Source: Geminicoccaceae bacterium
Lineage (GTDB): Bacteria > Pseudomonadota > Alphaproteobacteria > Geminicoccales > Geminicoccaceae
Length of the DNA stretch: 64,000 nucleotides
NCBI GenBank assembly: GCA_025999455.1
Contig: AP024683.1
Location: forward strand, 7,501 to 71,500
Direction: 5' to 3'
Made by a program: the position numbers and the translations under genes. The notes under the pieces are model-generated. The model was not told the DNA's origin. It searched no databases and saw only the letters and a list, made by a program, of their open reading frames with translations. Positions 1 through 64,000 of the stretch are shown here, piece by piece. Each line of letters opens with the position of its first letter. Within the stretch, counting starts at the first letter, position 1.

Positions 1-50
1 AAGGGGTTCTCGCCCACGAGGATGACGCGGTTCGGATCGACGGTCGCCAT
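1..50 (-). CDS. 5' end of an unidentified protein (partial)
   Basis: A reading frame on the minus strand begins with ATG at position 50 and leaves the window after 16 complete codons (MATVDPNRVILVGENP). Too little is visible to name a family; the hydrophobic ILVG strand followed by an N-P turn suits the first beta strand of an alpha/beta domain. It is transcribed in the same direction as the glutamine-synthetase-family gene upstream, 196 bp away, so co-transcription is possible. Not assignable from the sequence here. Confidence 0.45.
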   Translation of the reverse strand, partial: MATVDPNRVILVGENP

Positions 51-246
51 CAGCGCCTCCCCTGCCCCGCCCCACCGCGGGCGCGCAGGGCCGCGGCGTG
101 GGCCGGGAATCCTTCGTACTCGGCCAACAGCATGGCAGGCCGCGCGAGCGCCGGACAGGCCCGGGGCGAATACCGGCCCCTCGAACTTCGCGAAGTCCCG
201 AGGTGAGGCTCGTCCGCGCGCCCCGAGACGCGACGCCGGTCGCCCC

Positions 247-1617
247 TCAGCCCCGCTCGAAATAGCGGATCAGCTCCCAATCGGTCACCGCGCGGTCGAA
301 GCAGCTCTGCTCCCAGCGGGCGGCGTGGAGGTAATGCTCGACCACCTCCTCGCCCAAGGCCGCGCGCATCACGGTCGAACCCTCGAGCCGCGCGATCGCC
401 TCGCCGAGCGTCTTCGGCACCGAGGGTACCGCCGTGTCCTTGTAGGCGTCGCCGCGGTAGACGGGCGGCGGCTCGAGCCCGTTCTCGATCCCGTGCAGCG
501 CGCCGGCGATCAGCGCCGCGTAGGCGAGATAGGGGTTCACGTCGGCACCGGGGATCCGGCACTCGATCCGGGTCGAGGCCCCGTGGCCGAGGATCCGGAA
601 GCCGGCCGTGCGGTTGTCGCGGCTCCAGACGATCCGGGTGGGGGCGAAGGAGCCCGCCTGGAAGCGCTTGTAGCTGTTGACGTTGGGGGCGAGGAAAAGC
701 GTCGCCTCGGCAGCCGTGGCGAGCATGCCGGCGAGCACGCGGCGGAACAGCGTGGACACCCCGTCGGCCGCCGACTCGTCCGGGAAGGCCGGACGGTCGC
801 CGTCGGCGGTCCAGAGCGAGAGGTGAACGTGGCAGGAGGAGCCGGCCAGATCGGGCCGCCACTTCGCCATGAAGGTCACCGACTTGCCCTGCAGGAACGC
901 GACCTCCTTGACCGCGTTCTTGAGGATGACGTGGCGGTCGGCCATCTCGAGGGCTTCGGCGTAGAGGACGTTGAGCTCCTCCTGCCCGGGCCCCCACTCG
1001 CCCTTGCTCTCTTGCACGGGGATGCCGGCTCCCTCGAGGGCGTTCCGCAAAGTCCGCATCAAGGGCTCGCGCTTCGTGGTCTCGAGGATGTGGTAGTCCT
1101 CGATGTACCAGCCGGCGGTCCGGAGATCCTGGTAGCGGCGCTCGCGGGCCGTCCGGTAATCCTCGTCGAAGACGTAGAATTCGAGCTCGGAAGCCATCTT
1201 GGCCACGAGCCCGTGGCGGCGCAGGCGGGCGAGCTGGCGCTTCAGGATCGCGCGCGGGCTGTGGGGCAGGTCGTGGCCCTCGTGGTCGACCACGTCGCCG
1301 AGCACGATCGCCGTGCCCGGCAGCCAGGGTGCGCGGCGCAAGGTCGAAAGATCGGGCTTGACGACGAAGTCGCCGTAGCCCCTGTCCCAGGAGGCCGCCC
1401 GGAAGCCCGGCACCGGCTCCATCTCCATGTCCACCGTGAGGAGGTAGTCGCAGGCGTGCCACTCGTCGCGCGCGACCTCGAGGAAGTGCCGGGCGGTCGT
1501 CCGCTTGCCGACGAGCCGCCCCTGCATGTCGGTGAAGGCGCAGACCACCGTGTCGATCGCGCCCTCGCGGACCTCCCGCGCGAGCTCTTCGAGCCCGAGC
1601 ACCCCGCCGCTCGCCAT
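247..1617 (-). CDS. Glutamine synthetase family protein (gamma-glutamylpolyamine synthetase-like)
   Basis: A 456-residue member of the glutamine synthetase superfamily, which makes gamma-glutamyl amides from glutamate, ATP and an amine. Visible family blocks are an N-terminal beta-grasp region (TDMQGRLVGKR), the metal-binding KMASELEFYVF, the GSSCHVHLSLW ligand strand, NSYKRF and the CRIPGADVNPYLAYAALIAG active-site region. The size and these variants fit the PuuA/GlnT branch (polyamine or ethanolamine ligases) rather than housekeeping GlnA, which has an adenylylation loop I do not see. I chose ATG 1617 because GGAGG lies 5-6 nt before it; an upstream ATG at 1638 is possible. The amine substrate cannot be told from the sequence. 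Confidence 0.88.
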   Translation of the reverse strand: MASGGVLGLEELAREVREGAIDTVVCAFTDMQGRLVGKRTTARHFLEVARDEWHACDYLLTVDMEMEPVPGFRAASWDRGYGDFVVKPDLSTLRRAPWLPGTAIVLGDVVDHEGHDLPHSPRAILKRQLARLRRHGLVAKMASELEFYVFDEDYRTARERRYQDLRTAGWYIEDYHILETTKREPLMRTLRNALEGAGIPVQESKGEWGPGQEELNVLYAEALEMADRHVILKNAVKEVAFLQGKSVTFMAKWRPDLAGSSCHVHLSLWTADGDRPAFPDESAADGVSTLFRRVLAGMLATAAEATLFLAPNVNSYKRFQAGSFAPTRIVWSRDNRTAGFRILGHGASTRIECRIPGADVNPYLAYAALIAGALHGIENGLEPPPVYRGDAYKDTAVPSVPKTLGEAIARLEGSTVMRAALGEEVVEHYLHAARWEQSCFDRAVTDWELIRYFERG

Positions 1618-1712
1618 GCGAACCTCCGTGCCGCGCATTGCCGAAGCCCGGGGCGGAGCATGCCGCCCCCCGCGGTCGGGGCCAAGATGGCGGTGCTGCG
1701 GGAGCCGCGGCG

Positions 1713-2504
1713 TTGAGCTGGGTCCTGGGCAAGCTCGTCTTCCTCGTCCTCCGGCCGAGCAATCTCCTGGTCCTGCTCGCCCTCGCGGGCCTTTTTCTCG
1801 CTTGGCGCGGCCGGCGCGTCGGGCTCCGCCTCGCCACGGCCGCGATCATCACGATCGCCCTCGTCACGGTCCTGCCGGTCGGGCTCTGGCTCACCCGACC
1901 GCTCGAAGCGCGTTTCCCGCAACCCTCGCTGCCGGAGCGCGTCGACGGCGTCCTCGTGCTCGGGGGCGGGACCAACGAGCATCTGTTCGCCGCCAACGGC
2001 CGCCCGGACTTCGACGACCCCGCCGACCGTTACATGGCGATGCTCGAGCTCGCCCGACGCTATCCCGAGGCGAAGATCTTGTTCACGGGCGGGATCGGCC
2101 GGATCCAGGGTGCCCCGGTCGCCGAGGCCGACGTGATCGCCGCGCTCTGGGCCCGCCACGGCCTGCCGCCGGAGCGCCTCCTGCTCGACCGCACCGCGCG
2201 CAACACGATCGAGAACGCCCGCAACGCCCGGGCGCTCGCCGAGCCGCGGCCGGGCGAGACTTGGCTGCTCGTCACTTCCGCCAAGCACCTGCCGCGTTCG
2301 GTCGGTTGCTTCCGCGCGGTCGGCTTCGACGTGCTGCCGTTTCCGGTCGATTTCCGCAGCGGCGGTCCTGCCGCCCCGCTCGACGATCTACGGGTCTCCG
2401 AGCGGCTCTACGAGCTGGACGAGGCCATGTACGAATGGTACGGTCTTTTCTACTATTGGTTGTTGGGGCACACGACCGAGCTCTTCCCGGGACCGCGCCC
2501 GTGA
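1713..2504 (+). CDS. YdcF/ElyC/SanA family (DUF218) envelope protein
   Basis: A membrane-anchored protein of 263 residues. Two hydrophobic helices sit at the N-terminus (about residues 5-22 and 28-55), followed by a periplasmic DUF218 domain with the hallmark strands VLVLGGGT, ILFTGGIG, the conserved TARNTIENARNA helix and LLVTSAKHLPRSVGCFRAVGF. The family includes ElyC and SanA, linked to peptidoglycan and envelope integrity; the biochemical activity is unknown. I prefer TTG 1713, with GGGAG about 8 nt upstream, because the longer frame from 1638 adds a low-complexity leader. It overlaps mepA by 4 bp, which supports a shared role in the cell wall. Confidence 0.85.
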   Translation: MSWVLGKLVFLVLRPSNLLVLLALAGLFLAWRGRRVGLRLATAAIITIALVTVLPVGLWLTRPLEARFPQPSLPERVDGVLVLGGGTNEHLFAANGRPDFDDPADRYMAMLELARRYPEAKILFTGGIGRIQGAPVAEADVIAALWARHGLPPERLLLDRTARNTIENARNARALAEPRPGETWLLVTSAKHLPRSVGCFRAVGFDVLPFPVDFRSGGPAAPLDDLRVSERLYELDEAMYEWYGLFYYWLLGHTTELFPGPRP

Positions 2505-3367
2505 TCCGTCGCACGATCGTCTCGGCGGTCGCCGCCCTCGGGCTCGTGGCCACGGCCGCCGCCGAGGAGAACGTCCCGGCCAAGGAGCTGTTCGGCGCCG
2601 TGACCGAGCCGGCGCCGCCGCTCCCGGGAGCCGCGCGGGTGATCGGCGGTCACGCCCGTGGCTGCCTCGCCGGTGCCGTGGCGTTGCCGATCGACGGGCC
2701 GGGCTGGCAGGCCATGCGGCTCTCCCGCAACCGGAATTTCGGCCATCCCCGCCTCGTCGCCCTGATCGAGCGGCTCGCCCGCGACGCCCGGCAGGAGGGC
2801 TGGCCGGGCCTCCTCGTGGGCGACCTCGCCCAGCCCCGCGGTGGGCCGATGCGGACCGGCCACGCCTCGCACCAGATCGGCCTCGACGTCGACATCTGGC
2901 TCACGCCGATGCCCGAGCGTCGGCTGACAGAGGCCGAGCGGGAGACCCTCCCGGCCGTCTCGATGTTGCGTCCGGGCACCCGCGAGGTCGACCCGGCCCG
3001 TTTCGGTGCGGCGCACGTGGCGCTGATCCGACGCGCGGCGTCCTACCCCGAGGTCGCGCGGATCTTCGTCCACCCCGGCATCAAGCGAGCGCTCTGCGAC
3101 GCCGCGGGCTCCGACCGTGGTTGGCTCGCCAAGGTCCGCCCCTGGTGGGGGCACGACAGCCATTTCCACGTCCGCCTGCGCTGTCCCGAGGGCGAGCCCT
3201 TGTGCCGCGATCAGGATCCGCCGCCCGCGGGCGACGGCTGCGGCGCGGAGCTCGCCTGGTGGCTCTCCGACGAGCCTTGGCGGCCGAAGCCGCCGGCCCC
3301 ACCCCCCCCGCCCCTCACCCTCGCCGAGCTTCCCGCCGAATGCCGGAGCGTGCTCGAAGCGCGGTGA
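2501..3367 (+). CDS. mepA: Penicillin-insensitive murein endopeptidase MepA
   Basis: A secreted zinc peptidase (LAS family, M74) that cuts D-Ala-meso-DAP cross-links in peptidoglycan; 288 residues. It starts at GTG 2501, whose GTGA overlaps the stop of the preceding gene, and has a short signal peptide (IVSAVAALGLVATAAA). The zinc-binding blocks are present: GHASHQIGLDVDIWL at about residues 123-137 (H-x6-D) and WWGHDSHFHVRLRCP near residue 220. Cysteines around CPEGEPLC and GDGC suit periplasmic disulfides. The C-terminal tail is proline-rich. Pairing with a YdcF-type envelope protein is sensible for wall remodelling. Confidence 0.93.
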   Translation: MIRRTIVSAVAALGLVATAAAEENVPAKELFGAVTEPAPPLPGAARVIGGHARGCLAGAVALPIDGPGWQAMRLSRNRNFGHPRLVALIERLARDARQEGWPGLLVGDLAQPRGGPMRTGHASHQIGLDVDIWLTPMPERRLTEAERETLPAVSMLRPGTREVDPARFGAAHVALIRRAASYPEVARIFVHPGIKRALCDAAGSDRGWLAKVRPWWGHDSHFHVRLRCPEGEPLCRDQDPPPAGDGCGAELAWWLSDEPWRPKPPAPPPPPLTLAELPAECRSVLEAR

Positions 3368-3377
3368 GACCGAAGGT

Positions 3378-3617
3378 TCACCGGCGCCGTGGCGGCTCGG
3401 TCAGTTTGTGGATGATCACGAAGACGTTGATCACGCCGAAGAGGAAGAGCAGCAGTCCGGCCAGATGGATCGCCCCGTCTCGGGCCCCGGCGGCGATGAA
3501 GAGGCCGAGGATCGCCAACAGGCCCATCACGGCGCCGTAGATCGCGTAGCCCATGTCCCCCCGCCCCTCGCTCGGCTCGCCCCGTTCCGTTCCCACGGTC
3601 GCCACGGTCGTCCTCAC
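3378..3617 (-). CDS. Small two-helix membrane protein
   Basis: An uncharacterised protein with two transmembrane helices (AIYGAVMGLLAILGLFIAAG and HLAGLLLFLFGVINVFVII) and a short basic tail. The start is ambiguous: GTG 3617 overlaps the upstream DUF2189 gene by 4 bp (GTGA), a pattern used often in this window, but the conserved-looking part begins at ATG 3554 with a G-rich stretch just upstream, which would give 58 residues. It is encoded downstream of the DUF2189 gene, probably in one transcript, and divergent from the cbb3 oxidase operon. No function can be assigned. Confidence 0.72.
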   Translation of the reverse strand: MRTTVATVGTERGEPSEGRGDMGYAIYGAVMGLLAILGLFIAAGARDGAIHLAGLLLFLFGVINVFVIIHKLTEPPRRR

Positions 3618-4402
3618 CGGCTCGGAGGTTCGATCAGGTCGCGGTAGGCGTGCCAGGAGGCGAAGCCCAGGAGCGGCAGCACCACGACGAGGCCGAGGAA
3701 GAGCGTGACGAGCCCGGCGATCGTGAAGACGACGATCAAGGCGGCCCAGAACAGGAGCGGGAAGAAGTTGACCTGAACCGCCTCGAAGCTCTTGATGATG
3801 GCGTCGATCACGTTGACCTCGGGCCGGTCGAGGAGGAGCGGGATCGAGACGACGCTCATCGAGAAGGCGAGGAAGGCGAGGATCCCACCGACACCCGTCC
3901 CGATGACGAGGAACGGCAGGGCATCCGGCTCGAGGAAGGTCTCGGCGAACAGGTTCTCGAAGGACGGTGGATTGCCCCCGAAATAGAGCATGAAGAGCAT
4001 CGCTGCGAGGCGCGCCCAGGCGAACATCAAGAGCAGGAGCGCCACGCCCATGAGCGCGATCTGGCTCGGGTTGCGCTGGAACGCGCCGAGCGCTTCGAAG
4101 AAGGTCGTCATCTCGCCCTGTTCACGCCGCCGCGCGGCCTCGTAGAGCCCGACCGTGAGGATCGGCCCGACGATCAAGAAGCCGCCCAAGAGCGGCAGGA
4201 CGAGGTAGAGCATCCCGGCCCACCAGAGGCCCAGGAGGACGAGGTAGCCGGTCACCGCGGCGAGCAGGCCGTAGAAGACCCCGAGCGCCGGATTGGCGCG
4301 GAAGTCCTGCCATCCCTCGGCCAGCCACCGCCAGGGCTGGTCGAGCTCGATCCGCCGGACCCGGATCGCCGGCGCGCCGCCGGTCGCCACTGCTTCGGCC
4401 AT
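3614..4402 (-). CDS. DUF2189 domain integral membrane protein
   Basis: A 262-residue polytopic protein of the DUF2189 family. After a soluble N-terminal stretch (IRVRRIELDQPWRWLAEGW) come about six hydrophobic helices, with the charged cytoplasmic segment GLYEAARRREQGEMTTFFEAL between them; this pattern (GLYEaSRRrE) is the family's most conserved part. The family is uncharacterised but is often found beside respiratory oxidase genes in proteobacteria, and here it diverges from ccoN. It may share the intergenic region containing the FNR-type box, though that box is placed for ccoN. A GGAGGGAG lies about 10 nt before the ATG. Confidence 0.85.
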   Translation of the reverse strand: MAEAVATGGAPAIRVRRIELDQPWRWLAEGWQDFRANPALGVFYGLLAAVTGYLVLLGLWWAGMLYLVLPLLGGFLIVGPILTVGLYEAARRREQGEMTTFFEALGAFQRNPSQIALMGVALLLLMFAWARLAAMLFMLYFGGNPPSFENLFAETFLEPDALPFLVIGTGVGGILAFLAFSMSVVSIPLLLDRPEVNVIDAIIKSFEAVQVNFFPLLFWAALIVVFTIAGLVTLFLGLVVVLPLLGFASWHAYRDLIEPPSR

Positions 4403-4498
4403 CTCGGACGACTCCCTCCCGCTCGCGGGACACTCTAACGCGGGCGGTAGGTCCCGCCCAGCGCCGCCTCCTCCTAGCGCGAATGGTCGCAGGGGATT

Positions 4499-4512
4499 TT
4501 GATGCAGATCAA
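4499..4512 (+). promoter_or_regulatory. FNR/FixK/Anr binding site for ccoNOQP
   Basis: TTGATGCAGATCAA matches the FNR/FixK consensus TTGAT-N4-ATCAA at every conserved base. Its centre lies about 98 bp upstream of the chosen ccoN start; a class II site centred at -41.5 would put the transcript start near 4547, leaving a leader of about 57 nt. FixK/Anr/FNR control of the cbb3 operon is well established in Alphaproteobacteria. The box also overlaps the first codons of a longer possible ccoN frame, arguing that the longer frame is not translated. Confidence 0.85.
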
Positions 4513-4603
4513 GGAGCGCCTACGCTCTCCCGCGGACAAAGGTCGCGCGGGCGCCGCACCGGACGAGGTGGCGGCATCCGTGCCAACCGTCGAGGAGCGC
4601 TGC

Positions 4604-6079
4604 ATGGCCAGCATCGCCTTGGGCCGGGTCGAGGCCGCAGCTCCGGCCTACAACGAAGACGTCGTCCGCTGGTTCACGATCGCCACCATGTTCTGGGGGA
4701 TCGTGGGCTTCTTGGTCGGAACTTACATCGCCTTCCAGCTCGCCTATCCGGTCCTCAATCTCGATCTGGAATGGACCACGTTCGGTCGATTGCGGCCGGT
4801 GCACACCTCGGCCGTCATCTTCGCCTTCGGTGGCAACGCCCTCATGGCCACCTCGCTCTACGTGGTCCAGCGGACCTGCCGCACGCCGCTCTTCGGCGGA
4901 CCGCTCCTCGCGACCTTCCTCTTCTGGGGCTACCAGCTCTTCATCGTCCTGGCGGCGGTCGGCTACGTGACCGGCATCACCCAGGGTCGTGAATATGCCG
5001 AGCCCGAATGGTACGTCGATCTCTGGCTCACGATCGTTTGGGTCGTCTATTTGATCGTCTTCTTCGGAACCATCCTCAACCGCAAAGAACCGCACATCTA
5101 CGTCGCCAATTGGTTCTTCCTGGCGTTCATCGTCACCGTGGCGATGCTGCACATCGTCAACAATTTGGCCGTTCCGGTGTCCTTGCTCGGGGCCAAGTCC
5201 TATTCGCTCTTCGCCGGTGTCCAGGATGCGCTGACGCAATGGTGGTACGGCCACAACGCCGTCGGCTTCTTCCTGACGGCCGGCTTCCTCGGCATCATGT
5301 ACTATTTCGTGCCGAAGCAGGCCGAACGGCCGGTGTACAGCTACCGGCTGTCGATCATCCACTTCTGGGCTCTCATTTTCCTCTACATCTGGGCCGGTCC
5401 GCACCATCTCCACTTCACCGCGCTGCCCGATTGGGCGCAGGTGCTCGGCATGACCTTCTCGGTCATGCTCTGGATGCCGTCCTGGGGTGGCATGATCAAC
5501 GGCCTCATGACGCTCTCGGGCGCCTGGGACAAACTCCGCACCGACCCGGTACTGCGCTTCCTCGTGGTCTCGGTGGCGTTCTACGGCATGAGCACGTTCG
5601 AGGGCCCGCTCATGTCGATCCGCCAGGTCAACGCGCTCTCGCACTACACGGACTGGACCGTCGGCCACGTCCACTCGGGTGCCCTCGGCTGGGTCGCCTT
5701 CGTGACCTTCGGCGCGGTTTACTACCTCGTGCCGCGCTTGTGGAAAGTGCAGCGGCTCTATTCGCTGCGCCTCGTCGAGTGGCACTTCTGGATCGCGACG
5801 CTCGGCATCGTCCTCTACATCACCGCGATGTGGGTGTCGGGGATCATGCAGGGTCTGATGTGGCGGTCCTACGACAGCTTGGGCTTCCTGCAGTTCTCCT
5901 TCATCGAGACCGTGGAAGCCATGCATCCCTTCTACGTGATCCGGGCCTTCGGCGGGGTCTTGTTCCTGGCCGGTGCCTTGATCATGGCCTACAACCTCTA
6001 CCGCACCACCAAGGGCGACATCCGCGTCGAGGAGCCGATGCCGGTCGGCGCCGCGGCGCGGCTCGCGCCCGCCGAGTGA
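4604..6079 (+). CDS. ccoN: cbb3-type cytochrome c oxidase subunit I
   Basis: The catalytic, proton-pumping haem-copper subunit of the high-affinity cbb3 oxidase in the inner membrane (491 residues, about 12 helices). Haem and copper histidines are visible: RPVHTSAV near residue 67, GHNAVGFF near 217, GPHHLH near 267-268 and GHVHSG near 355-357. ATG 4604 was chosen because AGGAG lies 6 nt before it and because the upstream extension would run through the FNR box and has no helix-like content. It is first in the ccoNOQP operon, 19 bp before ccoO. Expression should rise under low oxygen. Confidence 0.96.
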
Positions 6080-6098
6080 GCCCGGAGGGAGCCGACCC

Positions 6099-6827
6099 AT
6101 GGCGCTCATCGCCCATCACGAAAAGGTCGAGACCCGCGGCCTCCTGCTCCTCGTGCTCATCCTGGTCACAGTGTCGATCGGTGGGATCGTGCAGATCGCG
6201 CCGCTCTTCACGATCGAGAGCACGATCGAACGGGTGCAGGGTGTCCGGCCCTATTCGCCCTTGGAGCTGGCCGGCCGCAACATCTACATCCGCGAGGGCT
6301 GCTATACCTGCCACAGCCAGATGATCCGGCCGTTCCGCGACGAAGTCGAACGCTACGGCCACTACAGCCTCGCCGCCGAGAGCATGTACGACCACCCCTT
6401 CCAGTGGGGCTCGAAGCGGACCGGGCCCGACCTCGCCCGGGTCGGCGGCAAATATTCGAACGAATGGCACGTCGCGCACATGGTGAAGCCGCAGAGCGTG
6501 GTGCCGGAGAGCGTGATGCCCGGCTATCCCTTCCTGCTCGAGCGCGAATTGCGCTTCGCCGACGTGGCCGACCATCTCAGGGCACTCAGGAAGGTGGGCG
6601 TGCCCTACACCGACGAGATGATCGCGAACGCCGAGGCCGATCTCGCGGCCCAGGCCTCGGCCGAGGGCCAGGAGGGCGTTCTCGCCCGCTACCCCAAGGC
6701 CGCGGTCGGTGACTTCGACGGCCAGCCGGACAAGCTCACCGAAATGGACGCCCTGATCGCCTATCTGCAGATCCTCGGCCGGATGGTCGATTTCACGAAC
6801 GTCCGCAAAGAGGATCTCTTGCAGTGA
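6099..6827 (+). CDS. ccoO: cbb3-type cytochrome c oxidase subunit II (monohaem)
   Basis: A membrane-anchored monohaem cytochrome c of 242 residues that passes electrons to CcoN. One N-terminal helix ([19 protein letters not shown]) is followed by the periplasmic domain with the haem site CYTCHSQ at about residues 68-74 and a distal methionine candidate in [13 protein letters not shown]. The [21 protein letters not shown] and IAYLQILGR blocks are typical of CcoO. A GGAGG-type site precedes ATG 6099. The gene lies between ccoN and ccoQ with short gaps, as in other ccoNOQP operons. Confidence 0.96.
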
Positions 6828-6837
6828 GAGAACCCGC

Positions 6838-6999
6838 GTGATCGACCTCGCCACTTCCTTGCGCGAGCTCTGGATCGTCTGGTTGGTCCTGCTGTTCGTC
6901 GGGATCGTCGTCTGGACCTGGTGGCCGTCGCGCAAAGAGAAGCTCGAGCGCCACGCCCGAATCCCCTTCGAGGACGAGGATCGCCCCCATGCCCGTTAA
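6838..6999 (+). CDS. ccoQ: cbb3-type oxidase small subunit CcoQ
   Basis: A 53-residue protein too short to be obvious in automatic calls. GTG 6838 opens a frame with one transmembrane helix (LWIVWLVLLFVGIVVWTWWP) followed by a basic stop-transfer SRKEKLERHAR and an acidic tail FEDEDR, which is the usual CcoQ layout. It sits 10 bp after ccoO and overlaps the start of ccoP by 11 bp. CcoQ stabilises the complex and contacts CcoP in studied species. The position alone makes the assignment nearly certain. Confidence 0.88.
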   Translation: MIDLATSLRELWIVWLVLLFVGIVVWTWWPSRKEKLERHARIPFEDEDRPHAR

Positions 7000-7861
7000 G
7001 GTCGAGAAGGACGCCCTCACCGGGACGGAGACCACCGGCCACGAGTGGGACGGCATCAAGGAGCTCAACACCCCGCTGCCGAAATGGTGGCTCTGGACCT
7101 TCTACGCCACGATCCTCTTCTCGGTGGTCTGGTGGATCCTCTACCCCTCCTGGCCGAGCCTCACCGGCTACACCAAGGGGATCTTGGGCTCGAACCAGCG
7201 GCTCGAGATCGAACAGCGGCTCGCCGAGGCGCGCGCCCGACAGCAGGTCTGGCTCGATCGGATCGCCGCCAAGACGCCGGCCGAGATCGCGGCCGACCCG
7301 GAGCTCGCCCGGTTCGCCATGGTGGGAGGCGCAGCGGCGTTCGCCACGAACTGCGCGCCCTGCCACGGCGCCGGCGGCGCGGGCCAAGGCTTCTTCCCCG
7401 CACTCGTCGACGACGAGTGGATCTGGGGCGGCACGCTCGACGACATCGAGTACACGATCCGCCACGGGATCCGTAACGCCGACGACCCCGAGGCGCGGGC
7501 GAGTGCGATGCCGGCCTTCGGCGCCGACGGCATCCTCGACCGCGCCCGGATCCGCGACGTGACGCAGTTCGTCCTGCAGCTTGCCGGGCGGGCGACCGAT
7601 CCCGCCGCCGCCGAACGCGGCGCTCCGATCTACGCCGAAAATTGTGCCTCCTGCCACGGCGAGCAGGGCGAGGGCATGACGGCGCTCGGCGCCCCCCGCC
7701 TCTCGGATGCGATCTGGCTCTACGGCGGCACGCCCGAGCGGATCGAGGCGCAGATCTGGCGGCCCCGGCTCGGCGTCATGCCGCCCTGGCAAGGCCGGCT
7801 GAGCGAAGAGACGATCAAGATGCTCACCGTCTACGTGCACAACTTGGGAGGTGGGCAGTAG
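6989..7861 (+). CDS. ccoP: cbb3-type cytochrome c oxidase subunit III (dihaem)
   Basis: A 290-residue dihaem cytochrome c, the electron entry subunit of the cbb3 oxidase. The N-terminal segment TTGHEWDGIKELNTPLPKWW is the characteristic CcoP signature, followed by a transmembrane helix (LWTFYATILFSVVWWILYPSW), then two class I cytochrome c domains with CAPCH near residue 122 and CASCH near residue 219. Each domain ends in a methionine-containing segment (ASAMPAFG and LGVMPPW). It is the last gene of the operon and is followed by a strong terminator. No ccoGHIS assembly genes follow in this window. Confidence 0.96.
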   Translation: MPVKVEKDALTGTETTGHEWDGIKELNTPLPKWWLWTFYATILFSVVWWILYPSWPSLTGYTKGILGSNQRLEIEQRLAEARARQQVWLDRIAAKTPAEIAADPELARFAMVGGAAAFATNCAPCHGAGGAGQGFFPALVDDEWIWGGTLDDIEYTIRHGIRNADDPEARASAMPAFGADGILDRARIRDVTQFVLQLAGRATDPAAAERGAPIYAENCASCHGEQGEGMTALGAPRLSDAIWLYGGTPERIEAQIWRPRLGVMPPWQGRLSEETIKMLTVYVHNLGGGQ

Positions 7862-7894
7862 ACGGCACCCTTTTCCTCTCCGATCGCACCTCGT

Positions 7895-7920
7895 GACGGG
7901 CCTTCGGGCCCGTCTTTTTT
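7895..7920 (+). terminator. Intrinsic terminator of ccoNOQP
   Basis: A perfect 8-bp GC-rich stem (GACGGGCC / GGCCCGTC) with a TTCG tetraloop occupies 7895-7914 and is followed directly by six T residues at 7915-7920. It lies 34 bp after the ccoP stop codon. Confidence 0.93.
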
Positions 7921-7956
7921 CGCGCCGGTTCCGGGGCGTTCCGCGACGGCCGCACC

Positions 7957-8943
7957 TTGCCGACCGCCCCTCGGACCGTCACATCCGCCGACGTGCACCG
8001 GCCGCCGATCGTCCACCATCCCGCCTACAGCGTGCCCCTGCCCGAGGGGCACCGCTTCCCCATGGGCAAGTTCGCGGCGCTCGCGCGGCTGCTCGAGGAA
8101 CGCGGTCTCCTCGATCGCCGCAACGGTCGAGAGCCCGCCCCGGCCGACCCCGAGATCCTCGCCCTCGCCCACGACCGCGCCTGGGTCGACGCGGTGCTCG
8201 AAGCGCGGGTCGGGCCCGCAGCCGAACGGCGGCTGGGTTTGCCCGTGAGCCCGGCGGTGGCGGCGCGAGCCCGGGCCGCGTCGGGCGGGACCTTGCTCGC
8301 CGCGCGGCTCGCGCTCGACCACGGTATCGCGCTCAACACGGCGGGCGGCAGCCACCACGCGCGCCGTTCCGGCGGGGCGGGTTTCTGCGTCTTCAACGAT
8401 TTGGCCGTCGCGAGTCTGGCCCTTCTGGCCGAAGGCCGGGTGCGCCGGATCACGATCCTCGACCTCGACGTCCATCAAGGCGACGGGACGGCCGAGATTT
8501 TGCGCGACGAGCCGCGCGTCACGACGGTCTCGTTCCACTGCCGCTGCAACTGGCCGGCCCGCAAGGAGCAATCGAGCCTCGACCTGGCCCTCGACCCCGG
8601 AACCGGCGATCGCGCCTACCTCGAGCTCCTCGACGGGCTCCTGCCCGGTCTCTTGCGACGGACGGCACCCGACCTCGTCCTCTACGATGCCGGGGTCGAC
8701 CCGCATCGCGACGATCGGCTCGGCCGCCTCGCCCTTTCCGATGCCGGGCTCGCCGAGCGCGACCGGCTCGTCCTCGAACGTTGTCGGGCGGCGGGGGTGC
8801 CCGTCGCCTGCGTGATCGGCGGCGGCTACGACCCCGACCTTGCCGCCCTCGCGCGCCGCCACGCCATCCTCTTCGGGGTGGCGGCCGAGCTCAGCCGGCA
8901 GCCGCGCTCGGCTCGGGCGGGAAGATCTTGCCCGGGTTCATGA
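7957..8943 (+). CDS. Histone deacetylase family protein (acetylpolyamine amidohydrolase/AcuC-like)
   Basis: A zinc amidohydrolase of about 328 residues from the HDAC superfamily; bacterial members deacetylate acetylpolyamines, acetyl-lysine proteins or related small amides. Catalytic and metal blocks are intact: the double histidine in GGSHHARRSGGAGFCVFND (about residues 127-145), the metal site LDLDVHQGDGT (about 168-178), DAGVDPHRDDRLG (about 247-259) and IGGGY near the end. The TTG start at 7957 is uncertain; GTG 7993 is an alternative that begins nearer the conserved core. Its 3' end overlaps the opposite-strand flavoenzyme gene by 53 bp. Substrate unknown. Confidence 0.88.
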   Translation: MPTAPRTVTSADVHRPPIVHHPAYSVPLPEGHRFPMGKFAALARLLEERGLLDRRNGREPAPADPEILALAHDRAWVDAVLEARVGPAAERRLGLPVSPAVAARARAASGGTLLAARLALDHGIALNTAGGSHHARRSGGAGFCVFNDLAVASLALLAEGRVRRITILDLDVHQGDGTAEILRDEPRVTTVSFHCRCNWPARKEQSSLDLALDPGTGDRAYLELLDGLLPGLLRRTAPDLVLYDAGVDPHRDDRLGRLALSDAGLAERDRLVLERCRAAGVPVACVIGGGYDPDLAALARRHAILFGVAAELSRQPRSARAGRSCPGS

Positions 8944-10306
8944 TGCCGAGCGGGTCGAGGGCCCGCTTGATCGCCGCCATGACCGCGACCGCCGGCCCGT
9001 GCTCCTCGACGAGGCTCTCGATCTTGCCCATACCGATCCCGTGTTCGCCCGTGCAGGTGCCGCCCATCGCGAGCGCCCGCCGGACCAAGCGGGCGTTGAC
9101 GGCCTCGGCCCGCGCGATCTCGTCGGCGTCCTCGGGATCGACCAGGAGCACGAGGTGGAAATTGCCGTCCCCCACGTGGCCGACCATGGGGGCCACGACC
9201 TTCGCGTCCTCGAGATCGCGGCGGGTTTCCTCGATGCACTCGGCGAGCCGGGAAATCGGCACGCACACGTCCGTGGCCCAGCCCTTGGCCCCGGGCCGGA
9301 GCGCCAAGGCCGCGTAATAGGCGTCGTGGCGGGCCTGCCAGAGTCGGTTGCGCTCCTCCGGCCGGCTCGCCCAGCGGAAGCTCGAGCCGCCCTCTTCGGC
9401 GGCGATCGCACCCACGGCTTCGGCCTGCTCGGCGACCGCGGCGGCACTGCCGTGGAACTCGAGGAAGAGAGTGGGCGCGGGCTCGAAGCCCTCGAGCTTG
9501 GCGAAGCGGATGCAGGCCTCCATCTGCACGGGATCGAGAAGTTCGATCCTGGCGACCGGGATCCCGGCCTGGATCGTCTGGATCACGGTGCGCACCGCCG
9601 CCTCGACGGTCGGGAAGGCGCAGACCGCGGCCGAGATCGCCTCGGGCAGGGGATGGAGCCGCAACCGCACCTCGGTGATCACGCCGAGCGTGCCCTCCGA
9701 GCCCACGAAGAGCCGGGTGAGGTCGTAGCCGGCCGCGGATTTGCGGGCGCGACCGCCCGTGCGGATCGTCCGCCCGTCCGGCAAGACGACGGTGAGGCCC
9801 AAGACCGCCTCGCGCATCGTGCCGTAGCGCACGGCGTTCGTGCCCGACGCACGGGTCGCGGCCATCCCGCCGATCGTCGCGTCCGCGCCCGGATCGATCG
9901 GGAAGAAGAGGCCGAGATCGCGCAGATGCGCGTTGAGCTGTTTGCGGGTGACACCGGCCTCGACCAGCACGTCCTGGTCTTCGGCGTTCGTCTCGAGGAT
10001 CCGGTTCATCCGCGAAAGATCGATCGAGAGACCACCCGACGGGGCCGCGACGTGCCCCTCGAGCGAGGTGCCGACCCCGAAGGGCACGACCGGGAGCCGA
10101 TGGGCGGCGCAGATCTCGACCGCGAGTGCCACCTCGGCCGTGCTCTCGGCGAACAGTACGGCATCGGGCGGCAGGCAGGGTCGGAACGCCTCGCCGCGGC
10201 CGTGCTGCTCGCGCACCCCCGGATTGACCGACAACCGGTCGCCGAAGCGCTGCCGGAGCGCCTCGATCGCCGCCCGCCGATCCCCGCTTCCCACCGTCCG
10301 CTCCAT
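8891..10306 (-). CDS. FAD-binding oxidoreductase, D-lactate/glycolate dehydrogenase (GlcD/Dld) type
   Basis: A 471-residue flavoprotein of the VAO/PCMH family that oxidises D-2-hydroxy acids such as D-lactate or glycolate, passing electrons to cytochrome c or quinone. The FAD-binding part shows PVVPFGVGTSLEGHV, the GADATIGGMAATRASGTNAVRYG loop region and RKSAAGYDLTRLFVGSEGTLG; the C-terminal cap ends with VGHVGDGNFH, GEHGIGMGK and the terminal DPLGIMNPGKIFP typical of LDHD/GlcD. ATG 10306 is preceded by GGGGAGGAC. The family member cannot be fixed to lactate or glycolate from sequence; it stands alone without glcEF. Confidence 0.92.
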   Translation of the reverse strand: MERTVGSGDRRAAIEALRQRFGDRLSVNPGVREQHGRGEAFRPCLPPDAVLFAESTAEVALAVEICAAHRLPVVPFGVGTSLEGHVAAPSGGLSIDLSRMNRILETNAEDQDVLVEAGVTRKQLNAHLRDLGLFFPIDPGADATIGGMAATRASGTNAVRYGTMREAVLGLTVVLPDGRTIRTGGRARKSAAGYDLTRLFVGSEGTLGVITEVRLRLHPLPEAISAAVCAFPTVEAAVRTVIQTIQAGIPVARIELLDPVQMEACIRFAKLEGFEPAPTLFLEFHGSAAAVAEQAEAVGAIAAEEGGSSFRWASRPEERNRLWQARHDAYYAALALRPGAKGWATDVCVPISRLAECIEETRRDLEDAKVVAPMVGHVGDGNFHLVLLVDPEDADEIARAEAVNARLVRRALAMGGTCTGEHGIGMGKIESLVEEHGPAVAVMAAIKRALDPLGIMNPGKIFPPEPSAAAG

Positions 10307-10374
10307 CCGCGTCCTCCCCGGTGCGGGATCGCCCTCTTCTAGCGCCACCCGCCGGCCGCCCGCGAGCCCGCGCT

Positions 10375-11208
10375 TCAGCCCGTGGCGAAGCTCTCGACGA
10401 GGCTGCCCACCAGGAGCGCCCAGCCGTCCACCAGGACGAAGAAGACGATCTTGAAGGGCAAGGAGATCATCACGGGCGGCAGCATCATCATGCCCATCGC
10501 CATGAGCAGGCAAGCGACGACCAGGTCGATCACGAGGAACGGTACGAAGACGATGAAGCCGATCTCGAAGGCCCGCCGCAGCTCGCTGATCATGAAGGCC
10601 GGGACGAGCACCCGGAAGGGCAGGTCCTCGGCACGGGCCGGGGGCGGTAGCCGGGCGATCTCGAGGAAGAGGGCCAGGTCCTTCTCGCGGACCTGGCGGC
10701 GCATGAACTCGTGGAAGGGCTGCGCCGCCCGCTCGAGCGCCACGCCTTCGTCGAGCTCCTCCTCGATCAGCGGGGCGATGCCCTCCCGCCAGGCCGTCTC
10801 GAAGGTCGGCCCCATGACGAAGAGGGTCAAGAAGAGCGCGAGGCTCACGAGCACCGGGTTGGGCGGCGATTGTTGGAGGCCGATCGCGCTGCGCAGGAAG
10901 GACAAGACGATGACGATCCGCACGAAGGAGGTGACCATCACGAGGATCGAGGGCGCGAGGCTCAAGACCGTGAGCAGGAGAACGAGACGGACGACCTGGC
11001 CCGTGAAGGTTCCGCCCTCGCCGAGCCGGAGCTCGAGGGACTGCGCCGAAGCCGGCCCCGCCGCCAAGAGGAGCAGGGCGAGAACCAGGGCGCCGACGAG
11101 CCGCGCGCAGCGTCCGATCGCCGCGGCTCGGACGGCGGCGGAGACGGCGTCGAACGCGGGGCGGTGCGGGCGTTCCGCGGCTGCGGTGTCGCGGTGGAAC
11201 ACGGTCAC
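10375..11208 (-). CDS. fliP: Flagellar export apparatus protein FliP
   Basis: A 277-residue core pore component of the flagellar type III export gate. It has a signal peptide (LVGALVLALLLLAAGPASA) and the FliP blocks VVRLVLLLTVLSLAPSILVM, TSFVRIVIVLSFLRSAIG, QSPPNPVLVSLALFLTLFVM and, near the C-terminus, FIVFVPFLVIDLVVACLLMA with MGMMMLPPVMISLPFKIVFF. GTG 11208 overlaps the fliO stop by 4 bp (GTGA), which fixes the start. It is the last gene of a four-gene coupled cluster; fliQ and fliR do not follow here. Confidence 0.95.
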   Translation of the reverse strand: MTVFHRDTAAAERPHRPAFDAVSAAVRAAAIGRCARLVGALVLALLLLAAGPASAQSLELRLGEGGTFTGQVVRLVLLLTVLSLAPSILVMVTSFVRIVIVLSFLRSAIGLQQSPPNPVLVSLALFLTLFVMGPTFETAWREGIAPLIEEELDEGVALERAAQPFHEFMRRQVREKDLALFLEIARLPPPARAEDLPFRVLVPAFMISELRRAFEIGFIVFVPFLVIDLVVACLLMAMGMMMLPPVMISLPFKIVFFVLVDGWALLVGSLVESFATG

Positions 11209-11492
11209 GACGGCCCCCGCGACGGCTCGCTCGCGGCCCCGATCCCGCGCTCGATCAGGAGCGGACCGGTCGCCCCCAAGAGGAGGAGATGCTCGACCCG
11301 GTCGCGGCGGACGAGGAGGAGCCGGGTCCGGGAATCGAGCCAGCGGGTCTCGACGACGGCGAGACGGCCACCCACGGGCCCGCCGAGCCGCCGGTGCAGC
11401 TCGAAGCGGCGGGCGAGCCAGGCGAGCAGCCCCAGAAGGCCGAGCACGGCCAGAAGGGCGCCCGCACCACGGGCGAGATCGAGGGTCTCCAC
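11205..11492 (-). CDS. fliO: FliO-like flagellar biosynthesis protein
   Basis: A 95-residue protein with one N-terminal transmembrane helix (ALLAVLGLLGLLAWLARRF) followed by a small cytoplasmic beta domain (LAVVETRWLDSRTRLLLVRRDRVEHLLLLGATGPLLIERG). This is the standard FliO pattern, including the RTRLLLVRRD-x-x-EHLLLLG strand pair. FliO chaperones FliP into the export gate, and the gene overlaps fliP by 4 bp. Family sequence conservation is low, so position matters as much as motif. Confidence 0.87.
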   Translation of the reverse strand: METLDLARGAGALLAVLGLLGLLAWLARRFELHRRLGGPVGGRLAVVETRWLDSRTRLLLVRRDRVEHLLLLGATGPLLIERGIGAASEPSRGPS

Positions 11493-11498
11493 GGCGGC

Positions 11499-11819
11499 TC
11501 AGCCCGCCCCGGCGGTGGCGTAGCCGCGCCGCGCCCGGGCGGCCCGATCGAGCCGGTCGAGCTCGCCGCGCAGCCGCTCCCGCTCGGCCGCGATCTCCAT
11601 GGCGAGCCCTTCGAGCTCGTCGAGGAGGGCGAGGAGAGCCGCCTCCTCCTCGGGCCCGGCCGGTGGCCGCCGCTCGGCCTCGGCGAACGCCTCGAGCCCG
11701 CGTTCGAGCGGCTCGAGCCCGACCGTGTCGCCGGCCGCGAGCCGTCGCCGAGCGGCCGCGAGGGACGCCTGGAGGGCCCGCCATTCGGCGCTCCGGCCGA
11801 CCGCGAGCGGCGCGCTCAC
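11499..11819 (-). CDS. Coiled-coil protein in flagellar operon (FlgN/FliT-like chaperone candidate)
   Basis: A 106-residue, almost entirely helical protein rich in Ala, Leu, Glu and Arg (EWRALQASLAAARRRLAAG; ELEGLAMEIAAERERLRGEL). I do not recognise a family. Its GTG start overlaps the upstream FlhB-like gene by 4 bp and it ends 6 bp before fliO, so it is translated with flagellar export proteins. Small helical hairpins in such positions are often export chaperones of the FlgN or FliT type; that is an inference from size, helicity and context only. Confidence 0.75.
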   Translation of the reverse strand: MSAPLAVGRSAEWRALQASLAAARRRLAAGDTVGLEPLERGLEAFAEAERRPPAGPEEEAALLALLDELEGLAMEIAAERERLRGELDRLDRAARARRGYATAGAG

Positions 11820-12103
11820 GAGCCCCTCCCCTGCCGGCGGGCCGCGATGCGCGCATCGAGCCGGTAGAGATGGACCAGGATCTCAGCGACCGCGGCGAAC
11901 GCCACGGTGGGGATCGGCGCGCCGAGCTCGAGCTTCTCGAGCAGCGCGACGAGAGCCCGGTCCTCGCGCACCGGGATGCCGTGCGCGCGGGCGAGCGCGA
12001 GGATCCGTTCCGCGAGGAAGCCCCGACCCTTGGCGACGAGGCGGGGCACGCCGCCCGTCTCGGGGTCGAAGCGCAGCGCCAAGGCGATGTCCGAGCCGCT
12101 CAT
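11816..12103 (-). CDS. FlhB C-terminal-domain homologue (export apparatus switch-like)
   Basis: A 95-residue cytoplasmic protein equal to the part of FlhB/YscU that follows the autocleavage site: IALALRFDPETGGVPRLVAKGRG, ERILALARAHGIPVREDRALVALLEKLELGAPIP and AVAEILVHLYRLDARI. The membrane part and the NPTH cleavage motif are absent. Stand-alone homologues (FlhX, YlqH) are known and can substitute for or modulate the FlhB substrate-specificity switch. ATG 12103 has GGAGG 7 nt upstream. It is the first gene of the operon and lies 33 bp downstream of a -10-like element next to a CtrA-like box. Confidence 0.9.
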   Translation of the reverse strand: MSGSDIALALRFDPETGGVPRLVAKGRGFLAERILALARAHGIPVREDRALVALLEKLELGAPIPTVAFAAVAEILVHLYRLDARIAARRQGRGS

Positions 12104-12135
12104 GACCGGCCTCCGTCCGTCCTGCGCTGGCGAGA

Positions 12136-12166
12136 TTAGCGGCGATGTGGTTAACGAAGAGTTGAG
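12136..12166 (-). promoter_or_regulatory. CtrA-like promoter of the flagellar mini-operon
   Basis: Read on the minus strand, TCAA-CTCTTCG-TTAA (12166-12152) matches the CtrA consensus TTAA-N7-TTAA with one change, and GCTAAT (12141-12136) follows 10 nt later as a -10-like hexamer. The gene start is 33 bp further. CtrA control of class II flagellar genes is established in Alphaproteobacteria; its action here is inferred. Confidence 0.6.
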
Positions 12167-12225
12167 ACGCGCGACCCGCCGGCCACGCGTCGCATCCGTT
12201 CCGGCCGTCCGGGAGCCCACCCGCC

Positions 12226-13032
12226 ATGGAGCTCGACGAGGAACAGATCCGCCGCTACGCCCGCCACATCGTGCTGCCCGAGGTGGGTGGTGAAGGCCAG
12301 GCCCGGCTCTTGGCCGCCAAGGTGCTCGTGGTGGGCGCGGGCGGGCTCGGCTCGCCGCTCCTCCTCTATCTCGCGGCGGCCGGGGTCGGCACGATCGGCA
12401 TCGTCGACTTCGACCGGGTCGACACCTCCAACCTGCAGCGCCAGGTCCTGTTCGACACGAACGCCGAGGGTGAGCTCAAGGTCGAGGCGGCGGCGCGGCG
12501 GCTGCGGGCCCTCAACCCCGGCGTTCGGATCGTCGAGCACAGCCTGAAGCTCGAGCCGGCCAACGCCCGCGCGCTGGTCGCAGCCTACGATCTCGTGGCC
12601 GACGGCAGCGACACGCTCGCGACCCGGCTCGCCGTGCACGATGCCTGCCTCGCCGTGGGGCGGCCGCTCGTGAGCGCCGCGGTCCAGGGCACCGACGGTC
12701 AGCTCACGACCTTCAAGGCCCATCTCGGCCCGCCGCACCCTTGCCTGCGCTGCCTCTTTCCCGAACCCCCGGCCCGCGAGGCGCTGCCGTCTTGTGCCCA
12801 GGCCGGGGTGCTCGGCCCCGCCGCGGGGGTGATGGGCTGCCTGCAGGCGGTCGAGGTCGTAAAGGAGCTCTTGGGCCCACCGGCGCCCTCCTTGAGCGGC
12901 ACGCTCCTCCTCTACGATGCGATGGCCGCCCGGCTCGATCGGCTCGCGGTCGCCCGCGACCCCGCTTGTTCTCCCACCTGCCGCCGGGCAGCCGTCGCGG
13001 CGGCCCCTTCGGCCGGCCGGTTCGCTGGCTGA
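12226..13032 (+). CDS. moeB: MoeB/HesA/ThiF family adenylyltransferase
   Basis: A 268-residue E1-like enzyme that adenylates the C-terminus of a sulfur-carrier protein (MoaD or ThiS), needed for molybdopterin or thiamine synthesis. The nucleotide-binding core VLVVGAGGLGSPLLLYLAAAG (about residues 32-52), IVDFDRVDTSNLQRQVLFD and the catalytic region with DGSDTLATRLAVHDAC are present, along with two zinc-binding pairs, CLRC near residue 179 and CSPTC near the end. No rhodanese domain is fused. A molybdate importer lies 21 kb away, which fits a molybdenum-using organism but does not prove MoeB over ThiF. Confidence 0.9.
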   Translation: MELDEEQIRRYARHIVLPEVGGEGQARLLAAKVLVVGAGGLGSPLLLYLAAAGVGTIGIVDFDRVDTSNLQRQVLFDTNAEGELKVEAAARRLRALNPGVRIVEHSLKLEPANARALVAAYDLVADGSDTLATRLAVHDACLAVGRPLVSAAVQGTDGQLTTFKAHLGPPHPCLRCLFPEPPAREALPSCAQAGVLGPAAGVMGCLQAVEVVKELLGPPAPSLSGTLLLYDAMAARLDRLAVARDPACSPTCRRAAVAAAPSAGRFAG

Positions 13033-13170
13033 TTTCTCACGAAAACGAGAGACTTAGGGTGCAGCCCTCGGGCCTCGGCCGGTTGCCCGTGGCGCCCCGC
13101 TTGCGCTAAGGAGCCGCCGCCCGGTGTCACGTCGGGGGCGTGGCCCCCGGCCGGATCCGGCGGAGGTGGG

Positions 13171-13584
13171 ATGGCGGACATTCTCCCCGAAGGCTATCGC
13201 CCGTCCGAGGACGAGCCCTACATGAACCCGCGCCAGATCGAATATTTCCGGCGCAAGCTGTTGCGCTGGCGCGAGGAGATCCTGTCGGGTTCGGGCTCGA
13301 CCCTACGCCAGCTCCAGGAGGAGGAGAACCGGCTCGCCGACCAGACCGATTGGGCCTCGGCCGAGATGCAGCGGGCGCTCGAGCTGCGCACCCGCGACCG
13401 GGAGCGCAAGCTCCTCGCCAAGATCGACGCGGCCTTGAAGCGCATCGAGGACGGCTCCTACGGCTATTGTGAGGAAACCCACGAGCCGATCGGCATCAAG
13501 CGCCTCGAGGCCCGGCCGATCGCGACCTTGAGCATCGAGGCCCAGGAACGGCACGAGCGGCGCGAGCGCGCCTACCGCGAGTGA
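13171..13584 (+). CDS. dksA: RNA polymerase-binding transcription factor DksA
   Basis: A 137-residue DksA that binds the RNA polymerase secondary channel and works with ppGpp in the stringent response. The helical N-terminus and coiled-coil tip (NRLADQTDWASAEMQRALELRTRDRERKL region, with the DxxDxA-type tip written as DQTDWAS) are intact. The zinc-finger region keeps only one of four cysteines (GYCEETHEPIGIKRLEARPIATLSIEAQERHERR), as in the zinc-independent DksA variants of Alphaproteobacteria. GGAGG lies 4-5 nt before ATG 13171. Confidence 0.95.
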   Translation: MADILPEGYRPSEDEPYMNPRQIEYFRRKLLRWREEILSGSGSTLRQLQEEENRLADQTDWASAEMQRALELRTRDRERKLLAKIDAALKRIEDGSYGYCEETHEPIGIKRLEARPIATLSIEAQERHERRERAYRE

Positions 13585-13672
13585 ACGGGCGAGGCACCGG
13601 GCCCGCGCGATCCGTCCGGCCCCCGGGCCGAGCACCAAGGTCTCCGGACGCTCGCCGGCGCCGACCTCGAGC

Positions 13673-14230
13673 TCAAGGCTCGAGCTCGACGTCCCAATAG
13701 AGATAATCCCGCCAGCTCTCGTGCAGGTAATTGGGCGGGAAGAGGCGGCCGTTGCGCTGCAGCTGCTGCATGGTCGGCGCGAAGGGCTTGTTGGCCGGCC
13801 GCATCCCGCACTCTTCGGGCAGGCGGTTGCCCTTCAAGAGGTTGCAGCGGGTGCAGGCGGTGACGATGTTCTGCCAATGGGTGCGGCCGCCGCGCGAACG
13901 CGGTACGACGTGGTCGAAGGTCAATTCGTGGGCCGGGAAGGCGCCGAGGCAATATTGGCAGGTGAAGCGGTCGCGCAGGAAGACGTTGAACCGGGTGAAG
14001 GGCGGTCGGCGGTTCTGCGGGACGTACTCCTTGAGCGCGACCACCGAAGGCAAGGGATATTCGGCGCGGGCGGAGCGGATCGTCCGATCGTAATGGGAGA
14101 CGACGTCGACCCGCCCCAAGAAGATCGCCTTGATGGTCTCCTGCCAGCTCCAGACGGAGAGCGGATAGTAGGAGAGCGGCTGATAGTCGGCGTTCAAGAC
14201 CAGGGCGGGGAAGCCGTTGAGCGGGATCAC
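13673..14230 (-). CDS. HNH endonuclease family protein
   Basis: A 185-residue protein with a complete HNH fold: the zinc pair CQYC near residue 90, the catalytic TFDHVVPRSRGG (His in DHV), the asparagine of HWQNIVTAC and the second zinc pair CTRCN. The N-terminal region (LVLNADYQPLSYYPLSVWSWQETIKAIFLGRVDVV) is conserved in a large group of stand-alone bacterial HNH proteins whose role is not settled; they are not typically restriction or homing enzymes. It is convergent with dksA and divergent from the iron permease gene. Confidence 0.9.
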   Translation of the reverse strand: MIPLNGFPALVLNADYQPLSYYPLSVWSWQETIKAIFLGRVDVVSHYDRTIRSARAEYPLPSVVALKEYVPQNRRPPFTRFNVFLRDRFTCQYCLGAFPAHELTFDHVVPRSRGGRTHWQNIVTACTRCNLLKGNRLPEECGMRPANKPFAPTMQQLQRNGRLFPPNYLHESWRDYLYWDVELEP

Positions 14231-14566
14231 GGCGCCGCCCGGCGCGCCGATCTTCCGGCCCGCCGCCCCTGGCCGCTGCCCGGCTCACCGGCCGCGAACG
14301 CGCCTCTTCCCATCGCGCGTGTGGTTCCCTCCGCTTCGCCGCCGTCGGCACTTAACCTAGTCCGGTGACGGTCGCGAGGCAATCGGCGGGGGCTCGCGGC
14401 GCGGCGCCGACCGTTCTGGAACCGTTCGATTTCCAAAGTGAGCCCGCCCGGGCGGTCGCGGCCTCGCGAGGACTTCCGGCCGGACCGCTCGGCCCCTAGA
14501 AGCAGGGGACGGAGCGGCGCGGGGAAGACCTCGCCGGAACGAGGCGGGATCGGGTCGGGCCGAGCG
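14231..14566 (+). other. Divergent intergenic region, HNH gene / iron permease
   Basis: No gene is recognised in these 336 bp. The one structured item is the inverted repeat TGGAA-N9-TTCCA at 14417-14435, near the middle, which could be an operator for either neighbour. No convincing -35/-10 pair stands out. Confidence 0.5.
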
Positions 14567-16309
14567 ATGGCCGTCTCGAGCAGCGTATCGGAGCTCTTCC
14601 GCGGTCGACCGGAAGCAAGGCGATGGCGTCCGCTCGACCTCGCGCGCCTCGTGCCGGCCGCGCTCCTCGTCCTGGTCGTGGCCGCCCCCGTCCTCCTGCT
14701 CGCCACTTACGTCGGCCAGCCGGACGAGGGGCTCTGGGCGCATCTGGCCGCGACCACGCTCTTCGCCCATCTGCGCGACACGGCCCTCCTCGCCCTCGGC
14801 GTGGCGACGGGAACGGCCGTGGTCGGCGCGGGCACGGCCTGGCTCGTCACGCTCTACCGCTTTCCCGGCCGGCGGATCCTGAATTGGGCGTTGGTCCTCC
14901 CGCTCGCCATGCCGACCTACGTGCTGGCTTACGCATGGACCGACCTTCTGCAGGTGACGGGGCCGGTCCAGCAAGCCTTGCGGGCCCTCACCGGCCTCTC
15001 GGTGCACGAGCTCTGGTTCCCGGAGATCCGCTCGCTCGGCGGCGCGATCTTCGTCCTCACCTTCGCCCTCTATCCCTACGTCTACCTCCTCTGCCGGGCG
15101 GCCTTCGTCGAGCAGTCGCAATGCGCCCTCGAGGTGAGCCGCACCCTGGGCTGCGGGGCCGCCGAGGCTTTCCGCCGGGTGGGCCTGCCGCTCGCCCGCC
15201 CGGCCCTGGCCGCCGGGCTCGCCTTCGTCGTCATGGAGACGATGGCCGATTTCGGCGCCGTCAAGCATTTCGAAGTCGGCACGCTCACGACCGCCATCTA
15301 CCGGGCCTGGTACGCGCTCGGCAGCCCGGTCGTGGCGGCCCAGCTGGCGCTCCTCCTCTTGGCCGCCGTGGCACTCACCCTCGCCGCCGAGCGCTGGGCC
15401 CGCGGCCGCGCCCGCTTCGCGACCGGCACCGTGCACATCTTCCGCAAGCGCCGGGTGCCGCTCGGCGGCCTCGCGGGGTTCCTCGCCTGCGTGGCCTGCA
15501 CGATCCCGGTCCTCTTGGGCTTCGTCCTGCCGGTCGTGGGGCTGCTCGCCATGGCCACGAGCGAGCAGCACGAGATCACCGTCGGGCGGCTTTTGGAGCT
15601 CACCTTCAACACGCTTCAGCTCGGCGTCCTGTCGAGCCTGGTCGTGGTCGGCACGGCCCTTTTGGGGCTCTTCCTCGCCGGCCGCGATCGGAGCGCCTTC
15701 GCGGCCCGGCTCGTGCGGCTCGCCACCTTCGGCTACGCGGTGCCGGGGGCGGTGGTCGGCGTCGGCCTCCTCCTCCTCCTGGGCTGGCTCGACCGCACGC
15801 TCGACGGGCTCTTGCGGCAGCTCCTCGGCCAGGGCCTGCCCTGGGTGCTGACCGGCTCGCTCTTCGGCGTGCTCTACGGCTATCTCGTCCGCTTCTACGC
15901 CGTCGCCTACAACGCGCTCGACGCCGGGATGGCCAAGGTTTCGCCGAGCCTCGTCGACGTCGCGCGGGTGCTCGGCGACCGGCCGCTTGCCGCCGCCCGC
16001 CGGGTCCATTTGCCGCTCCTTCGGCCGAGCCTGTTGACGGCGCTCCTCCTCGTGCTCGTCGACACGATGAAGGAGCTGCCCGCCACCTTGATCCTCCGGC
16101 CGTTCGACTTCGACACGCTCGCGATCGAGGCCTACCATCTCGCCAGCACCGAACGGCTCTACGCCGCCGCCTTGCCCTCGCTCGTCATCGTGATGGCCGG
16201 CCTCGCCCCCGTCGTCCTGCTCTGCCGGATGCTGGATCGCCGCCGCCCCAACATGGGCGGGGCGGCGGCCCGCGCGATCACTTCCAGCCACACTGATCCA
16301 CGAGCTTGA
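14567..16309 (+). CDS. fbpB: Iron(III) ABC transporter permease (FbpB/SfuB type)
   Basis: A 580-residue double-length inner-membrane permease with about 12 helices in two homologous halves, which imports ferric iron with a periplasmic binding protein and an ATPase. Each half carries the EAA loop that contacts the ATPase: EVSRTLGCGAAEAFRRVGLPL near residues 190-210 and DVARVLGDRPLAAARRVHLPL near 465-485. LAMPTYVLAYAWTDLL and MADFGAVKHFEVGTLTTAIY are strongly typical of Fbp/Sfu permeases. ATG 14567 is chosen because the longer frame upstream is low-complexity. No ATPase gene is adjacent; the binding protein is on the opposite strand with a 32-bp 3' overlap. Confidence 0.92.
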   Translation: MAVSSSVSELFRGRPEARRWRPLDLARLVPAALLVLVVAAPVLLLATYVGQPDEGLWAHLAATTLFAHLRDTALLALGVATGTAVVGAGTAWLVTLYRFPGRRILNWALVLPLAMPTYVLAYAWTDLLQVTGPVQQALRALTGLSVHELWFPEIRSLGGAIFVLTFALYPYVYLLCRAAFVEQSQCALEVSRTLGCGAAEAFRRVGLPLARPALAAGLAFVVMETMADFGAVKHFEVGTLTTAIYRAWYALGSPVVAAQLALLLLAAVALTLAAERWARGRARFATGTVHIFRKRRVPLGGLAGFLACVACTIPVLLGFVLPVVGLLAMATSEQHEITVGRLLELTFNTLQLGVLSSLVVVGTALLGLFLAGRDRSAFAARLVRLATFGYAVPGAVVGVGLLLLLGWLDRTLDGLLRQLLGQGLPWVLTGSLFGVLYGYLVRFYAVAYNALDAGMAKVSPSLVDVARVLGDRPLAAARRVHLPLLRPSLLTALLLVLVDTMKELPATLILRPFDFDTLAIEAYHLASTERLYAAALPSLVIVMAGLAPVVLLCRMLDRRRPNMGGAAARAITSSHTDPRA

Positions 16310-17300
16310 GCGCTTCGGCGCTGCGCCGGGCGTAGACCGCGGCATTGAGCGTGTCCTGCTTGAACGCACCCCAGGCCGCCACGACCGGCCCCGGCGGCAC
16401 CGCCGGATTGGCCGGATATTCGAAATTGACGTCGGCCAGGTAACGCTGCGCCTCGGGCGAGACGAGATACTCGATCAGCTTGACCGCGGCGGCGCGGTTG
16501 GGCGCGTGCCGCAGGAGCCCGACGCCGCTCACGTTGACGTGCGTTCCCCGATCGCCCTGGTTGGGGAAGAAGATGCCGACCTTCTCGGCGACCGCCTTGT
16601 CCTCGGCTTTGTCGGAGCCGATCAGCCGGCCGAGATAGTAGCTGTTCGAGATCGCCACGTCGCCGACCCCGGCCGCCACCGCCTTGATCTGGTCGGTATC
16701 ACCCCCCTGCGGCGGCCGCGCCAGGTTGGCGACGAAGCCGCGGCACCAGGCCAGCGTCTTGTCGTAGCCGTTGGCCTCGATCAACGAGCCCACGAGCCCG
16801 AGATTGTAGATGTTCGTGCTGGAGCGGGTGAGGATCCGCCCCTTCCACTTGGGCTCGGCCAGCGCCTCGTAGGTCGAAAGCTCCTCGGGCCGCACCCGAT
16901 CCTTGGCGTAGACGAGGACGCGGGCCCGGACGCTGAGCCCGGTCCAGAGATCGCCGTCGTGACGCAGATGCGCCGGGATCGCCGCCTTCACCACGTCCGA
17001 GCCGATCGGCTGGAAGAGCCCCTTCTCGACCGCCACCGCGAGCCGGCCGGCGTCGACCGTGATGAACAGATCGGCCGGGCTGCGCTCACCCTCGGCGACC
17101 AAACGCTGGATCAGGGGGTCGTGGTCGCCCGAGACGACCTTGACCTCGATCCCGGTGGCTTTCTTGAACCCGTCCCAGAGCTGCTGATCGCTGCCGTAAT
17201 GGCGGGCGTTGTAGACGTTCACGACCTCCGCCGCGGCGAGCTGAACGGGCAGCAGAGCCGCGGCACCGCAAAGTGCCGTGAACACACGTCGTGAGATCAT
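16278..17300 (-). CDS. fbpA: Iron(III) ABC transporter substrate-binding protein (FutA/FbpA type)
   Basis: A 340-residue periplasmic ferric-iron-binding protein. A signal peptide (MISRRVFTALCGAAALLPVQLAAAE) is followed by VNVYNARHYGSDQQLWDGF, the usual FutA start, and the hinge/iron-ligand region with ISNSYYLGRL (paired tyrosines) near residue 225. GIFFPNQGDRGTHVNVSGVGLL and the C-terminal AAVKLIEYLVSPEAQRYLAD are family signatures. ATG 17300 has GGAGGAAAATCCCG upstream. It is convergent with the permease, sharing 32 bp at the 3' ends, an unusual arrangement for two parts of one importer. Confidence 0.94.
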   Translation of the reverse strand: MISRRVFTALCGAAALLPVQLAAAEVVNVYNARHYGSDQQLWDGFKKATGIEVKVVSGDHDPLIQRLVAEGERSPADLFITVDAGRLAVAVEKGLFQPIGSDVVKAAIPAHLRHDGDLWTGLSVRARVLVYAKDRVRPEELSTYEALAEPKWKGRILTRSSTNIYNLGLVGSLIEANGYDKTLAWCRGFVANLARPPQGGDTDQIKAVAAGVGDVAISNSYYLGRLIGSDKAEDKAVAEKVGIFFPNQGDRGTHVNVSGVGLLRHAPNRAAAVKLIEYLVSPEAQRYLADVNFEYPANPAVPPGPVVAAWGAFKQDTLNAAVYARRSAEALKLVDQCGWK

Positions 17301-17391
17301 CGGGATTTTCCTCCGCTCGCCTTTCGAGGCGTGTCGTTCGACGAAACCGGCCCATAGATGATGAGGGCGATTTTTGGAAGATCTCGGTAGG

Positions 17392-17411
17392 TTTCGAACC
17401 ATGATTTCGAA
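17392..17411. promoter_or_regulatory. TTTCGAA direct repeat in AT-rich spacer (operator candidate)
   Basis: The motif TTTCGAA occurs at 17392-17398 and again at 17405-17411, 13 bp apart, in the most AT-rich part of the spacer between fbpA and the nitrile-hydratase-like operon. Such spaced repeats suit a dimeric regulator of either flanking gene. It does not match a Fur or Irr consensus that I can recognise. Confidence 0.3.
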
Positions 17412-17519
17412 TTTTTCTTCGTCTCGCTCGAACGTGGGAGATGCGGCCATCGCCTCCGCGCGACTTGCCCCGAACGAAGCCGCGTCCCACACTCCGAGGC
17501 AGCGGAGGAAAGTACGGCG

Positions 17520-17855
17520 ATGCGGCGGCACCACGACATGGGCGGGCTCCCGGCCGGGCCGGTCGAGCGGACCGAGCACGAACACGCACCCTGGGAGAAG
17601 AAGGTCGACGCCATCTTGCGGCTCCTCGTGGCCGAGAAGGTCATGACGCTCGACGAGCTGCGGCGCGGCATCGAGGAGCTCGGGCCCGGTGCCTACGACG
17701 AGCTCTCCTATTTCGAACGATGGATCCGCTCGATCGCCAACATCCTCTTGGAGAAGGGTGTGATCACCGTGCACGAGCTCGCGACCGCGATCGAGGCGGC
17801 CCGAGCCCGACGGGCCGCGGCCGAAGCCTGCCCGAAGACGGTGCCGGCGCCGTGA
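17520..17855 (+). CDS. Nitrile hydratase/thiocyanate hydrolase, beta N-terminal half as separate subunit
   Basis: A 111-residue protein equal to the N-terminal domain of nitrile hydratase beta: HHDMGGLPAGPVERTEHEHAPWEKKV, then LDELRRGIEELGPGAYDELSYFERWIRSI and ILLEKGVITVHEL. In ordinary nitrile hydratases this is fused to an SH3-like C-terminal domain; here that domain is the next gene, as in thiocyanate hydrolase (ScnABC) and toyocamycin nitrile hydratase. The start is supported by the M-x-x-HHDMGG pattern and by GGAGGAAAG 11 nt upstream. The stop overlaps the next start by 4 bp. Confidence 0.88.
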   Translation: MRRHHDMGGLPAGPVERTEHEHAPWEKKVDAILRLLVAEKVMTLDELRRGIEELGPGAYDELSYFERWIRSIANILLEKGVITVHELATAIEAARARRAAAEACPKTVPAP

Positions 17856-18151
17856 GCCCGCCGCGCTTCCGCCCCGGCCAGCCCGTCCGGGTCAAAGCCT
17901 GGTTCCCGCCCGGCCACTGCCGCACCCCCTTCTACACCCGCGGCAAACGTGGCCGGATCCTCGACCTCGTCGACGTCGAGCCCGACCCCGAGGAGCGGGC
18001 CTACGGCCGGCCCGGCCTGCCGGCCGTGCCGGTCTGGCGGGTGGTGTTCGACCAGCACGAGCTCTGGCCCGACTATCGCGGCCCGGCCCAGGATCGGGTG
18101 GTGGTCGGCATTTTCGAGCCCTGGCTCGAGCCCGTGGAGGAGGCAGGATGA
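17852..18151 (+). CDS. Nitrile hydratase/thiocyanate hydrolase, beta C-terminal half as separate subunit
   Basis: A 99-residue SH3-like barrel protein matching the C-terminal domain of nitrile hydratase beta: RFRPGQPVRVKAWFPPGH, TPFYTRGKRGRILDLVD, then VPVWRVVFDQHELWPDYRGPAQDRVVVGIFEPWLEPV. The pattern PPGH-x-R-x-P-x-Y-x-RG...V-x-F...LW is diagnostic. GTG 17852 overlaps the preceding stop (GTGA) and its stop overlaps the next ATG (ATGA), so the three subunits should be made in equal amounts. Being split makes the protein a three-subunit enzyme rather than the usual two. Confidence 0.88.
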   Translation: MSPPRFRPGQPVRVKAWFPPGHCRTPFYTRGKRGRILDLVDVEPDPEERAYGRPGLPAVPVWRVVFDQHELWPDYRGPAQDRVVVGIFEPWLEPVEEAG

Positions 18152-18825
18152 GCCACGATCCCGACCACGACCATCAGGGCCTCGATCACGAGGACCACGA
18201 CCATCCGCCCGGGCAGCGCCACCCGTTCCAGCCCGACCTCGAGGACGGCCCCTACACTTGGCACATGGCGCTCACCGATGCGATCGAGCAGCTCCTGCTC
18301 GCCAAGGGGATCCTCCGGCCCGAGCAGATCCGCCGCACGCTCGAGGACATCGATTCGAAGAGCCCGGCGCTCGGTGCGCGGCTCGTGGCGCGCGCCTGGG
18401 TCGATCCCGCCTTCAAGGCGCGGCTGCTCGCCGACGTGAACGCGGCGGCGGCCGAGCTCGGGATCGATGCCGGGCCCATCCCGATCCGCGCCGTCGAATG
18501 CCGCCCGGGCGAGCACCACGTCGTCGTCTGCACGCTCTGCTCCTGCTATCCGCGGCTCCTCCTGGGCGCGGCCCCGGACTGGTACAAGGCGCGCGCCTAC
18601 CGCTCGCGGGTCGTGCGCGAGCCGCGCGCGGTGCTCGCCGAGTTCGGCCTCGAGCTCGGCCCGGAGGTCGCGGTCGTGGTTCACGACAGCACCGCCGAGC
18701 TGCGCTTCATGGTCCTGCCCGAACGGCCGGCCGGGACCGAGGGCTGGGACGAAGAGCGCCTCGCCGCGCTCGTGACGCGCGATTGCCTGATCGGCGTGGC
18801 CCGGCCGACCGTACCTTCGGCATGA
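18148..18825 (+). CDS. Cobalt-type nitrile hydratase alpha / thiocyanate hydrolase gamma subunit
   Basis: The 225-residue metal-binding catalytic subunit. The claw motif VCTLCSCY at about residues 128-135 has the threonine seen in cobalt enzymes (iron enzymes have serine), with the two cysteines that become sulfinic and sulfenic acids. DWYKARAYRSRVVREPRAVLAEFGLEL and LVTRDCLIGVARP are family hallmarks. The first 28 residues are unusual: seven His and many Asp (MSHDPDHDHQGLDHEDHDH), a likely metal-collecting tail. Substrate could be a nitrile, thiocyanate or a related small molecule; the sequence does not decide. No separate activator gene or cobalt transporter is adjacent. Confidence 0.92.
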   Translation: MSHDPDHDHQGLDHEDHDHPPGQRHPFQPDLEDGPYTWHMALTDAIEQLLLAKGILRPEQIRRTLEDIDSKSPALGARLVARAWVDPAFKARLLADVNAAAAELGIDAGPIPIRAVECRPGEHHVVVCTLCSCYPRLLLGAAPDWYKARAYRSRVVREPRAVLAEFGLELGPEVAVVVHDSTAELRFMVLPERPAGTEGWDEERLAALVTRDCLIGVARPTVPSA

Positions 18826-19361
18826 GGTTCGCCGCCCTCGCTCTCGCCACCTTCCTCCTGCTCACGGCCGGTGTCCGCGCCGACCAGACCGACCCGCGGC
18901 TCGATCTTTTGTTCGCGCGGCTCAAGGAGGCCGATGCGGTCGAGGCGCGGATCATCGAATCGCACATCTGGACGATCTGGAGCGCCACCGGCGAGCCGGA
19001 GGCGCGCGAGCTGCTCGAGCGCGGCAGCGTGGCCATGGCCAATCGCGACCATGCGACCGCGCTCGCCGCGTTCGACGCGCTCACGTCCCGCTTCCCGAAC
19101 TTCGCCGAAGGCTGGAACAAGCGGGCGACGCTCTTCTGGATCCTGGGCGACGATCGGGCGGCGCTGCGCGACATCCAGCGCACCCTCGCCCTCGAGCCGC
19201 GGCATTTCGGGGCACTGGCCGGGCTCGGCCTCGTCACCTTGCGGCTCGGCGAGAAGGCGACGGCACGGGCCGCCTTCGAAGCCGCGCTCGCGATTCACCC
19301 CCACCTGCCGGCCGCCCGCTACCATCTCGAGCAGCTCGAGCGCGCCGACGCGCCGCTCTGA
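18822..19361 (+). CDS. Secreted tetratricopeptide-repeat protein
   Basis: A 179-residue periplasmic protein with a signal peptide (MRFAALALATFLLLTAGVRA) followed by three to four TPR-like helix pairs: ARELLERGSVAMANRDHATALAAFDAL, PNFAEGWNKRATLFWILGDDRAALRDIQRTL and HFGALAGLGLVTLRLGEKATARAAFEAAL. TPRs mediate protein contacts; no enzyme motif is seen. ATG 18822 overlaps the alpha-subunit stop by 4 bp, so it is co-translated with the nitrile-hydratase-like enzyme, but a functional link is not shown because the enzyme is expected in the cytoplasm. Confidence 0.88.
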   Translation: MRFAALALATFLLLTAGVRADQTDPRLDLLFARLKEADAVEARIIESHIWTIWSATGEPEARELLERGSVAMANRDHATALAAFDALTSRFPNFAEGWNKRATLFWILGDDRAALRDIQRTLALEPRHFGALAGLGLVTLRLGEKATARAAFEAALAIHPHLPAARYHLEQLERADAPL

Positions 19362-20281
19362 GTTCGTTCCGCTTTCTCTCCCGCGGTCGACCGGAGCGGA
19401 AATGAGCCGGCGTCGCCGAGGCCGAGCCGCAGCGCCGAAGACGCCGCGCCGGCGAGCCAGCCGGGCTTCGGAACGCGCAGCGCGACGACGAGCGGACCGC
19501 GCTCGGGACGGTCGTGCCGAACACGAGGATCGACGCCCGAGCTTTCGTCAATCCATTCAACTGCCGCGATCGGTCCGCGCTCGGGCTCGGGAGGGTCGTG
19601 CGCGTCTTCCTTCGAGCTCGCGGCGCCGGCTGCGGAGAAACGCTCGGGACCGTCGTGCCGATGTTCCTCGATCCGTCCGGTCGGGGCCAGGCCGATCGCG
19701 GGATCCGGCTCCTCGGGACGGTCGTGCGCGGCCGACGCGTGCAGGCTCGGCCGAGCCGCCGGGCCCGAGGCTTCGGGAGGGTCGTGCCGTTCCGAGGCCT
19801 CTGTCGACCGAGCGGGCGCCGGCGGAGGCTCGGGACCGTCGTGCGCCACGGCGCCGCGCTGCGCGTCGAGTGCCGCGAAGGCACGCTCGAGGGCCCGCTG
19901 TTCGCCCGCGAGCCGGGCGCGGTAGCGGCAGACGGTCTCGAGCGAGGGAAGCCCGTCGGGCGGTCCGCCCTCGATCAGGGCCCGCAAGAGCCGGTCCTCG
20001 AGGGCGTCGAGCCGGCGGCGGCGCCAGACCAGGGCGATCTGGGCTTCGACCAGCTTCGCCTGCTCGGCATCGGCCGGTCGCACGCGCCGGTACCAGGCGG
20101 CGCGCAGCCGCTCGAAGGTGGCCGCGTCCTCGCCCGGCAGCAGCTCGAAGCGGCCGCGCAGCCCGTGGCGAGCGGTCGCCCGGCGACAGCGTGCGAGGCC
20201 CTCCGCGGTGACGGGCCCGCGCGACCGGGCGCCGTTGGCGCGCGAGGCGGCGGACTGGGCGGGTGTCGGATGCTTCGGCAT
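19319..20281 (-). CDS. Uncharacterised protein with C-terminal HDxPE repeats
   Basis: A 320-residue protein. The N-terminal part (SAASRANGARSRGPVTAEGL ... RRATARHGLRG ... ERLRAAWYRRVRP ... AQIALVWRRRRLDALEDRLL) belongs to a widespread but unnamed alphaproteobacterial family with an SxGPxTxEGxxR-x-xxxRHGLR start and a helical bundle. From about residue 146 the sequence becomes disordered and carries six HD(G/P/R)PE motifs 19-28 residues apart, then an AERTQSG tail. The 3' end overlaps the TPR gene on the other strand by 43 bp. The function is unknown; a DNA- or partner-tethering role is only a guess. Confidence 0.7.
   Translation of the reverse strand: MPKHPTPAQSAASRANGARSRGPVTAEGLARCRRATARHGLRGRFELLPGEDAATFERLRAAWYRRVRPADAEQAKLVEAQIALVWRRRRLDALEDRLLRALIEGGPPDGLPSLETVCRYRARLAGEQRALERAFAALDAQRGAVAHDGPEPPPAPARSTEASERHDPPEASGPAARPSLHASAAHDRPEEPDPAIGLAPTGRIEEHRHDGPERFSAAGAASSKEDAHDPPEPERGPIAAVEWIDESSGVDPRVRHDRPERGPLVVALRVPKPGWLAGAASSALRLGLGDAGSFPLRSTAGEKAERTQSGASARSSCSRW
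19503..19844 (-). repeat. Six in-frame 15-bp repeats encoding HDxPE
   Basis: On the plus strand the 15-mer TCGGGASSGTCGTGC (S = C or G) starts at 19503, 19587, 19644, 19713, 19773 and 19830 (the fifth to sixth are near-identical to the first). Spacings of 84, 57, 69, 60 and 57 bp are all multiples of three, so the repeats keep the reading frame of the minus-strand gene and code for HD(G/P/R)PE. The DNA between repeats is not conserved. Confidence 0.85.
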
Positions 20282-20376
20282 GGCTCGGATCCCGGCCGGA
20301 GCGGGCGCACCCTCGCGCCCTCCTGGAACGAGATCCTATGCCGGGCCGACACGCCGCGAAAGAAGGTCCTTGGGCC

Positions 20377-21873
<1,497 letters not shown>

Positions 21874-21958
21874 GACGACGCTCCCCGCTCGGCTCTTCCG
21901 GGCGCTGGCATAGGCGCGGCGGGCGCACCCGTCCAGTCGACCGCGACGCGGCGCGCGC

Positions 21959-22519
21959 TCACCCGGCGCGCTTGCGGCCGGTGAGCATGGCGAGCACCAG
22001 GTTCTCGCGGAAGCGGAGCGAAGCCAGGATCACGCCCACGACGTGGAGCGGGATCAAGAGGAGCAGGAGGTCGGCCGCCAGGTCGTGGAGCCGTTCGACG
22101 GGCTCGGAGCCCCAGAAGGCGTCGGTCGTGAGGAGCCAGCCCGAAAGCCCGGTCAGCGCCACGGTCGTGAGCAGGACGAGGATCATCCAGCCGCCCAAGG
22201 GGTTGTGGCCGAGGTGCCGGGGCGCGCGGCCCTCGAGGAAAGCGCGGGCGTAAGCGAGGGTCGCGCGAGGTCCCCGCACGAAGTCCGAGAAGCGCGCCCG
22301 CTCCGGTCCCACGAAGCCCCAGACCGTGCGCAGAGCCACGATCGCGAGCGCGAGGTAGCCGGCATTGTCGTGGACGAACGCCGGGCCCTCGTGGGTGAGC
22401 CAGGCGACCGCGACGGCGAGCGCCGAGGTCCAATGGCCGATCCGCACGAGCGGGTCCCAGACCCGGACCGTGCGGCCGGCCGGGGCGTGCGCCCCGGCCG
22501 CGTCGACCGCGGCCTTCAC
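21959..22519 (-). CDS. Cytochrome b561-type membrane protein
   Basis: A 186-residue di-haem cytochrome b of the prokaryotic b561 / Ni,Fe-hydrogenase cytochrome type, with four hydrophobic helices. The N-terminal VRVWDPLVRIGHWTSALAVA supplies a haem-ligand histidine (GHW), with further histidines in WLTHEGPAFVHDNAGYLAL and LLLLLIPLHVVGVILASL. GTG 22519 overlaps the stop of the PepSY gene by 4 bp, fixing the start. The pair probably carries electrons between the quinone pool and a periplasmic partner, such as a c-type cytochrome encoded elsewhere. Confidence 0.88.
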   Translation of the reverse strand: MKAAVDAAGAHAPAGRTVRVWDPLVRIGHWTSALAVAVAWLTHEGPAFVHDNAGYLALAIVALRTVWGFVGPERARFSDFVRGPRATLAYARAFLEGRAPRHLGHNPLGGWMILVLLTTVALTGLSGWLLTTDAFWGSEPVERLHDLAADLLLLLIPLHVVGVILASLRFRENLVLAMLTGRKRAG

Positions 22520-22794
22520 CGCGTGAAGCTCCGCAGATGGTCGAGGCTCACGGGATGGAAATAGGCCTCGACCCGGCGGCCCTGCGGGTCGATCGCGTAG
22601 ACCTCGTAGCAGCCACCGTCGACTTTGATCCGACGGACCTGCCAGCCTTCGGCGGTGAGCCTTCGCTCGAGCGTGGCCTGCGGTTGCCAGGTCGAGGGCG
22701 GGCCGGACTCGCAGGTCATGAGCCCGGTGGCTCGGGCCGGCTCGGCCAAGGGCACGAGCCCCACGAGCAGAAGGGGTGCGAACAAGCGCTGCAT
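22516..22794 (-). CDS. PepSY domain-containing periplasmic protein
   Basis: A 92-residue exported protein: signal peptide (MQRLFAPLLLVGLVPLAEPARA), then a single small PepSY-like domain with the pattern LTAEGWQVRRIKVDGGCYEVYAIDPQGRRVEAYFHPVSLD. PepSY proteins of this size are often encoded next to cytochrome b561 genes, and the role may be to sense or hold a periplasmic redox partner. Two cysteines (TCES, GGCYE) could form a disulfide. ATG 22794 is preceded by GAGAGGAACG. Confidence 0.85.
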   Translation of the reverse strand: MQRLFAPLLLVGLVPLAEPARATGLMTCESGPPSTWQPQATLERRLTAEGWQVRRIKVDGGCYEVYAIDPQGRRVEAYFHPVSLDHLRSFTR

Positions 22795-22928
22795 CGTTCC
22801 TCTCCCGTCCGCGGGCGGCGGAAGCCGCCCACGGCCGGCAGAAGAGCACGGCTTCGTCGCGGGCCGATCGCGCCGGCCCGACCGGTTCGTCGCGAACGGT
22901 CGCGGCGCGACGAACGCGCGAGGACGTC

Positions 22929-25583
22929 TCAGCTGCCGAGCGCCCGGGCGGCGATGTCGGCGCAGTCCTTGGAGAGGCCCGGGGTGGAAGCGAGCCGCTC
23001 GAGCTCGGCGCGCATCAGCGCTTGGCGGGCGGGATCGTAGCGCCGCCAACGGCCGAAATTCGTCGCGAGCCGGGCGGCGACCTGCGGGTTGGTCCGGTCG
23101 AGGGCGATCACCTGGTCCATGACGAGCCGGTAGCCGCCGCCGTCGGCCCGGTGGAAGCCCGGCAGATTGCCGGACGCGAACGAGCCCAGAAGGGCCCGGA
23201 CCCGGTTCGGGTTGGTCGGCGTGAAGGCCGGATGGTCGAGCAGCCGGGCGACCCGCTCGACCGCCTGCTCGTCCTCGATCGTCGCCTGGAGCGCGAACCA
23301 TTTGTCGACGACGAGCGGCTCGTCGCGATAGCGGGCGTAGAAATCCTCGAGCACCGCCTCGCGCTCGGCCGACGGGCTGTCGGCGAGCGCACGCAGCGCC
23401 GCCATCCGATCGGTCATGTTGCCGGCCGCGCGGTACTGGGTGAGCGCGAGCGCTTCGGCCTCGGCCTCGAAGGCCGCCACGAGATAACCGAGGGCGGTGT
23501 TCGCGAGCGCCCGCCGGCCGATCGTCGCCGTGTCGATCGCCGCCGGGTCGAGCCCGTCCCGCTCGCGGTAGAGCTCGCGCCAGAGCGACCGGAGCTCGGC
23601 GCCGAGCGCCCGCCGCCAGCCGCGGTGCACGGCGAAGAGCGGCTCGACCTCGATGACCGCGAGCTGCTGGGCGAGCCAGGAGCGGCCCGGCAATTGCGCG
23701 AGCCGGGCCCGGAAGGCGGCGGTGAGCCCCGGATCGCCGAGCGCCCGCCGCCAGGCCTCGAGCAGGACGGGCCCCGGCCCGACGGCACCGCCTTCGGCCC
23801 GCGCGCGGATCTGGGCGAGCATGGCGCGCGCGGCGAGCTCTTGGCCGGCTTCGAAGCGGGCGAAGGGGTCGGGATCGTGCGCCAAGAGGAGCGCCCGCTC
23901 CTCCTCCGTGAGCTCGAGCTCGAGCCGGACGGGGGCGGAGAAGCCGCGCAGGAGCGAGGGCACGGGCTCGGTTTCGAGGCCGACGAAGGTCCAGCTCGCG
24001 CGGGACGTCGCGAGCTCCAGCACGCGATCCTCGCGCCCGGGCGCGTTCTCGCCTTCGAGCCGGACCGGCGAGGGTCGGCCGCTCGCCCGGTCGAGGAGCC
24101 CCATGCGGATCGGGATCGGCATCGGTTCCTTGACGGGCTGGCCCGGGGTCGGCGGGACGGTCTGCTGGAGCTCGAGGGTGAGCGCGCCGCGTGCCGGATC
24201 GAAGCGGCGTTCGACCTTGACGAGGGGCGTGCCGGCCTGGCGGTACCAGACGAGGAAGCGCGAGAGATCCTCGCCCGCGCCGTCGCCGATCGCCTTCACG
24301 AAATCCTCGCAGATCACGGCCTGGCCGTCGTGGCGGGCGACGTAGGTGTCCATGCCGCGCCGCCAGCGCTCGGGCCCGACCGTCGTGTGGAGCATGCGGA
24401 TGACTTCCGCACCCTTGTTGTACACGGTCGCGGTGTAGAAATTGTTGATCTCGGCGTAGGAGTCCGGGCGGATCGGGTGGGCGAGCGGGCCCGCATCCTC
24501 GGCGAACTGGACTTCGCGGAGATGGACGACGTCGCCGATCCGCTTGACCCCCGCATCGTGCATGTCGGCGGCGAATTGCTGGTCGCGGAAGACCGTGAGC
24601 CCTTCCTTGAGCGTGAGCTGGAACCAGTCGCGGCAGGTGATCCGGTTGCCGGTCCAGTTGTGGAAATATTCGTGCGCGATGATCCGCTCGACGCTCTGGA
24701 AGTCGGCATCGGTGGCGAGGTCGCGCCGCGCCAGCGCCGCCGAGGCGTTGAAGATGTTGAGCCCCTTGTTCTCCATGGCGCCGAAGTTGAAGTCGGCGAC
24801 CACGACGATCTGGAAGAGGTCGAGGTCGTATTCGAGCCCGTAGACCTCCTCGTCCCAGCGCATCGCCTTCTTCAAGGACTCCATGGCGTGCCGGCACTGG
24901 TCGACGTGCGCGGCATCGGCCCAGATCCGGAGCGTCACCTCGCGGCCCGACCGGGTCGTGAAGCGGTCCTCGAGGCAGGCGAGGTCACCCGCGACGAGCG
25001 CGAAGAGATAGGAAGGCTTGGGGAAGGGATCGTCCCAGACCGCGTAATGGCGCCCGCCGCCGAGCTCGCCCGCCTCGATCGGGTTGCCGTTCGAGAGGAG
25101 GACGGGAAAGCGGGCCCGCTCGGCCTCGAGGCGGACGCGGAAGCGGGCCATGACGTCCGGCCGGTCCTGGTACCAGGTGATCCGGCGGAACCCCTCGGCC
25201 TCGCACTGCGTGCACAACACGCCGCTCGAAAGGTAGAGCCCCATGAGCTTGGTGTTGGCGGCCGGGCGGATCCGGGTTTCGACCTCGAGCGTGCAGGCCT
25301 CGGGCAGGTCCGGGATCCGCAGGACCTCGCCCTCGATCGTGTAGGCGGAGGGATCGAGCGGCCGGCCGTCGAGCCGCAGCCCCAGGAGCTCGAGCTCGTC
25401 GCCGTAGAGGACGAGGTCGCGTTCGGCCGGATCGGCCGCCGGGTTGCGGCGCAGATGTTGGCGGCTCGTGACGAGCGTCGCCTCGGGGTCAAGGCGGAAG
25501 TCGAGCTCGACCCGCTCGGTCAGGAAGGCGGGCGGCCGGTAATCCGCCAGGAAGACGCGGCGCGGGCTCGCGATCTCGCTCAT
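22929..25583 (-). CDS. pepN: Aminopeptidase N
   Basis: An 884-residue cytoplasmic M1 zinc aminopeptidase that trims N-terminal residues during protein turnover; the length equals the enterobacterial enzyme (about 870). The exopeptidase motif FGAMENKGLN (about residues 263-272) and the zinc motif HEYFHNW with the distal glutamate in LKEGLTVF (about 300-325) are intact. The N-terminal region FLADYRPPAFLTERVELDFRL and the alpha-helical C-terminal half are typical of the PepN branch, not the eukaryotic-type M1 enzymes. It is monocistronic on the minus strand. Confidence 0.97.
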   Translation of the reverse strand: MSEIASPRRVFLADYRPPAFLTERVELDFRLDPEATLVTSRQHLRRNPAADPAERDLVLYGDELELLGLRLDGRPLDPSAYTIEGEVLRIPDLPEACTLEVETRIRPAANTKLMGLYLSSGVLCTQCEAEGFRRITWYQDRPDVMARFRVRLEAERARFPVLLSNGNPIEAGELGGGRHYAVWDDPFPKPSYLFALVAGDLACLEDRFTTRSGREVTLRIWADAAHVDQCRHAMESLKKAMRWDEEVYGLEYDLDLFQIVVVADFNFGAMENKGLNIFNASAALARRDLATDADFQSVERIIAHEYFHNWTGNRITCRDWFQLTLKEGLTVFRDQQFAADMHDAGVKRIGDVVHLREVQFAEDAGPLAHPIRPDSYAEINNFYTATVYNKGAEVIRMLHTTVGPERWRRGMDTYVARHDGQAVICEDFVKAIGDGAGEDLSRFLVWYRQAGTPLVKVERRFDPARGALTLELQQTVPPTPGQPVKEPMPIPIRMGLLDRASGRPSPVRLEGENAPGREDRVLELATSRASWTFVGLETEPVPSLLRGFSAPVRLELELTEEERALLLAHDPDPFARFEAGQELAARAMLAQIRARAEGGAVGPGPVLLEAWRRALGDPGLTAAFRARLAQLPGRSWLAQQLAVIEVEPLFAVHRGWRRALGAELRSLWRELYRERDGLDPAAIDTATIGRRALANTALGYLVAAFEAEAEALALTQYRAAGNMTDRMAALRALADSPSAEREAVLEDFYARYRDEPLVVDKWFALQATIEDEQAVERVARLLDHPAFTPTNPNRVRALLGSFASGNLPGFHRADGGGYRLVMDQVIALDRTNPQVAARLATNFGRWRRYDPARQALMRAELERLASTPGLSKDCADIAARALGS

Positions 25584-25714
25584 CGACCAGCTCTCCCGAG
25601 GGCCTCGTGTCCCCGTCGAACCGGCCAGGTAGCGCGGGGCGCCCGCGCCCGCCAGCCTTGCCGCTCTCGGATGGGGCCTCTAGCTTGCGCGGCCGACGAG
25701 AGGAGGAGGAGACG

Positions 25715-26584
25715 ATGGCGAGGACGGCGTTCGTGGGTCTCGGGGTCATGGGCTATCCGATGGCCGGGCACCTCGTGAAGCACGGTCACGAGGTGGCGGT
25801 CTTCAACCGCACGTTTGCCAAAGCCGAGGCCTGGGCCGCCGAGTACGGCGGGCGCGCTTGCCGGACCCCGCGCGAGGCGGCGGAGGGCGCCGAGATCGTC
25901 TTCTGCATGGTCGGCGACGATCCGGACGTGCGGTCGGTGGTCTACGGGGCGGACGGCATCCTCGCGGGCATGGCGACGAACGCGATCCTCGTCGACCACA
26001 CGACCGCCTCGGCCGATCTCGCCCGCGAGCTCGCCCAAGCCTGCTCGGCCGAGGGCAAGCACTTCATCGACGCGCCGGTCTCGGGCGGCCAGGCCGGGGC
26101 GGTGAACGGCGTGCTCACGATCATGTGCGGCGGGGCGGAAGAGCCCTTCGCGCGGGCCGAGCCGGTCATGCGGGCCTACGGACGCCAGATCACGCTGATC
26201 GGCGGGCCGGGTGCCGGCCAGCTCACCAAGATGGTCAACCAGATCTGCATCGCCGGCCTCGTCCAAGCCCTCGCCGAGGCCGTCAACTTCGCGATCCGCG
26301 CCGGGCTCGACACCGACAAGGTGCTGGCCACGATCTCCAAGGGTGCGGCGCAATCCTGGCAGATGGAGAACCGCTGGAAGACGATGGTCGAGGACAAGTT
26401 CGACTTCGGCTTCGCGGTCGACTGGATGCGCAAGGATCTGCGGATCGCGCTCGAGGAAGCACGCCGCAACGGTGCGCCTCTGCCGATCACCGCCGCGGTC
26501 GACCAGCTCTACCGGCTCGTCCAGATGAAGGGTGGTGGCCGTTGGGACACCTCGAGCCTGATCAAGAACCTGCGCGAAGGCTGA
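25715..26584 (+). CDS. NAD(P)-dependent beta-hydroxyacid dehydrogenase (3-hydroxyisobutyrate dehydrogenase family)
   Basis: A 289-residue beta-hydroxyacid dehydrogenase. The Rossmann motif GLGVMGYPMAGHLVKHGHEV is at the N-terminus, the substrate-binding FIDAPVSGGQAGAVNG near residue 115 and the catalytic lysine block GAGQLTKMVNQI near residue 165. ATG 25715 follows a very strong AGGAGGAGGA site. Members act on 3-hydroxyisobutyrate, tartronate semialdehyde, succinic semialdehyde or similar; the substrate cannot be chosen here, though mmsA 4 kb away would fit valine breakdown. Confidence 0.92.
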   Translation: MARTAFVGLGVMGYPMAGHLVKHGHEVAVFNRTFAKAEAWAAEYGGRACRTPREAAEGAEIVFCMVGDDPDVRSVVYGADGILAGMATNAILVDHTTASADLARELAQACSAEGKHFIDAPVSGGQAGAVNGVLTIMCGGAEEPFARAEPVMRAYGRQITLIGGPGAGQLTKMVNQICIAGLVQALAEAVNFAIRAGLDTDKVLATISKGAAQSWQMENRWKTMVEDKFDFGFAVDWMRKDLRIALEEARRNGAPLPITAAVDQLYRLVQMKGGGRWDTSSLIKNLREG

Positions 26585-26700
26585 GGGTCGCGGCCGGGAC
26601 GTCTGGAAAAGCCGGCGTGCGCGACCACATGGGAGGGCGTTGAACGAGCGCCGTGCCGACCGGCCCGGCCGGTCGGCGCGCCGAGCGCGAGGTCGTGACC

Positions 26701-27042
26701 ATGAGCACGCAGCGTCCGCTTCGCACCGCCAAGTTCCAGATCGGTCAGATCGTCAAACACCGCCTGTTCCCCTTCCGCGGCGTGATCTTCGACGTCGATC
26801 CGGAGTTCGCGAACACCGAGGAATGGTACAACGCGATCCCGGAGGAGGTCCGGCCGCGCAAGGACCAGCCCTTCTACCACCTGCTCGCCGAGAACGCCGA
26901 GGCCTATTACGTGGCCTACGTCTCCGAGCAGAACCTGGTTCCCGACCCGCACGGCGGGCCGGTCGAGCATCCGAAGGTGCCGGAGCTCTTCGGTGAGCTC
27001 GAGGACGGCCGCTATCGGCCGCGGCGGTTCTACATGAACTGA
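26701..27042 (+). CDS. hspQ: Heat shock protein HspQ
   Basis: A 113-residue HspQ (YccV) family protein, which in Escherichia coli modulates DnaA stability and the Lon protease. The family core is complete: [53 protein letters not shown] and [16 protein letters not shown] 26701 is chosen over an upstream frame beginning at 26653 because the conserved domain begins near this start. It lies between two metabolic genes with its own spacing on both sides. Confidence 0.95.
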
Positions 27043-27110
27043 CCCGCGGCAGGACGGGATCGGGCGCGAGCCCGCGCGGCCGGCCGGGCGGGCGGCTCAA
27101 GGGGGTGGCG

Positions 27111-27767
27111 ATGAAGTTCTTCGTGGATACCGCGGACGTGGCCGAGATCGCCGATCTGGCGGCCACCGGCCTCGTCGACGGGGTCACCACCAACCCCTCG
27201 CTGGTCGCCAAGACCGGCCGGCCGTTCCTGGACGTGCTCGCGGAGATCTGCCGGCTCGTCGACGGCCCGGTGAGTGCGGAAGTGACCGCGACCGATCAGG
27301 CCGGCATGCTCCGTGAAGCCGAGCGCCTGCTCGCCGTCGCGAAGAACGTCTGCATCAAGGTCCCGCTCACGATCGACGGGCTGAAGGCCTGCCGCGCGCT
27401 CTCCGCCCGCGGGGTCGCGGTCAACGTCACGCTCTGCTTCTCGCCCGCCCAGGCGTTGCTCGCGGCCAAGGCCGGCGCCACCTTCGTTTCGCCCTTCGTC
27501 GGCCGGCTCGACGACGTCGCCCACGACGGCATGCGGTTGATCGCCGACATCGTCCAGATCTTCCGCAACTACCCGGCGTTCCGCACGGAAGTGTTGGTGG
27601 CGTCGGTCCGCCACCCGGGCCACGTGGTCGAGGCGGCCCGGCTCGGCGCCCACGTCGCCACCCTGCCGCCCGCCGTGATCCGCCAGCTCGTCCGTCACCC
27701 CTTGACCGACAAGGGCCTCGAGGCGTTCCTCGCCGACTGGGCCAAAACGGGCCAGATCATCGCATGA
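27111..27767 (+). CDS. tal: Transaldolase / fructose-6-phosphate aldolase (TalC/Fsa type)
   Basis: A 218-residue class I aldolase of the small transaldolase group. The N-terminal [31 protein letters not shown] is diagnostic, the Schiff-base lysine is in NVCIKVPLT near residue 85, and [31 protein letters not shown] follows. It moves dihydroxyacetone units in the pentose phosphate pathway, or cleaves fructose 6-phosphate; the two activities are not separable by eye. ATG 27111 follows GGGGGTGGCG; GTG 27105 is an alternative. Its stop overlaps the next gene by 4 bp. Confidence 0.94.
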
Positions 27768-28222
27768 AACGGGTGGTGGTCGCGGCCCTCCTGCTCGCGG
27801 CCGCCACCACCGGCTCGCCCGTGCGTGCGCAGAGCGTCGACGGTCTACTGCGCGACCTGACGGGTGCAGGAGGAGGAGAGGCCCGCGTCCGGGTCGACGC
27901 GCGGCTCGAGCGGGACGCCGATCGGCTCGAAGTCGTGGTCGCCCTCGCGCCCGAGGGTGGCGCCCGGCTCGTGGCCGACCCGGGCATCCAAGTCGTGCCG
28001 CTGCCGGGGTCGGCCGGGCCTTGGGCGGCGGTCGGCCTCGTCGAGGAGGTCGGCCCGCAAGGGAGCTATTTCGACGCTCCGGTCGAACTCCGCGTCCCGG
28101 TCGCGGCGGGCGCGTCGGGCGAGGCCTCGGCCGAGGTCGCCTACGCTTGGTGCGTGGTCGAGCTGATCTGCCTTTTCGGGCAAGCCCTCGTCACGGTGCC
28201 GCTGCCCCCGGCCGGCGGCTGA
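27764..28222 (+). CDS. Periplasmic protein resembling the DsbD N-terminal (alpha) domain
   Basis: A 152-residue exported protein with a signal peptide ([22 protein letters not shown]) and a beta-rich body. The C-terminal stretch [23 protein letters not shown] resembles the redox strand pair of DsbD-alpha (Y-x-x-C-x(5)-C...V-x-L), and the body has the [12 protein letters not shown] style of that immunoglobulin-like fold. A lone alpha domain without the membrane part would need a partner. ATG 27764 overlaps the transaldolase stop by 4 bp and gpsA follows after 13 bp, so all three may be one transcript. The family call is tentative. Confidence 0.8.
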
Positions 28223-28235
28223 GCGGGCGCGCGGG

Positions 28236-29216
28236 ATGGCGCGGATCGGCGTCTTCGGAGCCGGCGCCTGGGGCACGGCGCTCGCGATCGTGGCGGCCCG
28301 GGCGGGGCACGAGGTCACCCTCGTGGCGCGCGATCCGGCGGTGGTCGAGGCGATCCGGACGAGCCGCCGCAACCCGCGTCGGCTGCCCGAGGTCGAGCTG
28401 CCGCCCGCGATCCGGCCGAGCACCGATCCGGCCGATCTCGCCGGCGCGGCGCTCCTGCTCCTGGCCGTGCCGACCCAAACACTCCGCGCCGTCCTCCCGG
28501 CCCTGCCGGAGCCCGCGCCGCTTCTGGTCCTCTGTTGCAAGGGTCTCGAGCTCGGGACCGGGCTCTTGCCGAGCGAGGTCGTGGCCGCCTGTCGGCCGAC
28601 CGCAAGCGTCGGGGCGCTGTCGGGCCCGTCCTTCGCCCTCGAGGTGGCGCGCGGCCTGCCGACGGCCGTGAGCCTCGCCTTTCCCGATCCGGCCGCCGCG
28701 CGGCGGGCGGCCGACCTCCTCGCCCAGCCGAGCTTCCGGCCCTACCCGACCGACGATCGGACGGGCGTCGAGATCGGCGGCGCGCTCAAGAACGTGATCG
28801 CGATCGCGGCCGGGATCGTCACGGGCCGCGGGCTCGGCGAGAACGCCCGGGCCGCGCTCGTCACCCGTGGGCTCGCCGAGATCGCCCGGCTCGCCGAAGC
28901 GTCGGGTGCGCGGCGGACGACGCTCATGGGGCTTTCGGGGCTCGGCGATCTCGTGCTCACCGCGACGAGTGCGGCGTCGCGCAATTGGAGCCTCGGCTTC
29001 GCGCTCGGCCGCGGCCGGCCGCTCGCCGAACTCTCGGCCGAGGGCGCCCCGCTCGCCGAAGGCGTCTTCACGGCCGAAGCCGCCTGTGCCCGAGCGGCCC
29101 GGCTCCGCCTGGAGCTTCCGATCACGGACGCGGTGCGGCGGGTGGTGGCCGGGTCGACCTCGGTCGGCGCGGCGATCGAGGAGCTCCTCGCCCGCCCACT
29201 GCCGGAGCAGGAATGA
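28236..29216 (+). CDS. gpsA: Glycerol-3-phosphate dehydrogenase [NAD(P)+]
   Basis: A 326-residue cytoplasmic enzyme that reduces dihydroxyacetone phosphate to sn-glycerol 3-phosphate for phospholipid synthesis. The Rossmann motif GAGAWGTALAIVAARAGHEVTLVARD is N-terminal; the GPSFALEVARGLPTAVSLA block, the catalytic lysine in IGGALKNVIAIAAGI (near residue 185), NARAALVTRGLAEI and GLSGLGDLVLTATS are all present. The C-terminal PITDAVRRVVAG completes the family. It ends 3 bp before the opposite-strand coiled-coil gene. Confidence 0.96.
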   Translation: MARIGVFGAGAWGTALAIVAARAGHEVTLVARDPAVVEAIRTSRRNPRRLPEVELPPAIRPSTDPADLAGAALLLLAVPTQTLRAVLPALPEPAPLLVLCCKGLELGTGLLPSEVVAACRPTASVGALSGPSFALEVARGLPTAVSLAFPDPAAARRAADLLAQPSFRPYPTDDRTGVEIGGALKNVIAIAAGIVTGRGLGENARAALVTRGLAEIARLAEASGARRTTLMGLSGLGDLVLTATSAASRNWSLGFALGRGRPLAELSAEGAPLAEGVFTAEAACARAARLRLELPITDAVRRVVAGSTSVGAAIEELLARPLPEQE

Positions 29217-29219
29217 GGG

Positions 29220-30056
29220 TCAGTTCGGGCGCCGGGCGAGCAGCTCCTTCGCCTGCTCGATCCAGCGCTCGCGCTCGATCCGGCCGGGGAACTCGATCGC
29301 TTCGTCGATCTCCTTGACCCGCTCGGGGGTGAGGGCCGCGAGATCGGCGAAGCTCTTGACGCCGAGCTCGTGCAGCCGGCGCTCGAGCACCGGGCCGATC
29401 CCCTTGATGAGCTTGAGATCGTCCCGGACCGGCTCGCTGCGGGCCGGCAGCGGCTCGGGCGGCGGGGCCGGGGGTGGCGGCGGCACGTGCGGCACGGGTG
29501 GGTGCTCGATCCGGGCGACGAGCTCGGCGCGCTGCTTCAAGAGGAGCGCGCGGGCCGAGGAGCCGGCCGGCAGCATGGCGAGCCGCGCGTCCAGCCGGCG
29601 CAGCTCTTCCTCGGGCCCCGAAGCTCGGGCGGGTCCGGGCGCGGCTGCGGCCGAGGCGGACGGCGCCGGAGCCGGCGCGACCGGCGCCGCCTCGGTCGGG
29701 CGCGCCGCCGACGTCCGCACGCGCGCGAGCTCGGCCTCGAGGCGCCGGCACGCGGCCTCGGCCTCCTCGAGGCGCGCTTCGAGCGCGGCGAGCCGGTTCT
29801 GCGCCGCGACGAGCTCGGCCTGCCGGCGCTCGAGGGCGGCTTCGGCCTCTTGCAAGCGGGCCTGGACCGCGATCAGCCGCTCCTTGGTCTCGGCGTGGGC
29901 CTGATCGGCGTCGGTGGCCTGGGCCCGGGCATGGGCGAGCTCGGCCGCGACCCGTTCCTCCGCCTCGGTGACCCTGCGGTCGGAGAGGCGCTGGAGGACG
30001 AGCCAGGCGAGGGCCGCGCCGACGACGATGCCCAGAAGAAACCAGATGGCGTCCAT
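29220..30056 (-). CDS. Membrane-anchored coiled-coil protein with C-terminal helix-hairpin-helix domain
   Basis: A 278-residue protein in four parts: an N-terminal membrane helix (IWFLLGIVVGAALAWLVLQRL), a coiled coil of about 100 residues rich in Glu, Ala and Arg, a Pro/Ala-rich linker, and a C-terminal helix-hairpin-helix fold (LKLIKGIGPVLERRLHELGVKSFADLAALTPE). The last part is the Rad51-N/HhH type also found at the ends of some ribosomal and NADH-dehydrogenase-linked proteins, where it binds DNA or protein. ATG 30056 has GGGAGGG upstream. The function is unknown; a tethering role between envelope and nucleic acid is possible but unproven. Confidence 0.85.
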   Translation of the reverse strand: MDAIWFLLGIVVGAALAWLVLQRLSDRRVTEAEERVAAELAHARAQATDADQAHAETKERLIAVQARLQEAEAALERRQAELVAAQNRLAALEARLEEAEAACRRLEAELARVRTSAARPTEAAPVAPAPAPSASAAAAPGPARASGPEEELRRLDARLAMLPAGSSARALLLKQRAELVARIEHPPVPHVPPPPPAPPPEPLPARSEPVRDDLKLIKGIGPVLERRLHELGVKSFADLAALTPERVKEIDEAIEFPGRIERERWIEQAKELLARRPN

Positions 30057-30162
30057 GAGCCCTCCCCGCGCCACGGCAATCGGCCGGCACCCGACCGGCT
30101 ACCATTCCCCCGAGCTTAGCCGCGACGCGCGCTCGTGCAACCGCGAGGCGATAGCCCGCCAC

Positions 30163-31803
30163 TCAGGCGGCGCGCGCGGCAGGCACGGCACCCCGCTCTT
30201 CCTCGCGGATCATGTCGACCGCCTTCTCGGCGATCATGATGACCGGCGCGTTGGTGTTGCCCGAGGTGATCGTCGGCATGATCGAGGCGTCGACGACCCT
30301 GAGCCCGGAAAGCCCGCGCACCCGGAGCCGGGCGTCGACGACCGCGGTCGGATCGCTGTCCGGGCCCATCTTGCAGGTGCCCACGGGGTGGAAGATCGTC
30401 GTCGCGATGTCGCCCGCGGCGCGCGCCAGACCCTCGTCGTCGGTGATCGACGCACCGGGCCGGTATTCTTCCGGCCGGTAGCGGGCCATGGCGCGTGCCG
30501 CCATGATCCGCCGGGTGAGGCGGATCGCATCGGCCGCGACCCGGCGATCCTCGGGGGTGGAGAGGTAGCAGGGTGCGATCGCCGGCGGGTCCTCGGGCCG
30601 CGGGCTCTCGAGCCGGACGTGGCCGCGGCTCGTCGGGCGCAGATTGCACACCGACGCGGTGATCGCCGGGAAGGGGTGCAGGGGCTCGCCGAAGCGGTCG
30701 AGCGAGAGCGGCTGCACGTGATATTCGAGGTTGGCGGTCTCGAAGGACGGATCGCTCTTGGCGAAGGCCCCGAGCTGCGAGGGCGCCATCGACAGGGGCC
30801 CCGACCGGAAGAGCGCATATTCGAGGCCCATCCAGGCCTTCCACAAGGGGTTGTGGACCCGCTCGTTCAAGGTCGGCACGCCGTGGACCTTGAAGACGGT
30901 GCGGATCTGCAGATGGTCCTGCAGATTCTCGCCGACCCCGGGCAGCTCGTGACGGACCTCGATCCCGTGCGCGCGCAAGAGCTCGCCGGGCCCGATCCCG
31001 GAAAGTTGCAAAAGATGCGGCGAGCCGATCGCACCCGCGGCGAGCAGGACCTCGCGCCGGGCCCGCACTTGCCGTTCGACGCCACCCCGGCGGTAGGCGA
31101 GGCCCGTGACCCGGCGGCCCTCGAGCAGGAGGCGGAGGACGAGCGCGCCCGTGCGTAACTCGAGGTTCCGGCGGTGCAGGACGGGGCGCAAGAAGGCCTT
31201 GCTCGTGCTCCAGCGCACGCCGCGGCGCTGGTTGACCTGGAAGTAGCCGCAGCCCTCGTTGTCGCCTCGGTTGAAGTCGTCGACCGGCGGGATGCCGACC
31301 TCGGCCGCCGCGGCGCGGAAGGCGTCGAGGATCTCCCAGCGCACCCGCGGCCTTTCGACCCGCCACTCGCCGCCCGCGCCGTGCACGTCGGACGGGCCGT
31401 CGACATGGTCCTCCGAGCGCTTGAAATAAGGCAGCACGTCATCCCAGGACCAGCCGGGATTACCCATCTGCCGCCAGAGGTCGTAATCGCGCGCCTGGCC
31501 GCGCATGTAGATCATGCCGTTGATCGAGGAGCAGCCGCCCAGGACTTTGCCTCGCGGATAATTGATCGCGCGGCCGTTGAGGCCGGGTTCGGGCTTGGTC
31601 ACGAAGCACCAATCGGCGCGCGGATTGTTCTGCGCGTAGAGGTACCCCACCGGGATGTGGAACCAGATCCAATCGTCCGCCCCACCGGCTTCGAGGAGGA
31701 GGACCCGCACGCTCGGGTCCGCGGAGAGCCGGTTGGCGAGCACGCAGCCGGCGGTGCCGGCCCCGACGACGACGTAGTCGAAGGTCTCGGCCGTCTCCTC
31801 CAT
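30163..31803 (-). CDS. GMC family FAD-dependent oxidoreductase (choline/alcohol dehydrogenase-like)
   Basis: A 546-residue flavoprotein. The FAD dinucleotide fold is at the N-terminus (YVVVGAGTAGCVLANRLSADPSVRVLLLEAGG), followed by the GMC signature around YPRGKVLGGCSSINGMIYMRGQARDYD and the second signature AAGAIGSPHLLQLSGIGP. The C-terminal block HPVGTCKMGPDSDPTAVVD ... LRVVDASIMPTITSGNTNAP holds the catalytic histidine and asparagine. ATG 31803 is preceded by GGGGAGGAAGCG. Choline, polyethylene glycol or other alcohols are possible substrates; no betB/betI neighbours support choline. Confidence 0.93.
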   Translation of the reverse strand: MEETAETFDYVVVGAGTAGCVLANRLSADPSVRVLLLEAGGADDWIWFHIPVGYLYAQNNPRADWCFVTKPEPGLNGRAINYPRGKVLGGCSSINGMIYMRGQARDYDLWRQMGNPGWSWDDVLPYFKRSEDHVDGPSDVHGAGGEWRVERPRVRWEILDAFRAAAAEVGIPPVDDFNRGDNEGCGYFQVNQRRGVRWSTSKAFLRPVLHRRNLELRTGALVLRLLLEGRRVTGLAYRRGGVERQVRARREVLLAAGAIGSPHLLQLSGIGPGELLRAHGIEVRHELPGVGENLQDHLQIRTVFKVHGVPTLNERVHNPLWKAWMGLEYALFRSGPLSMAPSQLGAFAKSDPSFETANLEYHVQPLSLDRFGEPLHPFPAITASVCNLRPTSRGHVRLESPRPEDPPAIAPCYLSTPEDRRVAADAIRLTRRIMAARAMARYRPEEYRPGASITDDEGLARAAGDIATTIFHPVGTCKMGPDSDPTAVVDARLRVRGLSGLRVVDASIMPTITSGNTNAPVIMIAEKAVDMIREEERGAVPAARAA

Positions 31804-31940
31804 CGCTTCCTCCCCGGCCGGCAAGGGCCCCTCGCGACCTCCGCCGGATAGCCCCGCCGGCAGGGCATGGGCAAGGCCGGCCGCATGGCGAGCCGCAGCG
31901 CACACCGCTATGGTCCGCCGCACCTCGGAGGACTTCCGGA

Positions 31941-33776
31941 ATGGACCTGGTCGAAGGACGCGGCGAGGGCGAGAAGTCGGCGGAAAAGGGGCTCGGGCGG
32001 CGGCTGATCCAGCTCGTCTTGCCGCATCTGTGGCCCGCCGAGCCGCGCCTTCGCGCGATGGTCGTGCTCGCGGCCGTGGCGATGATCCTGGGCAAGCTCG
32101 TCACGGTCGCCACGCCCTTCGCGCTCAAGGGCGTGGTCGATGCCCTCGCCCCGCAGGAGGGCGTGCCGCTCGAAGCGATCCCGCTCGCCTTCCTCCTGGC
32201 CTACGGTGCCGCCCGGCTCGGCGGTACGCTCTTCAACGAGCTGCGCGACACGATCTTCGCGCGCGTCGCCGAGCGCGCCGGGCGGCGGGTGGCGCTGCGC
32301 ACCTACGAGCATCTCTTCGCGCTCTCGCTGCGCTGGCACCTCGAGCGGCGCACGGGCGAGCTCGCCCGGGCGATCAGCCGCGGCGTCCAGGCGGTGGGCT
32401 TCATGCTCCACACGGCCCTCTTCACCATGGGGCCGGTGGTGCTCGAGCTCGCCCTCGTGCTCGGTGTCCTGCTCTGGCGCTACCCGCCTTCCTTCGCGCT
32501 CGTGACCCTCGCCACGGTCGCGGTCTACGCCGCCTTCACGATCGCCACGACCGAATGGCGGACCAAGTTCCGCCGCGAGATGAACGAGAAGGACAACGAG
32601 TTCTCGGCCCAGGCGGTCGACGGGCTCTTGAACTACGAGATCGTGAAAGCCTTCGGCAACGAGGCCTTCGAGGCCCGCCGGCTCGACCGGGCCCTGCAGG
32701 GATACGAAGACGCGAGCGTGCGGGCGCAGGCGTCGCTCTCCTTCCTCAATGCCGGCCAGGCCGCGATCATCGCGGTCGGGGTCACCGTCGTCATGACGCT
32801 CGCCGCCTCGGGCGTGGTCGCGGGCGAGCTCACGGTGGGTGACGTCGTGCTCGTCAACGCCTTCCTCCTGCAGCTCTACATGCCGTTGAATTTCCTGGGC
32901 GTCCTCTACCGCGAGCTGCGCCAGTCCTTGACCGACCTCGAGCTCGTGGGTGGGCTTCTGGAGCTCGAGCCCGAGATCCGCGACGCGCCGGATGCGCGCC
33001 CCCTCGTCCTGCGCGGCGGCGAGGTCCGCTTCGAGCGGGTCCGCTTCGCCTACGATCCGCGCCGGCCGATCCTCGAAGACGTCACCTTCACGATCCCGGC
33101 CGGCCGCAAAGTGGCGATCGTCGGCGCGTCGGGGGCCGGCAAGTCGACGATCGTCCGGCTCCTGTTCCGCTTCTTCGACGTCACGGGCGGATCGGTCTCG
33201 ATCGACGGCCAGGACGTCCGCCGGGTGACCCAGGAGAGCCTCCGCGCGGCGATCGGTCTCGTGCCGCAGGACACGGTCCTCTTCAACGACACGATCGCCG
33301 CCAACATCGGCTACGCCCGGCCGGGGGCGAGCCGGGCGGAGATCGAGGCGGCGGCCAAGGTCGCGCAGATCCACGACTTCGTCGCGAGCCTGCCGCAGGG
33401 TTACGACACGGTCGTGGGCGAGCGCGGGCTCAAGCTCAGCGGTGGCGAGAAGCAGCGCGTGGCGATCGCCCGGGTCGTGCTCAAGAACCCGCCGATCCTC
33501 GTCCTCGACGAGGCGACCTCGGCCCTCGACAGCCTGACCGAACGGCAGCTCCAGGCAGCACTCGACGATGCCGCCCGCGGGCGCACGACGCTCGTCATCG
33601 CGCACCGGCTCTCGACCGTGATCGACGCCGACGAGATCCTCGTGCTCGAGGGTGGGCGGATCGTCGAGCGCGGGACCCACGAGCAGCTCTTGGCGAAGGG
33701 CGGCCTCTACCGCGCGCTCTGGACCCGCCAGCACGAAAAGGCGCTCGCCGAGCGGGCCGAGCCCGCGGCGCTCTGA
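31941..33776 (+). CDS. atm1: Atm1-type ABC exporter (half-transporter with fused ATPase)
   Basis: A 611-residue inner-membrane exporter of glutathione-linked metal or sulfur compounds, related to mitochondrial Atm1. The transmembrane domain (about residues 40-325, six helices) includes SLRWHLERRTGELARAISRG and the NYEIVKAFGNEAFE stretch typical of Atm1/HMT1. The ATPase has Walker A GASGAGKST, signature LSGGEKQRVAIARV, Walker B ILVLDEATSALD and the H-loop IAHRLSTV. It faces divergently from the GMC gene with a 137-bp spacer and converges with modC. Confidence 0.94.
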   Translation: MDLVEGRGEGEKSAEKGLGRRLIQLVLPHLWPAEPRLRAMVVLAAVAMILGKLVTVATPFALKGVVDALAPQEGVPLEAIPLAFLLAYGAARLGGTLFNELRDTIFARVAERAGRRVALRTYEHLFALSLRWHLERRTGELARAISRGVQAVGFMLHTALFTMGPVVLELALVLGVLLWRYPPSFALVTLATVAVYAAFTIATTEWRTKFRREMNEKDNEFSAQAVDGLLNYEIVKAFGNEAFEARRLDRALQGYEDASVRAQASLSFLNAGQAAIIAVGVTVVMTLAASGVVAGELTVGDVVLVNAFLLQLYMPLNFLGVLYRELRQSLTDLELVGGLLELEPEIRDAPDARPLVLRGGEVRFERVRFAYDPRRPILEDVTFTIPAGRKVAIVGASGAGKSTIVRLLFRFFDVTGGSVSIDGQDVRRVTQESLRAAIGLVPQDTVLFNDTIAANIGYARPGASRAEIEAAAKVAQIHDFVASLPQGYDTVVGERGLKLSGGEKQRVAIARVVLKNPPILVLDEATSALDSLTERQLQAALDDAARGRTTLVIAHRLSTVIDADEILVLEGGRIVERGTHEQLLAKGGLYRALWTRQHEKALAERAEPAAL

Positions 33777-33789
33777 CGGCCGACCAGCG

Positions 33790-33819
33790 TCAACCCTTCG
33801 TTAAGGAAGACCCGCTAGC
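33790..33819 (+). promoter_or_regulatory. Orphan CtrA-like promoter pointing into modC
   Basis: TCAA-CCCTTCG-TTAA at 33790-33804 is followed 9 nt later by GCTAGC (33814-33819), the same layout as the flagellar promoter at 12136-12166. It is followed by GGGAG and ATG at 33850 (MRVGGTISGKEARGERS), a plausible start of a gene that has no stop codon until well into the antisense of modC. The promoter appears to have lost its gene. CtrA control is inferred from the motif. Confidence 0.45.
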
Positions 33820-33906
33820 CTGGCGCTCGCGACAAGAGCGGGAGACGCCATGCGCGTCGGCGGGACGATCTCGGGAAAAGAGGCACGCGGCGAGCGGTCG
33901 ACCTCG

Positions 33907-35112
33907 TCACGGCCCCGGCCGATCGGACGTTCCGGCGCGATCCTCGCGGTCCTGGCCGGCCTTCTCCGCGCCCTCCTGGTCCGGTTCGTCGGTCGGGGCC
34001 CGGCCCGCGCCGCCCGAGGCCGGCATGAGGTGGATCCCCTCGGCCAAGAGCGAGACGGTGGCCGCCACACCGGGTTCGATCCCGTTGCGCCGAGCGACGT
34101 GGAGCGGCACGGAAAAGCGGATCGGGAGCTCCGGGGCGTGGTCGGGCCGCAGCGTCAGCCGCGCCGTCTGGCCAAGTGCCAGCACCTGCTCGATCCGGCC
34201 GGGGACCGGGTTCTCGTGCTCGCCGCGCGACGGCCGATCGCGGCGGTGGAGGATGACGAAGCCGTCCGGGACGACCCAGGGCACGGTCGCGCCGATCGCC
34301 GCGGCGCCGGCCCCGCGGACCTCGAGGAGCCGACCGCGCCAGTCGAGCAGCGTGGTCCCCCGCGCACGGTCGACGCCGGCGATCCGGCCCTCGAAGAGAT
34401 TGGCGAGATCGACGAGCCGGGCGACCTCGGGCGAGACCGGACGGGTCGTGACCTCGACCGGCGTGCCGGTCTGGAGCGTGCGGCCCCGGTGCAAGACCGT
34501 GAGGCGATCGGCCAGGAGCATCGCCTCCTCGAGATCGTGGGTGACGAGCAGCACGGGCATCGAGAGCAGGCGCCGGAGCTCGGCGATCTCCCGGTAGAGC
34601 CGCTGGCGCGTGGCCCGGTCGACCGCCGAGAAGGGCTCGTCCAACAGCAGAATGGCCGGCTCGCGGGCGAGGGCTCGGGCGACCGCGACCCGTTGCTGCT
34701 GGCCGCCCGAGAGCTCGGCGGGCTTGCGCGCTTCGAGCCCCTCCAGATGGACGAGCCGCAGGAGCTCGCGGGCCCGCGCGAGCCGTTCGGCGCGCGGCCG
34801 CTCGCCCATCGCCGCGGCGACGTTGTCGAGCGCGCTCATGTGCGGGAAGAGCGCGTAGGACTGGAACACCATGCCGACCCGCCGGCGATGCGTCGGCACG
34901 GAGATCCCCGCCGCCGTGTCGAGCCAGACCGTCCCGTCGACGACGACCCGCCCACGAGCCGGCCGGTAGAGGCCGGCGATCGCCCGGAGGATGGTGGTCT
35001 TGCCGCTACCGGAGGGGCCCACCAGCGCGGCGAGCTCGCCGGGCGCGCAACCGAGCCGGGCGGACAGGGGGATCGGTGCCGCTTGGTCGAGCTCGACCTC
35101 GAGACCGCCCAC
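33907..35112 (-). CDS. modC: Molybdate ABC transporter ATP-binding protein
   Basis: A 401-residue ATPase of the molybdate importer. Walker [10 protein letters not shown] (near residue 33), signature [15 protein letters not shown], Walker [13 protein letters not shown] and H-loop [11 protein letters not shown] are intact, and a C-terminal regulatory part (about 235-365) has the TOBE/Mop-like pattern. After about residue 368 ([12 protein letters not shown]) comes an unusual polar tail ([20 protein letters not shown]) outside the family; it is encoded opposite the orphan promoter's reading frame and may be a recent extension. GTG start, 6 bp after modB. Confidence 0.94.
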
Positions 35113-35118
35113 GGGCGT

Positions 35119-35787
35119 TCACCCGAGCCGGCGGCCGATGCGGCGCGAGGCGAGGAAGGTCACGGTGATCGTCGCGAGCGAGAAAAGGAGCAGGACGAGC
35201 GCCATCCGGGCCGCGGCCGCATCGTCGAACGCTTGCACCCGATCGTAGATCGCGATCGCGATCGTCTCGGTCTCGCCCGGGATCGCACCCCCCACCATGA
35301 GGACGATGCCGAACTCGCCGAGCGTGTGGGCGAAGGAGAGCACGAGCGCGGTCACGATGCCGGGCCAGGCGAGCGGCAGCTCGATCCGCAAGACGGCACG
35401 CCAAGGTGGCATGCCGCAGCAGGCGGCGGCGGCGCGGAGATCGGAAGGGATCGTTTCGAAGGCGCGCTGGATCGGCTGCACGGCGAAGGGAAGGTTGAAG
35501 ATCACCGAGGCGAGCAGGAGGCCCTCGAAGCTGAACACGAGCGTCCGACCGAAGAGCGTCTGCCAGAGTTGGCCGAGCGGCGAGGCGGCGCCGAACGCGA
35601 CGAGGAGGTAATAGCCGAAGACGGTGGGCGGCAGGACGAGCGGCAGCGCCACGAGTGCTTCGACGAGGACCTTGCCCGCGAAGACCCGGTAGGCGAGGGC
35701 GCGGCCCAGAACCACGCCGATCGGCAAGAGGAGGAGCACGGTGAGCCCGGCGAGCTCGAGCGAGAGGCGCAGAGCCACCCAATCCAT
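35119..35787 (-). CDS. modB: Molybdate ABC transporter permease
   Basis: A 222-residue permease with about five helices. The N-terminal LSLELAGLTVLLLLPIGVVLGRALAYR, the ALVALPLVLPPTVFGYYLLVAFG block and the EAA loop RAAAACCGMPPWRAVLRIELPLAWPGIV are ModB signatures, followed by FAHTLGEFGIVLMVGGAIPGET. It forms the channel for molybdate with ModC. It lies 39 bp after modA and 6 bp before modC in the same direction, giving a complete modABC set. Confidence 0.95.
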   Translation of the reverse strand: MDWVALRLSLELAGLTVLLLLPIGVVLGRALAYRVFAGKVLVEALVALPLVLPPTVFGYYLLVAFGAASPLGQLWQTLFGRTLVFSFEGLLLASVIFNLPFAVQPIQRAFETIPSDLRAAAACCGMPPWRAVLRIELPLAWPGIVTALVLSFAHTLGEFGIVLMVGGAIPGETETIAIAIYDRVQAFDDAAAARMALVLLLFSLATITVTFLASRRIGRRLG

Positions 35788-35826
35788 GCGCGGCGACCCC
35801 CTCGCCGAACGATCCCCGGACGGGTC

Positions 35827-36639
35827 CTACTCCGTCACCGCCTCGCCGGGGAGGAGGAAGCCGTAGCGGCGCAGCACGGTTCGGGCTTCCTCGCTCTGCA
35901 GATGGGCGAAGAACCGGTCGGCGGCGGGTCCGGCTCCGCGCAGCCGGACCATCCGCTGCCGCAGAGGCTCGTGCCACTCGGCGGCGATCGGAGCGTGATC
36001 GGCGCGGGCCCGGAGTTCGGGCGAGAGCGCCAGCGACAAGGCCACGATCCCGCCTTGGGCGTTGCCCGAGGTCGCGAACTGCGCCGCCTGGGCGACGTTC
36101 TCGCCGTAGACCAGGAGCGGCCGGATGGCCTCCCAGATCCCCTTGGTGCGCAAAACCTGTCGAGCGCGATCGCCGTAGGGTGCGTGCGTCGGATCGGCGA
36201 TCGCGAAACGCCGGAGCCGACCGTCCCGGACCGCCCGGGCGAGATCCTCGAGCGTGCCGTCGACCGCCAAGGGCGAACCCTTCGGCACGAGCAGGGCGAG
36301 CCGGCCGATGGCGTAGAGGGTCCCCTCGTCGCGGGTGAAACCGTCGCGGGCGAGGTCGAGGACGAAGGCCTCGTCGGCCGAAAGGAAGATGGCGAAGGGG
36401 GCGCCCTGGCGGATCTGCCGGGCGAGATTGCCGGACGAGCCGAACACGAGCCGGACGCTCGTCCCGGTCTCGGCGCGATAGTGCGCGGCGATCTCGTCGA
36501 GGGCGAAACGGAGATCGGCCGCCGCCGCGACGAGGAGCGGCTCGTCGCCGCGCGCGGTCGGGCCGCGCAGGATCGACGGGCCGGCGGCGAGGACGGCCGT
36601 CAGCCAAACCCGTCGCGTGGATCCCGGTCCTGCCCTCAC
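35827..36639 (-). CDS. modA: Molybdate ABC transporter substrate-binding protein
   Basis: A 270-residue periplasmic molybdate-binding protein. A signal sequence (STRRVWLTAVLAAGPSILRG) is followed by LLVAAAADLRFALDEIAAHY, the usual ModA opening, FGSSGNLARQIRQGAPFAIFLSADEAF and IADPTHAPYGDRARQVL, where oxyanion-binding serines and backbone amides lie. The GTG start at 36639 is the best available. It heads the operon; the upstream 447-bp spacer holds a long inverted repeat but no ModE-type site I recognise. Confidence 0.94.
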   Translation of the reverse strand: MRAGPGSTRRVWLTAVLAAGPSILRGPTARGDEPLLVAAAADLRFALDEIAAHYRAETGTSVRLVFGSSGNLARQIRQGAPFAIFLSADEAFVLDLARDGFTRDEGTLYAIGRLALLVPKGSPLAVDGTLEDLARAVRDGRLRRFAIADPTHAPYGDRARQVLRTKGIWEAIRPLLVYGENVAQAAQFATSGNAQGGIVALSLALSPELRARADHAPIAAEWHEPLRQRMVRLRGAGPAADRFFAHLQSEEARTVLRRYGFLLPGEAVTE

Positions 36640-37086
36640 GTCCCTCTCTCCGCGCGCGACGGTTCGGGCGTAGCGGGCGGCGCTCGAAGGTCAATGGGGG
36701 CGTCGAGGCGGACGCCGCGATCGGAAGCCGCGCAGCTGACGGCGGCCGGCAGCGTGATGCGACGGCCGCGTGTCCGCCCCCACCCGTCCCGTCGCACCGC
36801 GGTCGGTCGACCGCGCCACGTCGCCGCTCCGAGCGGGGCCGAGGGATGCGGGTCGACCGACCGCTCGCTCGTGCGGTCGCCGGGCCGAGGGCAGCCGCGG
36901 GTCGCGCCGGGTTCGCCGAACGACGGGCCCGGCTCGCGACGGCGCGCGGTCGAGCCGCCCCTCGTCGGGCTCGAGAGGCTCCTCCCACGCCCGAGCTTCG
37001 AGATGGTCGCGCGTCGCCGTCCCGGCGGCCGTCGGGCCGACACGCGGACGGGGCGCGGCCAGGGCCCGTGCAAGCCGGAAGCGGTC
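36640..37086. other. Gene-free spacer upstream of modA with a long inverted repeat
   Basis: No gene is recognised in these 447 bp. It holds the 14-bp perfect inverted repeat GCGGTCGGTCGACC (36799-36812) and its complement (36851-36864), with a smaller inverted repeat CCGCTC-C-GAGCGG (36824-36836) in the 38-nt loop. It lies between the 3' end of the Old Yellow Enzyme gene and the start of modA. No U-tract follows, so it is not a standard terminator. Confidence 0.6.
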
Positions 37087-38193
37087 TCAGCCGGCGCGCT
37101 TCATGGCCGCGCCCGGCCAGACCTGGGGCCGGCAGCGGACATATTGCGGCGGATAAGGGAGTTCGACGCCGAACTCTTGGGCGGCGTGCCAGGGCCAGCG
37201 CGGATCGTCCATGATGGTCCGGGCGAGTGCCACGAGATCGGCTTTGCCTTCGGCGAGGACGGCTTCGGCTTGGCGCGCCGTGACGATCAAGCCGACCGCC
37301 ATGGTCGGCAAGCCGGTCGCGCGGCGCACCGCTTCCGCGAAGGGCACCTGGTACCCGGGCCCGAGTGCCAATTTCTGCCGTGGGTCGAGGCCGCCCGAAG
37401 ACACGTCGACATAGTCGACCCCGAGGTCTTTCAGGGCCTGGGCGAGGGCGATCGTCTGTGCGAGGTCCCAGCCACCCTCGACCCAGTCGGTCGCCGAGAC
37501 CCGCACCCCCAAGGGTCGATCGGCTGGCCAGGCACGGCGGACCGCTTCGACCACGCGCAGAGGAAAGCGCATCCGCCCGGCGAGATCGCCGCCCCAGCGA
37601 TCGTTCCGGCGATTGGAGAGCGGCGAGAGGAACTGGTGGAGCAGATAGCCGTGTGCCAGATGGACCTCCAGGAGGTCGAGGCCGAGATCGGCGGCACGGC
37701 GCGTGGCGGCGACGAAATCCGCCTCGATCCGAGCGAGGTCGTCCTCGCTCGCGGCGCGCGGCGCGGGCCAGCCCTCGTCGTAGGGCAGTGCCGAAGCCGA
37801 GACGGTCCGCCAGGCCCCCTCTTCGGGCCGCAGAGGTTGCCCGCCTTCGAGCGGGACCCGACAGGAGCCCTTGCGGCCGGCATGGCCCAACTGAATGCCG
37901 AGCTTCGCCGTGCCGTCGCGGCGGCAGAAGGCGAGGATCGGGGCGAGGGCCACGGCGTGCGCGTCGCTCCACAAGCCGAGGCAGCCCGGGCTGATCCGGC
38001 CCTCGGGGCTGACCGCGGTCGCCTCAAGGATGACGAGGCCCGCCCCGCTCATCGAAAGATTGCCGAGATGGACGAGATGCCACTCGGTGGCGAGCCCGTC
38101 CCGGGCCCGGTACTGGCACATCGGCGAGACGACGATGCGGTTCGGCAGCTCGAGGCCGCGAAGGCGAAACGGTGTGAAGAGGTGGACGGTCAC
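37087..38193 (-). CDS. NADH:flavin oxidoreductase, Old Yellow Enzyme family (YqjM/NamA-like)
   Basis: A 368-residue FMN enzyme that reduces activated C=C bonds such as enones with NAD(P)H. The N-terminal FTPFRLRGLELPNRIVVSPMCQYRARDG carries the cysteine typical of the thermophilic-like YqjM branch, QLGHAGRKGS is the FMN/glutamine loop, and HLAHGYLLHQFLSPLSNRRNDRWGG holds the active-site His pair. DPRWPWHAAQEFG near the end is also typical of NamA. GTG start at 38193. The physiological substrate is not known. Confidence 0.93.
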   Translation of the reverse strand: MTVHLFTPFRLRGLELPNRIVVSPMCQYRARDGLATEWHLVHLGNLSMSGAGLVILEATAVSPEGRISPGCLGLWSDAHAVALAPILAFCRRDGTAKLGIQLGHAGRKGSCRVPLEGGQPLRPEEGAWRTVSASALPYDEGWPAPRAASEDDLARIEADFVAATRRAADLGLDLLEVHLAHGYLLHQFLSPLSNRRNDRWGGDLAGRMRFPLRVVEAVRRAWPADRPLGVRVSATDWVEGGWDLAQTIALAQALKDLGVDYVDVSSGGLDPRQKLALGPGYQVPFAEAVRRATGLPTMAVGLIVTARQAEAVLAEGKADLVALARTIMDDPRWPWHAAQEFGVELPYPPQYVRCRPQVWPGAAMKRAG

Positions 38194-38295
38194 GCGCGGG
38201 CTCCCCTCGGATCGACCGAGCCCCCGCTAACCGACCGTCATCGTCACGAGAAGAGCCGCGGACGGTTCGCTGCCCGGCGCACAGCCGGGTTCGGC

Positions 38296-38982
38296 TCAAA
38301 CGAGGAGGCGGTAGTCGAGGACCTCGCCTCCGGTCCGCACGACCGCCTTCACGATCCGACCGGCCTCGTCGTACCAGACCTCGCCGCCCCGCTCGCCCTC
38401 GGGGTTCATGCGCCAGCGCCGAGCGGCCACCGGACGACCCGCGACCGTGACCTGGTCCCGCTCGCCGCCCTCGAGGGCGAGCGGTTCGAGCTCGCCTTGT
38501 TGGCAGTCGATCACCCCGCGCTGGCGGACGATCGCGACATTCCAATAGCTGAGATCGTTCATCGTACCGAGCGGAGCGTCACGCACCCCGAGCGGCCCCT
38601 CGCAGACGAGGCGGCCAGCCCGCTCGCGCACCCGTACGGTGCTGCGCCGGCCGTTCTCGTCGGTCTCCGCGTCGGTCGCGACCAGACGACCCTCGCGCCA
38701 GAGGTCCTCGACACGCTGTTCGAAGCGGTAGACCGGGATGAAGGCGAGCGTGACCAGGACGTCGATCTCGTGCCGGACGACGAGCCCGCCGTTCGCCGCG
38801 ACGAAGGTCACGCGATGGGTGCCGATCCGCTCACCCTTGCGGAAGATCGCGAAGAAGCGGTCTTCCGGCAGCGCCGCGGCACGGAGTTCCCGGCCACGGG
38901 TCACGGCGAGCAACCCGCCGGCGGCGAGACCCGCCAAACATCTGCGCCGGTCGAAGCGCGGTTCTTTCGGCTCCGCGCGCAT
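38296..38982 (-). CDS. DUF6134 family exported protein (Tat-like signal)
   Basis: A 228-residue protein with an N-terminal twin-arginine-like signal (FDRRRCLAGLAAGGLLAVT) and a beta-rich body typical of DUF6134: FFAIFRKGERIGTHRVTF, VEIDVLVTLAFIPVYRFEQRVEDLW-type strands, and the closing KAVVRTGGEVLDYRLL. The family is uncharacterised; the fold resembles lipocalin-like outer-membrane or periplasmic carriers. ATG 38982 is preceded by GGGGGACGAG. It lies 24 bp downstream of the acylphosphatase gene and may be in one transcript with it. Confidence 0.82.
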   Translation of the reverse strand: MRAEPKEPRFDRRRCLAGLAAGGLLAVTRGRELRAAALPEDRFFAIFRKGERIGTHRVTFVAANGGLVVRHEIDVLVTLAFIPVYRFEQRVEDLWREGRLVATDAETDENGRRSTVRVRERAGRLVCEGPLGVRDAPLGTMNDLSYWNVAIVRQRGVIDCQQGELEPLALEGGERDQVTVAGRPVAARRWRMNPEGERGGEVWYDEAGRIVKAVVRTGGEVLDYRLLV

Positions 38983-39006
38983 CTCGTCCCCCCGCCGCCT
39001 CTGCAC

Positions 39007-39285
39007 TCAAACGGTCGGCAGTGCCACGAACCCGTCGAGATCCGCGCCCTCGGCCGCGGCGGTCTCGATCGCCTCGACCCGGGCTGCCGGCGGCCCCCGC
39101 CGACAGGCCTCGACGAGCGCCCGAACCGTCGCCTCGTCGCCGGCCAAGAGGGCCTCGACCGAGCCGTCGCGGCGGTTGCGGACCCAGCCCGCGACCCCGC
39201 GCCGGTCGGCCTCGCGGACCAACCAGGCGCGGTACCCGACGCCTTGGACCCGGCCACGGATCCGAAGCTGCAAAGCGAAGCTCAT
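39007..39285 (-). CDS. acyP: Acylphosphatase
   Basis: A 92-residue enzyme that hydrolyses acyl phosphates such as acetyl or carbamoyl phosphate. The catalytic arginine is in [12 protein letters not shown] (near residue 18) and the catalytic asparagine in [20 protein letters not shown] (near 36); the rest matches the ferredoxin-like fold. ATG 39285 gives a normal-length family member. The frame is open upstream for almost 1 kb, so translation may also arrive from the decayed dioxygenase reading frame. Confidence 0.93.
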
Positions 39286-40257
39286 CGCGGCGTACCTTCG
39301 CGTCAAGCGTTCATGGAACGCCGAGTGGATTGCGCTCCCGATCGTGTCCCGGGAGCATCGGTCCGTCCAGCTGGCGCTCGCGCCGAGCTCCCCGGCCGGA
39401 CCGCCTCGATCGAGCGCCCAGCTTCCCACGACGAAGGCCCGATGCGCGACGCTGCGGTGCAACCGACGGCCGGGGTGCCCCGGCGTTCCGGCGCCGACCG
39501 CGACGGGCAGAGGTCGGAGGTGCTCGGGCGTCGGGTGATTCCGGTCGGCGAAAGGCAGCCGCTCGTGCCACGCCACGAGGCTGGCGCGGTCGCTGCGCGC
39601 GAGCGCCGTGGCCAGCGCGTCGGCGAAGGCGGTCGCCTCGAGGGTCGGCTCGTTCACGTTCCGACGGACCGCTCCCGGATCGTGGACGAGGCTGCCCGAT
39701 CCGAGGATCGCCACCTCGGTGTCACGCGTCGGTACGATCGGGAGCCGCACCACCGGCAGGTCGGCAGCGGGCCGGGCCGGTGCGAGCGGGCCCCCTACGC
39801 CGTGATCGAACCCGGCCGTCGGATCGAGGGCGACCTCGAAGCCCTCGGCCTCGCGGCGAGCGGCCACCTGCCGTGCGAGGTCCGGTTCGCCCGGGGCGGG
39901 ACAGCGGAACGCCCGCAGCACGGGCGGGAAGGCGGCGACGTCGTCGATGGTCGGCGGCCGGTCGCCGGCGCCGAGGGTCTGGGGCTCGGTCTCGACCCGA
40001 GCGGAGATCGCGAGGATCGGGCGTGGCCGCGGCAACGAGGCGAGCAGGCCGGCCGGGCACCGCGCCGTCGGGTGCTCCTCGACGACGAGGGTGGAGGTGC
40101 CCTGGCCGAGGACGAGCGCGGGCCGGCGCGTGGTCGGGGAACCCGTGTCCGACCGGGTCGCGGGTCGTACTGCGCCGGCGGTCGGCGTACGGGTCGCGTG
40201 GCCTGGGCGAGCCGCGGAGGTAAGAGTGTGCACCGCCGGCGGTCGGCGTTCGGCCAT
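39286..40257 (-). pseudogene. Decayed LigB/DODA-type extradiol dioxygenase, open into acyP
   Basis: The frame still shows the skeleton of the class III extradiol dioxygenase family (YgiD/DODA): [18 protein letters not shown] where a metal-binding His is expected, [11 protein letters not shown] where SAHW is expected, [21 protein letters not shown] and [12 protein letters not shown]. Two of the metal-ligand histidines are replaced (SHG to GQG, SAHW to SARV) and about 15 residues are missing between [14 protein letters not shown] and EVAILGSG. The usual stop is gone and the frame runs into acyP. It is either a pseudogene or a non-catalytic derivative fused to acylphosphatase. Confidence 0.6.
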
Positions 40258-40436
40258 CCCGGAGATCGTATCGGCCGGGTGGCCCGTCCGCCAACGTGCC
40301 GGCAAACGAACCGTTCCCGGCTCGGCCCCGATTCCTCGCGACGGCGTCGCTGCGCATCCGGCTCGCGCCCGTCGGGATGGCCCGTGCGCACCGGGTCGGG
40401 TAAAGTCGAGCCGGCCGGTCGCGATCGGAGGCGTCG

Positions 40437-41150
40437 ATGATCGACCTCTACTATTGGCCGACGCCGAACGGCCACAAGATCACCCTCTTTCTCGAAGAGG
40501 TCGGGCTTCCCTACCGGATCGTCCCGGTCGACATCGGCCGGGGCGACCAGTTCCGCCCGGAATTCCTCGCGATCGCCCCGAACAACCGGATGCCGGCGAT
40601 CGTCGACCACGAGCCGGCCGACGGGGGGCCGCCGCTCTCGCTGTTCGAGTCGGGGGCCATCCTTCTCTATCTCGCGGAAAAGACGGGGCGCTTCCTGCCC
40701 GCCGATCCGCGCGGCCGGGTCGAGGTCCTGCAATGGCTCTTCTGGCAAATGGGCGGGCTCGGGCCGATGGCCGGCCAGGCGCACCATTTCCGGCACTACG
40801 CACCCGAACCGATCCCCTACGCGATCGAGCGGTACACGAAGGAAGTGAGCCGGCTCTACGCCGTGCTCGACCGACGGCTCGCCGACCGACCGTTCGTGGC
40901 CGGGGAGGACTACACGATCGCCGACATGGCCGCCTACCCCTGGATCGTGCCCCACGAACGCCAGGGCCAAAGGCTCGAGGACTTCCCGAACCTCGCCCGC
41001 TGGTTCCGGGCGATCGAAGCGCGGTCCGCGACCCGCCGAGCCTACGAGCTCGGACCGAAGATCAACCCCCGGCTCGGCCAGCCCATGGACGAAGCGGCCA
41101 GGAAGGTTCTCTTCGGCCAAGACGCCGGCACGGTGCGGCGTGCCGGCTAA
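40437..41150 (+). CDS. Glutathione S-transferase (YfcG/YghU-like, disulfide-bond oxidoreductase type)
   Basis: A 237-residue GST. The thioredoxin-like domain opens with [25 protein letters not shown], where the T-P-N replaces a catalytic Tyr/Ser, as in Nu-class enzymes YfcG and Ygh[16 protein letters not shown] is the glutathione gamma-glutamyl site. The helical C-terminal domain has [22 protein letters not shown] and [20 protein letters not shown]. Nu-class members reduce disulfides and organic peroxides. The stop TAA overlaps the stop of the opposite-strand TRIC gene. Confidence 0.93.
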
Positions 41151-41818
41151 GGCTCGGGCGGCGACCGCAACGCCGAGGCCGGCACGTCCCGGCCCCAGGG
41201 ACGGCCGGGGCGCGGTTTGTAGGCGGGCAGCGCCCAATCGAAGCGGAGGGCGGCGGCGCGCAGGCCGAACGCCGCGGCGAAGCCGGCGATACCACCCACG
41301 GCGGGCGGCAGGCCGAGCCCGTCGAGGCCGATCGCCACGACGGCGCCCAGGAGCGCCGGGGTCCAATAGAGCTCGCGGCGCAGGACGAGCGGCAGCTCGT
41401 TGCAGATGATGTCGCGCAAGAGCCCGCCCATGACCGCGCTCGTCATCCCCATGAGGACGGCGACCGGGAAGGGCGCGCCCGCGTCGCGGGCGATCCGCGC
41501 GCCTACGACGCAGAAGAGCGCGAGTCCGAGGGCATCGGCCCAGAGGAGGAGCCGGTAGCGGACCTCGACCCGATGCGCGGTGAAGAAGACGAGGACGGCG
41601 GCGACCGTCGTCACGAGGAGGTAGCGGGGCTCGTGGACCCAGAAGACCGGCCCTACATCGAGCAGCAGATCGCGCAGCGTCCCGCCGCCGAGGCCGGTCA
41701 CGGTCGCGACGAAAGCGAAGCCCACGATGTCGAGCTCTTTCCGCGAGGCGGTCAAGGCCCCCGAGACCGCGAACACGAAGACCCCGGCGAGATCGAGGGT
41801 GGCGAGCAGCAGGTCCAT
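41147..41818 (-). CDS. Trimeric intracellular cation channel (TRIC, UPF0126/YadS family)
   Basis: A 223-residue membrane protein with seven helices in two related halves. The family glycine motifs are clear: ALTASRKELDIVGFAFVATVTGLGGGTLRDLLL near residue 25 and GMTSAVMGGLLRDIICNELPLVLRRELYW near residue 115. Bacterial TRIC homologues form trimeric cation-permeable pores; the physiological ion here is unknown. ATG 41818 lies within CATG and shares two bases with the opposite-strand alkB start, and the stop TAG shares bases with the GST stop. Confidence 0.92.
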   Translation of the reverse strand: MDLLLATLDLAGVFVFAVSGALTASRKELDIVGFAFVATVTGLGGGTLRDLLLDVGPVFWVHEPRYLLVTTVAAVLVFFTAHRVEVRYRLLLWADALGLALFCVVGARIARDAGAPFPVAVLMGMTSAVMGGLLRDIICNELPLVLRRELYWTPALLGAVVAIGLDGLGLPPAVGGIAGFAAAFGLRAAALRFDWALPAYKPRPGRPWGRDVPASALRSPPEP

Positions 41819-42482
41819 GACAGGCTCCGGGCCGGAGGAGGCCGCGGTCCCGCCGCCGGGCTTCCGGCACCTTCCCGGATGGCTCGACCGGACCGCGCAG
41901 GCGGCACTCCTGGCCGAGGTTCTGACTCGGGTCGAGCCCGCGGGCTGGTTCCAGCCGGTGATGCCGCGCACCGGGCGGCCCTTCTCGGTGCGCATGGCGA
42001 ACCTGGGCCCCTTGGGCTGGGTGAGCGACCGGCGCGGCTACCGCTACCAGCCGACGCATCCCCTGACGGGCCGACCCTGGCCGCCGATCCCGGAGCCCTT
42101 GCTGGCACTCTGGCGCGAGCACGTCGGTGGGTGCGAACCCGAATGCTGCCTCGTCAATTTCTACGGGCCGGGTGCCAAGATGGGCCTGCATCGCGACGAG
42201 GACGAGGAGGCCCGCGACGTCCCGGTGCTTTCGGTCTCGCTCGGCGATGCGGCGATCTTCCGGGTGGGCGGACCCACGCGGCGTGGGCCCACGGTCCGGT
42301 TGCGGCTCGACAGCGGGGACGTCGTCCTGCTCGCCGGTGCGAGCCGGCTCTGCTACCACGGGATCGACCGGATCTTACCCGGGACGTCCGACCTCGTGCC
42401 GGGCGGCGGGCGGATCAATCTCACGCTCCGCCGGGTCACACGGCCCGGCCGCGACGGTGGCCTGGTCGGCGAGTCCGGGTGA
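41817..42482 (+). CDS. alkB: Alpha-ketoglutarate-dependent dioxygenase AlkB
   Basis: A 221-residue Fe(II)/2-oxoglutarate enzyme that removes alkyl groups from DNA or RNA bases by oxidative dealkylation. The core has NFYGPGAKMGLHRDEDE (HxD iron ligands near residue 124), LSVSLGDAAIF, and the C-terminal CYHGIDRI (third His) and GRINLTLRR (the R-x5-R-type 2-oxoglutarate arginine). The Trp-rich N-terminus PGWLDRTAQAALLAEVL and RPFSVRMANLGPLGWVSD are AlkB-specific. ATG 41817 shares CATG with the TRIC gene start, so the two promoters must lie in each other's coding sequence. Confidence 0.93.
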   Translation: MTGSGPEEAAVPPPGFRHLPGWLDRTAQAALLAEVLTRVEPAGWFQPVMPRTGRPFSVRMANLGPLGWVSDRRGYRYQPTHPLTGRPWPPIPEPLLALWREHVGGCEPECCLVNFYGPGAKMGLHRDEDEEARDVPVLSVSLGDAAIFRVGGPTRRGPTVRLRLDSGDVVLLAGASRLCYHGIDRILPGTSDLVPGGGRINLTLRRVTRPGRDGGLVGESG

Positions 42483-42687
42483 TGGCCGCGGCCCCGGCTC
42501 GCTGCGGAGCAGACCTGGCCTCGGCCGGGCTTCGCAGCACGGCCGCGACCGTCGCCATGCGGCGGGATGGGGACCGGTGTACGGCGGTCGGTAGGCTCGT
42601 CCCCGGGCGACTGCGACGGGGGTGAGGTGCTCGCCGGGTTCGGCCCGGCGGCGGCCTCGGCGGAACGCCCGCGGGGTCGAGGCCGGC

Positions 42688-44523
42688 TCAGCCCTCCTGC
42701 CAGAGCCGCCGCTTCTTGCCGTCCTGGCCCTGACCGCCGCCGCGCCGTTCGGCGCGTTGGCCGCCGTCGCGCGCGCGCCGCTCCTGCCGCTCGAGGCGCT
42801 GCGCTTCGCGCTCCTGCCGGCGCAGGAGCTTCGCCTGCTCCTCCGCCTGCCGCCGCTCGATCTCCCGGGCGCGGGCGAGCTCGGCCGCGCGGGCCCGCTC
42901 GAGCCGTTGCAGCTCCGCTGCCCGACGCCGCTCCTCCTGGGCGCGCGCCTCGGCTCGCGCCCGCTGCCGCTCGAGCTCGAGAGCTTCCCGGCGGCGACGC
43001 TCCTCGCGCGCCTGCCGCTCGGCGGCGGCTCGGAGATCGCGGGCGCGGTCGCGCTCGAGCCGGCGCTCTTCCGCCTGCGCCCGCCCCGCTTCCAGGAGGC
43101 GCTGGCGCTCGAGCCGGCGCTGTTGCTCGACCGCCTCGCGGACCTCGGGTCGATCCGCGGATCGCTCGCTCCGCTCGATCCGAGCCTCGCCGCGCCGGTC
43201 GGGCAGCACGGCGATCGCGGGTCGAACGTCGCCACGCCGGTCGCGTTCGCCGCGCCGCTCGGGCAGGACGGCGATCCGGGGACGTTCGCGCACCGGCTCG
43301 GGCCGCGCTTCGCGCAACAGGACGACGGCACCGTCGCGCTCGCGGCGTTTCGCCCGCTCCCAATCGTGCCAGCGTTCGGGCGGGAGGTCACCCGACCGGG
43401 CGACGCGGAGGAGCTCGTTCCGCCGTTCGCTCAGCCGGCGCACGACGACGTCGTTGCCGGTGATCACGACGTTGCTGTCCTTGATGACGATCTTGTCGGC
43501 GCGGACGATCCGCGCACCGGGCCGCCAACCCTCGTCGCGCCAATGGATCCGGTGGTTCCACCAGCCGGGCGGCCGGCGATCACCGAAATAGTAGTATTTC
43601 TTGACGACCTTCTTGTCGTCGTCGCGGTCGGCCAAGAGATAGCCGAGCACCCCGCCCAGGGCGGCACCGCCCGCGAAGATCGCGGCGTCCGACCAGAAGC
43701 CGCGTTCCGGGGCGGCGTAGCTCACGCTCGGTGCCGGGGCCGCGGGATAGGGCTCGTAGGCCGCGGGCGGCGTCCAGGCCGGAGCTTGGGGCACCGCGGC
43801 GATCGCCGCCGGCGCGGATTTCGCGGCATCGGCCGGCGGCTCGGGCTTCGGCCGAGGCACGGGTGGTTCGCTCGCAGGCGCGGGCTCGCTCGCCGCCAAG
43901 CTCGCGGCCGGTGCGGTGCCGAGCGCCGCGAGGAGCTGTTCGGCGTCGTAGATCGGCAACCGGACCGCCTCGGGATCGACCGGTTCGATCGCGACGAGAT
44001 CGTCCTCGCGCACGATCCTCTGGAACTCGGTGTCGGCGAGGATGCCGAGTGCCAGCGCACCTTTGCGGATCTCCTGAATGGCGCGCTGGACCGCCTCGAG
44101 ATCCTCGACCACCGCTGCGCCGAGCGTGCGGGTCCAATCGAGATCCTCGCTCATCCGCCGGAGCAGGTCCGGATGGTTCAAGAGCGCGAGGATGGCGGGG
44201 CTCCAGTCGGAATCGGGGGCGAGCGTCGGGTCGGTCGTGCGCTTGCCGAGGAACCGTTCGGCTTCGACCACGTCCAAAGGCGTGGTCGCCGCCTCGAGCA
44301 CGGCCGAGAGGATCGGGTCGGGGTAGAGTGCGACCGGGGCGACCAGGCGTTTCGCCGCCTCGAGGGCGACCACCGCCTCGGCCGGCGCGCCCGCCGGAGC
44401 GGGGGAAGCGAGCGCGGGCGCCGATCCCGCTGTCTGGGCGAAGGCCGGCGGCGCCGGCACGGAGGTGACGACGAGGCTCGCGCCGGCCAGCAACGTCGTC
44501 GCGACGATCGATCGCGGGGTCAC
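42688..44523 (-). CDS. DUF3300 exported protein with long Arg/Glu-rich tail
   Basis: A 611-residue protein in three parts: a signal peptide (TTLLAGASLVVTSVPAPPAFA), an N-terminal DUF3300 domain (AKRLVAPVALYPDPILSAVLEAATTPLDVVEAERFL, then NHPDLLRRMSEDLDWTRTLG), a glycine-rich membrane-like segment (AAIFAGGAALGGVLGYLLA) with the tyrosine-rich KKYYYFGDRRPPGWWNH, and a C-terminal 200-residue coiled-coil or disordered tail almost entirely R, E, A and Q. DUF3300 proteins are uncharacterised periplasmic/envelope proteins. The highly charged tail may bind peptidoglycan, lipid A or nucleic acid. No operon partner. Confidence 0.88.
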   Translation of the reverse strand: MTPRSIVATTLLAGASLVVTSVPAPPAFAQTAGSAPALASPAPAGAPAEAVVALEAAKRLVAPVALYPDPILSAVLEAATTPLDVVEAERFLGKRTTDPTLAPDSDWSPAILALLNHPDLLRRMSEDLDWTRTLGAAVVEDLEAVQRAIQEIRKGALALGILADTEFQRIVREDDLVAIEPVDPEAVRLPIYDAEQLLAALGTAPAASLAASEPAPASEPPVPRPKPEPPADAAKSAPAAIAAVPQAPAWTPPAAYEPYPAAPAPSVSYAAPERGFWSDAAIFAGGAALGGVLGYLLADRDDDKKVVKKYYYFGDRRPPGWWNHRIHWRDEGWRPGARIVRADKIVIKDSNVVITGNDVVVRRLSERRNELLRVARSGDLPPERWHDWERAKRRERDGAVVLLREARPEPVRERPRIAVLPERRGERDRRGDVRPAIAVLPDRRGEARIERSERSADRPEVREAVEQQRRLERQRLLEAGRAQAEERRLERDRARDLRAAAERQAREERRRREALELERQRARAEARAQEERRRAAELQRLERARAAELARAREIERRQAEEQAKLLRRQEREAQRLERQERRARDGGQRAERRGGGQGQDGKKRRLWQEG

Positions 44524-44637
44524 CGGACGTCCTCCCGGAAATCACCGCCATTCTAGCCCGGCTGCCCGCGCCGACCACCGAGCGGCGTACCCGGGCGCTC
44601 TGACGGACCCCCGCCGCGCTGCGACACGATGCCGCGG

Positions 44638-45378
44638 TCAGGCGGCGGCGACCCCGAGGAGCCTCTGCAGCGTGTGGGCGTCCTCGACCGCCGCCGCCTC
44701 GAGGTCGGTGTTGTCGAAGAAGACCCAAGCCTCCGCACCCCGCGCCCGCTCGGCCGCGATCCACGCCGCCCAATCGGCCAAGAGCTCGGGACCGTAGGCG
44801 CCGGCGTAGCGCTGTCGGTGGCCGTGCAGCCGGAGATAGAGGAGCCCGGCCGTCACCCGACGCGGCGAGCGCAGCCCGGCGAGCTCGAAGGTGACGAAGG
44901 CGGCGCCTCGGCGCTGGAGGAGGGCGAGGATCTCCTCGCCGTGCCAGGACGGGTCGCGAAACTCGAAGGCCGGACGGATGCCGCGCGGCAGGATCGCCAA
45001 GAACGCCTCGAGGCGGGCGGGATCGGCCGGGAAACGCGGCGGGCACTGGAAGAGCACCGGACCGCATTTCTCGCCCAAGGGCTCGAGCCGGGCGAGGAAA
45101 GCCTCGAGGAGGTCCGGCGCGGGCTCGAGGCGGTGGAGGTGGGTCAAGGCCCGCCAGGCTTTCACGGCGAAGCGGAAACCGGGCGGCGTCACGGCCGCCC
45201 AGTGCGCGACCTGCTCGCGCTTCGGCAGCCGATAGAAGCTCGCGTTGAGCTCGACCGCGTCGAACCGGCTCGCATAGTGCTCGAGCCAGTGGCCGGCGGG
45301 CAGGCCGCGCGGGTAGAACCGCCCGCGCCAGGCCGGGTAGCTCCAGCCCGAGGTGCCGATCCGAAGCTCGCCCGACAC
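44638..45378 (-). CDS. DUF72 domain-containing protein
   Basis: A 246-residue TIM-barrel protein of the DUF72 family. The opening IGTSGWSYPAWRGRFYPRGLP, the core FDAVELNASFYRLPKREQVAHWA and FRFAVKAWRALTHLHRL, the CPPRFPADPARLEAFLA strand and the terminal YLRLHG ... AWVFFDNTDLEAAAVEDA are strongly conserved in the family. The fold resembles endonuclease IV, but its biochemical role is not established. It follows 16 bp after a small gene on the same strand and could be the third gene of that cluster. Confidence 0.93.
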   Translation of the reverse strand: MSGELRIGTSGWSYPAWRGRFYPRGLPAGHWLEHYASRFDAVELNASFYRLPKREQVAHWAAVTPPGFRFAVKAWRALTHLHRLEPAPDLLEAFLARLEPLGEKCGPVLFQCPPRFPADPARLEAFLAILPRGIRPAFEFRDPSWHGEEILALLQRRGAAFVTFELAGLRSPRRVTAGLLYLRLHGHRQRYAGAYGPELLADWAAWIAAERARGAEAWVFFDNTDLEAAAVEDAHTLQRLLGVAAA

Positions 45379-45394
45379 CGCCGCCCGCCGGGCC

Positions 45395-45628
45395 TCAATC
45401 CACGATGTTCGCGAGTTTCAGATGGTGGTCGTAATGGCAGCGGCAGCGTCGGAAACTGCCGCTCTCGACCAGGAGCTGCAGGGTGACCACGCTCGCCTCG
45501 GGCCCGAGCTGCTCGACCGGGCCCACGCTCACGAGCTGGGTCCGGGCGTTCTGCGTGACGGCACGGATGCAGGCGTCGACCGCCTCGCGCGCCCGCGGAT
45601 CGAGCTCCTCCCGGCGCTTCTCGCTCAT
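45395..45628 (-). CDS. Small protein with VTQNARTQLV module (paralogue of the next gene upstream)
   Basis: A 77-residue protein without a signal peptide. Its core DACIRAVTQNARTQLVSVG ... RCRCHYDHHLKLANIVD is a paralogue of the C-terminal part of the upstream gene (DACVREVTQNARTQLVAVG ... RRVRCFYDNATGAVTIR). The cysteines C-x(8+)-C suggest metal or disulfide pairing. ATG 45628 has GGAGG 5 nt upstream. The family is unnamed; function unknown. Confidence 0.8.
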   Translation of the reverse strand: MSEKRREELDPRAREAVDACIRAVTQNARTQLVSVGPVEQLGPEASVVTLQLLVESGSFRRCRCHYDHHLKLANIVD

Positions 45629-45647
45629 GGGCGCCTCCCGCCCGCTT

Positions 45648-46223
45648 TCAGCGGATCGTCACCGCACCGGTCGCGTTGTCGTAGAAGCAGCGGACCCGCC
45701 GCTCGGTGCCCTCGACGTTGATCGTCATCGGCACGACCGTCGTCCCGCCCGAGCGGCGCTCGGGCCGGCCGACCGCGACGAGCTGGGTGCGGGCGTTCTG
45801 CGTGACCTCGCGGACGCAGGCGTCGCGGGCGTTACGGGCCGAGGCCGCGGCGGCGGGCCGATCCGGCCGGCCCGGCCGGTCGGGACGCCCGCTCTCGACC
45901 CGGCTCGCCTCGAGCTCGGCACGCCGGGCCCGGATGTCGTAAGTACAGGTGCCGAGCCAGCGCCGATCGCCACGCTCGAGATCCATGCGCATCCGCAGCC
46001 GCCGCCCGTCGAGCTCGCGCGCCGGCGTCACGCCGCGGACCGAGAAATCTTGCCGGCGCGCCTCCTCGCGGCAGGCGAGCCGTGCCCGCTCGCGCTCGCG
46101 ATCGCCGATGCGGACCTCACCGCCCCGCCCACCCCCGATTTCGAGCACCTGCGCCGAGGCGAGCGCGGGCAGCGCCACGAGGGCCGCCACGATCGGCACG
46201 AGGCGAATCGACACCCGGAACAT
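45648..46223 (-). CDS. Exported protein with C-terminal VTQNARTQLV module
   Basis: A 191-residue protein with a signal peptide (IRLVPIVAALVALPALASAQ), an Arg-rich middle (RIGDRERERARLACREEARRQ; GRDRRWLGTCTYDIRARRAELEASR), a Pro/Arg linker (RPDRPGRPDRPAAAASAR) and the C-terminal module DACVREVTQNARTQLVAVGRPERRSGGTTVVPMTINVEGTERRVRCFYDNATGAVTIR. Six cysteines suit an extracytoplasmic fold. The next gene, 19 bp downstream, carries a copy of the module. ATG 46223 has GGAGGAC upstream. No known family name. Confidence 0.8.
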   Translation of the reverse strand: MFRVSIRLVPIVAALVALPALASAQVLEIGGGRGGEVRIGDRERERARLACREEARRQDFSVRGVTPARELDGRRLRMRMDLERGDRRWLGTCTYDIRARRAELEASRVESGRPDRPGRPDRPAAAASARNARDACVREVTQNARTQLVAVGRPERRSGGTTVVPMTINVEGTERRVRCFYDNATGAVTIR

Positions 46224-46328
46224 CCGCGACGTCCTCCCCCTCCCCGCCGGGATGGCGCGGGGCTTGTCCTCCAGTGCCTCGACGCCTACCAAGCCGGCGC
46301 CTCGAAGACCAGCACGGAGCCCGGTCCG

Positions 46329-47291
46329 TTGCCTCCTCTCGCGATCGTCAAGCCGGCCGCCTCGGCCGCCTGGAAGCTGCTCGTCCGCACCGCCGTCCTC
46401 ACCCCGCTCTTCTGGCTGCCGGTCGAGGAGAAGATCCGCATCGAACGCCGGCTGCGCGGCCGCGAGCAATGGCAGAAGCTCGTGGCGGCCGACGTCGTGA
46501 TCGTCTCGTTCGGCAAGAGCGGGCGGACCTGGCTGCGGGTCATGATCTCCCGCTTCTACGGCTATCGGCACGGCTTTTCCGAACAGGCGCTGGTCGGCTT
46601 CGACAATTTCCATCTGCGCGATCGCCGCGTTCCCAAGATCTTCTTCACCCACGACAATTATCTGAAAGATTACACCGGCAACGCCGACAGCAAGGTCGAT
46701 TATTACGACAAGAAAGTGGTGCTCCTGGTCCGCCATCCGGCCGATGTCGCGGTCTCGCAGTACCACCAATGGAAATACCGGATGCGGCCGCGGAAGAAGG
46801 TGATCAACGCCTATCCCGAAGGCGACGTCGACCTGTTCACCTTCGTCGCCCGGCACGAGGCGGGGCTCGCCAAGGTGATCGACTGGATGAACGGCTGGGC
46901 GCGCGAGCTGCCGCGGCTGCAGGACTGTCTCGTCGTACGCTTCGAGGACATGAAGGCCGACACGGCCGGCACGCTCGCCCGCATCCTCGCCTTCATGGGC
47001 ACGCCCGGCACGCCCGAGGAGATCGCGGAAGCGGTCCGCTTCGGCAGCTTCGAGAACATGCGGGCCATGGAGGCGCAGAACCGCTTCTGGCTCTCGGGTG
47101 GGCGCATGCGCGCCGCCGACCGATCGAACCCGGCCTCCTACAAGACGCGGCGCGGCGAGGCCGGGGGCTGGCGCAAGGATTTCACCCCCGAGCAGGTGGC
47201 CGAGATCGAGGCGATCGTCGAACGCCGGCTCATGAAGGGCTTCGGCTATCTCGCGGTCGAGCAGCTGCCGCCCGTGGCGCCGGCCGCCTGA
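46329..47291 (+). CDS. Sulfotransferase family protein
   Basis: A 320-residue PAPS-dependent sulfotransferase. The 5'-phosphosulfate loop ADVVIVSFGKSGRTWLRVMISRFYGY (about residues 47-72) and the 3'-phosphate site VVLLVRHPADVAVSQYHQW (about 125-143) are intact; ELPRLQDCLVVRFEDMKADTAGTLARILAFMG follows the usual order. The ATG is not clear: TTG 46329 has GGAG 9 nt upstream and is the first sensible start before the domain. The acceptor could be a carbohydrate, lipid or protein; no glycan cluster is adjacent. Confidence 0.85.
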   Translation: MPPLAIVKPAASAAWKLLVRTAVLTPLFWLPVEEKIRIERRLRGREQWQKLVAADVVIVSFGKSGRTWLRVMISRFYGYRHGFSEQALVGFDNFHLRDRRVPKIFFTHDNYLKDYTGNADSKVDYYDKKVVLLVRHPADVAVSQYHQWKYRMRPRKKVINAYPEGDVDLFTFVARHEAGLAKVIDWMNGWARELPRLQDCLVVRFEDMKADTAGTLARILAFMGTPGTPEEIAEAVRFGSFENMRAMEAQNRFWLSGGRMRAADRSNPASYKTRRGEAGGWRKDFTPEQVAEIEAIVERRLMKGFGYLAVEQLPPVAPAA

Positions 47292-47314
47292 ACCCCCGGC
47301 AGCATCTCCCCAAC

Positions 47315-48385
47315 TCAGAAGAGCGAAAGCTGGCCGTCGCGCCGCGGCGGACGGAAGAGGTCGGTCCGCAGTGGCGGCTGCGGCCGGTCGAGGCCGAAGC
47401 GGCGGCGTGCCTTCTCGACCCGCTGGGCGAGGAGCTCGGCCACGGGCCCACTGCCGCGCATCCGGTGGCCGAAGCGCGGATCGTTGAGCCGGCCCTCCCG
47501 GCACTGGCGGACGAGCGAGAGGACACGCGCCGCGCGGTCGGGAAAATGCGCCTCGAGCCAAGCGGCGAAGAGCTCCTTCACCTCGTGGGGCAGGCGCAGG
47601 AGGATCCAGTTGAGCCGGCCCGCCCCGGCCTCGGCGACCGCAGCGGCGACCCGTTCGATCTCGTGGTCGTTGAGGCCCGGGATCACGGGCGAGAGGTTCG
47701 CACCCACCGGCACACCCGCTCGCGCGAGGGCGCGGACGACCTCGAGGCGACGCCAGGGTGCCGCGGCGCGCGGCTCCATCCGGCGCGCGAGGTCGGGGTC
47801 GAGCGTCGTGACCGAAACGTCGACGCGTACGAGCCCGAACCGAGCCGCCTCGGCGAGCAGGTCGAGGTCGCGCAGGATGCCCGCACCCTTGGTCGTGATC
47901 GCGAAGGGATGGCGCGCTTCGAGGAGCACCTCGAGCACGCCGCGGGTGATGGCGAGCCGGCGCTCGATCGGCTGGTAGGGGTCGGTATTCGAGCCCAGGA
48001 CGAGGACGTCGGGCCGGTAGCCCGGCCGGGCGAGCTCGGCGCGCAAAAGGGCCGCCGCGTCGTGCTTGGCGAAGAGCTTGGTTTCGAAATCGAGGCCGGC
48101 GGAGAGGCCCAGATAGGCGTGGCTCGGCCGCGCGTAGCAATAGATGCAGCCGTGCTCGCAGCCCCGGTAGGGGTTGAGCGAGCGGTCGAAGCCGATGTCG
48201 GGCGACTCGTTGCGCGTGAGGACGCTCCTGGCCGTGTCCGGGCGGACCTCGGTCGCGGGCGGCGGTGCCTCGGCCAGCTCGGCGAGAGAGTTCCAGCCGT
48301 CGTCGAACGGTTCGCAGCTCGTCGGCTCGAAGCGCCCGGCCGGATTGATCGTCGCGCCGCGGCCCCGGCGCGGCCCGTCGAGCAT
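47315..48385 (-). CDS. PA0069/Rv2578c-type radical SAM protein
   Basis: A 356-residue radical SAM enzyme. The iron-sulfur motif NPYRGCEHGCIYCYARPSHAY (CxxxCxxC, about residues 74-94) is intact and LVLGSNTDPYQPIERRLAITR plus TTKGAGILRDLDLL are family hallmarks; the subfamily is related to spore photoproduct lyase but has no known substrate in most bacteria. KELFAAWLEAHFPDRAARVLSLVRQCREGRLNDPRFGHRM forms the C-terminal part. It starts at 48385, 160 bp after the glycosylase gene's stop, on the same strand. Confidence 0.93.
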   Translation of the reverse strand: MLDGPRRGRGATINPAGRFEPTSCEPFDDGWNSLAELAEAPPPATEVRPDTARSVLTRNESPDIGFDRSLNPYRGCEHGCIYCYARPSHAYLGLSAGLDFETKLFAKHDAAALLRAELARPGYRPDVLVLGSNTDPYQPIERRLAITRGVLEVLLEARHPFAITTKGAGILRDLDLLAEAARFGLVRVDVSVTTLDPDLARRMEPRAAAPWRRLEVVRALARAGVPVGANLSPVIPGLNDHEIERVAAAVAEAGAGRLNWILLRLPHEVKELFAAWLEAHFPDRAARVLSLVRQCREGRLNDPRFGHRMRGSGPVAELLAQRVEKARRRFGLDRPQPPLRTDLFRPPRRDGQLSLF

Positions 48386-48544
48386 CGCGCCCTCCGAACG
48401 AAACGGGAACGGAGATAGCCGGACCGCGCCGGGGCGTCCAGCCCTCGCAGCCGTCGGTTGGCCCGCTCGCTCGTCGCGTCGACCTGGGCGAACCGATCGG
48501 CTCCGCCGGCGACAACGAACGGAAGTGCCCCGCTGGATCCGAGG

Positions 48545-49210
48545 TCAATCGACCGACAGGGCCAGGATCTGCGAGAGCTGGCAGAGCGGCCGGCCGGCTT
48601 CCTTCCGCCAGTCGAGGAACGCCGCTTGGACCGCCGCACGGCCCGGCTTGCCCGCGGGCTCCCCCTCGACCACGCCCCACTGGCGCAGCGCGCGGACCAC
48701 CGCGTCGGTGAGGATGAAGGTGTCCTTGCCGACCATCCGCAGGAAATGAGCGGCCGAATTGCCTCCGAGCTGCTGGAAGCGCCGCGCGAGCTCGTCCCAG
48801 GAGCCGACGATGTCCTCCTCGGGCCATGCGGCGATCCAGGCGCCGATCCCGCCCTCCGCGCGCAGCTCGAGGATCGCCCGGGCGTTGGCGCGCACCGCGC
48901 GGAGCTTCGGCAGGTTGCGGATCAGCCGGCGGTCGGCGAGGAGCTCCTCGATCCGCTCGTCGGGAAGGGCGGCACAGAAATCCGGGTCGAAGCCCGCGAA
49001 GACCTCCTCGAAGGCCGGCCATTTGCGATCGACCAGGGCGTGGGCGAGCCCGGCCCGGAAGATCCGCAGGCTCATCGCCGAAAGATAGCGGTCTTCCGGC
49101 AGCGCCCGCAGCTCCTCGGGCGAGCGTGGCGTCACGAGCCGCGCCTCGACCGCCGGACGGCCGTGCCGCGCGATCGCCGCCTCTTCGATCTCGGCGAACC
49201 GGACCACCAT
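48545..49210 (-). CDS. DNA-3-methyladenine glycosylase I-like protein
   Basis: A 221-residue HhH-GPD-type base-excision enzyme of the alphaproteobacterial Tag-like group. The N-terminal Trp/Cys zinc region of enterobacterial Tag is absent, but RYLSAMSLRIFRAGLAHALVDRKWPAFEEVFAGFDP, LLADRRLIRNLPKLRAVRANARAILEL and QLGGNSAAHFLRMVGKDTFILTDAVVRALRQWG match the group. It should remove alkylated adenine from DNA. It lies near alkB only in a loose sense (6 kb). Confidence 0.85.
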   Translation of the reverse strand: MVVRFAEIEEAAIARHGRPAVEARLVTPRSPEELRALPEDRYLSAMSLRIFRAGLAHALVDRKWPAFEEVFAGFDPDFCAALPDERIEELLADRRLIRNLPKLRAVRANARAILELRAEGGIGAWIAAWPEEDIVGSWDELARRFQQLGGNSAAHFLRMVGKDTFILTDAVVRALRQWGVVEGEPAGKPGRAAVQAAFLDWRKEAGRPLCQLSQILALSVD

Positions 49211-49347
49211 CCGCCTCCTCGCGCGCCGGCGAAGCTTGGCACGCCCCCGTCGCGCGTTCCAGTGGCCACCATCTAGCTGAAAAATGCTAACGAATCGTTT
49301 ATTGTTCGCCTGTTACGAGAGATCGCGTCGGCAGGCGGAGCGGCGGC

Positions 49348-50960
49348 ATGGTCGGCGGGCGGCGTACGGCGCGGCGGGCGGGATCCGAGGAGGAGCACCG
49401 ACGGGGACCGGACGATCCCGACCCGGCGCCGCTCGTTCCCCGGGCCTGGTCGAATCTCGCGGAAAGTTGGGACCTGACGGCGTCGGACGGGGAAAGTCGC
49501 GGCAGCGAGGCGCGCGATCGAAGCGGCCCCCGCCTGCTCGACGTGGAGGTGCCGCGGACGGGCGTGCCGAGCGCCGCCGATCCGCTCGTCCTGCGCTTCG
49601 ACGAGCCGGTTCGCGCCGGGCCGGGCACGATCCGGATCGTCGGCGAGGACGGCACGATCCGCATCGCCGCGCGCGACGGCGATCGCGTGGCGATCGAGGG
49701 CGAGGTCGTGCGGATCGGCCTCGACCGGTCGCTCGACCCCGGCACCACTTACACCTTGGAGCTCGGCCGCAAGGCCTTCCGCGACCTCGCGGGCAACCCG
49801 GCGCAAGCGGCGCGCACCGAGCTTTTTCCGGCATTCGAGCCGCCCCCGGGGGCAGGACCCGCGCCGCCCCGGGCGAGCTGGACCTTGATGGTCTACATGG
49901 CCGCCGACAACGATCTCGAGCGGTGGGCGCTCGACGATCTGGCCGAGATGGAACGGGTCGCCCTCCCCACCGGGGTGAACCTCGTCACCCTCGTCGACCG
50001 CAGCCCCTGGTACGTCGCGGGCCCGGACGATTTCACCGACACGCGCATCGGCCCCGTACGGCCGGACGGCGATCCGCGGCGCGTGGGCGGCGAGCTCGCC
50101 TCGATCGGCGAACGCGACACGGGCGATCCCGCGACCCTCACCGAGTTCCTCGACTGGGCGCGCGCCACCTTCCCGGCCGAACGTTACGGGCTCGTGGTGT
50201 GGAACCACGGCGGCGGGCTCGACGGCGTCGCCTGGGACGATTCGAGCCGCGGCGACCGGCTCACGCTGCCCGAACTGCGCACGGCGATCGAACGCGCCGC
50301 GATCGACCGGCTCGACTTCTTGGGCTTCGACGCCTGCTCGATGGCGATGGTCGAGGTCGCGAGCGAGCTTCGCGACCTCGCTCGCGTGATGGTCGCGTCC
50401 CAAGAGCTCGAGCCGGCCGACGGCTGGCCCTACGACCGCTGGCTCGAGGCCTTCGTCGAGAACCCCCGGATCGCGCCGGCGAGCCTCGGCCGGGTGCTCG
50501 TCGACCGGTACGTCGAGGCCTATGCGGGTGAGCGTGGGATCACCCTCTCCGCCCTCGATCTCGATGCCCTCCCCCGGCTCGAAGAGGCCCTCGCCGGCTT
50601 CGTCGACGCGGTGGAACGCTTCGCCGAGCCGCACGAGCTCGCGGCGATCGCTCGAGCCGCGCTCGGCGCCCGCGCGTTCCCGCGCGACGCCTGGGCCACC
50701 GAGCGGGATCTCGAAGGCTTCTTGCGGGCGGTCGAGAAGCGGGTCGAGGATCCGGCGATCGACGCCGCCGCCCGCACCGCCCGCGCCGCGCTCGACGAGG
50801 TCGTCGTCGCCGCCGGCGGCACGGTGCCGCGCGCCAACGGCCTGTCGGTACACCTGCCGGGCTCGAACGGGGGAACCGGCTACGACGACGAGCCGAGCCG
50901 GCTCGCCTTCCTCGAGCGGGTCGCCTGGGACGGCCTGCTCGACCGGCTCGAGACCGTCGG

Positions 50961-50964
<4 letters not shown>
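49348..50964 (+). CDS. Clostripain-family (C11) cysteine protease with Ig-like N-domain
   Basis: A 538-residue protein: a 55-residue charged, disordered leader without a signal peptide; a Big_5 (SbsA Ig-like) domain at about 62-165 (LLDVEVPRTGVPSAADPLVLRF, TTYTLELGRKAFRDLAGN); then a C11 clostripain peptidase domain with YMAADNDLERWALDDLAEME, the catalytic His in VVWNHGGGLDG and catalytic Cys in FDACSMAMVEVA (about 340-350), ending SVHLPGSNGG. Clostripain-like proteases cleave after arginine and are usually exported. The missing Sec signal makes type I or another export route a question. An AT-rich upstream region (49270-49312) contains an 11-bp inverted repeat. Confidence 0.88.
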
Positions 50965-52477
<1,513 letters not shown>

Positions 52478-52604
52478 CTACCGGCCTCGACCTTACCGGA
52501 TCGTCCGATGCTGTCCACGCGGTCGGTCGGGCCGTCCGCTACCGATGGTCGCAAGCTCGAGCCGGGTCTGGACGAGAATGACCCGGCGCGCCAAACGCTG
52601 GCCC

Positions 52605-52994
52605 ATGGACGCAGGTGGAGACGCCAAGCGAGACGCCCGAATGGTCGCGGCGCGCCTGCTCGCGACGTTTCTCCTTCTGTTCGCCCAGATCCTCGGCGCC
52701 ACCGTCGCGGGCGCGTCGCTCGCGGTTCCGTCACGGATCGAGCTCTGCACGGGCAGAGGTGAACCGGTAACCGGCACGCTCCCGGACGACGGCGCTCCGG
52801 CCGAGCATCGTCACGAACTCTGCACCGGCTGCCTCGCCTGCCCGGCCAAGTTGCCGCCGCCCCCGCTCGATGCGGTCCCCTGGGCCGGTCCGCTCGTCCT
52901 TTCGGCGGCGGATCGGCCCGACCTCGAAGGGGTCTCGCGGAAACCGCTGCGGACGGTCCGTCCACCCGGCCGAGCCCCGCCGACCTTTTCCTGA
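52605..52994 (+). CDS. DUF2946-like exported protein (copper-associated)
   Basis: A 129-residue protein with a signal-like segment (MVAARLLATFLLLFAQILGATVAGAS) and a mature part with paired cysteines and histidines (ELCTGRGEP, EHRHELCTGCLACPAKLPPPPLD). This HxHxxCxxCxxC arrangement resembles the DUF2946 group that is often encoded near copper-handling proteins, as here (PCuAC, 0.4 kb downstream). The start is ambiguous between ATG 52605 and ATG 52641. It may present copper to the PCuAC chaperone. Family call by resemblance only. Confidence 0.65.
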   Translation: MDAGGDAKRDARMVAARLLATFLLLFAQILGATVAGASLAVPSRIELCTGRGEPVTGTLPDDGAPAEHRHELCTGCLACPAKLPPPPLDAVPWAGPLVLSAADRPDLEGVSRKPLRTVRPPGRAPPTFS

Positions 52995-53375
52995 CCTCGA
53001 ACGAAACAGACCCGACGGTCGGCCCTCGAGCTCGAAGGCCGACCCGACGTTCCGTTCGGCCGGGGAAAGGTCCGCGTTGCCGCTTCGATCCGACCCGTCT
53101 TTGCCACGCTCGCACGGTCTCTTCGCCCGAGGACAGCGGTCCGCGCCGGACCCGCAGCGCTGGGGGAGTCGACATGGCCGGACGGAAGCGCGCGGGAAAG
53201 CGGCGGCCTCGTCGTTCGCGACAGCCGGCGACCCCACGAACGGACGTCGAGCGGAGAAGGCGACGACGCCGTCCCGCCGTCGGGCGCAACCGAGACCGAA
53301 GAACCGCCATTCGGCCCTTCCGGTTTCTGCCGGATCGAACGGTGGTCCCTGCCACCAACTCAGCGGAGAAGCCTC
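52995..53375 (+). other. Gene-free spacer between DUF2946-like and PCuAC genes
   Basis: No gene is recognised in these 381 bp. A perfect 8-bp inverted repeat GGTCGGCC (53017-53024) / GGCCGACC (53037-53044) with a 12-nt loop sits 23 bp after the preceding stop codon, but no U-tract follows. A short basic frame from 53174 looks spurious. Confidence 0.5.
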
Positions 53376-53891
53376 GTGATCGATCGACGACGTTGTCTTT
53401 TCCTCGTCCTCGGCACCCTGACAGCGCCCGCCGTCGCGCCGACCCTCGCCGCCGCTGAAACCTCGAAGAAAGGCGCGCTCGAATTCGTCGACCCCTGGGC
53501 GCGGGCGACCGCTCCCGGCCAGCGGAACGGCGCCGCTTACGTGAAGATCCGCAACCACGGCGAGGCCGACCGGATCCTCCGCGCCGAAGCCACGGTCTCG
53601 CGGAAGGTGGAGCTCCACACCCACCAAGTCGACGCCCAGGGGGTCGCCCGCATGATCGAGGTTCCGGCCATCGAGCTGCCGGCGCACACCACGACGGAGC
53701 TGAAGCCGGGCGGGCTACACGTCATGCTCATCGGGCTCGAGGAGCCCCTCCAGGCGGGCCGACGTTTCCCTCTGAAGCTGATCCTGGAAAAGGCCGGGGA
53801 GGTCACCCTCGACGTCGAGGTCCGTGCCGGCTCGCGCGTCGCACCCGTGCCGCACGGGGCGGGGCACGGCGCCCACGGCACGAGCCACTGA
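53376..53891 (+). CDS. Periplasmic copper chaperone PCu(A)C
   Basis: A 171-residue copper(I) chaperone that delivers copper to cytochrome oxidase. A short signal peptide (CLFLVLGTLTAPAVAPTLAAA) is followed by the immunoglobulin-like domain with the metal motif H-M-x(n)-H-x-M: ELHTHQVDAQGVARMIEVPAIELPAHTTTELKPGGLHVMLIGL (about residues 73-115). The His-rich tail PHGAGHGAHGTSH may extend the site. GTG 53376 has GGAGAAG 5 nt upstream. Copper for the cbb3 oxidase encoded earlier in this window is a likely use. Confidence 0.92.
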   Translation: MIDRRRCLFLVLGTLTAPAVAPTLAAAETSKKGALEFVDPWARATAPGQRNGAAYVKIRNHGEADRILRAEATVSRKVELHTHQVDAQGVARMIEVPAIELPAHTTTELKPGGLHVMLIGLEEPLQAGRRFPLKLILEKAGEVTLDVEVRAGSRVAPVPHGAGHGAHGTSH

Positions 53892-54135
53892 CCCGCCTCG
53901 CGAGGCGAACCGATCGAACGAACCGTGCGCCGCGGGCTCGTCGCCGATCCTTTTTCGGAGAGCCCGCGGCGCCGCTCCGCTCTCCGGTGGCCCGCGGGTC
54001 CGGTCCGCGGAGCCCGATCCCCTGCGCCTCGCCGTTCATCCTGCAGCGGTACCGCCCGGCCCACCGGTCATCTGCTCCGGCGCGCGGCCGGAAACGCGCG
54101 GCGGGCTCGGTCGAGCGGCCGGCGATCCGGGCCCG

Positions 54136-55476
54136 TCAGTCGAGCCGAGCGAGAACCGCGCTCAAGATGTCGGTGATCCGCGCGATGTCCGCTTCGGTCG
54201 CGATCAACGGCGGGGAAAGCGCGATCGTGTCCCCGGTGACGCGGATCATGAGCCCGGCCTCGAAGGCTTCGACCATCGCATCGTAGGCGCGTTCGCCGGG
54301 CCGACCGGGCCGCGGCGCGAGCTCGACCGCGCCCATGAGGCCGATGTTGCGAATGTCGACGACGTGGGGCTTGCCGCGGAGCGCGTGCAGCCGCTCTTCG
54401 AAGACGGGCGCGAGTGCCGCGGCCCGCTCGAACAGCCGCTCTTCTTTGTAGGTTTCGAGAACGGCGAGGGCGGCCGCGCAGGCGATCGGGTGTGCGGAAT
54501 AAGTGTAGCCGTGGAAGAGCTCGATGGTCTTCTCGGGTGCGGGGGAGCGCTCGACGAGGGCTTCGTAGATCGGCTTGCGGACCATGACCGCACCCATCGG
54601 CACGGTCGCGGCGGTGAGGCCCTTCGCGAGCGTCACGAGGTCGGGAACGATCCCGAAATATTCGCAGGCATTGGCCTTACCGAGTCGGCCGAAGCCCGTG
54701 ATGACCTCGTCGAAGATCAACAAGATCCCGTGCTTGGCGGTGATCTCGCGCAGACGCTCGAGATAACCCACGGGCGGCGGGTAGACGCCGATCGAGCCGG
54801 CCACGGGCTCGACGATCACGGCCGCGATGGTCGAGGCGTCGTGCAACTGGATCAGCCGCTCGAGGTGATCGGCGAGCTCGGCGCCGTGCTTCGGCTGGCC
54901 GCGGGAGAAGGCGTTGCGCTCGAGATCGAGCGTGTGCGGCAGATGGTCGACGCCGGTGAGGAGCGTCCCGAACCATTTGCGGTTGTTCACGATGCCGCCG
55001 ACCGAGATGCCGCCGAAGCCGACGCCGTGATAGCCGCGCTCGCGGCCGATCAGACGCGTCCGCGTACCCTGGCCGATGGCCCGCTGATAAGCGAGGGCGA
55101 TCTTGAGGGCGGTGTCGACCGATTCCGAGCCCGAATTGGTGAAAAAGGCGTAGTCGAGGTCCCCGGGGAACAGGTCGGCCAGGCGCGAGGCGAGCTCGAA
55201 GGACTTCGGATGGCCGAACTGGAAGGGTGGGGCGTAGTCGAGCTCGGCGACCTGCCGCTGGATCGCGGCCACCACGCGCGGATGCCGGTGGCCGACGTTG
55301 CAGCACCAGAGCCCCGCGGTCGCATCGAGGATCGGTCGGCCGTCGGTCGCCGTGTACCACATGCCCTCGGCCCGGGCGACGAGCCGCGGATGCTTCTTGA
55401 AGTGGCGGTTCGGCGTGAACGGGATCCAATGCGCCTCGAGATCGTTCGGCACCGAGACCGGATCCAGCTCGAGCAT
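54136..55476 (-). CDS. Omega-amino acid--pyruvate aminotransferase (class III)
   Basis: A 446-residue PLP enzyme of aminotransferase class III. WIPFTPNRHFKKHPRLVARAEGMWYTATDGRPILDATAGLWCCNVGHRHP is the start typical of beta-alanine:pyruvate transaminases, FTNSGSESVDTALKIA binds the phosphate, LIFDEVITGFGRLG holds the PLP aspartate, and the catalytic lysine is in VTLAKGLTAATVPMGAV (near residue 288). ATG 55476 has GGGGAGG upstream. Deamination of beta-alanine would yield malonate semialdehyde, the substrate of MmsA elsewhere in the window. Confidence 0.93.
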   Translation of the reverse strand: MLELDPVSVPNDLEAHWIPFTPNRHFKKHPRLVARAEGMWYTATDGRPILDATAGLWCCNVGHRHPRVVAAIQRQVAELDYAPPFQFGHPKSFELASRLADLFPGDLDYAFFTNSGSESVDTALKIALAYQRAIGQGTRTRLIGRERGYHGVGFGGISVGGIVNNRKWFGTLLTGVDHLPHTLDLERNAFSRGQPKHGAELADHLERLIQLHDASTIAAVIVEPVAGSIGVYPPPVGYLERLREITAKHGILLIFDEVITGFGRLGKANACEYFGIVPDLVTLAKGLTAATVPMGAVMVRKPIYEALVERSPAPEKTIELFHGYTYSAHPIACAAALAVLETYKEERLFERAAALAPVFEERLHALRGKPHVVDIRNIGLMGAVELAPRPGRPGERAYDAMVEAFEAGLMIRVTGDTIALSPPLIATEADIARITDILSAVLARLD

Positions 55477-55561
55477 TCCCACCTCCCCGCGCGTCCGCGC
55501 CCGCTCCGTTGCCGCGGGCCGGCGCCCGCTCGGGGATTGTCGAGGAGCGGATGCGCCGGCG

Positions 55562-55837
55562 TCAATCGCCGTCGGGTTCGCCCCTCTCCCGCGTGCACGT
55601 CGGGTCCGTCCCGGCGGACGGCCCGAGATCGCCCGGCCGGCGGAGTCGGTGCGCCCGCTCGATCCGGAGCCGCAGGTAGAGAAGTGCCGCGACGGTCCAG
55701 CCGAGTCCGGCCAAGGTACTCGCATCGATCCCGAGCTGGCGGACGAGGTGCAGGAGATCGGCGAACGCGAGGCGGGCCGTGGCCGACAAGCCACCGACGA
55801 CCAGGCAGCCGAGAGCGACGGGCCAACAGGCGTCCAA
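55562..55837 (-). CDS. Possible small membrane protein
   Basis: A 91-residue frame from TTG 55837 contains two likely transmembrane helices (CWPVALGCLVVGGLSATARLAF and LAGLGWTVAALLYLRL) and an Arg-rich tail (RIERAHRLRRPGDLG). The frame stays open further upstream but that part overlaps the Sel1 gene antisense. No family and no clear RBS. It is listed because the hydrophobic pattern is coherent and the space between two real genes is otherwise empty. Confidence 0.4.
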   Translation of the reverse strand: MDACWPVALGCLVVGGLSATARLAFADLLHLVRQLGIDASTLAGLGWTVAALLYLRLRIERAHRLRRPGDLGPSAGTDPTCTRERGEPDGD

Positions 55838-55889
55838 ATCGGGGCTCCGATCCTCGACGCCATCGTAGCCACTTCGGGTTAAATCTCCC

Positions 55890-57467
55890 TCAACAAGCGG
55901 GGTTTCCGGCGACGGCCTCGGTTCGCCCGGGTGTCCCGGCACCGATCGTGGACCGCGCGGCCGCCCGTCCGGCCCGAGCCAGCCGGCCGGCCACCACTTC
56001 GGCCACGCGGTCGCCCGAGGCCCGGGCGCGATCGAGCCAGGCGGCGGCACGATCCGGGTCGGGCTCCGGCCAGAAGAGCCCGTAGAGCTCGGCCAAGGCG
56101 GCCGGCGCGTGCGGCTCGCCGCGCGCCGCAGCCCCGAGCAAAAGGCGCTCGGCAGATTCGGGATCGCGCTCGACACCGGCACCGGCCATGGTCAACCGGG
56201 CGAGGTTGACGGCGGCGAGGCCGTGGCCGAGCTCGGCGGCGCGGCGCCAGGAGCGCGCGGCAGCGGCGAGGTCGACCGAGCCGAGGCGACCCGTCGCGTG
56301 CACGACGCCGGATAGGAAGGCCGCCGTCGCGTCCCCGAGCTCGGCGGCGAGCTCGAACCAAGCCCGGACGACGTCGGGCTCGTGCTCGAAGCCGGCCCCT
56401 CCCTCGAGCACCCGGACGAGTTCGCGCGCCGCCTCGCCGTCGCCGGCGCCCGCCGCACGGGCGAGCCAATGGGCGGCGAGGCCCGGATCGGCAGGCACGC
56501 CCCGGCCCGCGAGATAGCGTTCGGCGAGGGCCCGCTGCGCGCCGCGATGGCCGCGTTCGGCAGCTGCGCGCCACCAGCGCGCGGCCTCCTCGGGATCGGC
56601 TTCCGGTACTTCCTCCGCGCCGAGCGCTTCCGCCAACTCGACCATGGCCTCGACGAGGCCGGCGCGGGCCGCCGCGCGCAAGAGATCGAGGACCGGAAGC
56701 GCGGCCGACGGCCCACGCGCACGGCGGAGGAGGCGAGCGAGCCGGACCGTAGCGAGGCCGTGCCCCTTGCGTGCCGCCCGCTCGTAGCAGGCGAGCGCGG
56801 CCTCGATCGACACCGGACCGCCTCGGCCGTGCTCGTGGGCGAGACCCAGGGCGTAGGCCGCCGTGGGTGTGCCCGCCTCGGCGGCCCTCGTGAGCCAAAG
56901 ACGACCCTCCGCCGCCGCTTCGGCCGGTCGCGACGGGTCGAGGAGCAGGACGCCGAGCCCGAGCCAGGCGGCGGGCTCGCCGGCTGCCGCCGCCGCGCGG
57001 TACCAGCGCTCCGCTTCGATCGCATCGGACGGACCGCCGATCCCGGCGGCGAGCAGGTAGCCGAGCAGCGCCTGGCCGGCCGGGTGCCCCGCTTCGGCCG
57101 ACCGCCGGGCCAGCGAACGGGCCCGCTCGGGATCCGATCGCCCGGCGCCGAGCCCCGTCGGGTCACCCGAAGCGAGGCCCACGAGCTGGAAGGTCGCGAG
57201 ACGAGCCAGCGCCTCGGGCTCCCCGGCTTCCGCCGCGACCCGCCACCAGCGAGCCGCCTGGTCCGGCGAGGCGGCGACGCCGCGGCCGTCTTCGTAGAGC
57301 CGGGCGAGTGCCGAGGCCGCTCCTGGATGCCCGGCCCGGGCGGCGCGCAACCAGTGGGCCGCCGCTTCGGCCGGCCGACCGGCCCGCTCGGCGGCGAGGC
57401 CGGCTCGCCAGGCTTCCTCGATCGAGGCGCCGGGGGCGGCGGCACGTCGGAACGGCACGAGGCTCAC
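55890..57467 (-). CDS. Sel1-repeat protein, third gene of a type I secretion operon
   Basis: A 525-residue protein built almost wholly from Sel1 (SEL1-like) repeats of about 36 residues, each an Ala-rich helix pair of the pattern AEAAAHWLRAARAGHPGAASALARLYEDGRGV; I count about 13. Such proteins scaffold other proteins and are often secreted or periplasmic. No signal peptide is seen. GTG 57467 overlaps the HlyD stop by 4 bp, so it is translated with the exporter; it may be a cargo, an adaptor, or an unrelated coupled gene. Confidence 0.87.
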   Translation of the reverse strand: MSLVPFRRAAAPGASIEEAWRAGLAAERAGRPAEAAAHWLRAARAGHPGAASALARLYEDGRGVAASPDQAARWWRVAAEAGEPEALARLATFQLVGLASGDPTGLGAGRSDPERARSLARRSAEAGHPAGQALLGYLLAAGIGGPSDAIEAERWYRAAAAAGEPAAWLGLGVLLLDPSRPAEAAAEGRLWLTRAAEAGTPTAAYALGLAHEHGRGGPVSIEAALACYERAARKGHGLATVRLARLLRRARGPSAALPVLDLLRAAARAGLVEAMVELAEALGAEEVPEADPEEAARWWRAAAERGHRGAQRALAERYLAGRGVPADPGLAAHWLARAAGAGDGEAARELVRVLEGGAGFEHEPDVVRAWFELAAELGDATAAFLSGVVHATGRLGSVDLAAAARSWRRAAELGHGLAAVNLARLTMAGAGVERDPESAERLLLGAAARGEPHAPAALAELYGLFWPEPDPDRAAAWLDRARASGDRVAEVVAGRLARAGRAAARSTIGAGTPGRTEAVAGNPAC

Positions 57468-58822
57468 GGCTCGCGTAGCCCCTCGCCCAGAGCGCCGAGG
57501 GCGCCCTCGAGGAAATAGCCGAGCAGCGAGCGCGAACCGACCAGGATCTCGGCCGTCAAGGGCGTGCCCGGAACGAGCCGGAACCCTTGGGGAAGGTCCC
57601 GGAGCTCGACCGCCGTGATCGCGACCCGCGCCCGGTAGACCGCGGTCGGGGTCGGCCGCTCGTCGCGGTGGCGCGTGAACGCGTCCGCGCTCACCGTGCG
57701 GACGACACCCCGCACCGTGCCGTGACGCAGATGGCGGAACGCATCGAGCTTGAGCCGGACCGGTTGGCCCGGCTCGACATAGGCCTGGTCGGCGGCGGCG
57801 ATCTCGACCTCGACCTCGAGTGGGGCCTCGGCCGGCACGAGAGTGGCGAGCCGCTCGCCGGAACGCAACACCGCCCCTGGGGCCAGGCGCGCGACCTCGA
57901 GCACGACCGCCGCGCGGGGTGCCCGGAGCTCGACGAGCTCGCGGCGCCGTTCGGCCTTGACGAGCTCCTCACGGGTCCGGTCGAGCTCGACCCGCCGTTC
58001 GGCGAGCTCTTCGGCGAGCCGCGCCGACCATTGGCGAAGGAACGTGTCGCGCTCGGCTCGGAGCGCCTCGAGCTCGTGCCGCGCGGCGGCGGCCGCCGCC
58101 TCGGCCGCCGCCAGATTGCGCGCGACCTCGACGCGGGCATCGGTGGCGACGAGCCGGCTGAGCCGGCTGCCGGTCCTGTTGTCCTCGAGCTGGATGCGCA
58201 TGCGCTCGATCTCGCTCGAGAGCTCGAGCCGGGTGCGCAGATGCGCGATGTCGCCCGTGAGCCGCGCGAGGCCCGCTTCGCTCGCGCGGATCCGTTCGTC
58301 GTAGCGGGCGAGCGTGGCGCGCCGCTCGGCGATGCGCTGACGGTGGACGAGGAGCTGGAGCGCGGCGTCGGGATCGGCCGGGTCGAGCTCGGGCTCGCGC
58401 TCGGCGATTTCCGCTTCGAGCCGGGCCACCTCGACGGCGAGAGCGGCCAGCCGTCGGGCGAGCTGACCGGCGTCGGCAGCCGGGAAGGTGGGATCGAGCG
58501 TCGCCAAGAGCCCGCCCGCCGGAACGACGTCTCCTTCCCGAACCTCGAGGGTGCGCAGCACCGCGGTCTCGAGCGGCTGGACGACGATCGGCGGGCTTTC
58601 GGCCACGACCCGACCGCGTGCCACGACCACGCGCTCGATCGGCACGAACCCGGCCAGGGCGACCGTGGCGAACAGCAACCCGGCGATCAACCAGACGACG
58701 AGCCGGGCGGTCCGCGGCGGGGGCGCTTCGGCGATCGCCGTGCTCTCGCTCGCGAAGGTGGCGAGCAGACGACGGGCGGCTGCTCCCTCGGCCGCGGATT
58801 CAAGCGACACGGGCCGGCTCAC
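57464..58822 (-). CDS. HlyD-family type I secretion membrane fusion protein
   Basis: A 452-residue periplasmic adaptor that joins an inner-membrane ABC exporter to an outer-membrane TolC-like channel. It has an N-terminal membrane helix (TARLVVWLIAGLLFATVALAGFVPIE), the strand VVARGRVVAESPPIVVQPLETAVLRTLEVREGDVV, long alternating coiled-coil segments rich in Arg and Glu (about 130-290), and the beta domain ending with VVAADQAYVEPGQPVRLKLDAF. GTG 58822 has GGAGG 6 nt upstream and overlaps the ABC gene by 23 bp. Confidence 0.93.
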   Translation of the reverse strand: MSRPVSLESAAEGAAARRLLATFASESTAIAEAPPPRTARLVVWLIAGLLFATVALAGFVPIERVVVARGRVVAESPPIVVQPLETAVLRTLEVREGDVVPAGGLLATLDPTFPAADAGQLARRLAALAVEVARLEAEIAEREPELDPADPDAALQLLVHRQRIAERRATLARYDERIRASEAGLARLTGDIAHLRTRLELSSEIERMRIQLEDNRTGSRLSRLVATDARVEVARNLAAAEAAAAAARHELEALRAERDTFLRQWSARLAEELAERRVELDRTREELVKAERRRELVELRAPRAAVVLEVARLAPGAVLRSGERLATLVPAEAPLEVEVEIAAADQAYVEPGQPVRLKLDAFRHLRHGTVRGVVRTVSADAFTRHRDERPTPTAVYRARVAITAVELRDLPQGFRLVPGTPLTAEILVGSRSLLGYFLEGALGALGEGLREP

Positions 58823-61028
58823 GCGGTCCTCCGATGCGGAAGGGGACGTTCGCGGCGGGTTGGAGATGGCGATTCTGGACGAGCCAGAGATGCCGATAGA
58901 GCTCGCAGCGGGCGAGCAGCTCGGCGTGCCGGCCGGCGTCGACGAGCCGTCCGTCGTCGAGCACGAGGATCTGGTGGCAATCGACGAGCGAAGCGAGGCG
59001 ATGGCTCACCACGATCAGCGTCCGGCCCTCGGCGATCCGCCGGAGGCCCGCGTTCACGAGCGCCTCGCTGTCCGGGTCGAGAGCACTCGTCGCCTCGTCG
59101 AGGACGAGGATCGAGGGGCGCATCAAGAGCACGCGGGCAATCGCCAAACGCTGCCGCTGGCCGCCCGAGAGATTGCTCGATCCCTCCTCGACCGGACTGT
59201 CGAAGCCGCGCGGCAGCCGCGCGATGAACTCCTCGGCGCCGGCCAGGCGCGCCGCTTCGACCACCTCTTCGGGCGACGCGTCGGGTCGTCCGGCCAAGAT
59301 GTTCTCGCGGACCGTTCCTTGGAAGAGGAAGCTGTCTTGGAGGACCACCCCTACCCGCGTGCGCAGATGGCGCAGCTCGATCTCGCGCAGCTCCACCCCG
59401 TCGAGCCGGATCAGCCCCTCGTAATCGTCGTGCAGGCCCTGCAACAGGCGCGTGATCGTCGTCTTGCCCGAGCCGCTCCGGCCCATGATGCCGACCATCT
59501 GACCCGGCTCGATCGTGAAGCTCACATCGTCGAGCGCCGGTCGGACGCTGCCGGGGTAGCGGAAACGGACCCGCTCGAAGCGGACGGCGCCGGTGAGCTC
59601 GGGCCGCACGCCGACCCGGCGACGACGCTCCGGCGGATGGTCGATCACCGAGGCGACCTGGGCCAGCGCTCCCCGGACCTCCTGGAGCTGCTGCATGAGA
59701 CCGGCGAGCTGGACGAGGGGCTGGGTCGCGCGCCCGGCGATCATCGTGAACGCCACGAGCGTGCCGGCCAGTACGGTCGCCTGGCCGCTCACCGCGAGCC
59801 AGGCGCCGAGCGCGAGCGCGCCCGCGAAGACGAGCTTTTCGAGCGGCTGCAGGAGGGTCTGGGGCTGGTTCGCGAGCAACTGCAGACGCGTGGCCTCGCG
59901 GATCGAGGCGGCGGCAAGCGTGTCCCAGGTCCGCCGACGCAAAGGTTCGAGGGCGAGGGCCTTCACGGTCCGCATGCCGGCCACGGTCTCGACCAGGAAG
60001 GCGCTGCGCCGCTGCTCGGCCTCGACGAGCCGGGCGTAGGCGGCGCGCATCGGCCCCATGTAGACCGCCACGATCGCCGCCATGAGGCCGACGAGGCCGA
60101 GCACGAGCCAGGCGAGGGGCGCGCTCAAGACGAACATCGCCGGGACGAGCACCGCGAGGGCGCCCGTGTCGAGCACGACGTTCATGAGCTGGCCGGTCAA
60201 AAAGGCCCGCACCCGGCGAACCTCGGCGAGCTTGTGGACGATCTCGCCGGTCGGCCGCCGCTCGAAGAACTCCATCGGCAAACCGATCAGGCGGTCGAAC
60301 AGATGAAGCCCGATCCGGGCGTCGATCCGGGCCGCCGCGTGTGCCACGAGCTGGCGGCGGACGAAGCCGAGGGCCGTATCGAACGCGAGGGCCACGGCGA
60401 TCGCGAGGAGGAGCACGGCGAGGGTGCTGCCGCGCTGGTGGACGAGCACCCGATCGACCACGACCATGTAGAAGAGCGGCGGGGCGAGCGAGAGGAATCC
60501 GGCCGCGAGCGCGGCGAGCGCAATGTCGCGGAAGAGCCGGCGTTCGCGCGCCACCTGGGCGAGCATCCAGCCGAGCCCGAAGGGCCGGTCGAGCCCGTCG
60601 GCGGCCGGACGTTTGCGCAGCAGGATCGCTGTGCCGGACCAGCGCTCCGAGAGCGTCAGGGGATCGGTCCGCTCGGGAGGCCGGCCCGGGGCGAGCGGGT
60701 CACGAAGATGCAGGATCAGGACGTCGCCGCGCCGCTCGGTACCCTCGAGCAGCCGCCAACCGCCGTCCTCGAGCGGCAGGAGAACCGTGCCCCCGGCGCT
60801 CGCGAGATCCGCACCCTCGAGCCGGACGATCCGCGCCTCGAGCCCGTGCCGGGCCGCGATCGCGACGAGCCCCGCGGGGTCGCTCGGTGCCGCACCGCCA
60901 TGCTCGTGGACGAGCTCCTCGGTCGAGAGATCGACGCCGCAACGCTGCCCGGCGAGCGCCAGGGCCGCGAGCGCCGCCCGGCCCGCCTCGGCCGATCGTG
61001 TCGCTTCGCCCCGCTCCTGCGCCGCCAT
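58800..61028 (-). CDS. Type I secretion ABC exporter (HlyB-like, degenerate C39-like N-domain)
   Basis: A 742-residue exporter with three domains: an N-terminal C39-like domain (AALALAGQRCGVDLSTEELVHEHG ... GLVAIAARHGLEARIVRLEG) in which the catalytic Cys/His pattern of a true peptidase is not evident, so it likely only holds cargo; a six-helix membrane domain; and an ATPase with Walker A GRSGSGKTT, signature LSGGQRQRLAIARVL and Walker B ILVLDEATSALD. ATG 61028 has GCGAGG upstream; GTG 61058 is an alternative. With HlyD downstream it forms a type I secretion pump; no outer-membrane TolC is encoded nearby. Confidence 0.93.
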   Translation of the reverse strand: MAAQERGEATRSAEAGRAALAALALAGQRCGVDLSTEELVHEHGGAAPSDPAGLVAIAARHGLEARIVRLEGADLASAGGTVLLPLEDGGWRLLEGTERRGDVLILHLRDPLAPGRPPERTDPLTLSERWSGTAILLRKRPAADGLDRPFGLGWMLAQVARERRLFRDIALAALAAGFLSLAPPLFYMVVVDRVLVHQRGSTLAVLLLAIAVALAFDTALGFVRRQLVAHAAARIDARIGLHLFDRLIGLPMEFFERRPTGEIVHKLAEVRRVRAFLTGQLMNVVLDTGALAVLVPAMFVLSAPLAWLVLGLVGLMAAIVAVYMGPMRAAYARLVEAEQRRSAFLVETVAGMRTVKALALEPLRRRTWDTLAAASIREATRLQLLANQPQTLLQPLEKLVFAGALALGAWLAVSGQATVLAGTLVAFTMIAGRATQPLVQLAGLMQQLQEVRGALAQVASVIDHPPERRRRVGVRPELTGAVRFERVRFRYPGSVRPALDDVSFTIEPGQMVGIMGRSGSGKTTITRLLQGLHDDYEGLIRLDGVELREIELRHLRTRVGVVLQDSFLFQGTVRENILAGRPDASPEEVVEAARLAGAEEFIARLPRGFDSPVEEGSSNLSGGQRQRLAIARVLLMRPSILVLDEATSALDPDSEALVNAGLRRIAEGRTLIVVSHRLASLVDCHQILVLDDGRLVDAGRHAELLARCELYRHLWLVQNRHLQPAANVPFRIGGPREPARVA

Positions 61029-61097
61029 CCGGACCTCGCCCCTGGGCGGCACGGCCACCTCGCCCGTGCCTCGCGGGTCCGTTATCCGACGCGTCGG

Positions 61098-61112
61098 TCA
61101 ACGAAAGGTTAA
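61098..61112. promoter_or_regulatory. CtrA-like box upstream of the type I secretion operon
   Basis: TTAA-CCTTTCG-TTGA on the minus strand (61112-61098) matches TTAA-N7-TTAA with one change and lies 70 bp before the exporter start. The same box shape precedes the flagellar mini-operon and the orphan promoter in modC. Regulation by CtrA is inferred. Confidence 0.45.
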
Positions 61113-61158
61113 CGCCCGAACGATTTCCCCGCGCGCCGGCGGTCGCGGCGCGCCGCGG

Positions 61159-62109
61159 TCAGGCGGCGAGCGCCTTGGGCTGCTCGCCGATCTCCTCGAT
61201 GCAATAGGGCGTGGTCTGGTACATCTCGTTGATCCAATTGCCGAACAACAGATGGGCATAGGCCCGCCAGCGGTTGCGCGGCGGCTGGCTCGGATCGTCG
61301 TCCGGATAGTAGTTGATCGGCAGCGAGACGTCCGGCCGCTTCTCCCGATCGCGCAGATATTCGCGGTGCAGGGTCAAGCTGTCGTATTCGAGATGGTTGA
61401 ACATGTAGACGGCCCGGTGGGCCGGCTCGTGCACGAGGCAGAGCCCGGCCGCGTTCGAGACCGCCAGCACCTCGAGCCCGGCATCCTGCGGCAGATCTTC
61501 GGCGCGGACCTCGGTGTGGCGGGACACCGGCACGTAGAAAATGTCGTCGAAGCCGCGCATCAGCGGCGGCCGTCGGGCGTCGCGCCGCTCGATCACGTAA
61601 TGCTTGAAGATGCCGAAGCGCTTGCTGGGCAAGACGTGCTTCGGCACGCGGTAGAAGTGGTAGAGCGCGGCCTGTGCGCCCCAACAAATGTGGAAGGTCG
61701 AGTGACAGTGGGTGCGTGACCAGTCGAAGATCGAGCAGAGCTCGTCCCAGTACTCGACTTCCTCGAAGGGCAGCATCTCGACGGGCGCACCGGTCACGAT
61801 CAGGCCGTCGAACTTGCGGTGCCGGATCGCCTCCCAGGTCGTGTAGAAGGCCTGCAGGTGCGATTGCGGCGTGTTGCGCGGCTCGTAGGTCGAGGTCGTC
61901 AAAAGCGTGAGCTCGACCTGGAGCGGGGTGGCGCCCAACAGCCGGGCGAGCTGGGTCTCGGTCTCCGGCTTGTTCGGCATGAGGTTGAGGAGGGCGATCT
62001 GCATCGGCCGGATGTCCTGACGCAGCGCCTCGTCCTCGCGGATGACGTGGACGCCCTCCTCGCGCAATTTCTCGGCGGCCGGCAAATCGTTGGGAATCTT
62101 GATCGGCAT
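61159..62109 (-). CDS. metA: Homoserine O-acyltransferase MetA
   Basis: A 316-residue enzyme that acylates homoserine with succinyl- or acetyl-CoA as the first step of methionine synthesis. The N-terminal MPIKIPNDLPAAEKLREEGV and MQIALLNLMPNKPETETQLARLLG, the catalytic cysteine in STFHICWGAQAALYHFY near residue 142, and HTEVRAEDL plus the catalytic HLEYD motif are all present. Acyl specificity depends on a residue next to the catalytic site and cannot be given with confidence. It is controlled by the SAM-II riboswitch and terminator just upstream, which should shut it off when S-adenosylmethionine is plentiful. Confidence 0.95.
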   Translation of the reverse strand: MPIKIPNDLPAAEKLREEGVHVIREDEALRQDIRPMQIALLNLMPNKPETETQLARLLGATPLQVELTLLTTSTYEPRNTPQSHLQAFYTTWEAIRHRKFDGLIVTGAPVEMLPFEEVEYWDELCSIFDWSRTHCHSTFHICWGAQAALYHFYRVPKHVLPSKRFGIFKHYVIERRDARRPPLMRGFDDIFYVPVSRHTEVRAEDLPQDAGLEVLAVSNAAGLCLVHEPAHRAVYMFNHLEYDSLTLHREYLRDREKRPDVSLPINYYPDDDPSQPPRNRWRAYAHLLFGNWINEMYQTTPYCIEEIGEQPKALAA

Positions 62110-62157
62110 CGCTTTCCCGCCCCTCGCGCGCGAGCACCCGGCACCGCGCGGGCAACG

Positions 62158-62180
62158 AAAAACCCGGCCGTTCGGCCGGG
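62158..62180 (-). terminator. Riboswitch-controlled intrinsic terminator of metA
   Basis: On the minus strand CCCGGCC-GAAC-GGCCGGG is followed by five T residues (62162-62158), a 7-bp GC stem typical of intrinsic terminators. It lies between the SAM-II aptamer and the metA start, so SAM binding would favour termination. Confidence 0.88.
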
Positions 62181-62196
62181 TCGAAACGATGCCCGA

Positions 62197-62252
62197 CCTT
62201 TTAGCGGCTTCTTTAACGTGGCCCGCAAGCCGGCCGGCCCAAATCACCACGC
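62197..62252 (-). ncRNA. SAM-II riboswitch (metA leader)
   Basis: The minus strand contains the conserved SAM-II elements in order: GTGGTGATTTG, then GGCTTGC, then CCACGTTAAAGAAG and CGCTAAAAGG. SAM-II is a pseudoknot class found ahead of methionine genes mainly in Alphaproteobacteria. The following hairpin and T-run make a transcriptional attenuator. S-adenosylmethionine should repress metA. Confidence 0.9.
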
Positions 62253-62258
62253 ACCGTT

Positions 62259-62288
62259 ACCAATGTGGTCGGGTCGCCCCCCTGTCAA
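62259..62288 (-). promoter_or_regulatory. Promoter of metA leader
   Basis: On the minus strand a perfect TTGACA (62288-62283) is followed after 18 nt by ATTGGT (62264-62259), a weak -10. The predicted start, about 7 nt later, falls on the first base of the SAM-II aptamer, which agrees with the riboswitch placement. Confidence 0.6.
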
Positions 62289-62364
62289 GGCCACGACACC
62301 CTCCGCCTTTACGGGCGTCGCGCCGGCGGCTACCTCGACCGCGCCCCGCCGCCGATCGACCAGG

Positions 62365-63246
62365 ATGCCACCCGAACCCGACCTCGCGAGCCTGCGGGCC
62401 GAGATCGACCGGATCGACGATCGCCTCGTCGACCTCCTGATCGACCGCCTCGCGGTGGTCGAGCGGATCGCCGCGGCCAAGGGCGACCGGGCCAAAGGCG
62501 GCCTCGCGATCCGCCCCGGTCGCGAAGCGGCGATTTTGCGCCGGCTCGTGGCGCGCGCCGAGGGGAGGCTGCCGGCCGCGACGCTCGTGCGGATGTGGCG
62601 CGAGCTCTTGGCCGCCACGACCCGGCTGCAGACACCCTTCGCCGTGGCGGTCTGGGCACCACCGGAAGCGGCGGCGGTGTGGGATCTGGCGCGCGACCAG
62701 TTCGGCTCGACCACGCCCTTCGAGCGCACGGCGAGTGCGTCCCAGGCCTTGCGGCGGGCGAGCGAGGGGCCGGCCCGGATCGCCGTCCTGCCGATGCCCG
62801 AAGACGGCTCGGACTGGTGGCCCGCGCTCCTCGAGCCTCCCCATCGGCGGCTCGCGGCGATCGCCCGACTACCCTTCGTCGAGGCCGGGCCCCCGGACGC
62901 TGCACTGGCGCTGGCTCCGCTCGAGCCCGAGCCGTCGGCGGACGACCTTTCGCTCGTGATCTTCGAGACCCCGGCCTCGACGAGCCGGGGACGGCTCACC
63001 GAAGCGCTCGAGCGCGCCCGGCTCGCACCCCGATGGCGAGGAACCGTGCGGCGCGAGACGCACGTCCTCCATCTCGTCGAGGTCGAAGGGTTCCACTCGC
63101 GCGGGACACCCTTCCTTCCCTCGCTCCTGGGCGGTCTCGGCGAGCAGCTCCGGGCCGCCACGGTCATCGGCGCCTATCCCCGACCGATCGCGGCGCCGGC
63201 GGCGGCCCCCGCCGCGCCGGTCGGGCCCCAGCACGAGAAGGCTTGA
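62365..63246 (+). CDS. Chorismate mutase (two-domain alphaproteobacterial type)
   Basis: A 293-residue protein. The AroQ-type helical chorismate mutase occupies residues 1-85 (DLASLRAEIDRIDDRLVDLLIDRLAVVERIAAAKG ... RPGREAAILRRLVARAEGRLPAATLVRMWRELLAATT); the second domain (about 90-270) resembles a prephenate-dehydratase-like or regulatory fold without clear catalytic residues. It makes prephenate for phenylalanine and tyrosine. ATG 62365 is the best start. hisC follows after 4 bp, matching the common alphaproteobacterial order in which HisC also makes phenylalanine/tyrosine. Confidence 0.9.
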   Translation: MPPEPDLASLRAEIDRIDDRLVDLLIDRLAVVERIAAAKGDRAKGGLAIRPGREAAILRRLVARAEGRLPAATLVRMWRELLAATTRLQTPFAVAVWAPPEAAAVWDLARDQFGSTTPFERTASASQALRRASEGPARIAVLPMPEDGSDWWPALLEPPHRRLAAIARLPFVEAGPPDAALALAPLEPEPSADDLSLVIFETPASTSRGRLTEALERARLAPRWRGTVRRETHVLHLVEVEGFHSRGTPFLPSLLGGLGEQLRAATVIGAYPRPIAAPAAAPAAPVGPQHEKA

Positions 63247-63250
63247 GCCC

Positions 63251-64000
63251 ATGCCCACGATCGGACCGCGGCCTCGCCCGGGAATCCTGGAGATCAGCCC
63301 CTATGTCGGCGGCAAGGCCGAAGCCGCGGGCGGCGTGCCCGCGGTCAAGCTCAGCGCCAACGAGAGCGCGATCGGCCCGAGCCCCAAGGCGATGGCCGCT
63401 TATCGCGCCGAGGCCGAACGGCTGCACCGCTATCCGGACGGCAGTTGCACCGCGCTGCGCGAGGCGATCGGCCGCCGCTTCAACCTCGATCCCGAACGGA
63501 TCGTCTGCGGTGCCGGCTCCGACGAGCTCTTGGCCCTCCTGGTCCGGGCCTATGCCGGACCCGGCGAAGAAGTGCTGCACACCGCGCACGGCTTCCTCAT
63601 GTACAAGCTCGCGGCCCTCGCCGCCGGTGCGCACCCGGTCGCCGCGCCGGAGCGCGACCTCAAGGCCGACGTCGACGCGCTGCTCGCCCGGGTGACGAGC
63701 CGCACCCGCATCCTCTTCCTCGCCAACCCCAACAACCCGACCGGCTCGTATCTGAGCGGCGAGGAGCTGCGGCGCCTGCACGCCGGCCTGCCCGAGGACG
63801 TCCTCCTCGTGATCGACGCGGCCTATGCCGAGTTCGTCTCCGCGCCGGATTACGAGAGCGGTCTCGCACTCGCCCGCGAGCACCCGAACGTCGTCACGAC
63901 CCGGACCTTCTCGAAGCTCTTCGGCCTCGCCGCCCTGCGCGTGGGCTGGATGTACGGCCCCCCCACCGTGGTCGACGTCGTCAACCGCATCCGCGGGCCC
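63251..64000 (+). CDS. hisC: Histidinol-phosphate aminotransferase (partial, 3' end outside window)
   Basis: The first 250 residues of a PLP aminotransferase, open to the window edge. The ARPRPGILEISPYVGGKAEAAG start, KLSANESAIGPSPKAM, RYPDGSCTALREAIG, VCGAGSDELLALLVRAYAGPGEEVLHTAHGF and the aspartate in FLANPNNPTGSYLS ... VLLVIDAAYAEF are HisC signatures; the PLP lysine is in TRTFSKLFGLAALRVGW near residue 220. Its ATG lies 4 bp after the chorismate mutase stop, and HisC of this context is known to serve aromatic amino acid synthesis too. Confidence 0.93.
   Translation, partial: MPTIGPRPRPGILEISPYVGGKAEAAGGVPAVKLSANESAIGPSPKAMAAYRAEAERLHRYPDGSCTALREAIGRRFNLDPERIVCGAGSDELLALLVRAYAGPGEEVLHTAHGFLMYKLAALAAGAHPVAAPERDLKADVDALLARVTSRTRILFLANPNNPTGSYLSGEELRRLHAGLPEDVLLVIDAAYAEFVSAPDYESGLALAREHPNVVTTRTFSKLFGLAALRVGWMYGPPTVVDVVNRIRGP

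Follow-up and report, generated by a model that had tools for sequence, protein, structure and literature searches.

Promoters activated by CtrA in Alphaproteobacteria are among the closest described counterparts of the start region considered here. The CtrA consensus is TTAA-N7-TTAA: its half sites, both TTAA-like, are separated by 11 nt, and a -10 element follows at fixed spacing. The site beside modC has the same box, spacing and -10, and in its genus the motif stands before genes of the same kinds (fliX, FlhB-like, CsrA and Flp-pilin-like); the difference is that CtrA-activated promoters have an ordinary gene behind them, whereas at modC there is an ORF without a near stop.

Transertion is the coupling of transcription, translation and membrane insertion. 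It has long been asked how bacterial DNA can be attached to the membrane when no dedicated proteins are involved, and the case for transertion has mostly been indirect. In the available part of their article, Thomas et al. 2023 (PMC10400600) proposed that antisense ORFs coding for membrane proteins act as transertion tethers. Antisense hydrophobic products that link DNA to the membrane are common to that proposal and to the one made below. However, theirs is, in that part of the text, a scan of existing genes without a laboratory test, whereas the starts described here have a dedicated promoter, Shine-Dalgarno sequence and leader, located for the most part outside the gene, show a frame bias that was measured, and recur in several species. 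If the leaders are tethers, they would also resemble Noc and SlmA, for which dispersed chromosomal sites join nucleoid and membrane; in those systems (PMC4331003, PMC7468209) a DNA-bound protein is reported to bind the membrane, whereas the leaders would use a nascent chain.

The arfA gene of E. coli, in the part of the source at hand, produces a stop-less message and is convergent with mscL (PMC10070815). A message without a usable stop, lying tail-to-tail with another gene, is therefore a shared property; arfA, by the same extract, is a single protein family whose message loses its stop when RNase III cleaves it, whereas the sequences found here are many and unrelated, begin with a membrane leader and keep their frame open for hundreds of codons. 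As regards a possible arfA-like rescue factor, the site beside modC gave no Pfam hit and no Rfam hit. In titles and the starts of abstracts of the open-licence literature, no description of such a class of starts was found among the matches listed. Annotation programs would miss such starts or miscall them as long false genes.

The start region and long frame beside modC

We call the window the whole 64,000-nt stretch of DNA that was analysed. It belongs to G000 (3.76 Mb, one contig), one of six genomes of its genus, G000 to G005. Between an atm1-like ABC exporter upstream (31941 to 33776, plus strand) and the convergent modC (33907 to 35112, minus strand), a reading of positions 33790 to 33850 finds a CtrA-type box, GCTAGC, GGGAG and ATG all present. 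The box TCAACCCTTCGTTAA, of the form TCAA-N7-TTAA, occupies 33790 to 33804 (+) and scores PWM 37.6 on a matrix whose training set includes this site. The -10-like GCTAGC follows at 33814 to 33819 (+), spaced as at 12165(-) and at other sites, and places the expected transcription start near 33826; the Shine-Dalgarno sequence GGGAG lies at 33840 to 33844 (+). With the half-site spacing and the -10 spacing of the CtrA-type layout, the promoter reads as a strong, conserved match. The original prediction of a CtrA-type promoter, ribosome-binding site and ATG at this place is borne out, as is the layout that it saw shared with a flagellar promoter at 12165(-): box to GCTA is 24-25 nt, and box to start is 60 and 62 nt at the two sites. 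The comparison promoter, TCAACTCTTCGTTAA at 12151 to 12165 (-), serves a FlhB C-terminal-domain-like gene (PF01312, E 6.9e-17). This gene stands alone in the window at 11816 to 12103 (-), has 95 aa matching PF01312 positions 260-333 and has its CtrA-type promoter at 12165; it has homologues in G002-G005, where the box is similar, and in G006, where the box is a related one. Another TCAA-N7-TTAA site, TCAACGAAAGGTTAA, is seen at window position 61098 (+); over the range scanned, no Shine-Dalgarno sequence and start follow it. The same 15 bases were found again at G000:C1:3,166,485-3,166,499 (-).

In the sister species G004, atm1 and modC follow one another in the same order, with box, -10, GGGAG and ATG. 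The block GCGTCAA..GCTAG, from box to -10, is identical in 30 of 32 bases, and GCGGGAGACGCCATG, from GGGAG to ATG, in 14 of 15. The DNA between the conserved blocks has diverged, and so have the first codons: codons 2-20 match in 20 of 57 bases, and the first 28 codons of the leader in 35 of 84. Both species encode a hydrophobic stretch from codon 30, which in the window covers codons 30-46 (33937 to 33987, +; KD 2.53 over 15 residues) and in G004 reads ALLAILAGILRAVLAAL at the same codons.

The leader ORF extends from 33850 to 40440 (+), 2196 codons in codon-aligned antisense to modC, modB and modA, all three in one phase relative to it (modB and modA were named from sequence). The frame had been described as antisense to modC and as having no stop; the former is correct, whereas a stop does exist, 6.6 kb away. 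The modC stop lies 57 nt inside the ORF in phase 0, and an extra ModC tail of 38 aa (33910 to 34023, -) lies opposite the hydrophobic segment of the leader, its length and stop position being as in G004. The unusual tail was rightly noticed: ModC continues beyond GIHLM for 38 aa in the window and G004, compared with 5 in G005 and 1 in G006 and G020. The tails of G002 and G003 are 23 and 21 aa, although atm1 does not adjoin their modC. Identities between the window and G004 by codon position are 11, 16 and 11 of 18, and two sequences cannot tell which strand may be selected at modC, that of the leader or that of the ModC tail, a point that weighs against our best explanation.

Synteny in the genus gives a mixed picture. 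G004 has the insert, G005 has atm1-modC without it, so that the element is absent at its modC, which counts against our best explanation, and in G001-G003 the gene after atm1 is a different one, an acyl-CoA dehydrogenase to judge from its sequence. To the right of atm1 the genus therefore varies, with modC in G000, G004 and G005 against an acyl-CoA-dehydrogenase-like gene in G001-G003, and this marks a rearrangement breakpoint. A spacer paralogue elsewhere in the genome was looked for and rejected, with weak short DNA matches only (best E 0.004 over 25 bases), and an Rfam search of the spacer gave no match at E 1.

The original prediction also suggested that the start region may be what is left of a flagellar gene, fliX-like or other, severed by a rearrangement beside modC. 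That atm1 has different right-hand neighbours in the genus shows that rearrangement did occur. However, fliX is intact elsewhere in G000 (PF10768, E 4.9e-28, at G000:C1:3,721,937, with its own CtrA-like box TCAACCTTTCCTTAA), and Pfam searches of the window ORF, one with its first 83 codons at E 1 and one with its first 60 residues at 0.01, found nothing. Nor is this a decaying leftover, because box, -10, Shine-Dalgarno sequence and ATG are conserved with G004, and the arrangement is not unique to modC but recurs beside other genes. We therefore give the flagellar remnant next to no credence.

The promoter motif and the genes behind it

The pattern TYAANNNTTCGTTAA, derived from the window's own sites, occurs 19 times in the six genus genomes, compared with once for its reversed control. 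A TYAA-N7-TTAA box with GGAG and RTG gave 33 matches in these genomes, one box appearing twice in the count, whereas its reversed control gave 1; for the sister pattern TTAA-N7-TCAA with GGAG and RTG the numbers are 18 and 0. Among the genes that the motif precedes in the genus are fliX, FlhB-like genes, CsrA (PF02599) and Flp-like pilins, the latter with matches to PF04964 (E 3.6e-7 and 2.7e-6) that fall short of Pfam's own cut-off. We take these to be CtrA-class genes, and it is because of them that the motif is named CtrA-type. From the motif and the genes behind its sites, we infer that CtrA would be the regulator; a narrow text pattern did not find ctrA in the sampled 44% of the genome.

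Several further observations concern the motif. GANTC is depleted in the G000 sample L308-L387 (1428 seen against 4169 expected from base composition), and TTAA is strongly depleted there (94 against 683). Depletion of both is expected where CcrM and CtrA act. Ordinary genes were also found behind motif sites in the same searches, together with a few motif starts whose ORFs soon reach a stop, for example after 34 aa at G001:C121 and after 83 aa at G003:C53. Three proteins (L049, L047 and L153, in G000, G004 and G001), each some 290-300 aa long and containing hydrophobic stretches, have CtrA-type boxes upstream.

Leaders in stop-free frames across the genus

Twenty-four starts in the six genus genomes (9 in G000, 1 in G001, 4 in G002, 3 in G003, 2 in G004 and 5 in G005) combine a CtrA-like promoter, a start with a Shine-Dalgarno sequence some 60 nt on (about 54-66) and a hydrophobic or amphipathic first part. 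No stop occurs for at least 312 codons wherever enough sequence was at hand; the biotin carboxylase leaders of G001, G002 and G003 are open to the end of the 778-803 nt examined. We consider it very probable that this class of stop-less membrane leaders is real. The modC-side site, with KD 2.53, 2196 codons, 57 nt to the partner stop and phase 0, has the features proposed for it. Five species (G000, G001, G002, G003 and G005) have a leader next to biotin carboxylase, three (G000, G004 and G005) next to hisA-IE and two (G000 and G005) next to dctM, and single ones lie beside LysR-type, formate-tetrahydrofolate ligase, short-chain dehydrogenase, squalene/phytoene-synthase-like and other genes, the partner genes having been checked with Pfam.

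We rejected a transposed single gene as the source of the class, as leaders at different loci are alike in character and not in sequence. A likeness between the G005 biotin carboxylase leader and that of the window (LAG..RA.L) was dropped once more leaders were compared, and a G-R-G motif after the hydrophobic part proved not to be general.

Nineteen of the 24 leaders face a convergent gene, and 19 of 19 are in phase 0, that is, codon-aligned antisense; the count leaves out those without a clear convergent partner (G005:C52, G005:C16, L322, L339 and L349/L368), farther phase-2 candidates of C19 and G005:C52 (1169 and 1823 nt) and a phase-0 candidate of L339 at 1092 nt. The distances from start to partner stop are 57, 57, 156, 429, 252, 237, 279, 99, 99 and 147 nt for the first ten and 330, 279, 123, 231, 264, 150, 111, 207 and 138 nt for the other nine. 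Some starts (biotin carboxylase in G001, G002 and G003, hisE in G004 and G005, and G005:C92) were chosen by eye on Shine-Dalgarno sequence and hydrophobicity, the phase being seen afterwards. The partners of G002:C33, G003:C11, G003:C19 and the G003 biotin carboxylase leader failed a strict composition filter and were accepted on looser criteria; Pfam later confirmed those of G003:C11 and G003:C19, the G003 biotin carboxylase partner reads as the C-terminus of that protein, and the G002:C33 partner (150 nt), with no Pfam hit, is the least certain of the 19. At the biotin carboxylase site the distances in the five species are 156, 237, 252, 279 and 429 nt, all in phase 0; as they differ, insertions and deletions have preserved the frame. 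By comparison, control starts without the motif fall into phases 0, 1 and 2 in 50, 54 and 44 of 148 cases, those of a second control set in 87, 195 and 128 of 410, and three Flp-like pilins with stops lie in phases 0, 1 and 2. In GC-rich genes, phase-0 antisense is the frame with the fewest stops, because only the sense codons TTA, CTA and TCA create stops in it.

These partners bring forward a first alternative, in which a CtrA-driven, translated antisense RNA represses the convergent gene in CtrA-on cells, the stop-free frame keeping ribosomes on the message and holding off Rho. Its targets would be modCBA here and biotin carboxylase, hisA-IE, dctM, purH and formate-tetrahydrofolate ligase elsewhere. 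That 19 of the 24 leaders enter a convergent gene, that several partner genes are biosynthetic and that phase 0 and the missing stops suit a need for long translation all speak for it, but it leaves the hydrophobic leaders without an explanation, and the partners have no obvious function in common. Moreover, some leaders on the sense strand likewise have no near stop: L339 (box 2,111,633) is an out-of-frame reading of an oxidoreductase-like gene, L322 (box 2,634,515) is in frame with a downstream binding-protein-like gene, which makes its missing stop less telling, and G005:C52 is a third. Stop-less sense-strand leaders fit a tether better than an antisense role, and we regard antisense repression as rather unlikely.

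A 37-column promoter matrix, built from 47 non-redundant sites, was used to scan 1.5855 Mb of G000 in regularly spaced pieces (1.6495 Mb with the window). At 18 bits or more, the scans returned 13, 20 and 14 rows, 47 in all, which represent 46 sites. Among them are five distinct new leaders that are hydrophobic and meet no early stop, with boxes at 419,232, 1,427,937, 1,575,524, 2,111,633 and 2,634,515; by Pfam, the second adjoins a thiamine-pyrophosphate enzyme and the third purH. Two of the new leaders have a clear convergent partner, both in phase 0. Seventeen rows have ORFs of ordinary-gene composition. Counting against our best explanation, 18 of the 47 rows have no start with a Shine-Dalgarno sequence, and in six the ORF is short (10-100 aa), ends in a stop and has a KD below 1.5.

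The prediction of phase 0, hydrophobicity and no stop was written before the later scans, 2,634,515 being already known from the first; the exact cut-offs (300 codons, KD 1.5, 460 nt) were set after it. The 1.6495 Mb contain 410 control starts that face the end of a gene no more than 460 nt away, and only 2 of these combine phase 0, 300 or more codons and KD of at least 1.5. Of the 4 starts that have a matrix match, 3 do so; the window site, one of the three, is in the training set, while the other two lie outside it and came to light once the rule had been written. The remaining start is a Flp-like pilin. These numbers bear on a second alternative, that the promoter alone is functional, as a CtrA site that serves either a non-coding RNA or nothing at all, and that the open frame is simply one of the long antisense ORFs usual in a genome of 71% GC. 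Long antisense ORFs are indeed common in the window, and 31% (27/87) of the phase-0 control starts also run for at least 300 codons. However, GGGAG and ATG are conserved, the combination of hydrophobicity, phase and length is that of 2 controls in 410, and the spacer's lack of an Rfam match at E 1 also speaks against it; we consider a functional promoter alone quite improbable.

Leader composition and a possible membrane tether

In 16 of 16 sites tested, the frame-0 leader is more hydrophobic than frames 1 and 2. The first 35 or so codons of the class ORFs are hydrophobic or amphipathic well beyond controls, although some leaders are amphipathic and not clearly transmembrane (KD 0.85-1.10 at G002:C370, at G003:C19 and at the hisE site of G000), which counts against our best explanation. 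From start to partner stop, the 1063 codons of 16 sites hold 0 stops in frame 0, compared with 6 in frame 1 and 3 in frame 2. Single-base shuffles of these codons gave 12.8 stops on average and never 0 in 2000, but they exaggerate the avoidance because all frames are stop-poor, and 0 against 9 is the fairer comparison. The sequences show that the chosen frame stays stop-free for hundreds of codons and is usually the codon-aligned antisense of the convergent gene. Codons 2-35 of 17 sites are coding-like (GC1/2/3 0.77/0.60/0.83, T at codon position 2 of 0.34), whereas the tails of 17 sites, from codon 36 to the partner stop, have no codon periodicity (0.77/0.75/0.79). The tail thus appears to be without codon-level selection beyond the absence of stops; selection seems to see the hydrophobic leader and the lack of stops, and not the sequence of the tail.

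Coding-like, hydrophobic leaders and tails without periodicity would also be expected if the leaders were genes without a stop for tiny membrane peptides of about 35 residues, with tmRNA or a rescue factor freeing the ribosomes at the end of the transcript; the frame of the tail would then matter only since other antisense frames yield harmful, very basic tails. For a stop-less, convergent gene there is a precedent in E. coli arfA, as described in the available part of the source (PMC10070815). Yet a single stop codon would suffice for such peptides, and none lies near in 24 leaders; furthermore, at orthologous sites (biotin carboxylase and hisE) the leaders are alike in character but hardly in sequence. 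To us, tiny peptides seem about as improbable as antisense repression.

Two requirements can be seen in the leaders, arrival at the membrane and translation without a stop, and transertion is the known idea that calls for both. We suggest that the modC-side site is most likely a working CtrA-type promoter and translation start within a genus-wide class of stop-less membrane leaders that may serve as transertion tethers. This remains our leading explanation, held tentatively and at a little less than an even chance. In CtrA-on cells, the nascent leader chain would enter the inner membrane while transcription and translation carry on through the neighbouring gene. Gene, RNA polymerase, mRNA, ribosome and membrane would remain coupled, and the chromosomal spot would be tied to the membrane for as long as ribosomes follow the polymerase, the peptide sequence itself being disposable. 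The tether mechanism taken by itself is possible, though on balance doubtful. That these are cell-cycle-timed DNA elements, nine of them in G000 so far, whose sole job is an unstopped, membrane-inserted chain, and hence encoded transertion anchors, is a bolder claim that we consider unlikely, if less so than either antisense repression or tiny peptides. The elements are short and defined (promoter, leader and stop-free frame) and could be excised, relocated or interrupted by a stop codon, which makes the tether idea directly testable. Even if antisense control or tiny peptides turned out to be true, genus-wide starts in stop-free frames would be new to us.

Thirteen genomes of sister genera were searched with TYAAC-N6-TTAAC, a narrow pattern that would catch 8 of the 24 genus boxes. 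We looked at 40 regions (all listed sites of G006 and G017 and part of those in G011, G019 and G020) and at 30 loci from the 13 genomes, partly the same sites. None of these 70 partly overlapping loci found with the narrow pattern has a stop-less hydrophobic leader; there are ordinary genes with stops, or no start. The class is likely confined to the window's genus, to judge from a pattern that catches 8 of 24 boxes. Genes behind the sites in the sister genera, named from sequence, include a Flp-like pilin, PilZ-like and FlhB-like genes and a membrane protein of 54-55 aa.

Flp pilins and the 54-55-aa proteins of G006 and G020 have the same kind of promoter and a hydrophobic stretch, but differ from the leaders in having stops and sequences that are alike between species. 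Single-TM-like proteins of this length, with stops and CtrA-type sites, were seen in G006 (L276), G020 (L301) and G000 (L350, near 595,486, minus strand). Those of G006 and G020 are alike (MAKAAP..LPIPIA..ILYGLSLLFG), and the one of G000 is possibly related.
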